Assembly: GCA_018062785.1 (NCBI GenBank)
Contig: JAGORO010000009.1
Location: 1-38,266 of the forward strand
DNA: 38,266 nucleotides
Origin: Candidatus Saccharimonadota bacterium
GTDB lineage: Bacteria; Patescibacteriota; Saccharimonadia; Saccharimonadales; UBA4665
Direction: 5' to 3'
In this document: positions 1 to 38,266 of the stretch, one piece after another
Layout: each line of letters starts with the position of its first letter
How positions within the stretch are numbered: the first letter of the stretch is position 1
Program-made: the position numbers and the translations under genes
Notes under the pieces: model-generated
Told to the model about the DNA's origin: nothing
Seen by the model: the letters and a program-made list of their open reading frames with translations, nothing else
The model's database searches: none

Positions 1-83
1 CGGTGCTTTTCTTTCTTGGCTCACCTCCGCCGAACCAGTAGTTTGCTACGCTCTCGCATCTGGTTATCATCCAATCCTAGAAC

Positions 84-122
84 AAAATAAAAGAGCCAAG
101 CTTTGCCTGACTCTTTTATTTT
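84..122 (-). terminator. Terminator of tRNA-Asn
   Basis: Perfect 12-bp inverted repeat (arms 84-95 and 111-122, AAAATAAAAGAG and its complement) with a 15-nt loop. It starts directly at the 3' end of the minus-strand tRNA-Asn. The distal arm is U-rich in the transcript, as in an intrinsic terminator. The A/T symmetry lets it act in both directions. Confidence 0.75.
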
Positions 123-196
123 GGCTCCGGAGACTGGATTCGAACCAGCGACCTGGGGATTAACAGTCCCTCGCTCTACCACTGAGCTACTCCGGA
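122..196 (-). tRNA. tRNA-Asn(GTT)
   Basis: The reverse complement folds as a complete cloverleaf. The acceptor arm TCCGGAG pairs with CTCCGGA, the D-arm begins GCTCAGTGGTAGAGC, the anticodon loop is CTGTTAA (anticodon GTT) and the T-arm carries GGTTCGAATCC. The 3' CCA is encoded. It reads asparagine codons. A terminator hairpin follows immediately. An AT-rich stretch upstream (TATCAT around 203-208) could hold its -10 box. Confidence 0.97.
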
Positions 197-394
197 ATAT
201 ATGATAAATCCTAGGGCAAAAACCTAAGAAAACATTGTGCTCCGGCGATCTTCCCGCGCACGCGAAACTCGCGCACTTACCAAGGAACACCGTCGGAGCG
301 TTAAAATATAAGGTACCTATTTCTTGCCCCGAAAAGAGATTGAAATACAAAACTTATTCTATCTGTTTTGAGGGGGGCTGTAAAGGGTCGACGG

Positions 395-2053
395 TTATTT
401 TCCGATTTGTACCGTTTCGCCGCCGACTTGCTTGGCAAAGTAGCTATCGTGAGAGATGTAAATGACGGCGCCGTGGTACTGCGCCAGAGCATCTTCGAGC
501 TCTTCGATGCTCGGTAGGTCGAGGTGGTTGGTTGGTTCGTCGAGCAGCAAGATACTAGGCTGATTGGCGAGCATGCGAATAAGTTGTAGCCGTGCCTTTT
601 GGCCACCACTCAGTTGGCTGACGAGCTTAGCGCCGTCGCTTATTGGGTCAAAGAGATACTCACCAAGCAACTGTTGGATTTTTTGATCGGTCACGTAGAC
701 ATCCTTTTCGCGGTACGATAGCTCGATAGCCGTATGGAGGCTCAGCGGCAGAAACCGTTCGGCGATTTCTTGCTCGTAGATACCGAGGGCGAGCTCTTTT
801 TCGGCGGAAAGCGTGCCGGCGAATAGTGTGGATGATAATTCGCCCTGACGGACTCGGGCCATGATCGCCTGCATAAGTGTCGTTTTGCCAGCACCATTGC
901 GCCCGTGCAGACGAATTCGTTCACCCTCGCGCACACTAAACGACATGCTTTCAAAGAGAGGTGTTTCGTCGTAGCCGAGGCTCAGCTCGTGCGCTTGCAC
1001 GAGGAGTCGCGAGGACTTCGTTGTTGCCGTACGGGCATCGAGTCGGATGTTTTTTGCTTTGTACTTTTGGTAGGCATTGGTCATTTTGGGGTCGAGCTCA
1101 TCGGCATTTGCGCGGTCGATCCAAAACGAAGGCTTCTCGGTGGTAGACAGCTTGGCTAGCTCGGCGGCAGCTTTCTCCTCTTGGGATTTGAAGCGCTTAA
1201 TTGTGCCTGGATCTCGAGATTTTTCTTTGAGCCTACGAAATCGTATAACATCCGCGGTTAGATTTTGGATGCGTCTTTGGGTTAGGTCGTACTCGTTAAC
1301 CTGCGCGGTTACCTGCCCGCGGTTGACACGAAGATACTGTTCGTAGTTGCCCTTAAACACGTGGGCACGCCCATCACGAATTTCGACGATTCGGTCTACT
1401 GCCGCCAAAACGTCGCGGTCGTGGGTGATGACGACAACTGCTTCGGGCGCTGCCTTAAACCAAGTGATGAATGCTTGCTTGGCGACATAATCCATGTGGT
1501 TGGTCGGCTCGTCTATCAGTGCAAGATGGCCGTTGGCGCGTTGGACTTTGATAAGTTCGATCATACGTTTTTGGCCGCCGCTTAGTTCGCTTAGGGTTGC
1601 GTCGAGTTTTGACGGGGGTAACTGATACGCCTCGAGCGCCTGACCCAATTCATCCTCAACCTGAAAATACCCGAGCTGTGTAAAGCGCTCGAGCGTGTCG
1701 CTATAGCGCTGAATCTTGACTGGGTCGTCACCCATTGTCGCTGGGTAGGTCGACAAAATGCGGTGCAATGCTGCAAACTCGGGTAGATCACCCTGAATGT
1801 ATTCGAGGACGGTTTTGTCCTCGTGGCCGTGATGCTCTTGGCGGCTGGCAATGACGACGATTCCCTTTTTGATCTTGACTTCGCCCTGAAAATCGATGTC
1901 GTCACCGGTGATCATATGGAGTAGCGTCGATTTGCCTGTGCCGTTTCGGCCGACTATGCCAAGTTTTTCGCCTGGCTGGATATCAAAACGCAAGTCGTCG
2001 TAGAGTGATTTGCTGCCGAATGATTTTTCGGTGATGTCGACAGATACAATCAT
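395..2053 (-). CDS. ABC-F family ATPase
   Basis: A 552-aa cytosolic protein with two ABC domains and no membrane segments, the ABC-F arrangement. Domain 1 has Walker A GRNGTGKST (35-43), signature LSGGQKRM and Walker B ALIDEPTNHMD. Domain 2 has GRNGAGKTT, LSGGQKARL and LLLDEPTNHLD. The charged inter-domain linker, which in the family probes the ribosomal P-site tRNA, lies around 240-330. Family members rescue stalled ribosomes, gate translation or protect against ribosome-targeting antibiotics; the sequence does not decide which. Its ATG overlaps the smpB stop (ATGA), so the two are probably translationally coupled. A weak hairpin (348-370) lies beyond the stop, with no clear terminator. Confidence 0.93.
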   Translation of the reverse strand: MIVSVDITEKSFGSKSLYDDLRFDIQPGEKLGIVGRNGTGKSTLLHMITGDDIDFQGEVKIKKGIVVIASRQEHHGHEDKTVLEYIQGDLPEFAALHRILSTYPATMGDDPVKIQRYSDTLERFTQLGYFQVEDELGQALEAYQLPPSKLDATLSELSGGQKRMIELIKVQRANGHLALIDEPTNHMDYVAKQAFITWFKAAPEAVVVITHDRDVLAAVDRIVEIRDGRAHVFKGNYEQYLRVNRGQVTAQVNEYDLTQRRIQNLTADVIRFRRLKEKSRDPGTIKRFKSQEEKAAAELAKLSTTEKPSFWIDRANADELDPKMTNAYQKYKAKNIRLDARTATTKSSRLLVQAHELSLGYDETPLFESMSFSVREGERIRLHGRNGAGKTTLMQAIMARVRQGELSSTLFAGTLSAEKELALGIYEQEIAERFLPLSLHTAIELSYREKDVYVTDQKIQQLLGEYLFDPISDGAKLVSQLSGGQKARLQLIRMLANQPSILLLDEPTNHLDLPSIEELEDALAQYHGAVIYISHDSYFAKQVGGETVQIGK

Positions 2054-2535
2054 CCAATTTTAATCTCTCGGCGTACGGTACGCTCCTGATCTTTCCGTTT
2101 GAGTGCCTCGCGCTTATCGTAGCGTTTCTTGCCCGTACCAACTGCAATGCGGAGCTTAATAAACCTGCCACGAGTCAAAATTTCGAGCGGCACGATCGTC
2201 CGGCCCTGAGATTTTGCCGCGATAAGCGCATCTATCTCGCGGCGGCGCGCCAGCAACTTGCGCGTACGGTCCTTACCGTCATCGCCAATCGGAATCCCTG
2301 TCGTGCCGTGAATGGTTGCGCCAATTAGATATAGTTCGCTGTCCTTTACGGCGACATACGCACCCTGTAACTGCCCGTGACCAAGCCGCAGCGACTTTGC
2401 CTCCATGCCGCTTAGCGCCATGCCCACCACCAAAGAATCACCCAGCGTATAATCATGCCGGGCGCGTCTGTTTTGGATGGTCTTAGACTGAGGCGTTTGT
2501 TTTTTGTGCGCCCGTCGTCCTGATTTTTTTGCCAT
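2050..2535 (-). CDS. smpB: SsrA-binding protein SmpB
   Basis: A 161-aa protein that binds tmRNA and delivers it to stalled ribosomes in trans-translation. Typical landmarks are NRRARHDY near the N-terminus, LVVGMALSGMEAKSLR, the central RTRKLLARRREI and GRTIVPLEILTRGRFIKLRIAVGTGKKRYDKRE, followed by the basic C-terminal tail that enters the mRNA channel. Length is normal for the family. The start follows an extended -10 box (TGCTACAAT) by only 7 nt, so the transcript is probably leaderless. The stop overlaps the ABC-F start by four bases. The tmRNA gene itself is not in this window. Confidence 0.97.
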   Translation of the reverse strand: MAKKSGRRAHKKQTPQSKTIQNRRARHDYTLGDSLVVGMALSGMEAKSLRLGHGQLQGAYVAVKDSELYLIGATIHGTTGIPIGDDGKDRTRKLLARRREIDALIAAKSQGRTIVPLEILTRGRFIKLRIAVGTGKKRYDKREALKRKDQERTVRREIKIG

Positions 2536-2542
2536 ATTACGT

Positions 2543-2551
2543 ATTGTAGCA
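2543..2551 (-). promoter_or_regulatory. Extended -10 promoter of smpB
   Basis: TGCTACAAT on the minus strand, 7 nt before the smpB ATG. The same 9-mer precedes the NDH-2 gene and the RNA at the right edge. No good -35 is visible, as expected of an extended -10 promoter. Confidence 0.6.
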
Positions 2552-2553
2552 GT

Positions 2554-2769
2554 CTATTGAGCAGTGGCCATATGATCTTGGAACGCCTTCGTAAGGCCAA
2601 CGAATGCAATGTGGCCAGATGGTACATGCCCTATCGGTAGGTTGGTAAGATTTTCAAGCGGATTTGGCAATGGTCTAGGCAGCTGCCATGCCAACTCTGC
2701 CTCCGCATTACTCAGAGCGGATAGCTCGGCATCCAAAAGGGGTAGAACATTTTCATGCTTTTTCTTCAT
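2554..2769 (-). CDS. Hypothetical 71-aa protein
   Basis: A short protein of unknown function. It begins with a basic stretch (MKKKHENV), then a predicted helix rich in Ala, Leu and Glu (about 9-30), then a Pro/Leu/Asn stretch (PRPLPNPLENLTNLP) and an amphipathic end. No Shine-Dalgarno is present, but a good promoter (TTGCTT, 16 nt, TATTAT) ends 6 nt before the ATG, supporting expression as a leaderless message. It lies 18 nt upstream of smpB on the same strand and could be co-transcribed, although smpB also has its own -10 box. No recognised domain. The promoter placement is the main reason to believe the gene is real. Confidence 0.5.
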   Translation of the reverse strand: MKKKHENVLPLLDAELSALSNAEAELAWQLPRPLPNPLENLTNLPIGHVPSGHIAFVGLTKAFQDHMATAQ

Positions 2770-2775
2770 ACGAAT

Positions 2776-2803
2776 ATAATACTATAAAAATACCATTAAG
2801 CAA
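2776..2803 (-). promoter_or_regulatory. Promoter of the 71-aa gene
   Basis: -35 TTGCTT (2798-2803), 16-nt spacer, -10 TATTAT (2776-2781) on the minus strand. It ends 6 nt before the ATG at 2769, so transcription should begin at or next to the start codon. Confidence 0.6.
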
Positions 2804-2880
2804 AGGGGACTATGTATAACGAAATAATATTGAACAATATGTAATTATCTGAAAAAATATATATCTATGGAGACTAGGTG

Positions 2881-4599
2881 ATGTCTGAGATCATACATAC
2901 CTTGCTGAGTAAGCAGGAGGATAGCTACTGTGAGCCGCCTCGTATTGTGCTAGGACAGTTTGAACGAACGGGATCAACATTTTTGCTTGATGATTATGAA
3001 AAAAGTAAACTTGTTCACAATGAACCATACAAACAATTGGTGCCAAAAACATGGCCTATCGCTAGAGATTATGCCGGAAAACTTGTTAGCGTTGATGACT
3101 TTTTTGTATCAAAAGACATTAACCCACTAGGCAAGCTATGGTTAAAAAACTTTGCTATCTCCAAATATAGCCCCAAAGAAGAAATCGTTAAAGAAACAAA
3201 TCTATACTTTGCACTCCCCCAGTTCCTGTCTCTTTTTCCATATAGAAATGTTGAATTGCTCACCAGAAACCCACTGGGCATTATCGGTTCATTCCGTAGA
3301 AATAACTTATTTCATCACTGGAACTACAAAGAAGTCGTACATACCTTGGATGTGCAACGAGATCACATGAGAGACGGAGAAAGATTCAAAAAATTTATTG
3401 AACAGGGAGGTACTTGGGAGCAGCAGCTTATGTGGCTAATAGGCATGAATGCCGTTTTGTTATCGACTGCGCTTACCGACGAACATGTATCTCTCACGAA
3501 ATACGACGACATAATTAAGCGTGCTGATGATGGGCTATCCATGGAAAGAGACGAGTCTTCAATTTTTGGTACAAAATTCAGAAAGACGTATGATGACTTT
3601 GACCTTCGATTTACTGATTCAGAAATCTCATTACTAAGAAAAACAGGTCGGGAGTGTCTTGCGTATATAAAAAAGGAGTTTGACGCAAGAGAGCTTCGTT
3701 TTGCAGATGAACTTTACGGAGATTATCTGAATACCGACTTTATACGGACCCAAGAACAAAAAGTAAGGTACATGGCAGGAAGCAATAGAAGCACCGAAGA
3801 ACATGAGATAAAACCAGTAGTATCTGCACTGCCTGAAATACCAGAAATGCTATCATTGAAGGCCGGCCAAAATATATTGTGGTCGAAATCTCTGGTCACA
3901 AACAAGCTTATGAGCAACACACTACAGGGGCTTCTAGAGGCAGGCTTCCCGACAGAGAGCCTATATTTACTTATAAGACCAAACATGCCAGCTCAACGGG
4001 GTGGAAGAATGATGCTCGATGAACACACGAACCAACTCGTAACCGTAGAAGGTTTCGAGGAACATCCGGCTTACTGGATTACCTGGCTTGGAGCAGCTGT
4101 TGTCGCGCTGCGTACAGGGCTGTCTCTTCCTTATCTTTCACAATGGTTAGAGGTTAGCGCGTCAGTAATACCTAACGATGCTTCTGTTGCAAATCATTCC
4201 TATGCGCACGACGATGTAGCCCCCACCGGCAATTTGCACGCAGATAATATTCCGACAGATTTTTTTGGAAATCTTAAGATATGGTGTAAAGATTGGCAGG
4301 ATGTCGGTCAAAATAAGGCACTTGCTGGTATATCATGGAAGCATAATTATTTTCCAGATTATAACCCCATAAGTGCAAAGTCCTATATGACGAATTCTCG
4401 TGTCATAGGTGCGAGACTGGTTTGTTGCAAGGAGTGTGGTCCTAGTACTTATTTGACGCCAAGACAAATCGTAGACATATATTATCAAGCTGAAAAGATC
4501 GCTCAAGAATCCACTGTCAACAACAGAGAAGATTTGAACGCGCTAAACGGTGTCATAGGAGGGCTTTTTGCTGAAAGCCGAGGTTGCGAACACCTCTAA
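2881..4599 (+). CDS. Sulfotransferase-like / FGE-like fusion protein
   Basis: A 572-aa protein with no signal peptide, apparently two domains. Residues 1-290 resemble a P-loop sulfotransferase: LGQFERTGSTFLL (24-36) fits the 5'-phosphosulfate loop, and TRNPLGIIGSFRRNN fits the 3'-phosphate-binding segment. Residues about 330-520 resemble the formylglycine-generating-enzyme (FGE) sulfatase/C-type-lectin fold: VEGFEEHPAYWITWLG, GLSLPYLSQW, FFGNLKIWCKDW, AGISW and SRVIGARLVC occur in FGE order, with a CCKEC cluster at about 515-519. No substrate can be assigned. GGAG 8 nt before the ATG at 2881 favours that start over GTG 2878. The gene is visibly more AT-rich than the respiratory genes. Its last 57 nt overlap the convergent kinase gene. 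Both domain calls rest on motif order only. Confidence 0.8.
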   Translation: MSEIIHTLLSKQEDSYCEPPRIVLGQFERTGSTFLLDDYEKSKLVHNEPYKQLVPKTWPIARDYAGKLVSVDDFFVSKDINPLGKLWLKNFAISKYSPKEEIVKETNLYFALPQFLSLFPYRNVELLTRNPLGIIGSFRRNNLFHHWNYKEVVHTLDVQRDHMRDGERFKKFIEQGGTWEQQLMWLIGMNAVLLSTALTDEHVSLTKYDDIIKRADDGLSMERDESSIFGTKFRKTYDDFDLRFTDSEISLLRKTGRECLAYIKKEFDARELRFADELYGDYLNTDFIRTQEQKVRYMAGSNRSTEEHEIKPVVSALPEIPEMLSLKAGQNILWSKSLVTNKLMSNTLQGLLEAGFPTESLYLLIRPNMPAQRGGRMMLDEHTNQLVTVEGFEEHPAYWITWLGAAVVALRTGLSLPYLSQWLEVSASVIPNDASVANHSYAHDDVAPTGNLHADNIPTDFFGNLKIWCKDWQDVGQNKALAGISWKHNYFPDYNPISAKSYMTNSRVIGARLVCCKECGPSTYLTPRQIVDIYYQAEKIAQESTVNNREDLNALNGVIGGLFAESRGCEHL

Positions 4600-5121
4600 A
4601 ATTTTGTTTGAAGTTTCCTGAGGACTCATAGCTTCGTTGGCTACGTGGATGCATGGCAGCATTTTGTACAGCTGTTTTAGAGCTAAATCTTCAGCTCTAC
4701 ATATAACCGCTAACTCCTCGGCCGTGGAGATAGTGGGCTTGCTTTCCCCATCTATTCTTCCCTGTTGCATTCGATATATTCTTTCCGGAAGCGAGACGTG
4801 TAGAACAACTGGTATAAAACCAATCCTTGAATATTCCTGTGCAATTTTAGGTGCACGAACACCCTCTATGGCGAGTGGTTTTACCCTGGCGCCATTTGCA
4901 AGCATAAAAAGTGGACCAAACTTTGCAACAAGAGCTTGCTTATGTGCATAGATCTCTGATCTTGTGAAAGTATTTTGGTGCGGATTAAGAGATCTCAGGC
5001 TTTCTAGAAGGTAATTACCGCTATGTATTGTTTCGTAACCATGATGCGAAGCTAATGATTGTGTGACTTCAGTTTTCCCCGAGAAAGAGTTCCCCATAAT
5101 TATCAAATCAGGCTTCGTCAT
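4543..5121 (-). CDS. P-loop nucleotide kinase-like protein
   Basis: A 192-aa protein with a clear Walker A at the N-terminus (GNSFSGKT, 10-17) after a hydrophobic strand, like small AAA_18-type or nucleoside/shikimate-type kinases. Further on, VVLHVSLPERIYRMQQGRIDGE looks like a kinase lid region rich in Arg. The phosphate acceptor is unknown. It starts 6 nt after a TATAAT box with no Shine-Dalgarno, so it is probably leaderless. It is divergent from the NUDIX gene (44 bp apart) and runs convergently into the fusion gene with a 57-nt overlap. The grouping suggests a shared nucleotide-related role, but this is inference. Confidence 0.8.
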   Translation of the reverse strand: MTKPDLIIMGNSFSGKTEVTQSLASHHGYETIHSGNYLLESLRSLNPHQNTFTRSEIYAHKQALVAKFGPLFMLANGARVKPLAIEGVRAPKIAQEYSRIGFIPVVLHVSLPERIYRMQQGRIDGESKPTISTAEELAVICRAEDLALKQLYKMLPCIHVANEAMSPQETSNKILEVFATSAFSKKPSYDTV

Positions 5122-5127
5122 TACGCA

Positions 5128-5133
5128 ATTATA
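5128..5133 (-). promoter_or_regulatory. -10 box of the kinase gene
   Basis: TATAAT on the minus strand, 6 nt before the ATG at 5121. It predicts a leaderless mRNA. It faces the NUDIX -10 box in a 44-bp divergent intergenic region. Confidence 0.55.
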
Positions 5134-5153
5134 TAATAAAATGCAGCATATGG

Positions 5154-5159
5154 TATAGT
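5154..5159 (+). promoter_or_regulatory. -10 box of the NUDIX gene
   Basis: TATAGT followed by 6 nt and the ATG at 5166, with no Shine-Dalgarno sequence. It predicts a leaderless mRNA. Confidence 0.5.
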
Positions 5160-5165
5160 TGGGTC

Positions 5166-5597
5166 ATGATAATTCGAGTAGCGTGTGTCTGTATTAAAAA
5201 TGATAAGCTGCTTGTTGTTGAGCAGGGTATCGGGGAGCGCGCGTGGTCTCTTCCCGGCGGTAAGGTTGAGGAAAAAGAACGTTTACACGAAGCATTAACC
5301 CGTGAAGTAAGAGAAGAAACAGGATTGCATGTTACCCCGGGAAAGTTACTATATGTCGGCGAAAGAGTTCGTGGCAATGACATTCTTCTCCATATAACTT
5401 TTTTGGCCGAATATAAGGCGGGTAAAGTGGGCGAAAATACAAACCTAAATGCCAACGAACAAATCAAATCAACGACGTTCATGCCTATCTCGGACTTAGA
5501 GAAAAATGGCTGGTCAGCAGATTTTGTGGATAGAATCCGGACTGGGTTTATAGATGGTGGGAAATATGTTCATAATATCGAAGACATCGGTCTTTAA
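5166..5597 (+). CDS. NUDIX hydrolase
   Basis: A 143-aa protein with an intact Nudix box: G32, E38, then R46-E-V-R-E-E-T-G53-L, matching GX5EX7REUXEEXGU, so metal-dependent cleavage of a nucleoside-diphosphate-linked substrate is expected. The preceding strand and AWSLPGG loop are also typical. Overall it resembles MutT-like or 8-oxo-dGTPase family members, but the substrate cannot be read from sequence. Length is normal. The start follows a TATAGT box by 6 nt. It is divergent from the P-loop kinase. It may belong with the fusion gene and kinase as an accessory island. Confidence 0.92.
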   Translation: MIIRVACVCIKNDKLLVVEQGIGERAWSLPGGKVEEKERLHEALTREVREETGLHVTPGKLLYVGERVRGNDILLHITFLAEYKAGKVGENTNLNANEQIKSTTFMPISDLEKNGWSADFVDRIRTGFIDGGKYVHNIEDIGL

Positions 5598-5714
5598 ATA
5601 ACAGCCTACAGATAAGATACAAGCCTATAGGCCCTGCAGCCTTCCCTTAGATGTGATAAAAATTTAGCAAAGGTGGTGAGTCATTACGTAGAATTAGCAA
5701 ACTATTAACAAATA

Positions 5715-5723
5715 TGCTATAAT
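5715..5723 (+). promoter_or_regulatory. Extended -10 promoter of the GNAT gene
   Basis: TGCTATAAT, 7 nt before the ATG at 5731. It is one base from the TGCTACAAT boxes found elsewhere in the window and predicts a leaderless mRNA. Nothing else was recognised in the gap 5598-5730. Confidence 0.6.
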
Positions 5724-5730
5724 ATACACA

Positions 5731-6180
5731 ATGAGTACCGAAAACAGTCAAGACTTGTGCTTCGTTGCCAACGGAATTCCGGTAGAGATTCGAGAGTTAG
5801 ATATACATGGTCGTGACGGACAATTTTATGACCCTGCGTGCGCAATAATGCAAGAGGCATTTGACTTAAGCCCAGACGAAATAGAAATCAGCATTGATAA
5901 CACGCGAAGACAAGTCTTTGGACGCGTGGAGCAAAATGAGCTGGTAAGCGTCGCTCTGGTGTCGCTCGTCGGCGAAAACGCTATCATTTCTTACCTTGCA
6001 ACAGCAGATCACCTTCGAGGTCAGAGTCGGGGCTCATCTCTTCTCAAGGGATTTGAAACCATATGTCGACAGCGCCAGATCGAAACCGTTTCACTGTACT
6101 GCAAGGACGAGAATCGCTACGATTTCTACGCCAGACACGGCTATACCCAAGTCGGCGATTCCTTCCGCAAAAGCCTGTAG
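5731..6180 (+). CDS. GNAT family N-acetyltransferase
   Basis: A 149-aa protein with the GNAT core: strand 4 AIISYLATADHLRGQSRGSSLLKGFE (84-109) contains the acetyl-CoA pyrophosphate loop, here RGQSRGSS, with Ser in place of the usual last Gly/Ala. SLYCKDENRYDFYARHGYTQVG near the end is the typical C-terminal 'N..a..fYer.GF' segment. It should transfer an acyl group from CoA to an amine; the acceptor is unknown. No Shine-Dalgarno is present, and the start lies 7 nt after an extended -10 box. The 216-bp convergent gap downstream (6181-6396) holds only a small TCGAC/GTCGA hairpin and no recognised gene. Confidence 0.85.
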   Translation: MSTENSQDLCFVANGIPVEIRELDIHGRDGQFYDPACAIMQEAFDLSPDEIEISIDNTRRQVFGRVEQNELVSVALVSLVGENAIISYLATADHLRGQSRGSSLLKGFETICRQRQIETVSLYCKDENRYDFYARHGYTQVGDSFRKSL

Positions 6181-6396
6181 GCCATCACAGTAACGCAGAT
6201 AACAGAGGCTCTGACCGGACTCCTGAACGCATAGGACACCCTACCCAGTACAGTAAACCTTGTAATAGTCCTTGGCGATTCACTGATTTCTCATCGACAT
6301 TGGTCGATAAATCCATACGGTGGCTGGCAACCCGATAGGTATCTAGCTTTATGTGGTGCAGCGGCGGCAACGCCTCTTGTAAACTACAAAAAGTAA

Positions 6397-7320
6397 CTAT
6401 TTGAGTGATTTTTTAACTGCATCCCAGATGGCTTTGTTGGCCTTACCATCTTGCTGATACCGCCAGTACCACCACTCACTACCCCAAAGGTCTATTGGGT
6501 AGGCATTGATGCTTTTTGCCCAGGCAATGTTTTGCCGAATACGAGCTACGTCCATTGATTTTGCCTGCTCTTCTCGGCTCATCTTCCAGATTCCTTCTGG
6601 GCCCCAAGGTTCGCACTGGAGTTCATGAATAAATACCGGTTTTCGCCAAATAAGCCAAATGAGCCTCTTGCGAAAGCGGTGTAGCCAGGGCCGCTGGATG
6701 GTTTGGTGGTACGCCCCTTTCTGATACATGACGGTGTATACGCTAAACCCTACCATATCGGGAATGGGGCCAATCAGCGGTACGCCCCAGCCGTTGCTGG
6801 TACTCATAGCAATAGGCCGTTCTGGATCGAGTAGCTGGATGTGCTCATACTCGCGCTTTAGGCGGTCATTATCGATGTCGATGAGTTCGCCAAAATTACT
6901 CAGCAGCGCCTCGTTTTCGAGCTGGTAGCTCATAATATTCTTGTACTTTCGGACGTGCTTAACCGTAACATCGATGTACTCGAGTAATGCTGCCGCTCGA
7001 GCCTCGCCACTGATGTCTTGTGCCCATTTTGGCCAATGGTACTCCGGCCAGCGAGGCTGCTTGACGCCCAAGCAAAGCGTCACGCTGCCACCAGTTTTTT
7101 CCACCATGCGAATTTGCCAATCCAATTCGCGGAAGTCATAAGAACCTTGCTCTTTTTCGTGCTCGTTCCAATAGCTCATCACTCGGAATCTTCGCCAGCC
7201 CTGGTCGAGCAGCCACCGCAGACAATCTTTGGGATCAATGCCCATGTTGCGACACTGCTTAAGGCTAAAACTTACCCCCCATTTCTCGGGGTCAATTGCA
7301 TTCGTGTTAGGTACGCTCAT
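6397..7320 (-). CDS. Clan-A-like glycoside hydrolase, cytosolic
   Basis: A 307-aa protein that reads as a TIM-barrel glycosidase of the clan A type (GH5/GH39/GH42-like). MSYQLENEALL puts a likely acid/base at E137 after N136, and VFIHELQCEPWG puts a likely nucleophile at E233. Aromatic-rich segments (QPRWPEYHWPKW, WGSEWWYWRY) suit a sugar-binding cleft. There is no signal peptide or anchor, unlike the paralogue at 7560-8678, with which it shares order and motifs (SYW, YDF.ELDWQ, QPRWPE, YQLENE, IHELQ.EPW, DLWG.E.WY). The family number is not assignable. The ATG follows a TATTAT -10 box by 7 nt, so it is probably leaderless. Confidence 0.82.
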   Translation of the reverse strand: MSVPNTNAIDPEKWGVSFSLKQCRNMGIDPKDCLRWLLDQGWRRFRVMSYWNEHEKEQGSYDFRELDWQIRMVEKTGGSVTLCLGVKQPRWPEYHWPKWAQDISGEARAAALLEYIDVTVKHVRKYKNIMSYQLENEALLSNFGELIDIDNDRLKREYEHIQLLDPERPIAMSTSNGWGVPLIGPIPDMVGFSVYTVMYQKGAYHQTIQRPWLHRFRKRLIWLIWRKPVFIHELQCEPWGPEGIWKMSREEQAKSMDVARIRQNIAWAKSINAYPIDLWGSEWWYWRYQQDGKANKAIWDAVKKSLK

Positions 7321-7327
7321 TGCAAAA

Positions 7328-7333
7328 ATAATA
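7328..7333 (-). promoter_or_regulatory. -10 box of the cytosolic glycosidase gene
   Basis: TATTAT on the minus strand, 7 nt before the ATG at 7320. No Shine-Dalgarno lies in the leader. Confidence 0.5.
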
Positions 7334-7357
7334 ACAGATTTCTTAAGTTTTGAGCGT

Positions 7358-7363
7358 TAAAAT
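7358..7363 (+). promoter_or_regulatory. -10 box of the 45-aa gene
   Basis: TAAAAT followed by 6 nt (GTTTAT) and ATG at 7370. The spacing is the same as at the other leaderless genes here. Confidence 0.4.
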
Positions 7364-7369
7364 GTTTAT

Positions 7370-7507
7370 ATGACAGAGCTGGAGTTAGAGCAAATTAAAC
7401 CTGCAATCAGTGAGGTTTTTACGGATATTCGGGTCGAGATGGAGTATGAATCGTGGCGTCGTTCGGAGGCTGCATTTGAAGATGTTTGGCGAGAAGTCTA
7501 TGGATAA
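7370..7507 (+). CDS. Small acidic 45-aa protein
   Basis: A short reading frame starting at ATG 7370 and ending with TAA at 7505-7507, lying between the two glycosidase genes on the opposite strand. The product (MTELELEQIKPAISEVF...EVYG) is rich in Glu, Trp and Arg and likely forms one or two amphipathic helices. No domain is recognised. Support for a real gene: it fills the only gap between the paralogues, it does not overlap either, its composition is protein-like, and a TAAAAT box sits 6 nt before the ATG as at other genes. It could be a regulator or a chance frame. Confidence 0.45.
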   Translation: MTELELEQIKPAISEVFTDIRVEMEYESWRRSEAAFEDVWREVYG

Positions 7508-7559
7508 CCTAGCCTCTAATGACAGTAATGTAGTAAAGTCGGATCACGCTGGCTATGTA

Positions 7560-8678
7560 TTATTTAGCTTGGAAGTAAGTTTTAGCTTCGTTCCAGACGC
7601 TCGGATCTTTGAGAACTTGCTTGCGGTAGTACCAATACTCGGCACCCCATAGGTCGATGTGCCGGATACCAGTTTGCTCGGCAAATTTGGTGGTGCTACG
7701 AAAACGCGCTGCATCGAAGGATTTATTTTGCTCGGCAAGGCTGGTCTCGGTGATGTTTTTGCCATTTGGCGGCCAAGGCTCGGTTTGTAGCTCGTGAATA
7801 ACACTTTCTTGCCCAGCAATAATTTTTTGCGCGCCGGCCAAAAATGCATAATGCCAGCTCGGGAACGGGTAGGTAAAGTAGCGTTTTGTTATGCTCGTAT
7901 CCCACACGCGGCGATAGAGTGATATACCGCTTATGTCTCCACGTGGCTGCCGTATGGCAAACCCAGCATAATTGTTGCTCCGACTGATAATGACTGGGTG
8001 GTCTGGATCGAGCTTGCGTACAAGTGCGAGCTCGTCGGCAAGTCGCCCGCGGTCGAAATTGTAGCACTGTCCAAAACGGTTAAAGAACTCGTTTTCGAGC
8101 TGGTAGCTTTCGAGCGCTGGAGAATGTTTGTAGCGCTTAATCGTTGCCGTCATGTAGCGCTCAAGCGCGGGCTGCCAGTTCTGACTGGGTTGTGCAGTGT
8201 TATAAAAAGATGGTGCATGGCACTCTGGCCAGCGTGGTTGTCGCAGACCAATCGCTAGGCTAACTTTGCTGCCCGACTCCTCTGCGCGCTTAAATTGCCA
8301 ATCTAGCTCCGAAAAATCATAGATACCCGGCTCTGGTTCGCCCTTATCCCAGTAGCTCACCAACCGAAACTGTCGCACGCCAAGGTCGTCGATGATCGCA
8401 TCGAGGGTTTCGCGGGGATCAAGCCCAAACGATTCTGCGTAATATGGAATAAAAGTTACCCCTGTTTTATAGGGCTTCCCAGACTGAGTTTGCTGATACC
8501 AGCGGGCAATTCCATAAGATATTCCAGCAAATAAGCAGCACAAAGCAAGCAGTACCATGGCTACCCTGCCCCATCTATGGCTCCAGACTTTATGTAGCCG
8601 CACGGTGAGTATTTGAAGGGTCTTGTTCTGGTGGTTCGCGGGCGCATCTTTCGTTACGCGTACTTTTGGCTTTGCCAT
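7560..8678 (-). CDS. Membrane-anchored clan-A-like glycoside hydrolase
   Basis: A 372-aa paralogue of the 6397-7320 protein. Residues 1-38 are basic and cytosolic, a hydrophobic segment at about 39-57 (VAMVLLALCCLFAGISYGI) is a signal anchor, and the catalytic TIM-barrel domain from about 70 to the end would face outside. Likely acid/base is E197 in YQLENE and likely nucleophile is E296 in VIHELQTEPW. ATG 8678 is chosen over the longer frame because TATAAT sits exactly 6 nt upstream. Its promoter overlaps that of the divergent glycosyltransferase. It probably acts on cell-surface or host glycans, but the substrate is unknown. Confidence 0.83.
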   Translation of the reverse strand: MAKPKVRVTKDAPANHQNKTLQILTVRLHKVWSHRWGRVAMVLLALCCLFAGISYGIARWYQQTQSGKPYKTGVTFIPYYAESFGLDPRETLDAIIDDLGVRQFRLVSYWDKGEPEPGIYDFSELDWQFKRAEESGSKVSLAIGLRQPRWPECHAPSFYNTAQPSQNWQPALERYMTATIKRYKHSPALESYQLENEFFNRFGQCYNFDRGRLADELALVRKLDPDHPVIISRSNNYAGFAIRQPRGDISGISLYRRVWDTSITKRYFTYPFPSWHYAFLAGAQKIIAGQESVIHELQTEPWPPNGKNITETSLAEQNKSFDAARFRSTTKFAEQTGIRHIDLWGAEYWYYRKQVLKDPSVWNEAKTYFQAK

Positions 8679-8692
8679 GCTACCATTATACC
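8679..8692. promoter_or_regulatory. Overlapping divergent promoters
   Basis: The 14 bp between the start codons of the glycosidase (minus, ATG 8678) and glycosyltransferase (plus, GTG 8693) hold a -10 box for each: TATAAT on minus (8685-8690) and TACCAT on plus (8681-8686, extended by an upstream TGC). Each lies 6 nt from its start codon, and the boxes share two base pairs, so the two promoters should exclude each other. Confidence 0.55.
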
Positions 8693-9559
8693 GTGAAGCA
8701 AACACAAAAAATCAGCATCGTTATACCCTGCTATAACGAGGAACGGTACATTGCCAAGTGTCTACAGGCGATTATGGCGCAAACGGTCAAGCCTTTCGAG
8801 GTACTCGTTGTCGACAACAACTGTCGGGACAAAACCGTTGAAATCGCCTCGAATTTCCCAAGTGTAAAAGTGGTGCATGAGCCGCGTCAGGGGTTGTTTT
8901 TCTCTAGGGAGAGAGGTATGAATGCAGCCAAGGGCGACATATTGTGCCGTATAGATGCCGACACGATTCTAGATATGCACTGGGTAGAAAATGTGCTCAA
9001 GATCTTTGGTGATACTCGTGTCCAGGCTGCGACAGGCCCAATGGGGTACCATGACTTTATATTTCCAGAAGTGTCTCGTGCTATCGAACACTGCTTTTTG
9101 CTGGGTGCGCGGGCGCTTGGTTACAAATTTGTGTTTGGCTGCAATATGGCGATTCGTCGAGCTGCATGGCAATCCATCATGGATGAACTATGCGACGATA
9201 CAAATATTTTTGAGGATATTGATATTGCAATGCACCTCAGGCAACATGGTCTGCAAATCATGTACGATCGGCGGCTGGCGGCCATGGTATCCATTCGTCG
9301 AGCCGAAGACAACCCCATCGATTTTTGCCGCTATATCGGTGGGCATAGCTATACGGCCGACAAACACAATACACCACTGCCGCCTGCGCGGTATGCAGAA
9401 GCTTCGTTTTTGCTCGGATACGGTATCTCCAAGCCGTTACTCATGTGCTATGACACGCACGAACGACGATTTACGCGGCGCAAACTGTTAGGGCAAGTAA
9501 TTAGCGCTCGACGCGACAACCCGATGTCGCCTGCCGCAACGCCAGATAAACCGGAATAG
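8693..9559 (+). CDS. Family 2 glycosyltransferase
   Basis: A 288-aa GT-A fold enzyme. ISIVIPCYNEERYIAKCLQAIMAQT opens the nucleotide-sugar domain, EVLVVDNNCRDKT follows, and RIDAD (86-90) supplies the DxD motif that holds metal and UDP. FEDIDIAMHLRQHG is the usual ED catalytic-base region. No transmembrane segment is evident, so it is probably cytosolic or peripheral. The likely role is building surface polysaccharide or glycolipid. GTG 8693 is chosen because the -10 box TACCAT (with TGC upstream) lies 6 nt before it and the IVIPCYNE strand begins right after. The first nine codons of the longer frame would lie upstream of this promoter. Confidence 0.9.
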   Translation: MKQTQKISIVIPCYNEERYIAKCLQAIMAQTVKPFEVLVVDNNCRDKTVEIASNFPSVKVVHEPRQGLFFSRERGMNAAKGDILCRIDADTILDMHWVENVLKIFGDTRVQAATGPMGYHDFIFPEVSRAIEHCFLLGARALGYKFVFGCNMAIRRAAWQSIMDELCDDTNIFEDIDIAMHLRQHGLQIMYDRRLAAMVSIRRAEDNPIDFCRYIGGHSYTADKHNTPLPPARYAEASFLLGYGISKPLLMCYDTHERRFTRRKLLGQVISARRDNPMSPAATPDKPE

Positions 9560-9565
9560 AGTACA

Positions 9566-10153
9566 CTATTGCCCAGATATGGGTGGACTATGCCACTGGC
9601 CGGTTACTGGGTCTTGGGTGGCGGCACACACGCCCCATAGGCCGCGTTTAGCGACTTGGGCGTCCTTCATGGCACGGGCATACTTTTGACTGTTGGCGAA
9701 TGGAAATGCATAGGCAAACGCGTAGCCTTTGCTCACTAGCTCGTAGCCAAGGTCGGTGCTGCCATCGACCATTACATAGCGTAACAAGCGGTCGTACCGA
9801 TCGCGATTGGTGGTTAAGCGGTCGGCTTTTAGACGGATTTTACCTTGGCCGATACGCTGTCTGGTATAAGCGGAAGCCTCTGATCCGTAGCACTGCACTG
9901 GAGTGTTTTCTTTGTGGGTCTCGGGCGTGTCAACACCGATGAATCTGACCGTTTCGATAGTGCCACCCATGTCGACGGTGACGGTGTCGCCGTCACGGAA
10001 GTCATGCACTTGGTACGAGCCGGGCTGCGAGTCGGTAAGCCACCGTGTGCTAATAGTCTTGTTTGGCGTAAATTTTAAAAACACTATGCCGGCAAAGACT
10101 AGCAGAGTACAGGTAATAAACAGCCAACGGTACCGATGTGTTTTTTGTTCCAT
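9566..10153 (-). CDS. Membrane-anchored thermonuclease (SNase family)
   Basis: A 195-aa protein with a short basic N-terminus, one hydrophobic anchor (about 10-27) and a staphylococcal-nuclease domain. Active-site features are RDGDTVTV (D54/D56), VRFIGVDTPE with R70, D75 and E78, and DRYDRLLRYV with R122. These match the Ca2+-binding Asp/Glu and the two catalytic Arg of the family. It should cleave DNA or RNA outside the membrane, useful to an epibiont that scavenges nucleotides. The start follows TATACT by 6 nt (leaderless). It is convergent with the glycosyltransferase, 6 nt apart. Confidence 0.93.
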   Translation of the reverse strand: MEQKTHRYRWLFITCTLLVFAGIVFLKFTPNKTISTRWLTDSQPGSYQVHDFRDGDTVTVDMGGTIETVRFIGVDTPETHKENTPVQCYGSEASAYTRQRIGQGKIRLKADRLTTNRDRYDRLLRYVMVDGSTDLGYELVSKGYAFAYAFPFANSQKYARAMKDAQVAKRGLWGVCAATQDPVTGQWHSPPISGQ

Positions 10154-10159
10154 AGCAGC

Positions 10160-10165
10160 AGTATA
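10160..10165 (-). promoter_or_regulatory. -10 box of the thermonuclease gene
   Basis: TATACT on the minus strand, 6 nt (GCTGCT) before the ATG at 10153. Confidence 0.5.
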
Positions 10166-10177
10166 CAGGGATCATGG

Positions 10178-10606
10178 CTAAAGCGGATGTTGTGCCAAGA
10201 GATCATCCCGTGTTTCTGCTAAAAAGCTCCTAAGGTCGAGATTGACAATACCACTCTTACCGTTTTCGGCGGTAAACAACCATGCATGGCAATCAGTAGC
10301 TTCGGGGTCTCTGCCGCGCCACTCTTTGATAGAGATGGCTTCTGCCTTGCCTGTGCCATCCTCAAGTCTGATGACTAAGCCGCCTAAACTGACCAAAGTA
10401 GCGTTGATTTCGTTGGTCGCTTCGTCGTTTACAGACTGAATGTTTGGCAGCGGTCTTGCGAGTGGGTACGCAAAGGCCACGGCTTGCGTGAGGTATGTAT
10501 CGTGGGTCTCTATAAAGCTGAGTAGTTCGAGGGCCAGCGGGATTTTTTCGGGCTTAATATGGCCGTTCATCTTGTTTAAATAGCTGCGTGGCGTTGGTCG
10601 ACGCAT
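10178..10606 (-). CDS. Hypothetical 142-aa protein
   Basis: No family recognised. The protein is soluble with mixed helix and strand character. It starts with a basic stretch (MRRPTPRSYLNKMNG), then a helix (KIPLALELLSFIETHDTYLTQAVAFAYPLA), and ends with acidic strands (SLGGLVIRLEDGTGKAEAISIKEW, GKSGIVNLDLRSFL). The ATG sits in a TAATG arrangement inside copy A of a 36-bp repeat whose other copy ends the adenosyltransferase gene. The ancestral layout was therefore probably direct stop/start coupling between the two genes. AAAGGGG, 9-10 nt upstream and inside the repeat, may serve as ribosome binding site. Confidence 0.7.
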   Translation of the reverse strand: MRRPTPRSYLNKMNGHIKPEKIPLALELLSFIETHDTYLTQAVAFAYPLARPLPNIQSVNDEATNEINATLVSLGGLVIRLEDGTGKAEAISIKEWRGRDPEATDCHAWLFTAENGKSGIVNLDLRSFLAETRDDLLAQHPL

Positions 10607-10631
10607 TAGTAATCAACCCCTTTGTTCGCAA
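10596..10631. repeat. 36-bp direct repeat, copy A
   Basis: Perfect 36-bp copy of 10757-10792. It contains the start codon of the 142-aa gene and a duplicated version of the last codons (ANKGVDY plus stop) of the adenosyltransferase gene. Confidence 0.95.
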
Positions 10632-10756
10632 GGAGAGGCTTGCCCCTCCGGTATGATTTTGAACTGAATTCAAAATACATACCTCCTCCCCCGCCTCGCT
10701 TTGCTCGCGCTCGGCTGTCGCCTCGTAACGCAAGCATCGTCGTGATGGAACACCTC
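10632..10756. other. 125-bp insertion between direct repeats
   Basis: Unique DNA separating the 36-bp repeats at the junction of two co-directional genes. It holds an imperfect palindrome (about 10650-10682, arms GTATG-ATTTTGAA and TTCAAAAT-CATAC with one bulged A), a GAGG/CCTC hairpin next to copy A, and a GC-rich stretch with CCTCGCT/GCTCGC runs. No protein domain is encoded. It looks like a small non-autonomous insertion or a duplication-linked rearrangement. Confidence 0.6.
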
Positions 10757-10792
10757 GGTCGACGCATTAGTAATCAACCCCTTTGTTCGCAA
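10757..10792. repeat. 36-bp direct repeat, copy B
   Basis: Perfect 36-bp match to 10596-10631, offset by 161 bp. It includes the true 3' end of the adenosyltransferase gene (ANKGVDY, TAA) and a leftover ATG overlapping that stop. Confidence 0.95.
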
Positions 10793-11336
10793 TAAATCCA
10801 TCATCGAAATGGTGCTTGAGTTTGCTCATGTTAGTGGCGATCTCTACGGAGCCTAGGAGACCCTCTGGAAAATCACGCCCCGTTAGGCAGAGGCTCGTAT
10901 TGGGGGCGCGTTCTGTGATGATTTTTTCTAAATCAGCGTACGAAAGTAGCCCATCATGGACGGCATTATTTATCTCGTCACAGATAACGAGGTTAAAATC
11001 ACCAGAGGTAGCAGCCGTTAATGCGGTGGAAAATGTCTCTTGGGCAGCTTGTTTGTGCTGTTCTTCGCTAACTTCGGCTTCGCTCAGTTCGCCGGCGTCA
11101 TAAAAGCCTTTACCGCCCTTGTAAAAGAACAAATCATCGCCGTATACGGGAGCAATGTCGCGAATGAACGTGTGCTCTCCGACGCCCCAGTGCTTGATGA
11201 ATTGTATGTATGCCACCTTCCAGCCATTGCCGAGAGCGCGCACAAGCATACCGAGTGAAGCTGATGTCTTCCCCTTGCCCTCGCCGGTGTAGACTACCAC
11301 AACCGATTCTTTCGTCTTAAAGTCTTCAAATGCCAT
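10767..11336 (-). CDS. Cob(I)alamin adenosyltransferase (CobA/CobO/BtuR type)
   Basis: A 189-aa P-loop protein that transfers the adenosyl group of ATP to cob(I)alamin or corrinoid precursors. GEGKGKTSASLGMLVRALG (18-36) is the diagnostic modified Walker A, VAYIQFIKHWGVGEH carries the usual corrinoid-side segment, LVICDEINNAV is the Walker-B-like strand, and LCLTGRDFPEGLL matches the late family motif. Length is normal. ATG 11336 follows TATACT by 7 nt (leaderless). No other cobalamin gene is in the window, so salvage of a scavenged corrinoid is more likely than synthesis. The stop lies in the 36-bp repeat. Confidence 0.92.
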   Translation of the reverse strand: MAFEDFKTKESVVVVYTGEGKGKTSASLGMLVRALGNGWKVAYIQFIKHWGVGEHTFIRDIAPVYGDDLFFYKGGKGFYDAGELSEAEVSEEQHKQAAQETFSTALTAATSGDFNLVICDEINNAVHDGLLSYADLEKIITERAPNTSLCLTGRDFPEGLLGSVEIATNMSKLKHHFDDGFIANKGVDY

Positions 11337-11343
11337 AATCGTC

Positions 11344-11349
11344 AGTATA
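11344..11349 (-). promoter_or_regulatory. -10 box of the adenosyltransferase gene
   Basis: TATACT on the minus strand, 7 nt before the ATG at 11336. Confidence 0.5.
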
Positions 11350-11401
11350 AGGTGTTTTTAGTATTCCTCAAATTTGTTTGCTACCATTCCACTAGAGGCC
11401 G

Positions 11402-11890
11402 TTAGGCTACGGAAGCGGGTGAGTTCTGCCCCTTCACAAACCCAGCCACAAGGTTGATGTACATACTGAAGCGCTGCAGACGTATTTCGTCCCTCAGTGG
11501 AACGGCGTGTTTGTTCGTTCGGAGCTCGCTCTTCATAGCCCCGCGCTTGACGAGTGTGGGTTTTGCGTTTTGATGCCGGACGAGTAGGTTGGTCATTTGC
11601 CGACTGCTTAGAATGCGTTCCTCTGTTTGTTGATCGAACTCGGATGTTTTGTCGAGTCGATTCCCAAAGTAGCCTCTTAGTAAGTCATAAGCACTCACAT
11701 CAGAGCCTTCGTTTGGGGCATAGCCTTCTTCTGGTGAAAGTTCTACGGAGCCACTCATGACTTGCTTGCGGAGTTCTCGGATTGCCTTTTGGTATTCTGG
11801 CGGTCTGGCAAAAACAGATTCATTAAGCGCAGTAACGGAACGGGCTTCTGCCGCTCCAGTGTCCTGCGGTAGAAGTTGTGGTTTGTGCAT
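11402..11890 (-). CDS. Hypothetical 162-aa protein (paralogue of the next gene)
   Basis: An unknown soluble protein, mostly helical and charged. Its middle (LLRGYFGNRLDKTSEFDQQTEERILSSRQMTNLLVRHQ) and end (RLQRFSMYINLVAGFV) line up in order with LHGLFLGEHDRHMTYDTQTKTAINSDVKMLARQLF and RVTEVSIFIRRTLRHLL of the 11968-12477 product, so the two look like diverged duplicates. Start support is good: GGAGG lies 7 nt before the ATG, and a TACAAT -10 box at 11908-11913 predicts a leader of about 11 nt that includes it. The hydrophobic C-terminal stretch is too short to call a membrane segment. Confidence 0.72.
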   Translation of the reverse strand: MHKPQLLPQDTGAAEARSVTALNESVFARPPEYQKAIRELRKQVMSGSVELSPEEGYAPNEGSDVSAYDLLRGYFGNRLDKTSEFDQQTEERILSSRQMTNLLVRHQNAKPTLVKRGAMKSELRTNKHAVPLRDEIRLQRFSMYINLVAGFVKGQNSPASVA

Positions 11891-11907
11891 GCATCATCCT
11901 CCGTTAG

Positions 11908-11913
11908 ATTGTA
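11908..11913 (-). promoter_or_regulatory. -10 box of the 162-aa gene
   Basis: TACAAT on the minus strand, predicting a start near 11901 and a short leader that carries GGAGG. It contrasts with the leaderless genes nearby. Confidence 0.45.
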
Positions 11914-11967
11914 CTCATATAGTACGGAGGCTTTGGCTGTTTGTGCTGTAGTAATGCTTACAGTTTG

Positions 11968-12477
11968 CTAAAAGGTATCATGCCGAGAAGACAGCAGGTG
12001 TCGAAGTGTGCGGCGTATAAAAATACTCACCTCAGTCACACGAAGCATTTCATTTTTGGGGCCACCATACTCTGTAGATGCCACGGCTAGCATCGTGGAG
12101 TTGGCCTCTGGCTTAGGAACCAAAGATGGATCTTGGAGCTCGAATAATTGTCGAGCCAACATCTTTACGTCGCTATTAATCGCTGTTTTGGTTTGGGTAT
12201 CGTAGGTCATATGACGGTCGTGTTCACCTAGGAACAAGCCATGGAGGTGCCGGTAGGCTTCTGGTGTATCTCTCATGCGGGATTCGGGGATTGGCAGTTT
12301 TAGGCCTTGATGGTATGTCTTGCTCGCCACATGAGTTCCTAGGGCCATTGCAGCTCGAGAGTATTCACGCGGTTCATTCCTAACGCTATCGACAAAACCT
12401 TCTATGTACTCGCGGTTTTGTGAGCTGGCATCTGGGCCTGGATAGGCCTCTGGCAAGTAGGGATGTAGTTGTGTCAT
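11968..12477 (-). CDS. Hypothetical 169-aa protein (paralogue of the previous gene)
   Basis: Function unknown. The N-terminus is Pro/Tyr-rich (LHPYLPEAYPGPDASS). The rest is helical and charged, with LHGLFLGEHDRHMTYDTQTKTAINSDVKMLARQLFEL as the part shared with the neighbour. AAGGAAGG upstream of the ATG gives a Shine-Dalgarno. A 14-bp terminator hairpin stands between this gene and the glutaredoxin gene upstream, so it is probably transcribed on its own. No catalytic motif can be seen. Tandem duplication and conservation of the middle block suggest a lineage-specific family. Confidence 0.7.
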   Translation of the reverse strand: MTQLHPYLPEAYPGPDASSQNREYIEGFVDSVRNEPREYSRAAMALGTHVASKTYHQGLKLPIPESRMRDTPEAYRHLHGLFLGEHDRHMTYDTQTKTAINSDVKMLARQLFELQDPSLVPKPEANSTMLAVASTEYGGPKNEMLRVTEVSIFIRRTLRHLLSSRHDTF

Positions 12478-12505
12478 AGTGGCACCTTCCTTTCATCATA
12501 TAAGC

Positions 12506-12541
12506 AAAACAATGAGTATACCACGCCATACTCATTGTTTT
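12506..12541 (-). terminator. Terminator after the glutaredoxin gene
   Basis: Perfect 14-bp stem (12506-12519 with 12528-12541), 8-nt loop, and T-runs on both sides. It lies 31 nt past the glutaredoxin stop and is the strongest terminator in the window. Confidence 0.85.
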
Positions 12542-12572
12542 TTGTCATAGACCTCAGAAAACAGCCGCGTAC

Positions 12573-12824
12573 TTAGAAATTGCTAATACCGAGTGCTTCA
12601 TTGATCTTCATGCGATCAAAGCCGACGATGATTTTGCCGTCGATATCGACAACTGGAATTCCCATTTGGCCGGACTTCTTGACAGCCTCTTCGGCAAAGG
12701 AAGGGTCAGAATCAATGTCTTTATCGGTAAAGGCAACGCCCTTCTCTTCTAAATACTTCTTGACCGCGTGGCAGTAGCCGCACCAAGTTGCAGTGTAGAC
12801 GGTGATTGATTTTGTGTCGCTCAT
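12573..12824 (-). CDS. Glutaredoxin-like thiol oxidoreductase
   Basis: An 83-aa thioredoxin-fold protein with the CGYC active site (C15-C18), the cis-Pro motif GIPVVDIDGKIIVGFD and normal glutaredoxin length. It should reduce disulfides or act as a NrdH/Grx-type electron donor. MSDTK (12824) is chosen over a 15-residue-longer frame because TATACT/TATAGT boxes lie inside that extension and GGAGGG is upstream of 12824, although its 13-nt spacing is long. The gene is divergent from the ATP synthase operon. Confidence 0.92.
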   Translation of the reverse strand: MSDTKSITVYTATWCGYCHAVKKYLEEKGVAFTDKDIDSDPSFAEEAVKKSGQMGIPVVDIDGKIIVGFDRMKINEALGISNF

Positions 12825-12902
12825 ATCGCTTAGATACCCTCCAAATTTACTATACATAGTATAGCACATGTAGTCGTGAGTGTAAAAGATGCTTTCGCTG
12901 TG

Positions 12903-12931
12903 TTTACACTCGAGATCTAACCTGTTACAAT
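12903..12931 (+). promoter_or_regulatory. ATP synthase operon promoter
   Basis: TTTACA (12903-12908), exactly 17 nt, then TACAAT (12926-12931) with an upstream TG extension. It is the best sigma-70-like promoter in the window. It ends 10 nt before the first operon start codon, so the leader would be only a few nucleotides. Confidence 0.75.
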
Positions 12932-12941
12932 CACTTCAGGA

Positions 12942-13205
12942 ATGAGGAAATCTCCTTCAGATACACCGACGCATACCGATGCGCCTAAGGACAGTGTGAC
13001 TGTGCTTGCCGTGTTGTCTGATATGGCAGATACGACTTGGCGCGTATTTGTCCCCACACTCAGCTTGTTGCTCGTCGGGCGATACCTCGATGTGCGACTC
13101 GGCACCAAGCCCTGGCTGATGCTCGTTGGGACGGCGCTCGGAGCCGTACTAGCCTGGAGACTCATCGTGCGTCAACTAAGTAAGGATTCAAAAACCATCG
13201 TATGA
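12942..13205 (+). CDS. AtpZ/AtpI-like small membrane protein
   Basis: An 87-aa protein with a polar N-terminus (1-22) and two hydrophobic helices (about 32-48 and 55-76) joined by GRYLDVRLGTKP, the hairpin layout of AtpZ/AtpI proteins that open F-type ATPase operons. Family members assist c-ring assembly or divalent cation transport. It is first in the operon, directly after the strong promoter. Its stop overlaps the atpB start (ATGA). No Shine-Dalgarno fits in the very short leader. Confidence 0.82.
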   Translation: MRKSPSDTPTHTDAPKDSVTVLAVLSDMADTTWRVFVPTLSLLLVGRYLDVRLGTKPWLMLVGTALGAVLAWRLIVRQLSKDSKTIV

Positions 13206-14026
13206 CTATGACCTTTCCGACCCAAGTTGCTATGGAGAAGCTGCATGTCAGCCTGCCAACTGCACCAATTTTTCATATCGGTCCAATGCCGGTTACCAAT
13301 GCGATGCTACTCGGTGGCTTCGGTGTAGTCGTGATGCTACTGACCTTCGGGTATGTCATTCGCAAGGTGAAACGCGGTGAATACAACCGTTTTGTTGGCC
13401 TAATACAGTGGATGTTCGAGGGCTTTTACAATACCTGCTACGATATTATCCCCGACCGCAAGGTAGCTCGGAGTATTGCGCCACTCGCCTTGTCGATTTT
13501 CTTCACAGTCCTGTTTACCTACTGGGTGAGTGTATTGCCCGGCGTCGGCGAAAGCGTAAAATGGGGCGATGCGCCCCTGTTTCGCGGACTTCCGACCGAC
13601 CTAAACTTTACCTCCGCAATTGCCATTATCACAATGGTGGCTGCACAGTTTTATGCCATCAAGGTGCACGGCACCTTTGGTAATCTCAGTCGCTACCTCA
13701 AGAACCCATTCAAGGATCCACTCGGCGCATTCGAGGGTTTCTTAGAGATTATCGGCGAGTTTTCGCGACTGGTTGCCCTCAGTTTCCGACTTTTTGGTAA
13801 TGCCTTTGCTGGTGAAGTGCTGCTTATGATTGTGGCGGTGACGAGCGGCTACCTAGCGGGCTTGAGCCTGCCATTTTTCTTCGCGTTCGAGCTGTTTATT
13901 GGCTTTATTCAGGCGTACGTATTCTACATGCTGACGCTTATTTTTGCTTCGCTGGCGGTGATGAGCCACGGCGACCACGATTCCGCTGATCATTCCACTT
14001 CTGTAGCTACCGTAGCCAAAGAATGA
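13202..14026 (+). CDS. atpB: F1Fo ATP synthase subunit a
   Basis: A 274-aa integral membrane stator subunit that forms the proton half-channels against the c-ring. The conserved helix ALSFRLFGNAFAGEVLL carries the essential Arg. Several transmembrane helices are evident, including the N-terminal AMLLGGFGVVVMLLTFGYVI and the C-terminal AFELFIGFIQAYVFYMLTLIFASLAV, which is the usual ending. It is translationally coupled to the previous gene. The C-terminus is a short His/Asp-rich tail (HGDHDSADHSTS). A 191-nt structured gap separates it from atpE. Confidence 0.97.
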   Translation: MTMTFPTQVAMEKLHVSLPTAPIFHIGPMPVTNAMLLGGFGVVVMLLTFGYVIRKVKRGEYNRFVGLIQWMFEGFYNTCYDIIPDRKVARSIAPLALSIFFTVLFTYWVSVLPGVGESVKWGDAPLFRGLPTDLNFTSAIAIITMVAAQFYAIKVHGTFGNLSRYLKNPFKDPLGAFEGFLEIIGEFSRLVALSFRLFGNAFAGEVLLMIVAVTSGYLAGLSLPFFFAFELFIGFIQAYVFYMLTLIFASLAVMSHGDHDSADHSTSVATVAKE

Positions 14027-14217
14027 AATGATAAGATATAGTTAACAATTAAATAATTAATCGTTGTGAGTACGGGCTGCTAGCTTGAGTGCAGTCTAGG
14101 ATAAAACGAGATAATTAAGCCAAGCCGTACGATGGTACGGTGAGGTGAAAATTTGAACGTTTTGCCTAGAATGCGCCAAACTAGAAGACCGCCAACGTAA
14201 AAGGAGAACTACACAAT
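14027..14217 (+). other. Structured atpB-atpE intergenic region
   Basis: No gene is seen in these 191 nt, which is long for this operon. It holds an AACAATTAA/TTAATCGTT hairpin and three related blocks: GTACGG (14070-14075), CCGTAC (14125-14130) and GTACGG (14135-14140). The middle block can pair with either outer one. AAGGAG (14201-14206) is the atpE ribosome binding site. It may control the high atpE expression that c-ring stoichiometry requires, or be an RNA-processing site. Confidence 0.5.
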
Positions 14218-14415
14218 ATGGACGCAATGGCATACGCACTACCAGCACTCGGTGCAGCGGTAGGTATCGGTTTGATCGGTAACGGAGCTTTGACTGCGCT
14301 TGGTCGTAACCCAGAGAAGCTTTCGGAGATCCGAACGCTTATGATTACGGCAATCGTGTTCGCAGACTCGCTGGCTATTATTGGTATCATCGTAGGTTTC
14401 TTGGCTAAGGGCTAA
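14218..14415 (+). CDS. atpE: F1Fo ATP synthase subunit c
   Basis: A 65-aa hairpin of two membrane helices. Helix 1 has the Gly-rich packing pattern GAAVGIGLIGNG, the polar loop is GRNPE (29-33), and helix 2 carries the proton-binding carboxylate as Asp50 in IVFADSLAII, where many bacteria have Glu. No Na+-site pattern is obvious, so proton coupling is assumed. It is slightly shorter than usual (70-80). AAGGAG upstream has 11-nt spacing. atpF follows after one base. Confidence 0.97.
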   Translation: MDAMAYALPALGAAVGIGLIGNGALTALGRNPEKLSEIRTLMITAIVFADSLAIIGIIVGFLAKG

Positions 14416-14416
14416 A

Positions 14417-15025
14417 ATGACAATATCTGGCTTACAAAATCTAACGACATTTGCTGCGGAGGCATCGCACGGTGCAGCCGCCAAGACGGCAGAAAAGGCT
14501 TCGGCACTCGATACGCTTGGGATCGACGTGAAGCAGCTGCTCTTTCACCTAATTGCTTTTAGTATTTTGGTGTGGATTTTGAGCAAGTATGTCTTTCCGG
14601 TGCTGATTCGGGCCATCGATGAGCGACAGTCTGCTATCGAGGAGAGCTTGTCGGCCGCTAAGAATGCCGAAAAGAATGCAGCTGACGCAGAAGCGAAGAT
14701 AGATATGCTCATGCGTGATGCGCGCAAAGAGGCTGGCGAGATTGTTGCCACCGCCAAAGACGAGGCTGTATCGCTTGCGTCTCAGCACGAACAGCGTGCC
14801 AAGAAACAGGCCGAGCGCATCGTCGAGGAAGCCCGTGAATCTATTGGCAAAGAAATCTTGGCCGCCAAGAAGGCATTACACAACGAGACAATCGAACTTG
14901 TTGCTCAGGCGACCGAAAAGGTTGTTGGTGCGGTCGTAACTGGTGGCGTGGACAAGAAAATCATCGCCGACTTGGTTTCGACTACCGGAGCTAGCGCTAA
15001 AGCCGAAGCAAAGGACGCGAACTAA
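14417..15025 (+). CDS. atpF: F1Fo ATP synthase subunit b
   Basis: A 202-aa peripheral stalk subunit. An unusually long polar N-terminal extension (1-35, Ala-rich) precedes the single membrane helix (about 40-60, LLFHLIAFSILVWILSKYVF). A long charged coiled coil (about 65-175, RAIDERQSAIEESLSAAKNAEKNAADAEAKI...) follows and would reach F1. The Ala/Lys-rich end is variable. It starts one nt after the atpE stop. Confidence 0.95.
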   Translation: MTISGLQNLTTFAAEASHGAAAKTAEKASALDTLGIDVKQLLFHLIAFSILVWILSKYVFPVLIRAIDERQSAIEESLSAAKNAEKNAADAEAKIDMLMRDARKEAGEIVATAKDEAVSLASQHEQRAKKQAERIVEEARESIGKEILAAKKALHNETIELVAQATEKVVGAVVTGGVDKKIIADLVSTTGASAKAEAKDAN

Positions 15026-15028
15026 TTT

Positions 15029-15412
15029 ATGCAAAATAAGCTATCAAGGCGCAAACTTGCCCTCTACGTCACCAACGCTGTGCGGAACGGACGAGTGCCG
15101 CAACAGGTGTTGAGTGAAGTAGCGGCCTATCTGGTCGACACTGGTCGAACGCGCGAGACCGAACTTTTGGCTCGGGCGATCGAGGATGAACTGGCCGATC
15201 AAGGCATCGTCGTTGCGATCGTCACCTCGGCGCGGCCACTAGACGAGACGCTCCGAACGGCTATCAAACAGCAGATCGATGCTACAACGGTTGAGCTGAA
15301 AGAAGTTGTCGATCCGGCCGTGCTCGGTGGTGTGCGTGTCGATATGCCTGGCCAGCGACTTGATGCAACATTGGCACGAAAATTAACCATGCTGCGGAGT
15401 GCAAAGCAGTAG
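15029..15412 (+). CDS. atpH: F1Fo ATP synthase subunit delta (short)
   Basis: A 127-aa protein, against about 180 in most bacteria. Residues 1-60 are a shortened N-terminal helical part. The C-terminal half has the typical VVAIVTSARPLDETLRTAIKQQI...VELKEVVDPAVLGGVRVDMPGQRLDATLARKLTML, which is the recognisable OSCP/delta signature (DPxxxGGxxxxxGxxxxDxSxxxxL). It links the stalk to the top of alpha. It starts 3 nt after atpF. The missing helices mean a reduced contact with alpha N-termini. Confidence 0.92.
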   Translation: MQNKLSRRKLALYVTNAVRNGRVPQQVLSEVAAYLVDTGRTRETELLARAIEDELADQGIVVAIVTSARPLDETLRTAIKQQIDATTVELKEVVDPAVLGGVRVDMPGQRLDATLARKLTMLRSAKQ

Positions 15413-15430
15413 AAAGGACCCTAGAGAAAT

Positions 15431-16966
15431 ATGGCAGACATAGCAGTAACAGAAATATCGAAAGGCCTGCGCGACGCAATTGCGCAGCTAGAGAATAATG
15501 ACAAAGTTGAAACCACGGGTATTGTAACCCGCGTCGGTGACGGCGTAGCTTGGGTGCATGGTTTGCGTGCAGCTGGCTATGCCGAGGTGCTCGAGATCGA
15601 AACCAAAGCTGGAATCATCGAAGCCTTCGCGCTCAACCTTATGGAAGACGAAATTGGTGCTGTAATCTTGGGTGACGACAGCCAAGTTGCTGCTGGCGAC
15701 AGCGTTAAGCTCAAGGGTGTTGTACTCGAGGTGCCGGTTGGGCCAGAGCTTTTGGGTCGCGTTGTGAACCCACTTGGCCAGCCACTCGATGGTGGTCCGG
15801 CTATCAAGGCCAAGCAATTTGGTGCCGTTGAACGAGCCGCCATTGGCGTTATGGGTCGAAAGAGTGTCCACGAGCCACTTATGACCGGTATTGTTTCTAT
15901 CGATGCCATGTTCCCTATTGGTCGTGGTCAGCGAGAGCTGATCATTGGCGACCGTCAGACTGGTAAAACTGCCATTGCAGTCGACACCATGATTAACCAA
16001 GCTCGCCAAAATACTGGCGTGGTAAATGTGTACGTTGCAATTGGCCAGAAGCTCTCCAAGGTTGCTCGACTCGTTGAGCGACTCAAGCAAGAAGGTGTGA
16101 TGGAGCAGACCATCGTGGTAGCAACCGGTCCAAGCGACCCAGCTTCGATGCTGTACCTCGCACCGTACGCTGGTACCGCCATGGGCGAATATTTCCGCGA
16201 CAACAAACAGCACGCACTGATGATCTACGACGACCTCACTAAGCACGCCGTTGCCTACCGACAAATGTCACTGCTACTCCGACGCCCACCAGGGCGCGAG
16301 GCCTTCCCTGGTGATGTGTTCTACCTACACTCGCGACTGCTGGAGCGTTCGGCAAAATTGTCTGACGACCTCGGTGCAGGCTCACTGACTGCCCTGCCTA
16401 TCATCGAAACGCAAGCTGGCGACATTTCGGCGTATATTCCGACTAACGTTATTTCCATTACGGACGGTCAGATATTCATGGAAACGGACTTGTTCTATCA
16501 GGGTATTCGTCCGGCCATCTCGGCTGGTCTTTCGGTATCGCGTGTTGGTGGTGCTGCCCAGACCAAGGCGGTCAAGAGCGTTTCTGGTAGTCTTAAGCTC
16601 GGCCTTAGCCAGTTCCGCGAGCTTGCCAGTTTTGCGCAGTTTGGCTCCGACCTCGACGAGGCGACCAAAAAGCAGATCGAGCGTGGTCAGCGATTGACCG
16701 AACTTCTCAAGCAGCCTCAGTACACCCCGCTCAGTATTTGGGAGCAAGTGGCAAGTATTTTTGCCGTTAACCAAGGGTTCTTCGACGCAGTTGCGCCTGC
16801 CAAGATCAAGGAAGCTCAAAGCGCCCTACTTACTCGTCTGCAAACCGATCACAAAAAAGAGATGGAAGCGCTGAACACTGGCGATGAAAAGGTCGAGCTC
16901 GACAGCCCAAGTGGCAAAATCATTGCTAAGGTAGCCAAAACAGCCGCTAAAGGATTCGAGGCGTAA
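15431..16966 (+). CDS. atpA: F1Fo ATP synthase subunit alpha
   Basis: A 511-aa non-catalytic nucleotide-binding subunit. Walker A GDRQTGKT is at 173-180, then [69 protein letters not shown], the signature block with the arginine finger region further on ([17 protein letters not shown]). The N-terminus is helical for delta binding, followed by the beta-barrel. The C-terminus is extended and charged ([14 protein letters not shown] region). The stop overlaps the start of orfX (TAATG). Confidence 0.98.
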
Positions 16967-17220
16967 TGACGAGGCCACAGCATTTCCGCGAGCTCAGCTC
17001 CGATGCGCAGAGCGCTGCTGCTATCGAGTCTGCACGGCGCACGGTCGGTCGTCACTCGGAGTATGTAGCTGGCGTAATGGCTACCGAGCTGCTCGGAGCA
17101 TGCGTGAGTAGGCCAGAAAAACTTGCGAGCGAAGCGTACGACTACACGGCATTTCACACCGAGGGAGACTTTGCGCACGTAGAAGGTAGAGTTCCAAAAT
17201 GGGGAGAAGATCGTGGCTAG
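16966..17220 (+). CDS. orfX: unknown 84-aa protein between atpA and atpG
   Basis: An 84-aa protein inserted where alpha and gamma genes normally adjoin. Its ATG overlaps the atpA stop (TAATG), and its end overlaps the atpG GTG by 8 nt, so it is embedded in the translation-coupled operon rather than being a chance frame. The first half is a predicted helix (HFRELSSDAQSAAAIESARRTVGRHSEYVAGVMATELLGACV) and the rest is polar with DYTAFHTEGDFAHVEG. There is no signal peptide or membrane segment. No family is recognised. Position suggests an assembly factor, stator partner or regulator of F1, but nothing in the sequence proves it. Confidence 0.75.
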   Translation: MTRPQHFRELSSDAQSAAAIESARRTVGRHSEYVAGVMATELLGACVSRPEKLASEAYDYTAFHTEGDFAHVEGRVPKWGEDRG

Positions 17221-18078
17221 TACTCGTCAGCTCAAATCCCGTATTCGTTCCGTTAAGAACACCAAGCAAATTACCAAGGCAATGCAGATGGTTGCTGCGA
17301 GTAAAATGCGCAAAGCCCAAGAAGCTACTCGGGCAACGCACGACTACACAGTGGCGGCCAACGAGTTGCTCACAAATTTGGCCCGTCAGGGCGCGACCAA
17401 TGGCCATCCGTTGTTTACGAAGCATGGCAAAATCAAATCTCGTCTGCTCATTGTCATTACATCCGATAAAGGTCTGGCTGGTGCTTACAACGCCAACGTG
17501 CTCAAAACGTACCTCGCGCAGCTCAAGCGCGACCGCGACCGTGGCGTTAAGAACCATACTATTACAGTAGGTCGCAAAGTCTCGCAGTTTGTATCGCGTC
17601 TTAAGGATGTCGAGAGTATGGGGTCGTACAACGACCTTCCAGATGAGCCAACCGGCGCAGAGCTATCAGCAATCATTGGTACTGCTTACGATATGTACAT
17701 CAAAGATGAGGTAGATGCGGTAGATATGATCTTTACAGAATTTGTCAGTAGTATGACGCAGATTCCCAAGATTCAGCCAATTTTGCCTGCCGGTTTCGAG
17801 GAGACTGAAGTCAGCGATTTTGTGCGTGAAGCCACCTACGAGCCGGGTACCGAAGAAGTATTGAATGGCGTGGCATATCGTCTCATCGAGGCACAATTAT
17901 TCCAGGCGCTTCTGGATGCGCGCGCCAGCGAGCACAGTATGCGCATGCTCGCCATGAAAAATGCCACCGACAACGCCACCGAACTGGCCGAAGATTTAAC
18001 GCTCGAAATGAACAAAGCCCGTCAAGCGGCCATTACTCAAGAATTGGCCGAAATTTCCGGCGGCTCGGAGGCCATGAA

Positions 18079-18082
<4 letters not shown>
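17213..18082 (+). CDS. atpG: F1Fo ATP synthase subunit gamma
   Basis: A 289-aa rotor shaft subunit. The N-terminal helix STRQLKSRIRSVKNTKQITKAMQMVAASKMRKAQ is the classic gamma signature. The middle Rossmann-like part has SRLLIVITSDKGLAGAYNANV, and the C-terminal helix EHSMRMLAMKNATDNATELAEDLTLEMNKARQAAITQELAEI is likewise typical. It starts with GTG at 17213, with GGGGAG 6 nt upstream, overlapping orfX by 8 nt. Its stop overlaps orfY (ATGA). Confidence 0.97.
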
Positions 18083-19712
<1,630 letters not shown>

Positions 19713-19716
19713 CGCA

Positions 19717-19828
19717 CTATGTATATGCCACATTGCGGCGTTGCCATTTGTAGTCCTCGCTCACCGTACGTTCCTGTACGGCTCGCTGCGGGCTTCAATG
19801 ACGCCTTGCACTGCAACCATATACATAG
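19717..19828. repeat. Long inverted-repeat element between atpD and atpC
   Basis: A 112-nt segment bounded by a perfect 11-bp inverted repeat (CTATGTATATG at 19717-19727 and its complement at 19818-19828). Inside, TTGC (19733-19736) pairs with GCAA (19813-19816), GGCGT and CATT pair with AATG/ACGCC (19797-19805), and a CCGTAC/GTACGG hairpin (19764-19781) sits at the tip. The whole segment folds as one long hairpin in RNA or DNA. No gene is seen. It separates the epsilon gene from an otherwise tightly coupled operon and resembles a small non-autonomous element or a processing/attenuation structure. Confidence 0.8.
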
Positions 19829-19852
19829 CGCTACCGGAAAGGAAATTTTGCA

Positions 19853-20275
19853 ATGAAACTGCAGCTCGTAACGCTTACCGGTACCAAAGTAGACAAAGAA
19901 GTTTACGAGGTTATTCTGCCAACTTCGGCAGGTGAGATCGCCGTGTTTCCGGGACATGAACCACTCGTTTCGATGGCCATTCCAGGTGTAATTTCCGTAC
20001 GCAAAGACAAGACCGAGAAAAACGAAGATATGGATGTTTTTGCGATCTCTGGTGGTGTTATTGAGGTCAGTGGCGATTTGGTACGTGTCCTCGTAGATGA
20101 AGCCGATCATGGCGACGACATTATCGAAGCAGAAAGTCAGGCCGCTCTAGACCGCGCCCTTAAGATGCGCGATAGTGCCCAAGATGCCGTGGAGCTCGAA
20201 AAGGCTCACCAACTCGTCGACCGTCACGCTGTACGACTTAAGGTTGCCGGTCTTCGCCGCCGCCGCCGCAGCTAA
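19853..20275 (+). CDS. atpC: F1Fo ATP synthase subunit epsilon
   Basis: A 140-aa central-stalk subunit. The N-terminal beta-sandwich has the usual LVTLTGTKVDKEVYEVILPTSAGEIAVFPGHEPLVSMAIPGVISVR, then FAISGGVIEVSGDLVRVLVDEA. A C-terminal helical hairpin (EAESQAALDRALKMRDSAQDAVELEKAHQLVDRHAVRLKVAGL) can inhibit hydrolysis in the family. It ends in a run of Arg (LRRRRRS). AAAGGA upstream has loose spacing. It lies 140 nt after atpD beyond the inverted-repeat element, so its translation is not coupled. A weak CGTAAC/GTTACG hairpin follows the stop. Confidence 0.96.
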   Translation: MKLQLVTLTGTKVDKEVYEVILPTSAGEIAVFPGHEPLVSMAIPGVISVRKDKTEKNEDMDVFAISGGVIEVSGDLVRVLVDEADHGDDIIEAESQAALDRALKMRDSAQDAVELEKAHQLVDRHAVRLKVAGLRRRRRS

Positions 20276-20298
20276 CCAGTTTACCGTAACGACAGTAG

Positions 20299-20640
20299 TT
20301 ACGCCGCCGGAGGGATAGTCGGAGGCGGCAATGGTTGGTCGATACTAGGAGTAGCAAACAGCTCATCGAGTGACATGACTTCACCCTGTGCATCGAGAAT
20401 GTAGATGGCTTCTAGGGCGAGTTGTGCGAGAGCTTGCTTGCTTTTGATATCTCTAGGTGAGATTTGTTCGGAGCGACTCATAATAAACCGAGCTAAATCT
20501 GGATGGCTTTTTTTGAGCTGGTCATACAGATCATCAATTGTATGTTTTTCGAATGAAAAAGCCACGATTTGTTCGTGGCTGACGGGTGTCAAATGCGTAA
20601 ATCCAGACCGTGAGTTTTGTGGCGAAGACTTGTCACTCAT
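20299..20640 (-). CDS. Hypothetical 113-aa protein
   Basis: An unknown soluble protein. The N-terminal part is polar (MSDKSSPQNSRSGFTHLTPVSHEQIVAFSFEKHTIDDLYDQLKKSHPDLARFIMSRSEQIS), followed by a helix (DIKSKQALAQLALEAIYILDAQGEVMSLDELF) and a Pro-rich end (PLPPPTIPPAA). ATG 20640 is preferred over the upstream GTG because AAGGGG lies 8 nt before it, and TATACT (20664-20669, minus strand) would start an mRNA of about 17 nt leader. It is convergent with atpC. No catalytic residues stand out; the Pro tail could be a linker. Confidence 0.7.
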   Translation of the reverse strand: MSDKSSPQNSRSGFTHLTPVSHEQIVAFSFEKHTIDDLYDQLKKSHPDLARFIMSRSEQISPRDIKSKQALAQLALEAIYILDAQGEVMSLDELFATPSIDQPLPPPTIPPAA

Positions 20641-20766
20641 TGCATACACCCCTTCTGCGGCTTAGTATAGCTAATTTTTATTGCACCGTAAATAAAATGA
20701 GAGTAGAATCGGTAGGTCGTTGCAATATACATATGCAAATACATAAGGTTACTAAGGAGAAGCATC

Positions 20767-20772
20767 TATAAT
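20767..20772 (+). promoter_or_regulatory. -10 box of the carbonic-anhydrase-like gene
   Basis: TATAAT directly before the first possible ATG (20774). Transcription from it would begin near 20779, leaving only the downstream ATG (20789), which has AGGAG at good spacing. This favours the shorter protein. Confidence 0.45.
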
Positions 20773-20788
20773 TATGGCAGGAGAAACT

Positions 20789-21676
20789 ATGCCGCAAACC
20801 CATACAACATTCGCAGATCTAGCGATCGGTAGCATTGGACCCGACAATCATTTTAAGCATGGTAATGTCGATCCAGCTGTAGCCGCGCAACTTGTCGAAG
20901 AACTAAATAGTGGCGAGTACTATATACCGGTTAGCGATAAAAATCGGCCAAATGCACCTGGAGGTACCTTCTCGCTTGTAGTGGCAGATGCGCTAACTAC
21001 ACAACGTTTTATGCACGATGGCGATACGGCATATGAACATGCCAAAAGCGTCTTTACGACCCTCATAGATACCATGAACGACGAAGCGCACCGCAAAATT
21101 ATCCCAGGTGCATGCATTGATGGACGCAACGGCGACCGAACGAGTGACAGTATTGTTGGCGGACACGATGGCGAACACGGCGAAGACGACTGTGGCGCTC
21201 AGAAGCGACTGACGGAAATCTTGGGCTTTATTGCAAGCAGGGGTGCGGATATACGTAGCTTCCTTGAGTCGCAGGGCATAGCGGTTGATGACGAAACACA
21301 CGATCTACTTCTTGGCCGGAGCCAAGAGCTGGCCACAAGCGGCTATGTTAGTGATGGCCTAGCAATTCGTAAAGCCTACACAGAAACTGCTGGCGAAGAT
21401 AGTGTGGTCACACTCAAAGGCAACCACGGCGAACTCGAGGCAGAGCTCAACTTCGATCCGTCTGTTACACTCGACCGCGAGCAAATCGCTGCCAAGTACG
21501 GCCCCAACTGCAATGTGTTTAATGTCGATATAGGTGTCTTTGGACCAGCGGCAGAGGCAACTTCGATTTCAGAAAAAGAGGCCAAGCAAAAGGAAGTCGC
21601 ACTGCATTACTACACAGTAGCGACATCGGCTGTGCTTGGCCATACTTCCCTACCGGTCACTCCGAGGAATATCTAA
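20789..21676 (+). CDS. Carbonic-anhydrase-like metal-site protein
   Basis: A 295-aa soluble protein. Residues 106-140 contain PGACIDGRNGDR, then GGHDGEHGEDDCGAQ, giving Cys109-x-Asp111-x-Arg113, His126/His130 and Cys135-Gly. This C-x-D-x-R ... H ... CG pattern is the zinc (or cadmium) site of beta-type and cadmium-containing (zeta) carbonic anhydrases, though the gap between the halves is shorter than in classical beta enzymes. The rest is not recognised. If it is a carbonic anhydrase, it would interconvert CO2 and bicarbonate in the cytosol. The start at 20789 is explained under the promoter; 20774 would add five residues (MAGET). Confidence 0.72.
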   Translation: MPQTHTTFADLAIGSIGPDNHFKHGNVDPAVAAQLVEELNSGEYYIPVSDKNRPNAPGGTFSLVVADALTTQRFMHDGDTAYEHAKSVFTTLIDTMNDEAHRKIIPGACIDGRNGDRTSDSIVGGHDGEHGEDDCGAQKRLTEILGFIASRGADIRSFLESQGIAVDDETHDLLLGRSQELATSGYVSDGLAIRKAYTETAGEDSVVTLKGNHGELEAELNFDPSVTLDREQIAAKYGPNCNVFNVDIGVFGPAAEATSISEKEAKQKEVALHYYTVATSAVLGHTSLPVTPRNI

Positions 21677-21740
21677 ACACTTTACAAAATCGTGCAATCA
21701 GTTTAAGCTAAAGTCATCACTAACAGTGGAGGAAAAATAT

Positions 21741-22499
21741 ATGTTACGTAAAAATACATTCGCGATGGTCGCGGGTGAGTTTTTCGGTACTGGTGCGCTA
21801 GCCCTTGCGGTTCTCGCAATGTCAAACTCAAATATTAGCCAAATGCCTTATTTTGTGGCAATGGGTGCTGGCTTGGTGCTCGCAGCATTAGTAGTTATGC
21901 TCGCAAATGTCACAGGTGCGGTATTTAACCCAGCTCTTTCGCTCGGTCTATGGACAGTACGAAAGCTACAAAACTTCCAAACACTGGCATACATCGTTGC
22001 CCAGTTTGCTGGTGCAGCTGCAGCCTACATGCTGTTCTGTTGGATGGTAGGCATCCCTCTCGACAAGCTTGAGAACAAGGGCCTAACAACCATGAACTCA
22101 AAGATTATGGTTGGCGAACTTCTCGGTACGTTGGTATTCAGTATGGCTATCGCAAGCGCTTTGTACCAGAACCTTTCACTCGGCGTCAAGGCGTTCATCG
22201 TCGGTGCTGGTTTGAGCGTCGGTGCGCTTCTGGCTTCACTTGCTTCAGGTGGTCTTTTGAACCCTGCGGTCGCGCTATCTGTCCATCAGTTTGGACTTTG
22301 GACGTACGTGCTTGGCCCAGTTCTGGGGGCTGTACTTGGGTTTAACCTGTATAACTGGCTTTTTGTAGATAATGAAGTTGCCGCTTCTAGGCCCGCAACC
22401 ACGACGCTTAAAACCGTTGCAGTTAAGCCTGCAGTGACAGCACGCAAAACAACAACCAAAAAAGCCGTAGCTACTAAAAAGAAAACTGTTAAAAAATAG
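21741..22499 (+). CDS. Aquaporin-family (MIP) channel
   Basis: A 252-aa membrane protein with six helices and two half-helix motifs, FNPALSLG (N63-P-A) and LNPAVALS (N174-P-A), the hallmark of aquaporins/glycerol facilitators. The Arg that normally follows the second NPA, part of the selectivity filter, is Val177, so substrate range is probably different from a strict water channel. A Lys/Thr/Ala-rich cytosolic tail (about 215-252, TTTKKAVATKKKTVKK) is unusual. ATG 21741 is chosen because GGAGG lies 8-9 nt upstream; the longer frame has no such site. A clear terminator follows. Confidence 0.93.
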   Translation: MLRKNTFAMVAGEFFGTGALALAVLAMSNSNISQMPYFVAMGAGLVLAALVVMLANVTGAVFNPALSLGLWTVRKLQNFQTLAYIVAQFAGAAAAYMLFCWMVGIPLDKLENKGLTTMNSKIMVGELLGTLVFSMAIASALYQNLSLGVKAFIVGAGLSVGALLASLASGGLLNPAVALSVHQFGLWTYVLGPVLGAVLGFNLYNWLFVDNEVAASRPATTTLKTVAVKPAVTARKTTTKKAVATKKKTVKK

Positions 22500-22523
22500 T
22501 TTTCGTCGCGTCAACCCGACGAC

Positions 22524-22554
22524 AAAAAGCACTTCGGATGAGAGGTGCTTTTTT
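22524..22554 (+). terminator. Terminator of the aquaporin gene
   Basis: AAAAAGCAC (22524-22532) pairs with GTGCTTTTT (22545-22553) across a 12-nt loop and runs into a T-tract. It lies 25 nt after the stop. Confidence 0.85.
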
Positions 22555-22571
22555 GTTTACCCGTTCAAACG

Positions 22572-22577
22572 TATACT
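22572..22577 (+). promoter_or_regulatory. -10 box of the helicase-nuclease gene
   Basis: TATACT, 11 nt before the ATG at 22589, predicting a leader of only about 4-5 nt. Confidence 0.4.
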
Positions 22578-22588
22578 AGAAGTACGGT

Positions 22589-25500
22589 ATGAAAGACTTT
22601 TTACAGGCGTACGATCGCCTCAACGAAAAACAAAAGCTTGCGGTCGATACGACTGAGGGTCCAGTCATGGTGGTGGCCGGCCCAGGAACTGGCAAGACGC
22701 AACTATTAGCGGTTCGGGTGGCTAATATACTGCGCAAAAACGAAACCCTGTTACCGACTAACATTCTATGTCTTACTTTTACGGAAGCCGGACAGGCTGC
22801 TATGCAGAAGCGACTGGTCGAGATAATGGGCGACGCCGGCGCACATGTTGCGGTCCATACCTTCCACAGCTTTGGCGCAGAGATTATTAATCGGTATCCG
22901 CAGTATTTTTATGGTGGCCTGCAATACCAGCCGGCAGACCCGTTAGCGACGCATGAGATACTGCTCGAGCTATTCGAAGAACTACCCCACGACAACGTAT
23001 TGGCTAGTAAAAATAACGGTGAGTATGTATACCTCGGCTCGGTCAAAAAGCTGCTGGGGCAGATCAAAAAAGCTGCGTTATCTCCCGAAGAAATTAAGCA
23101 CTATGCCCGCAATGGTTTGCGGTTCATCGACTACATAGAGCCGGCACTTGTCGAGGTGTTTGCTGTTGATCGGTTTGCTACCAAAGCAGACATCGATCGC
23201 AGCGACACGTTGCTTGACAGGGCGGCTTCGTACCGAGATGAAACCAAGATGAGTGCACCAAACTCGATTGCTCTCGCCGATGTTTTTCGCAGCACATTCG
23301 AGATCGCCAATGAACTGGCGCACGTCCAACAGAAAGCTAAGCCGCTCAACGAATGGAAAAAGGACTGGTACAAAAAGGATAAAGCTGGCACTCCGGTCTG
23401 CAAGCAGCGTGAGATTCACGAAAAACTACTGGCGTTTGCCGATATATACAAACAATATCGTCACAATTTAGATAAGAGGCGGCTATTCGACTTTGATGAC
23501 ATGATTAGCCGTGTCGTACATGCCGTCGAGACCGATCAGGAGCTCGCCTATGACATCCAAGAGCGATACCAGTATTTTTTGGTCGATGAGTTCCAAGACA
23601 CCAATGCTGGCCAACTGCGTCTACTAACCGCCCTTGCCAATCACCCAGTGCACGAAGGTCGGCCAAATGTTATGGTAGTGGGCGATGACGACCAAGCGAT
23701 CTTTGCTTTTCAGGGTGCAGAGCTATCCAATATACTCGCATTTGAAAGCGCGTATGTCGACGTTGCACGCATCGTACTCGAGGATAATTACCGGAGTAAG
23801 TCAGAGATCTTGGGCGCAAGCCGTGCTGTTATAACTCAGGGCGTTGATAGGCTTGAAAATCATCAGAATATCACTAAAACACTGTACGCACGAAATACAA
23901 AACTCCAAGATGTGCGGATTGAACGTCAGCAGTTTGGTACTCAGGCAGAGGAATTTTACTGGCTGGCCCAAGAGGTGTCTAGGTTGTTGGCCAATGGTCA
24001 TAAACCGAGCGAAATCGCGATTATATGCAGGGAGCATAAACACCTCGAAGCACTACTTCCCTATATGTCTCGTGCTCAAGTGCCGGTGTGGTACGAGAGG
24101 CAGCAAAACGCGTTCGACGAGCCAGTAGTACGACAATTATTGGTGCTTGTGCGCACAGTACATGCCTTGGCGATAGGGTCTCATCAAGAGGCCGAAGCAC
24201 TCCTACCCGAGTTACTCGCCGCACCGTACTGGAAGCTATCCGGGGAGCAATTGTGGCGGATTGGGTTGCAATCAGCCCGATCGGGCAAGCAAGGAGCTGA
24301 GCACAAGGGCTGGCTCGAAGTGTTGCTCGATAATCCTATTGGCTCAAAAGAACATACTGCAGCGATGGTACTGCTCGAGGCTGCTAAGCTGGCGCGCACC
24401 GAGCCACTAGAGGCAGTACTTGATGCGCTGATGGGAACTACTGAATTTTCGGCCCCCCAAGAAGAAAGCGAAGAGTCTGAAGGCGGAGAAGCGGTAGCAC
24501 GGCTGGGTGGCACGCTGGCCTCTCCTTTTCGGCAATACTACTTTAGCTCAGAAAGGTTGGCCGATAACCCGCGCGCCTACAACGATGCGTTAACGGCGCT
24601 CGTTGCGCTTCGTAACAGGGTGCGCCAATTTAACACCGATGGCCCAGTCTCGCTCGAAGGGTTTTTGCACTTTGTCGATTTGTCTATCTCTGCCAACGTA
24701 GGCGTGACATCACGCCCCGTACTTGGCTCGCAGGCTCATTCGGTGCAGCTACTCACCGTTCATGGCAGCAAGGGCCTAGAGTACGAGACTGTCTTTTTGC
24801 TCTCGACCGTGGCAGACGTGTGGGATAAGATGCCGCGCGGCGATAAGCTGGCGCTACCCCCCAACATGCTGCATATTGCACACCCCGCGCAAGCCGACGA
24901 CAATCTCCGCACACTCTTTGTGGCGATGACTAGAGCTAAGCGTCAGCTTGTAGTCTCCGAGTATATGCACCAGACAGTGGGCGGTAAAGCTGCCAAGGTT
25001 TTGGGGGCACTCGAACACCCCAATGCTCTACGTTTTTTGCCATCCAAGAATGAGCCTACCCCTGTAATATTTGCTATCCCAGACGAAACTGCTCTGTTAG
25101 AGGCAAACTGGAACGATGTATATACTTCGGTATCGGCCGTGACGCTACACGAACTTCTAGCCGATCAGCTTTTGAGCTATCGTCTGAGCGTGACTCATCT
25201 CAACAATTTTTTGGATGTCGAAAAGAATGGCCCAGAGTACTTTTTGCTCAATAATGTACTTCGTTTCCCGAGCAGCATGAGCCCAAGTGGTGCATTTGGT
25301 GATGCAGTACATAAAACCCTGCAGTGGATTCATGTAGCGATCATGCGCGGCGATAAATTGCCAGACACACAGGCGGCCAAGGCGCAGTTCGAGCGACTAC
25401 TTAGCCACAAACAGCTCGGTAAGCATGATTTCAAAAACTACCTTCTACGCGGACAAAAAGCCATCGACGCATTCTACGAAACTTATGGTGGGCGGTTGCG

Positions 25501-25987
25501 CAAAACTCAAACACCAGAGCAGGACTTTTATGCACAAGGTGTGAGAGTTGGGGAGGCTCGACTGAGTGGTAAACTTGACCTTATCGAGAGCATTGACGGC
25601 AACGTGCTCGTCACAGATTATAAAACTGGTAGACCGCTGACCGATTGGTCGGACACCAAAAAAACCGCATACGAAAAAAGTAAGCTCCATCATTATCGGC
25701 AACAGCTTTACTTCTATAAAGTCTTGATTGACGGATCGCGCGAGTATGGATTACGCGGCCAAAGGGCGACGCGTGGTGAGTTGGTGTTTGTCGAACCAAC
25801 CAAAGATGGCATCCAGACGCTGTCGCTTGACCTTACCGACGAGCAGGAAATTTTGCGCACAAAAACGTTGATCGAAAGGGTTTGGCAGCATATACAGAAC
25901 CTAGATTTCCCAGACGTGTCTGATTACGAAAAAAGCATTGACGGCATACGAGAATTTGAGCAAGACTTACTTGACGGCAGAGTGTAG
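22589..25987 (+). CDS. UvrD/Rep-type helicase with C-terminal RecB-like nuclease
   Basis: A 1132-aa SF1A DNA helicase fused to a PD-(D/E)XK nuclease. Helicase motifs in order: Q-motif LNEKQKLAVD, Walker A GPGTGKT (31-37), LCLTFTEAGQAAM, LVDEFQDTNAGQLRLL, VGDDDQAIFAFQGAEL, DNYRS, LTVHGSKGLEYETVFL and AMTRAKRQLVVSEY. The last 200 residues carry FGDAVHKTLQW, GKLDLIESIDGNVLVTDYKTG and HHYRQQLYFYKVLI, the RecB/Cas4-family nuclease pattern (Asp, Asp-Tyr-Lys, Gln-x3-Tyr). This is AddA-like in layout but somewhat short. It should unwind and trim DNA ends in recombination repair or defence. An AddB partner is not in view. A single base separates it from the convergent NDH-2 gene. Confidence 0.94.
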   Translation: MKDFLQAYDRLNEKQKLAVDTTEGPVMVVAGPGTGKTQLLAVRVANILRKNETLLPTNILCLTFTEAGQAAMQKRLVEIMGDAGAHVAVHTFHSFGAEIINRYPQYFYGGLQYQPADPLATHEILLELFEELPHDNVLASKNNGEYVYLGSVKKLLGQIKKAALSPEEIKHYARNGLRFIDYIEPALVEVFAVDRFATKADIDRSDTLLDRAASYRDETKMSAPNSIALADVFRSTFEIANELAHVQQKAKPLNEWKKDWYKKDKAGTPVCKQREIHEKLLAFADIYKQYRHNLDKRRLFDFDDMISRVVHAVETDQELAYDIQERYQYFLVDEFQDTNAGQLRLLTALANHPVHEGRPNVMVVGDDDQAIFAFQGAELSNILAFESAYVDVARIVLEDNYRSKSEILGASRAVITQGVDRLENHQNITKTLYARNTKLQDVRIERQQFGTQAEEFYWLAQEVSRLLANGHKPSEIAIICREHKHLEALLPYMSRAQVPVWYERQQNAFDEPVVRQLLVLVRTVHALAIGSHQEAEALLPELLAAPYWKLSGEQLWRIGLQSARSGKQGAEHKGWLEVLLDNPIGSKEHTAAMVLLEAAKLARTEPLEAVLDALMGTTEFSAPQEESEESEGGEAVARLGGTLASPFRQYYFSSERLADNPRAYNDALTALVALRNRVRQFNTDGPVSLEGFLHFVDLSISANVGVTSRPVLGSQAHSVQLLTVHGSKGLEYETVFLLSTVADVWDKMPRGDKLALPPNMLHIAHPAQADDNLRTLFVAMTRAKRQLVVSEYMHQTVGGKAAKVLGALEHPNALRFLPSKNEPTPVIFAIPDETALLEANWNDVYTSVSAVTLHELLADQLLSYRLSVTHLNNFLDVEKNGPEYFLLNNVLRFPSSMSPSGAFGDAVHKTLQWIHVAIMRGDKLPDTQAAKAQFERLLSHKQLGKHDFKNYLLRGQKAIDAFYETYGGRLRKTQTPEQDFYAQGVRVGEARLSGKLDLIESIDGNVLVTDYKTGRPLTDWSDTKKTAYEKSKLHHYRQQLYFYKVLIDGSREYGLRGQRATRGELVFVEPTKDGIQTLSLDLTDEQEILRTKTLIERVWQHIQNLDFPDVSDYEKSIDGIREFEQDLLDGRV

Positions 25988-25988
25988 A

Positions 25989-27188
25989 CTATTCCTTCTC
26001 GCCGCATACTGGGCAGAGGTCTTCGCGGTCAAACTCCCTACTCCACTGTTCTGCTGCATCGAGCGGGTCGTGGATGTCGAGGAAGCCACGAAGATCGGCT
26101 AAGCCACGGAGCCAGTAACCGGCTATGCCACTAAAATGTTTTTTGCCCCATAGCACCGATGCCCACCTTGGACCAACCGGCGTGATGTAGATAGGTTCTT
26201 TGGGCCTATAGGCTAATTTTGGTCGATCTTCGAGCTCACAAATAATGTTGTGCGCGACAAATTCGCCGTCGTGGATAGCGGTTTGGGCCATACCGCTATA
26301 GGTCGTTTCGGCATTGTCGGCAATGACGTAGATATTCTTTTCGCTCCGTAGGAATTCGTCAACCTCCACCTTACGCCTTGGGCTCATTACAAAGCCGTTT
26401 GTCTCAAAAAAAGGATTGTTTGCTACGCCAGCTGTCCAGATGACAGTGTGATTACGAAGGGGCTTGCCTGATACCGTAAGCTCTTCGGCAGTTAAGCCTT
26501 CGACCCGGCTATTGAGGTATAGTTTGACGCCTAGACGACGGAGCCGGCGGGCGATGACTCGCCCGACTCTTTTTGGAAGTCGCGGCATGAGGCTGGGCAT
26601 GGCTTCGACAAGATCAATGTGTGGCACGCGGTTTTTGATGCCGTGCTTGCGTATAATCTCGTGCAAATAGCTGCTAAGGCTGCCGGCTAGCTCGATACCA
26701 GTAGGGCCGCCACCGACGATAATATAGTTGAGATCCGGCCGGTTCTCTGCGATAAGCTTGGCGTGTAGGTGACGCTTGAGTTGCTCAACGCCCTCAATGC
26801 TCTTAATGCCATATGAGTGCTCTTTGAGCCCGGGTATACCAAAGTAGTTGGTAATGACACCGAGTGAAAAAATGACATTATCGTAGGTAAATTCTTCGCC
26901 ATTCTCACAAGTTACTATCTGGTCTTCACGATCGATACTAACTGCTTTGGCAAGGTAGAGCTTGATAGTCTTGCCTTGAAATATTTCGCCCAAATTGATG
27001 ACCGAATGCTCACTCGAGCCGCCTGTCGCCGTGTGGTACATGGTTGGAAAGTAGAAAAAGTCGCTTCGTTCACTAATGAGCGTTAGCTCGATATCTTTAC
27101 GGTCGCAGAGTGCTAGGGCTGCTTTGACGCCGCCAAACCCACCACCAACTATTAAGACTTTTCTTTTTGGCCCCACTCTTTTATTCAT
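25989..27188 (-). CDS. Type II NADH:quinone oxidoreductase (NDH-2)
   Basis: A 399-aa FAD flavoprotein of the membrane surface. The N-terminal Rossmann motif VLIVGGGFGGVKAALAL (11-27) binds FAD. A second GGGPTGIELAGSL motif (about 158) binds NADH. TVIWTAGVANNP and YVIADNAETTYSGMAQTAIHDGEFVAHNI are late FAD-contact and quinone-region motifs. It reduces quinone without pumping protons. The C-terminal half after about 330 has amphipathic stretches for membrane binding, and the end carries a CPVC pair (LCPVCGEKE), odd for NDH-2. The promoter has TGCTACAAT 9 nt before the ATG, overlapped by a TGTAGC/GCTACA inverted repeat. It is divergent from the FAD-linked oxidase. Confidence 0.93.
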   Translation of the reverse strand: MNKRVGPKRKVLIVGGGFGGVKAALALCDRKDIELTLISERSDFFYFPTMYHTATGGSSEHSVINLGEIFQGKTIKLYLAKAVSIDREDQIVTCENGEEFTYDNVIFSLGVITNYFGIPGLKEHSYGIKSIEGVEQLKRHLHAKLIAENRPDLNYIIVGGGPTGIELAGSLSSYLHEIIRKHGIKNRVPHIDLVEAMPSLMPRLPKRVGRVIARRLRRLGVKLYLNSRVEGLTAEELTVSGKPLRNHTVIWTAGVANNPFFETNGFVMSPRRKVEVDEFLRSEKNIYVIADNAETTYSGMAQTAIHDGEFVAHNIICELEDRPKLAYRPKEPIYITPVGPRWASVLWGKKHFSGIAGYWLRGLADLRGFLDIHDPLDAAEQWSREFDREDLCPVCGEKE

Positions 27189-27197
27189 CTTATGCTT

Positions 27198-27206
27198 ATT
27201 GTAGCA
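27198..27206 (-). promoter_or_regulatory. Extended -10 promoter of NDH-2
   Basis: TGCTACAAT on the minus strand, 9 nt before the ATG. It is identical to the smpB and right-edge RNA promoters. Confidence 0.6.
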
Positions 27207-27215
27207 AACGCTACA
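27200..27215. promoter_or_regulatory. Inverted repeat over the NDH-2 promoter
   Basis: TGTAGC-AAAC-GCTACA, a perfect 6-bp-arm inverted repeat covering most of the extended -10 of NDH-2 in the NDH-2/oxidase divergent gap. It may be an operator; there is no direct evidence of a bound protein. Confidence 0.4.
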
Positions 27216-27271
27216 GAGTTAGCAAACACAATCTAGTCGAGTCGAGAGGGTTGTGGTAAGCTTAAGCATAT

Positions 27272-28942
27272 ATGGGTGTGCAATCATATAAAGACGATCT
27301 GCGGAGACTTGGCTTCAAGGGCGAGCTAGACGATGATGCCGCAACGCGAGATCTGTACAGCCACGACGCTAGTATGTTCGAGCTTCGCCCCGAATTGGTC
27401 GCGCGACCGGTGGACAGCGATGACGTCTCGATCTTGGTAGCATACGTCGCGAAGGCCAAAAAGAAAGACAAAACCATTTCGCTAACGGGCCGATCGGCCG
27501 GTACCGACATGTCAGGTGGTGCTATCAACACCTCTATCATCATCGATTTTATGACCCACTTTAACCAGCTTGGCAAAATTACCGCCAGCACTATGCAGAC
27601 ACAGCCTGGGGTATTCTATCGCGATTTCGATAAGGTTAGTCGTGAGCACGGCTTACTGCTACCCCCCTACCCTGCTTCTCGAGATCTTGCGGCGGTTGGG
27701 GGCATGGTTAATAATAATGCTGGTGGCGAAAAGTCGATCGAATTCGGCAAGATCGAAAACTTTGTACGCGAACTCAAGGTCGTCTTTGCAGATGGAGTTG
27801 AGCGGACTGTCAAGCCGCTAAACCGTAAGCAGCTCGATCAAAAAATGGCCCAGAAGGACTTTGAAGGCGAAGTATACCGCAAGATGTTCAAACTATGCGA
27901 CGAGCATTACGACCTCATCAAAGCTGCCAAGCCAAAAGTATCCAAGGATTCAACTGGCTATCACGTCTGGAATGTCTGGGATAGAGAGAAGGAAGTATTC
28001 GACCTCACGCAGGCTATCATTGGCTCGCAGGGCACGCTGGGTATGCTCACCGACATCACCTTTAGGATGGTGCCGGCACGTTCCGATGATGGAATTTTGG
28101 TTATCTTTATGAAAGACATTAATAATCTTGGCGACTTGATCAAAAAGGTCGTTGCCAGCAAGCCTTCACGCTTTGAGTCCTTCGATGACCAAACACTACT
28201 ATTGGCAATTCGTTTCATGCCAAGCTTCTTAGGGCTGCTTGGACCGCGTAAGTTTCTGCATCTTATCATTAGTCTGATCCCCGATGTGCTGCAGCTACTT
28301 AGGGGTATGCCAAAGCTCGTACTCATGGTTTCGTACAAAGGAAATAATGAGCAAGAAGTGCGCGCAAAGATCCACGCTCTACACTCCCAACTCAAAGAAT
28401 ACAAAACTACCTATGAGATCAATGGCTTCGAAGAGGCGCCCACGGCTCAAGCCAGTGAGAAGTTTTGGCTAATGCGTCGCCAGAGCTTCAATCTGCTGCG
28501 CAGCAAGGTCAAAGACAAACACACGGCACCGTTTATCGATGACTTTGTTGTCGCGCCTGAGCACCTAAGCGATTTCTTACCTAAACTTCGCAAAATTATT
28601 CGCAAATACAAATTGTTTGCGACCATTGCCGGCCATATGGGTGATGGCAACTTCCATGTTATTCCACTTATGAAACTCGAAGATCCCAAAGACCGTGCCA
28701 AGATACTTCCAGCCATGCGCGAAGTAAATAATTTGGTACTCAAATACGGCGGCAGTCTAAGTGGTGAGCATAACGATGGCCTAGTACGGGGCCCCTGGCT
28801 TAAGGCAATGTATGGCGAGGATGTATTGAATATTATGAAAGAAGTGAAGTTCATCTTTGACCCAGAAAATATCTTTAACCCCAAGAAAAAGACCGACGCG
28901 ACTTGGGATTACTCATTCAAAAATATCCGCGAACACTTTTAG
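27272..28942 (+). CDS. FAD-linked oxidase, D-lactate/glycolate dehydrogenase-like
   Basis: A 556-aa enzyme of the GlcD/Dld family. The N-terminal FAD-binding domain (PF01565 type) has LTGRSAGTDMSGGAINTSIIID and PPYPASRDLAAVGGMVNNNAGGEKSIEFG. The C-terminal domain has IDDFVVAPEHLSDFLPKL, AGHMGDGNFHVIPLMKL and SLSGEHNDGLVRGPWLKAMYG, the conserved histidine/acid block of the substrate pocket. There is no C-terminal iron-sulfur domain and no membrane segment, apart from a hydrophobic stretch near 305-335. It likely oxidises D-lactate or a similar 2-hydroxy acid and passes electrons to quinone, complementing NDH-2 next door. The substrate is uncertain. ATG 27272 has no Shine-Dalgarno. Confidence 0.87.
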   Translation: MGVQSYKDDLRRLGFKGELDDDAATRDLYSHDASMFELRPELVARPVDSDDVSILVAYVAKAKKKDKTISLTGRSAGTDMSGGAINTSIIIDFMTHFNQLGKITASTMQTQPGVFYRDFDKVSREHGLLLPPYPASRDLAAVGGMVNNNAGGEKSIEFGKIENFVRELKVVFADGVERTVKPLNRKQLDQKMAQKDFEGEVYRKMFKLCDEHYDLIKAAKPKVSKDSTGYHVWNVWDREKEVFDLTQAIIGSQGTLGMLTDITFRMVPARSDDGILVIFMKDINNLGDLIKKVVASKPSRFESFDDQTLLLAIRFMPSFLGLLGPRKFLHLIISLIPDVLQLLRGMPKLVLMVSYKGNNEQEVRAKIHALHSQLKEYKTTYEINGFEEAPTAQASEKFWLMRRQSFNLLRSKVKDKHTAPFIDDFVVAPEHLSDFLPKLRKIIRKYKLFATIAGHMGDGNFHVIPLMKLEDPKDRAKILPAMREVNNLVLKYGGSLSGEHNDGLVRGPWLKAMYGEDVLNIMKEVKFIFDPENIFNPKKKTDATWDYSFKNIREHF

Positions 28943-29038
28943 TTGGTTTTCTACGGTTCACAGTGGCGCTATTCAGAACAGTATGTACCGAAAAATGAGA
29001 ATAAAAGACGGTTTAATTGCCATTTTTTTTAGCCAAAT

Positions 29039-29052
29039 TTGATACAGATCAC
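29039..29052. promoter_or_regulatory. CRP/FNR-like operator upstream of cyo
   Basis: TTGATACAGATCAC matches the FNR palindrome TTGAT-N4-ATCAA at 9 of 10 positions and the CRP palindrome TGTGA-N6-TCACA at 8 of 10 when read one base earlier. Its centre lies about 61-62 bp before the transcription start predicted from the -10 box at 29095, a standard activator position. No such regulator is encoded in this window. Confidence 0.45.
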
Positions 29053-29094
29053 TGCGCGGCAAGACGGCTCTTTCGTTTTCGTGCAACATAGGTG

Positions 29095-29100
29095 TACAAT
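29095..29100 (+). promoter_or_regulatory. -10 box of the cyo operon
   Basis: TACAAT with a poor -35 (TTCGTT, 17 bp upstream), consistent with dependence on an activator. The predicted start near 29107 gives a leader with GGGGG just before the ATG at 29134. Confidence 0.5.
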
Positions 29101-29133
29101 GAAGGCATAAGCTCGATCGTAGCTAGGGGGAAT

Positions 29134-30090
29134 ATGCCTAAACAGCAAAAACAAAACATGTCACGCGGTGCGGTTGCACTATTTTTTGTAGGTATCGTCT
29201 TTCTTGTAGCGTTTATTTTATGGTCGCTTGGCGACGGTCATCTGTTTCGACTCTTTGAAACTAGCGGTCAAGTCGCTACCAAGCAGCGCAATCTGATAGT
29301 CTTTACAATGCTTCTCAGTCTCGTTGTGTTACTGCCGACCTACACCATGCTTTATATGTTTGCATGGAAGTACCGTGAGGGTCACAAAAAACAGTACAAA
29401 CCGGATTGGGACAGTAATTTCTCTCTCGAGTTTGTTTGGTGGCTCATTCCCATCGTCATCATTGGGGTTTTGGCCGTGGTGACGTACAAAACTTCGCATA
29501 GCCTTGATCCCTATAAGCCACTCGCATCTACTAACGAACCGATACAAGTACAGGTCGTGGCGCTTAACTGGAAGTGGCTATTTATTTATCCGCAGGAAGG
29601 TGTGGCGAGTGTGAACGAATTTGCCTTTCCCGTTGATCGCCCCGTCGAGCTAACGCTGACGAGCGATGGCCCTATGGCGTCATTTTGGGCGCCGGAGCTG
29701 GCTGGTCAGATTTATGTCATGGCGGGCATGTCGACTAAGCTGCATGTTGACGCGAACAAAATTGGTATCTACGAAGGTGTAAACTCCAACATCACCGGCA
29801 AGGGCTATTCGGACATGCGTTTTAAGGCTAAAGTAATGAGTAGTCAGTCGTACGAGGATTGGCTTACTCGGGCTGCTAACTCGGATAAAGTTCTTAGTGC
29901 GACGACACTGACTAATCTGCGCAAAGAGACTGTCGCAAACCCCGTGACCTATTTCGCGCTCCAGAAAAAGGATGTGTACAAGACCATCGAGGGTCAGTAT
30001 ATGGGACATGGGATGCCATCTAATGAACATGCGATACCCCATTCGACGCCGTCGATGCCAAACATGCAACATACTATGGAGGGGATGTAA
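29134..30090 (+). CDS. cyoA: Cytochrome bo3 quinol oxidase subunit II
   Basis: A 318-aa membrane subunit. Two transmembrane helices (about 12-32 and 50-75, plus the EFVWWLIPIVIIGVLAVVTY helix) precede a cupredoxin domain. The domain has SFWAPELAGQIYVMAGMSTKLHVDANKIGIYEGVNSNITGKGYSDMRFKA, clearly related to CyoA, and lacks the Cys pair and His that hold CuA in cytochrome c oxidases, so quinol is the donor. A Met/His-rich tail (GHGMPSNEHAIPHSTPSMPNMQHTMEGM region) ends the protein. ATG 29134 is preferred over an upstream frame overlapping the promoter. The stop overlaps cyoB (TAATG). Confidence 0.95.
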   Translation: MPKQQKQNMSRGAVALFFVGIVFLVAFILWSLGDGHLFRLFETSGQVATKQRNLIVFTMLLSLVVLLPTYTMLYMFAWKYREGHKKQYKPDWDSNFSLEFVWWLIPIVIIGVLAVVTYKTSHSLDPYKPLASTNEPIQVQVVALNWKWLFIYPQEGVASVNEFAFPVDRPVELTLTSDGPMASFWAPELAGQIYVMAGMSTKLHVDANKIGIYEGVNSNITGKGYSDMRFKAKVMSSQSYEDWLTRAANSDKVLSATTLTNLRKETVANPVTYFALQKKDVYKTIEGQYMGHGMPSNEHAIPHSTPSMPNMQHTMEGM

Positions 30091-32075
30091 TGGATATACT
30101 ATCTTGGTTTACGGGTAAACTAGATATCACGTACTTTTGGCATGGGTGGGTGCAGTTTGGCGGACAGATGGGAATTGTGCTCGGTCTTTTGAGTGTAATT
30201 GTCGGTCTAACGTACTTCAAAAAATGGCGATGGCTATGGGAGGAATGGCTAACGACTCAGGACGCAAAGCGCATCGGTGTCATGTATATCCTAGTGGCAG
30301 TCATTATGCTCGTTCGGGGGTTTGGCGACGCCGTCATGATGAAGCTCCAGCAGGCTCTGGCTAGTGGCAGCTCCGAGGGATTCTTGAGTGCAGATCACTT
30401 CCAGCAGGTCTTTACGGCACACGGTACTATCATGATTTTCTTCGTGGCAATGGGCTTGATGTTCGGCCTGATCAACCTAGTCCTACCGTTACTCATCGGC
30501 GCTCGAGATGTATCGTTCCCGCTCATGAATTCCGTTAGTTTCTATCTGTACTTAGCGGGCGTGGTACTGGCCAATACTTCGTTGTTATTTGGCGAGTTCG
30601 GTGCCGTAGGCTGGCTAGCGTACCCTCCGTTGAGCGGCATAGAATTTAGCCCTGGGCCGGGCGTGGATTACTGGCTGTGGAGTATTCAGATTGCCGGCGT
30701 GGGTAGTACGCTTTCGGCCATCAATTTTTTGGTTACGATCATTAAGGAACGCTGCCCAGGCATGACTTGGATGCGTTTGCCGGTTTTTGTGTGGAGTGTG
30801 TTTGTAACGGTTATTTTGATGCTAGCTATCTTCCCTATACTAACAGCGACGCTGTTTATGCTTTCGCTCGATCGAACGCTCGGTATGCATTTCTTCACAG
30901 CGGGGCTTGGCGGCAATGCCATGATGTATATTAATCTCATTTGGGCATGGGGACACCCAGAGGTGTACGTCTTGGTAATGCCAGCATTTGGCATGTATAG
31001 CGAAATTGTGGCAACATTCGCTCGCAAGAAACTGTTTGGTTACACCAGCATGGTTTGGGCTCTGATGCTCATCACGGTGCTGTCATTTTTGGTTTGGGGA
31101 CACCACTTCTTTACGATGGGGGCCGGCGGTAATGTCAATACATTCTTCGGCATAATGACCATGGTGATTGCCATTCCCACAGGCGTCAAAGTGTTCAACT
31201 GGCTCTTCACGATGTATAAAGGTCGGATTTTGTTCGCCAGTCCTATGTGGTGGTTTATGGCCTTCGTGTCGACATTCCTTATCGGCGGCGCTACAGGAGT
31301 GATGCTGGCCGTACCCGCACTAGACTTCCAAGTGCATAACAGCTTGTTCTTGGTTGCTCACTTCCACAATACCATCATTGGCGGTGTGGTTTTTGGCTAC
31401 CTCGCTGGACTTAGCTACTGGTTCCCCAAGATTTTCGGGTTCAAATTGCACGAACGGCTCGGTAAGTTGGCTGTTACCTGCTGGGTGATTGGCTTCTTTG
31501 TGACCTTTATGCCTATTTACTTGCTCGGCTTTATGGGAGCGGCTCGGCGGCTCGATCACTTTGACCCAAGCTACGGCTGGCAGTGGCTGTTTATTATGTC
31601 TGGTATCGGCACACTTATCATTGGGCTGGGTGTATTCTTCCAAGTATCGCAACTCGCTTACAGCATCTGGAAACACAAAACACTGCGAGATACGACAGGC
31701 GATCTATGGAATGGTCGTACCCTAGAATGGTCGGTACCTTCACCTGCTCCACACTATAACTTTGCGCGCACACCTACCGTCCATGCCCGTGACGCGTGGT
31801 GGGAGCAGAAGCAAAACGGTCGTGGCGTTACCTTTGGCCCGTACGAAGATTTTGCACTGCCAAAGAATACCGGAACGGGTGTGTGGATTGGCCTATGGGT
31901 TACCGCATTTGGCTTTGCCTTCATTTGGCACCTATGGTGGCTAGCCCTTATTGGCATTATGGGTGTTGTCTGGACACTTGCTGCAAGGTTGAACGAGGAT
32001 GAAACCCAAGAGGTTATTACAGCCTCCGAGGCGAAGCTTCTCGACAAAAAATACGGCAGAAAGGCGGCGGCATGA
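30090..32075 (+). CDS. cyoB: Cytochrome bo3 quinol oxidase subunit I
   Basis: A 661-aa heme-copper oxidase core. Ligands and pathway residues sit at near-standard spacing: H111 in FTAHGTIM (low-spin heme), H289-P-E291-V-Y293 in WAWGHPEVYV (CuB, gating Glu and cross-linked Tyr), H338-H339 in VWGHHFFTMG (CuB), and the LVAHFHNT pair at about 424/426 for the two hemes. Numbering runs +5 against E. coli CyoB. About 15 helices. It reduces O2 to water and pumps protons (A-type, with E in the HPEVY motif). The stop overlaps cyoC (ATGA). Confidence 0.98.
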   Translation: MDILSWFTGKLDITYFWHGWVQFGGQMGIVLGLLSVIVGLTYFKKWRWLWEEWLTTQDAKRIGVMYILVAVIMLVRGFGDAVMMKLQQALASGSSEGFLSADHFQQVFTAHGTIMIFFVAMGLMFGLINLVLPLLIGARDVSFPLMNSVSFYLYLAGVVLANTSLLFGEFGAVGWLAYPPLSGIEFSPGPGVDYWLWSIQIAGVGSTLSAINFLVTIIKERCPGMTWMRLPVFVWSVFVTVILMLAIFPILTATLFMLSLDRTLGMHFFTAGLGGNAMMYINLIWAWGHPEVYVLVMPAFGMYSEIVATFARKKLFGYTSMVWALMLITVLSFLVWGHHFFTMGAGGNVNTFFGIMTMVIAIPTGVKVFNWLFTMYKGRILFASPMWWFMAFVSTFLIGGATGVMLAVPALDFQVHNSLFLVAHFHNTIIGGVVFGYLAGLSYWFPKIFGFKLHERLGKLAVTCWVIGFFVTFMPIYLLGFMGAARRLDHFDPSYGWQWLFIMSGIGTLIIGLGVFFQVSQLAYSIWKHKTLRDTTGDLWNGRTLEWSVPSPAPHYNFARTPTVHARDAWWEQKQNGRGVTFGPYEDFALPKNTGTGVWIGLWVTAFGFAFIWHLWWLALIGIMGVVWTLAARLNEDETQEVITASEAKLLDKKYGRKAAA

Positions 32076-32668
32076 AAGACGTTTCACGTCCAGCGCACGA
32101 CATAAAGCACAGCAAGACATCACTCGGTTTCTGGGTGTACCTAATGACCGACTGCATTTTGTTCGCTAGCCTCTTTGTGACATTTATGGTACTCCGCAAT
32201 AACACTGCCGGTGGCGTTGCTGGCAAGGATATCATCGACCTCAATTTTGTATTTGTCGAGACGACGGTACTGCTCATAAGCAGCGTTGCGAGCGGTATGG
32301 CGCTGCTCGAGGCTTACCGCGGCGGTAGAGGTTCTAAGCGGCGCGTCCTTGGCTGGCTAGTTGTGACGGGTTTGCTTGGCGCGATATTTCTGGGCATGGA
32401 AGTGTACGAGTTTTCGCACCTTTTGCACGAAGGCCACTCATGGAGAGTTAGCGGTTTCCTCTCGGCCTTCTTTGGTCTAGTGGGCACGCACGGTTTGCAC
32501 ATCACAGCCGGACTCGTTTGGCTTGGTGTACTCGCGCGCTACATATATTCTCGTGGACTGAGCCAGCGCTCACTTCAAAACATCACTATGTTTAGTTTGT
32601 TTTGGCACTTCCTAGACATTGTCTGGATTTGTATTTTTACCATCGTCTATCTTTTGGGGGTACTCTAG
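32072..32668 (+). CDS. cyoC: Cytochrome bo3 quinol oxidase subunit III
   Basis: A 198-aa five-helix subunit. Typical elements are KTSLGFWVYLMTDCILFASLFVTFMVL at the start, LNFVFVETTVLLISSVASGMALLEA, MEVYEFSHLLHEGHSWRVSGFLSAFFGLVGTHGLHITAGLVWLGVL (with the conserved Glu and His of COX3) and the final NITMFSLFWHFLDIVWICIFTIVYLLG. It stabilises the core and proton uptake. ATGA overlap with cyoB; cyoD follows after one base. Confidence 0.96.
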   Translation: MKDVSRPAHDIKHSKTSLGFWVYLMTDCILFASLFVTFMVLRNNTAGGVAGKDIIDLNFVFVETTVLLISSVASGMALLEAYRGGRGSKRRVLGWLVVTGLLGAIFLGMEVYEFSHLLHEGHSWRVSGFLSAFFGLVGTHGLHITAGLVWLGVLARYIYSRGLSQRSLQNITMFSLFWHFLDIVWICIFTIVYLLGVL

Positions 32669-32669
32669 T

Positions 32670-33071
32670 ATGAAAAACAATGCGGCACAAAAAGAGTACA
32701 CAAAAGGTATTGGTACCTACTTGGTTGGCTTTGTCGCATCACTCGTGCTTACTTGTATAGCGTTTGGGTTGGTAACGTATACGGCCGATGGCTCGTTTGA
32801 GCTTGCCCGTGGCACGCTCATTGGCATTTTGGCGCTACTGGCGAGCATACAAGTCACGGTACAGGTGGTGTTTTTCCTGCATATGAGTACCGAGCGCAAC
32901 GCACGCTGGACGCAACTTTCCGGCCTATTTGCGGTGATGGTTGTGTTGATCATTGTCATTGGTTCTATCTGGGTAATGGATAACCTCAACTACAATATGA
33001 TGCCAAAAGACACAGTCGAGTACATGCAAAAGAAGGAAGCTATACAACATATAGAACACGAAAGTCGCTAA
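32670..33071 (+). CDS. cyoD: Cytochrome bo3 quinol oxidase subunit IV
   Basis: A 133-aa protein with three predicted helices (about 15-38, 45-68 and 80-102) of the COX4-bacterial/CyoD type: GTYLVGFVASLVLTCIAFGLV, LIGILALLASIQVTVQVVFFLHMS, FAVMVVLIIVIGSIWVMDNLNYNM. The FFLHM segment is characteristic. ATG 32670, one base after the cyoC stop, is chosen over a longer frame that overlaps cyoC. A polar tail after NYNMM makes it longer than E. coli CyoD (109 aa). Confidence 0.93.
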   Translation: MKNNAAQKEYTKGIGTYLVGFVASLVLTCIAFGLVTYTADGSFELARGTLIGILALLASIQVTVQVVFFLHMSTERNARWTQLSGLFAVMVVLIIVIGSIWVMDNLNYNMMPKDTVEYMQKKEAIQHIEHESR

Positions 33072-33072
33072 T

Positions 33073-33939
33073 ATGAACTGGAAAAAATACCTTACTGTCA
33101 CGAAGCCAGGAATTGTTGTCGGCAATCTGATGGTTACTATCGGCGCGTACTTGTTCGCTTCCGACCTAGAGCCAGAGTTTTTGACTTTTTTGGGACTTAC
33201 TATCGGCACAATTTGTGTCATTGCTGCTTCTTGCGTCCTCAATAACTACCTCGATCGCAGCATAGATGCTTCGATGGAGCGAACATCTAAGCGGCCTTCC
33301 GTCACTGGTGCGATTTCGCTACGAATTGCCTTGCCCTATGCCGGCGTACTGCTAGCTCTAGGTAGCTGGCTACTATGGAACTATACAAACGCGTACACCT
33401 GTTGGGTGGGTTTATTTGGTGCGTTTTGGTACGTGGTAGTGTATGGGATTGTAAAGCGCACGACACCTTACTCGACGCTCATCGGTACTATTTCTGGAGC
33501 CACTCCTCCTCTTGCAGGGTACCTAGCCGCAGCTGGTCGTTTTGACGTGGTGGCATGGTGCCTCTTTGCTCTACTTGTTTTTTGGCAAATGCCCCATTTT
33601 TACGCGATTGCAATTTTTAGAGCCAAAGAATACCGACAAGCTGGTCTACCGCTTCTGAATTTGCAAAAAGGACTTTCGCGAACCGTCTTTGAAATGAGAA
33701 TATACGTGACACTATTTTGTATGGCGCTGGTGGTTTTTTTGTTCGAGTCGTATATAACCGGCATTAGTTTTTTCGCCATGTTTGCCGTGGCGCTCTTTTG
33801 GTTGAGGCAGCATAATGAGATAGCATCGACCGAGCCGAACGCATGGGCTCGCCGTGTGTTTCGAACCTCACTTTCGATACTACCCGTCTACTCATTGCTT
33901 CTAGCTATCGACCCTTGGGTTGGAAGCTGGCTGCATTGA
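33073..33939 (+). CDS. cyoE: Protoheme IX farnesyltransferase
   Basis: A 288-aa UbiA-family prenyltransferase that makes heme O for the oxidase. The first Asp-rich motif is NNYLDRSIDASMERTSKRP (about 56-74), the second lies around YRQAGLPLLNLQKG after FWQMPHFYAIAIFRAKEY. Several membrane helices. It is the last typical gene of the cyo operon, one base after cyoD. Heme B and farnesyl diphosphate supply cannot be judged here. Its stop TGA overlaps the TTG start of the next gene. Confidence 0.96.
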   Translation: MNWKKYLTVTKPGIVVGNLMVTIGAYLFASDLEPEFLTFLGLTIGTICVIAASCVLNNYLDRSIDASMERTSKRPSVTGAISLRIALPYAGVLLALGSWLLWNYTNAYTCWVGLFGAFWYVVVYGIVKRTTPYSTLIGTISGATPPLAGYLAAAGRFDVVAWCLFALLVFWQMPHFYAIAIFRAKEYRQAGLPLLNLQKGLSRTVFEMRIYVTLFCMALVVFLFESYITGISFFAMFAVALFWLRQHNEIASTEPNAWARRVFRTSLSILPVYSLLLAIDPWVGSWLH

Positions 33940-34865
33940 GAAAGCTTCTCTCGGCTATCATAACCGCCTCGATTTTAGCTTTGTTTGGAGTATTCATAGT
34001 ACGCAACTGGGACGTTATGCAGGAAGCCATTGCACAGGTTCAGTACGCGTCATTGCCGGTGGCCATAGGTGCAGTTTTGTTGGTTGGGGTTGGCGTTAGC
34101 TTGGCGGCGTTTGCGTACCAGCAATTGGCGCTGCGCCCGTTACCGTACCATGAATTGTTTATTATTGAAAATGCGGCTATACTCGGCAGTCGTCTTTTAC
34201 CCGCTGGCGTAGGTGGCATGGGCGTTCATGGTGTATATTTGCACAGGCGTCATCATAGTGCCACTCAGGCGTCAGCGGTAGTGCTCGCCAATAACTCGTT
34301 GGGTTTTATAGTGCACGTGCTACTTTTGCTGGCATGTTGCTTACTGGTACCTAGCTCTATCCGTGAACTTCAGCTAGGAGAGCGTTTGCCACAGAGGTGG
34401 GTTTTTGCTGGGTTGGTGATATCATCCGTTTTAGTACTGGCCATACCGCCTCTGCGTCGTCGTGCCAAACGGTTGGTAGGCGAGTTGTTTGCAGCGTATA
34501 GACACTACACCCAAAACCCCAAAAAGGTTGCTCTAGCGGCACTGTCCCTTGCATTGGTGACCTGTACGAATGTGTTCATCTTGTGGCTGGCATGTCGCGA
34601 AGTTGCACCAGCAATAGTTACTGATTTTGCGGCAACGACTATGCTTGTAGTCTATTCGGCTGGCGTGTTCTTTGGCGCCCTGCTGCCAACGCCCGGAGGG
34701 CTCGTCGGTGTAGAAGCGGGTCTTGTGGCTGCGCTCGCGACGTATGGTGTCGATGTAAAAACCGCCATTACATGTACGCTTTTATTCCGATTGGCAACAT
34801 ACTGGTTTCCGTTACTGCCGGGTCTTGCTGGGTTGATACTTGCACGTCAGTACAAGCTGCTTTAG
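33936..34865 (+). CDS. LPG-synthase/YbhN-type membrane protein
   Basis: A 309-aa polytopic protein (about eight helices) of the lysylphosphatidylglycerol-synthase transmembrane family, seen also as AglD/YbhN-type proteins. Family-like blocks are ENAAILGSRLLPAGVGGMGVHGVYLHRR, ASAVVLANNSLGFIVHVLLLL, and YSAGVFFGALLPTPGGLVGVEAGLVAALATYGVD with the PTPGGLG-like motif. Members flip or transfer lipids or glycolipids. TTG 33936 is proposed: it overlaps the cyoE stop (TTGA), with GGAAG 9 nt upstream, as at other couplings here. The longer upstream frame would lie inside cyoE. Its link with the oxidase is positional only. It is convergent with the histidine kinase, 8 bp apart. Confidence 0.85.
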   Translation: MRKLLSAIITASILALFGVFIVRNWDVMQEAIAQVQYASLPVAIGAVLLVGVGVSLAAFAYQQLALRPLPYHELFIIENAAILGSRLLPAGVGGMGVHGVYLHRRHHSATQASAVVLANNSLGFIVHVLLLLACCLLVPSSIRELQLGERLPQRWVFAGLVISSVLVLAIPPLRRRAKRLVGELFAAYRHYTQNPKKVALAALSLALVTCTNVFILWLACREVAPAIVTDFAATTMLVVYSAGVFFGALLPTPGGLVGVEAGLVAALATYGVDVKTAITCTLLFRLATYWFPLLPGLAGLILARQYKLL

Positions 34866-34873
34866 CCTCGTAA

Positions 34874-35872
34874 TTATTGAAGAGGAAGCCGCACGGTGAA
34901 TTTGCTTCCTTCTCCCAGCTTACTTGTGACACTGATCTCACCATGTAGTGTTTTCATGATGCGTCGAGCGAGCGAAAGCCCCAGCCCGTTACCGATGGTA
35001 TGGTTTTTGGTGCGAGAAAGATCAGCACGATAAAACGTGTCAAAAATATGTGGCAAGTCGGCTTTTGCGATCCCTGGGCCGTCGTCTGCCACATCAAGGT
35101 AGGCGTACCTGCCCTTTGAACGACTGGTGAGGGTAATTTTTGCTCCTTTATGGCTATACTTCAGAGCATTATCGAGTAGTATAGTCAGGACGTCTGCCAG
35201 TAAGTTGGAATTGGTGAGTGCTGCTATATGACTAACATTATTTTGGATGGTGCTATTGCGACTCTGAGCCAATGACAGCATAGTATTGAGCGCTACGGTC
35301 GCAATTTCATCGAGTGCTGCAGGCGAACGAGTAACTTCTTCGGCTTGGGCAAGCAAAAGCAATCGGTCGGTTAGCGCCTGCAAACGAATGACCTCTTCGT
35401 GGTTGCTCTGGAGAGTCGCCCTCATGGCAGGTTTTGACGGGCTAGTGCCGCGAAGGAGGACTTCTATTTCCGCCTGCATAATACTCAGTGGTGTACGAAG
35501 CTCGTGCGCGGCATCACTGCTAAATCTTGTTTGAGCTTCCAGCGCTTCTTCGATAGGATGAACCGTGCGACGAGCGAGAAGATAGGCACATAGACTGCCG
35601 AGTCCTAGAGCAATTATGTCGAAGGCGATGAGGTTGGCTGCAAGACGCTTTTGGGCTAGGTTTGCCCTAGCTTCTCTCTCGCGTTCGAGGACATTTTCGA
35701 TATCCTCTTCGAGAGAGTTACCAGCTCTGTCATAGCCGATATGTGGAGGTCTTCGGTTGAACTCCTGCGTACCAATACTGTACACAATGGCGCTAAAAAA
35801 CAAACACAACACAAATATAATGAGCGTGTACCAAGCCGTAAGACGTGCCGTGGTCGAGGCAATCGTTTTTAT
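34874..35872 (-). CDS. Sensor histidine kinase
   Basis: A 332-aa HisKA/HATPase_c kinase if it starts at the ATA codon at 35872. Helix 1 (about 11-34, LTAWYTLIIFVLCLFFSAIVYSIG) is followed by a short outer segment (about 35-80) and helix 2 (about 80-98). The DAAHELRTPLS H-box has His123, then an N-box in ILLDNALKYS, DVADDGPGIAKADLPHIF and GNGLGLSLARRIM. It should autophosphorylate and pass phosphate to the adjacent regulator. GTG 35812 would cut helix 1. No ATG/GTG/TTG lies between that GTG and the end of the regulator gene in frame, but GGAG stands 7 nt before ATA 35872, which overlaps the regulator stop as ATAA. Confidence 0.88.
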   Translation of the reverse strand: MKTIASTTARLTAWYTLIIFVLCLFFSAIVYSIGTQEFNRRPPHIGYDRAGNSLEEDIENVLEREREARANLAQKRLAANLIAFDIIALGLGSLCAYLLARRTVHPIEEALEAQTRFSSDAAHELRTPLSIMQAEIEVLLRGTSPSKPAMRATLQSNHEEVIRLQALTDRLLLLAQAEEVTRSPAALDEIATVALNTMLSLAQSRNSTIQNNVSHIAALTNSNLLADVLTILLDNALKYSHKGAKITLTSRSKGRYAYLDVADDGPGIAKADLPHIFDTFYRADLSRTKNHTIGNGLGLSLARRIMKTLHGEISVTSKLGEGSKFTVRLPLQ

Positions 35873-36546
35873 GGTGTTACTCCAATTTTGTACCCAAAAC
35901 CTCGAACGGTGTGGATTAGTTGCTTGGCAAACGGCCTGTCGATCTTGGTTCTTAAATACCCTATGTACGCCTCGACCGTGTTGGGCAGAATATCTGCATC
36001 AAAATCCCAGACATGGTTCATGATTGTTGTCTTGCTAAGCACGTGGTCTTGGTTACGCATCAAGTATTCTAATAATCGGTATTCTGTCTGTGAAAGCTGA
36101 ATTGGCTTACCTGCTCTTTTTACGGTTAGCGATAGTGGGTCTAGAACTAAATCTCCCGTTTTTAGCACTGGCATGACAGTATCATGTGGTCGACGCGTCA
36201 ACGCGTGCACACGAGCTAAGAGCTCATCGAAAGCAAACGGTTTTACGAGGTAGTCATCGGCTCCGGCGTTGAGTCCTTCGACACGATTCGTAATTGTTCC
36301 CTTGGCCGTAAGGAGCAAGATGGGTGTCTTGATGCCGCTACTGCGGAGCTCTCTACATATATCTACCCCGTCCATGTTACCGGGCAGCATACGATCGAGG
36401 ATGATGACATCAAACTCATCGGCTTTGGCTGTTGCAAGGCCGCTCGGACCGTCATGACAAATTTCGAGTATCATACGCTCCTGAGTGAAGCCCGTTGCAA
36501 TGGCACGAGCGATTTTACGTTCATCTTCGACAAGGAGTATCTTCAT
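35869..36546 (-). CDS. OmpR/PhoB-family response regulator
   Basis: A 225-aa regulator. Receiver domain: E7-D8 acidic pair, phosphoacceptor D51 in VIILDRMLPG, LLLTAKG and DDYLVKPF with the conserved Lys. C-terminal winged helix (about 130-225) with LSQTEYRLLEYLMRNQDHVLSKTTIMNHVWDFDADILPNTVEAYIGYLRTKID and HTVRGFGYKIG. It binds DNA as a dimer when phosphorylated. ATG 36546 is chosen because the receiver domain begins there; upstream residues in the longer frame are unrelated. TATAAT at 36574-36579 (minus strand) gives a leader of about 21 nt. Possible targets are the adjacent secreted-protein gene or itself. Confidence 0.95.
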   Translation of the reverse strand: MKILLVEDERKIARAIATGFTQERMILEICHDGPSGLATAKADEFDVIILDRMLPGNMDGVDICRELRSSGIKTPILLLTAKGTITNRVEGLNAGADDYLVKPFAFDELLARVHALTRRPHDTVMPVLKTGDLVLDPLSLTVKRAGKPIQLSQTEYRLLEYLMRNQDHVLSKTTIMNHVWDFDADILPNTVEAYIGYLRTKIDRPFAKQLIHTVRGFGYKIGVTP

Positions 36547-36619
36547 TAGGTATAGCTTACTTGGGCTTACTGAATTATACCTGAGAGTTGTAAAAATAGC
36601 GTACTCGCATATGCATAGC

Positions 36620-36648
36620 AAAAGCAGCACCTCCCAGATGCTGCTTTT
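36620..36648 (-). terminator. Terminator of the secreted-protein gene
   Basis: AAAAGCAGCA (36620-36629) pairs perfectly with TGCTGCTTTT (36639-36648) over a 9-nt loop, with T-runs on both strands. It lies 40 nt past the stop of the 36689-37285 gene. Confidence 0.85.
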
Positions 36649-36688
36649 AAAAACATGTACGCTGTGGTTTCTTGGGGTGGGGTTGGTT

Positions 36689-37285
36689 TTAGTTAGTCGA
36701 TGTATCTCCTGTGCTTTCAGCCGTGCTAGGCGTACTAGGAGAAGTTTGGTTGGCTTTTCGGCTGTCACGATTGCCGCCGGGACCATCAGGACCTCTATGA
36801 CCCCTGCCGCCCATCAAGAGGTAATGGTAGTCGGTCGAGATGCCGTTGTCGGTAAGCCACTTGTCGAGTTCGGTTCGTTTCGTCTGCATTTCTGAGTCGG
36901 TCGGACGAGTAGTCTTGCCTCGGTTTGCTTCCATTTCCTTCTGGATTTCGGCGCGCTTGGCGTTAATTTTGTCGGCTTGAGCCTGCGTTAGCTTGCTGTC
37001 TTTGACCAGTTGGGCAACTTCGGTCTTAGTCTGGGTTTCTCTCTCGGCTTGCATGGCTGTGTGCTGCTCATCAAAGACTGCTTGGACGTCAGCTTTCTTG
37101 AGGTTAAATTTCTTGACCAATGCGTCCACTAGGTTCGACATTGGGTCAGTTTTGGCATCACTTGATTGTGATGTTTTGGTTGTATTTTCTGCCGCGTTGG
37201 CGTTCGACTGCGTGACGCCGACGGCGGCTGCACTACCGAAAGCTAGCGAGCTAGCAGTTAGGGCGATTGCGAGATGTTTCTTCAT
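36689..37285 (-). CDS. Secreted helical protein (YckD/Spy-like in character)
   Basis: A 198-aa exported protein. A Sec signal peptide (MKKHLAIALTASSLAFGSAAAVGVTQSNANA, cleavage likely after ANA at about 31) is followed by a Ser/Thr spacer, a helix NLVDALVKKFNLKKADVQAVFDEQHTAMQAERETQTKTEVAQLVKDSKLTQAQADKINAKRAEIQKEMEANRG of the kind seen in YckD/DUF2680 and Spy-type periplasmic chaperones (LTxxQ-like), and a low-complexity Gly/Arg then Ser/Thr-rich C-terminus. AAAGGAAG is the Shine-Dalgarno. The 5' leader has a CCTGA/TCAGG hairpin. It could be an output of the upstream two-component system, but that is inference. Confidence 0.82.
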   Translation of the reverse strand: MKKHLAIALTASSLAFGSAAAVGVTQSNANAAENTTKTSQSSDAKTDPMSNLVDALVKKFNLKKADVQAVFDEQHTAMQAERETQTKTEVAQLVKDSKLTQAQADKINAKRAEIQKEMEANRGKTTRPTDSEMQTKRTELDKWLTDNGISTDYHYLLMGGRGHRGPDGPGGNRDSRKANQTSPSTPSTAESTGDTSTN

Positions 37286-37373
37286 CTACTTCCTTTCGTT
37301 ACCTGATCTGAACATGTCAGGTCAGCCAGTAGTGTAGTGACCATACATGAGAAAATACTGAAAGTAAAAAATA

Positions 37374-37901
37374 CTAATGAGCAAGTAGCTGCTCTTGTAG
37401 CGATTGTGCTTTGCGGACAACCGATTTGGAATGATGCTTAGTCTGAATAGCTAGTATGGTGCGTACTTCCTCTTGTGAAACATCGCCAAGCTGGGCGAAA
37501 TAGACCAGTGTAGCCATAGCCTCTGCGGCAACAATCCAGTCAACATCTACCGTGCCAGCAACAGTAGTCAGCCAGTGCAAAGCTCTTTTTTTCTGTTCAT
37601 CTTGCAAAGTCACTTGTCGGTATATCTGCGCCAGATGCCACTGTATCGATGGCTGACTTATGGAGTGTAGATCATGTTGCATAGTATCTATGTTTGGGGT
37701 AATCCAGTCAGGGTGTAAACGACAAATTTTTTCATACGCATCTGCCGCACGCATTCGGGCCCAAGCATCATCATGAAAAAAGCAATCATACAGCTCGGAA
37801 ATACGTGCTGGTTCCGCCAGAACAGCGCCGACCACCTCATCCACCCTGCCTAGTGAGTTTCTCTTGCCTGCAAGTAATACATCCGTGAACAACTCCTTCA
37901 T
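37374..37901 (-). CDS. HEAT-like helical repeat protein
   Basis: A 175-aa all-helical soluble protein. Successive antiparallel helices (RISELYDCFFHDDAWARMRAADAYEKICRLHPDW, SQPSIQWHLAQIYRQVTLQDEQKKRALHWLTTVA, WIVAAEAMATLVYFAQLGDVSQEEVRTILAIQTKH, SKSVVRKAQSL) look like HEAT or DNA-alkylation-repair-type repeats, which bind proteins or nucleic acid. ATG 37901 is preferred over a TTG at 37919. It has no Shine-Dalgarno; a TAAGCT box 8 nt upstream could be a -10. The role is unknown. Confidence 0.75.
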   Translation of the reverse strand: MKELFTDVLLAGKRNSLGRVDEVVGAVLAEPARISELYDCFFHDDAWARMRAADAYEKICRLHPDWITPNIDTMQHDLHSISQPSIQWHLAQIYRQVTLQDEQKKRALHWLTTVAGTVDVDWIVAAEAMATLVYFAQLGDVSQEEVRTILAIQTKHHSKSVVRKAQSLQEQLLAH

Positions 37902-37952
37902 ACTAACTAAGCTTAGCAAATAACCGTACCTCTAGCCTATCACCCTTGTTTT

Positions 37953-37961
37953 TGCTACAAT
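37953..37961 (+). promoter_or_regulatory. Extended -10 promoter of the right-edge RNA
   Basis: TGCTACAAT, the same 9-mer found before smpB and NDH-2, but here pointing into a segment with no start codon or coding frame. The predicted transcription start is near 37968. Confidence 0.6.
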
Positions 37962-37967
37962 GAATGC

Positions 37968-38160
37968 GCTGTTTATAGAAGGTAAAGCACCGGCCGTTTG
38001 AGCATCGAAGATGCGAGTTAGTCAAACTATGGTCCCAGCATCGGGGTGAGAATGGCCAGTGGCCGTTTGCAAGGGAGTCCACTCTTGAAAACTTGTTTTC
38101 ATAGACGTGGCGACGGGCTCGCCGAAGGTGAGTCGAAATCCCTGCAAGAGATTCGAGCCC
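37968..38160 (+). ncRNA. Putative structured RNA with tRNA-Gln-like segments
   Basis: No reading frame, but dense pairing downstream of a strong -10 box. Helices: GTTTGA/TCAAAC (37996-38001 with 38022-38027) enclosing GCATC-GAA-GATGC; CAC-c-GGCC with GGCC-a-GTG; a long hairpin closed by CCAC/GTGG with a GAAAA-CUUG-UUUUC tip (38080-38110); GGCGA/TCGCC (38109-38123); and GCAaGGGA with TCCCTGC (38069-38145). GGCCGTTTG occurs twice (37992, 38061), giving two partners for CAAAC. Two stretches, 37981-37993 and 38030-38046, match the D-arm and the anticodon-to-variable part of the downstream tRNA-Gln closely. It does not carry the conserved cores of RNase P, tmRNA or SRP RNA. The ends are estimates. 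Confidence 0.55.
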
Positions 38161-38168
38161 TCGTACGT

Positions 38169-38174
38169 TATAAT
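38169..38174 (+). promoter_or_regulatory. -10 box of tRNA-Gln
   Basis: Consensus TATAAT, 17 bp before the tRNA 5' end, with no clear -35. tRNA-Gln can thus be transcribed separately from the upstream RNA. Confidence 0.5.
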
Positions 38175-38191
38175 TTACTAAGCCCAAATAT

Positions 38192-38266
38192 TGGGACGTC
38201 GCCAAGTGGTAAGGCACCGGGTTTTGGTCCCGGCATTCGGGGGTTCGAATCCCTCCGTCCCAGCCA
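38192..38266 (+). tRNA. tRNA-Gln(TTG)
   Basis: A complete cloverleaf: acceptor TGGGACG/CGTCCCA, D-arm with AGTGGTAAGGC, anticodon stem CCGGG/CCCGG around TTTTGGT (anticodon TTG) and T-arm GGGTTCGAATCCC. The 3' CCA is encoded and coincides with the window edge. It decodes CAA/CAG. Confidence 0.97.

Follow-up and report, generated by a model that had tools for sequence, protein, structure and literature searches.

What is the segment just upstream of the tRNA-Gln gene at the end of a contig from a Candidatus Saccharimonadota bacterium, and how did it come to carry pieces of that tRNA? A preliminary description of the window (the whole stretch of DNA analysed, 38,266 nucleotides) saw there an uncharacterised structured RNA, perhaps a regulatory RNA derived from the tRNA, a decayed tRNA with an intron-like insert or a new class of RNA. 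Comparison with related genomes leads us to a different reading, in which a small mobile element of Saccharibacteria, itself non-autonomous, would have lodged one of its copies at 38047-38134, in the T-loop of a tRNA-Gln copy. We give this explanation, taken in full, about an even chance of being right. The segment would then be a single member of a family of mobile hairpin cassettes that occur in many copies and insert into copies of tRNA genes.

The tRNA-Gln locus

All features described here lie on the forward strand, except where noted. The intact tRNA-Gln (TTG) occupies 38192-38266 (ARAGORN; Rfam RF00005, 62.7 bits) and is preceded by a TATAAT box at 38169-38174. Upstream lie two blocks of the same tRNA, just as had been reported. 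The first, 37981-37993 (GGTAAAGCACCGG), runs from the 3' part of the D-arm to the anticodon stem and is identical to 38208-38220 at 12 of 13 positions. The second, 38030-38046, contains the 3' strand of the anticodon stem, the variable loop and the 5' strand of the T-stem, and matches 38225-38242. The 36-nt hairpin said to separate the two blocks is also present (37994-38029), at the anticodon arm of the copy.

The tRNA pieces are thus real, but they turn out to be the flank of a larger element that the preliminary description missed. Directly after the second block comes a cassette of about 88 nt (38047-38134), recognised by a covariance model and by covariation, which forms three hairpins and which we call the core. 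Its position corresponds to the T-loop in the partial, decayed copy of the adjoining tRNA-Gln. A sense fragment of the 3' part of the T-arm follows (GAAATCCC, 38135-38142), at a position where other units have it too, and then comes an antisense T-arm segment on the reverse strand (38146-38163), which agrees by eye at 14 of 18 positions with the reverse complement of the T-arm of tRNA-Gln. The suggestion of a decayed tRNA with an intron-like insert was therefore close: there is a partial tRNA-Gln copy and there is an insert, although the important one is the core in the T-loop and not the 36-nt hairpin.

Other parts of the preliminary description fared less well. It had a promoter identical to two protein-gene promoters driving the segment. 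A -10-like box, TACAAT, does stand upstream of the partial copy (37956-37961), and a consensus scan finds no full sigma-70 site there. The claimed identity lies within chance, since the -10 region TTTGCTACAAT has one further exact and one one-mismatch occurrence in the window against a chance expectation of 0.87; the longer promoter string TTGTTTTTGCTACAATGA is unique in the window. The segment was also said to be full of helices. Folded as a single sequence, the whole segment does no better than dinucleotide shuffles (z -0.63), and it is comparison with relatives that brings the helices out. An Rfam scan, proposed as a check, assigns the segment to no known family: at the gathering cut-off the window yields tRNAs only, and at E<=10 the region 37850-38266 yields the tRNA and chance matches, with no group I or group II intron or ribozyme family among them.

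The CCA of tRNA-Gln is the exact end of the contig (G000:C7, position 38266), and another contig of the same genome, C4, likewise ends beside cores. From these two cases we conclude that core-bearing units probably break assemblies, and such units will confuse tRNA annotation as well as assembly in Saccharibacteria genomes.

The three-hairpin core and its distribution

When the segment is searched against relatives at the nucleotide level, only query positions of about 102-206 recur, in many copies per genome. Thirty of these copies, aligned by sequence (alignment A1), gave a structure of three hairpins. P_A (38050-38068; helix 1) has the loop AGT, conserved as NGT; P_B (38074-38114; helices 2 and 3) consists of an outer stem with a bulged pyrimidine and an apical hairpin with a CTTG loop; and P_C (38116-38134; helix 4) has a GAA loop and a conserved G.T pair. 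A covariance model built from these 30 sequences (R1) finds the window at 38039-38141 with 107 bits and E=2.5e-24, the window sequence being itself one of the 30.

The three-hairpin structure is strongly supported by compensatory changes, which is the outcome that the preliminary description had named as favourable. In A1, 92% of the cells are paired and 23 of 31 pairs show compensatory change. In a second alignment of 124 sequences fitted to the model (A2), whose counts lean towards the structure, the corresponding values are 94% and 29 of 31, with 796 double-change cells where shuffled controls give 215 and slid controls 34-102. Each hairpin contributes in A2: P_A is paired in 97.6% of cells with double changes at 8/8 pairs, P_B in about 94% with double changes at 15/15, and P_C in 91% with double changes at 6/8. 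Across many families, the loops and linkers of the core keep their sequence. One locus (L036:141-245) holds a further core-like copy, which has diverged, differs in its P_C (GGGCAGGCGGAGCTTGCC) and occupies a D-loop site; L142 has another of this kind.

R1 finds cores in 94 of the 295 genomes of the window's order and in 67 of its 143 genera, with up to 36 copies per genome, 17 in one closed genome and 7 in the genome of the window. In a sample of 380 genomes from the whole phylum, the 10 genomes with cores all belong to this order, and none was found outside it. A sequence-pattern search returned 49 named contigs, and the label on nearly all of them is Candidatus Saccharibacteria, Saccharimonadia or Patescibacteria; one contig with a core (L179, CAKZMS010000173.1) is labelled Opitutaceae and is probably a mis-binned piece of Saccharibacteria. 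Viral contigs, phages and plasmids gave no core match, and an attachment site of a phage or plasmid was rejected on this result. The searchable literature, which included few subscription papers and no preprints, yielded no description of tRNA-linked structured RNAs or repeats in Saccharibacteria or the CPR. The core thus represents a large family of repeats, apparently undescribed so far, that resides at the tRNA loci of bacteria that are ultra-small and streamlined.

Unit anatomy at tRNA genes

Cores are strongly associated with tRNA genes. In 116 (80%) of the 145 units with enough flanking sequence, an intact same-strand tRNA lies no more than 250 nt away: upstream only in 69, downstream only in 42 and on both sides in 5. 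We refer to units with the intact tRNA downstream, as in the window, as type A, and to those with it upstream as type B. Nearly every tRNA isotype has neighbouring cores.

The association extends to the exact position of the core, which splits a partial copy of the same tRNA that it adjoins and is accompanied by an antisense T-arm segment. When the 16 nt of flank (8 nt from each side) are joined and compared with the adjoining tRNA, 98 of 131 units match at 14 or more positions, against 12 of 131 when the tRNA is drawn at random from another isotype; the resemblance between T-arms makes this control a stringent one. The insertion points follow the consensus RG^N(N)C, mostly as the T-loop sequence GGT^TCGA, with AGAG^CA^CCTG, AGAG^CG^C, TAGG^AA^CTAG and ACGG^GT^TCTG as further sites. 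A congener of the window's genome (L013, genome G006) has a complete core in a tRNA-Gln copy at the anticodon-arm site that corresponds to the place of the 36-nt hairpin.

The two types differ in the half of the tRNA that they repeat. A type-A unit consists, in order, of a promoter, the 5' part of the tRNA, the core, a short 3' piece of the T-arm, the antisense T-arm, a second promoter and the intact tRNA. In type B, the intact tRNA and its terminator come first, followed by an antisense 3' part, the variable loop and T-stem, the core, a 3' part with CCA, and a terminator. The first promoter of type A is represented by a -10-like box upstream of the partial copy in 20 of 29 cases (9.2 expected), and a box corresponding to the TATAAT box of the window is present in 34 of 45 type-A spacers (14.1 expected). 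Type B has the T-run of a terminator in 61/69 units, with -10 boxes in 7/69 against 12 expected. The antisense piece fits its own tRNA more closely than it fits others in 38 of 45 type-A units (p=1e-7) and in 65 of 69 type-B units. By eye, the intact gene is accompanied in each unit by one part of the tRNA, 5' or 3', and none of the displayed units has both halves complete around a core; a tRNA intron was rejected on this basis.

A number of individual units add detail. In L128 (492-595), the core is inserted in a partial tRNA-Phe copy of antisense orientation, and the intact tRNA-Phe lies on the other strand. L142, L127 and L140 are pseudo-tRNAs (Gln, Leu) in which two different loops of one copy hold cores. 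In type-B antisense arms (for example L063, L166 and L068), the bases opposite the last T-stem pairs, the complement of the GG before TTC, are often mutated and the rest is kept; in the type-A arms viewed, these bases are kept. The string ATCCTCCGTCGCAGA recurs near type-B units (flanks of L048 and L068) and may form a hairpin in L048. ARAGORN found no tRNA-Ser, tRNA-Leu or tmRNA remnant that could be the core itself. Inspection revealed neither the terminal motifs of integron attC sites nor, in type-A units, the long guide-like 3' tRNA flank of a TnpB-type guide RNA.

Mobility, rival explanations and known relatives

Does the core move? Two cores of the window's genome that lie away from tRNAs (L138 and L139) are identical over their full length, and their contexts have no comparable similarity beyond the immediate flank. 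An orthologous tRNA-Leu(taa) locus with the same downstream gene, followed through genus g116 and its relatives, is filled in two genomes (G140 and G221), holds a decayed remnant in a third (G250) and gives no match to the core in the remaining genomes of the set; the comparison is between species-level lineages, and the exact empty-site junctions are approximate. In genome G111, near-identical inner cores lie within the P_C region of other cores, and removing the inner core on paper restores the outer helix. Units of both types also occur in tandem (174-190 bp). The nearest neighbour of a core comes from the same genome in 34 of 116 cases, against 7.9 ± 3.0 after permutation, and shares its tRNA isotype only weakly more often than expected (15/89 against 8.0). 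Identical cores in two contexts, presence and absence at one locus, nesting, tandems and similarity within genomes all support mobility, while one filled tRNA-Gly locus common to two genera (G140 and G168, 85% identity over 1.6 kb) counts against it. On these sequence comparisons, the conserved cassette is likely to be a mobile element. Essential tRNA genes would then be hit repeatedly by a cassette that is too short to code for a protein.

What form of the core is under selection? Outside three fixed G.T positions, the variable stems have G.U and A.C in a ratio of 31:19, against 99:15 in the tRNA stems of the same loci under the same treatment. Type-B cores are promoterless and lie behind terminators, yet they are as well paired as type-A cores (95% and 93%), and this together with the rarity of G.U favours folded single-stranded DNA. 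Two facts suit RNA: the G.T pair of P_C is kept in 108 of 121 sequences, and on the + strand the full P_C folds better as RNA than as DNA. On balance, we lean slightly towards folded single-stranded DNA, rather than RNA, as the selected form.

The same evidence bears on the proposal of a functional non-coding RNA family, in which the core would be the structured domain of a small RNA that is transcribed together with tRNA genes or next to them and that acts, through its tRNA fragments and antisense T-arm, on the folding, processing or charging of the tRNA. The RNA-like features of P_C, the promoter-like box of type-A units and the fit of the antisense arm to its own tRNA all agree with this proposal, as does the finding that some pseudo-tRNA anticodon stem-loops (for example in L079, L080 and L126) have changed in sequence and kept their pairing. 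However, most units belong to type B, with no promoter and equal pairing; the variable stems are poor in G.U; the positions vary between congeneric species; and cores also occur inside other cores and away from any tRNA. We consider such an RNA family unlikely. The narrower idea of a tRNA-derived regulatory RNA gained no positive support, given that the family behaves like a mobile element, that most copies lack a promoter of their own and that the pairing fits folded DNA at least as well.

If the core is a mobile element too small for a protein, which enzyme might move it? The best candidate found is a RAYT-like Y1 HUH gene, a sub-threshold relative of the NCBIfam family REP_Tyr_transpos. It is present in 52 genomes, 42 of which have the core, whereas cores occur in 52 of the remaining 243 (odds ratio 15.4, p=9e-16, a statistic that ignores phylogeny). 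As negative controls for this link, IS1595 elements coincide with the core in 20 of 67 genomes and classic IS200 elements in about one in ten. Three considerations argue against the RAYT-like enzyme as agent. Half of the carriers, 52 genomes including some with at least 17 copies (G070, G042), lack the RAYT clade, so that it cannot be necessary. The RAYT genes are bordered by palindromes other than the core, and about 1.5 kb around 20 of these genes contained no strong core and one weak match (L275, 28.5 bits). Finally, we know of no HUH transposition whose product is a half-tRNA duplication with an antisense arm. The enzyme is therefore a lead and not a result, and we doubt that it is the agent; its co-occurrence with the core nevertheless offers a testable enzyme-substrate pair. 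The genes themselves form a distinct Saccharibacteria family of about 205 aa (L270-L297; for example L290, at G000:C14:43500-45400, with a gene at 44128-44736). Most of those examined are bordered by a palindrome that is specific to the gene, nearly perfect and of the AAGG..CCTT type, unlike the core. Reverse transcriptase, present in 3/23 core-rich and 6/23 core-poor genomes, is not supported as the agent, and the IS110/IS1111 DEDD recombinase (PF01548), present in 4 of 247 genomes, none with the core, was rejected.

Perhaps there is no dedicated enzyme, and gene conversion, or template switching driven by microhomology, carries cores from one T-arm to another, the string GGTTCGAATCC being common to most tRNAs and the sense-antisense-sense units being traces of switching at hairpins. 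The occurrence of that order at the T-arm in type A as well as in type B, the T-loop preference of the insertion sites, the many carriers without a RAYT gene and the lack of a link to reverse transcriptase or IS110 are all as this explanation would have them. Against it stand L138, L139 and the nested copies, which lie in non-tRNA contexts with little flanking homology, and the conservation of core loops and linkers, which switching alone does not explain; we regard it as improbable. A very small self-splicing or reverse-splicing intron-like RNA that invades tRNA loops would account for the precise position, the sense flanks on both sides and an antisense segment that could align them, but it is highly improbable in view of its length of about 88 nt, the lack of a match to Rfam group I, group II or ribozyme families, the reverse transcriptase counts, the core in an antisense tRNA-Phe copy and the want of any displayed unit with both tRNA halves complete.

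How could a mobile cassette produce units of this kind? In the mechanism that we propose, the three-hairpin cassette would insert in a loop, mostly the T-loop, of a tRNA copy. It would move as a folded single strand, more likely lagging-strand DNA than RNA, through an enzyme acting in trans, possibly the RAYT-like HUH transposase. Insertions would survive where half of the tRNA gene was duplicated in sense-antisense-sense order, the half being the 5' one in type A, to which the window belongs, and the 3' one with its terminator in type B. This duplication would leave a complete tRNA beside the disrupted copy, which could then decay. We tentatively raise the possibility, which we judge somewhat short of probable, that the family represents a mobile element of a new class. 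A cassette of three hairpins, with no protein of its own, would land in tRNA loops; at each insertion, a half-tRNA duplication with an antisense arm would rebuild the tRNA; and an HUH or other enzyme would move the cassette as a folded single strand. The hundreds of natural insertions would be a source for the rules of hairpin-mediated insertion and of tRNA-gene rebuilding.

The closest known kinds are the REP/RAYT and IS200/IS605-type hairpin elements. Like the REP and BIME elements of RAYT (TnpA-REP) REPtrons, the core is multi-copy, extragenic, hairpin-forming and presumably non-autonomous, and its presence correlates with a Y1 HUH gene, as that of REP elements is reported to correlate with tnpA-REP (PMC8266576). 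However, a REP element is a palindrome of 20-50 nt preceded by a GTAG-type tetranucleotide (PMC8266576), whereas the core has about 88 nt in three hairpins, the first preceded by GTGA(G). REPtron elements border their cognate tnpA-REP gene and the core does not border the RAYT genes here; the core also targets tRNA copies and comes with half-tRNA duplications. Because it lacks the GTAG tag, the bordering of RAYT genes and the length that define REP elements, we do not file it among them. Hairpins, strand specificity and a short insertion motif are features that it has in common with IS200/IS605 elements and their non-autonomous derivatives (general knowledge; PMC8266576). Unlike these, which have a body between a defined left end and a defined right end, the cassette is itself the set of hairpins, and it has no link to a classic IS200-type transposase.

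Two more distant likenesses concern the tRNA. Integrative elements that target tRNA genes are flanked by an intact tRNA at one end and a partial one at the other, with crossovers in the anticodon loop and T-loop, and the units resemble such tyrosine-integrase att sites in both respects. They differ in that the whole unit is only about 180 nt, with a covarying core and no integrase, and in that a single core family is found at most tRNA isotypes. The tRNA-derived SINEs of eukaryotes join a tRNA-like 5' part to a conserved core, and by analogy so do our units; unlike SINEs, they have no link to reverse transcriptase, and each copy of the core carries the tRNA of its own location.
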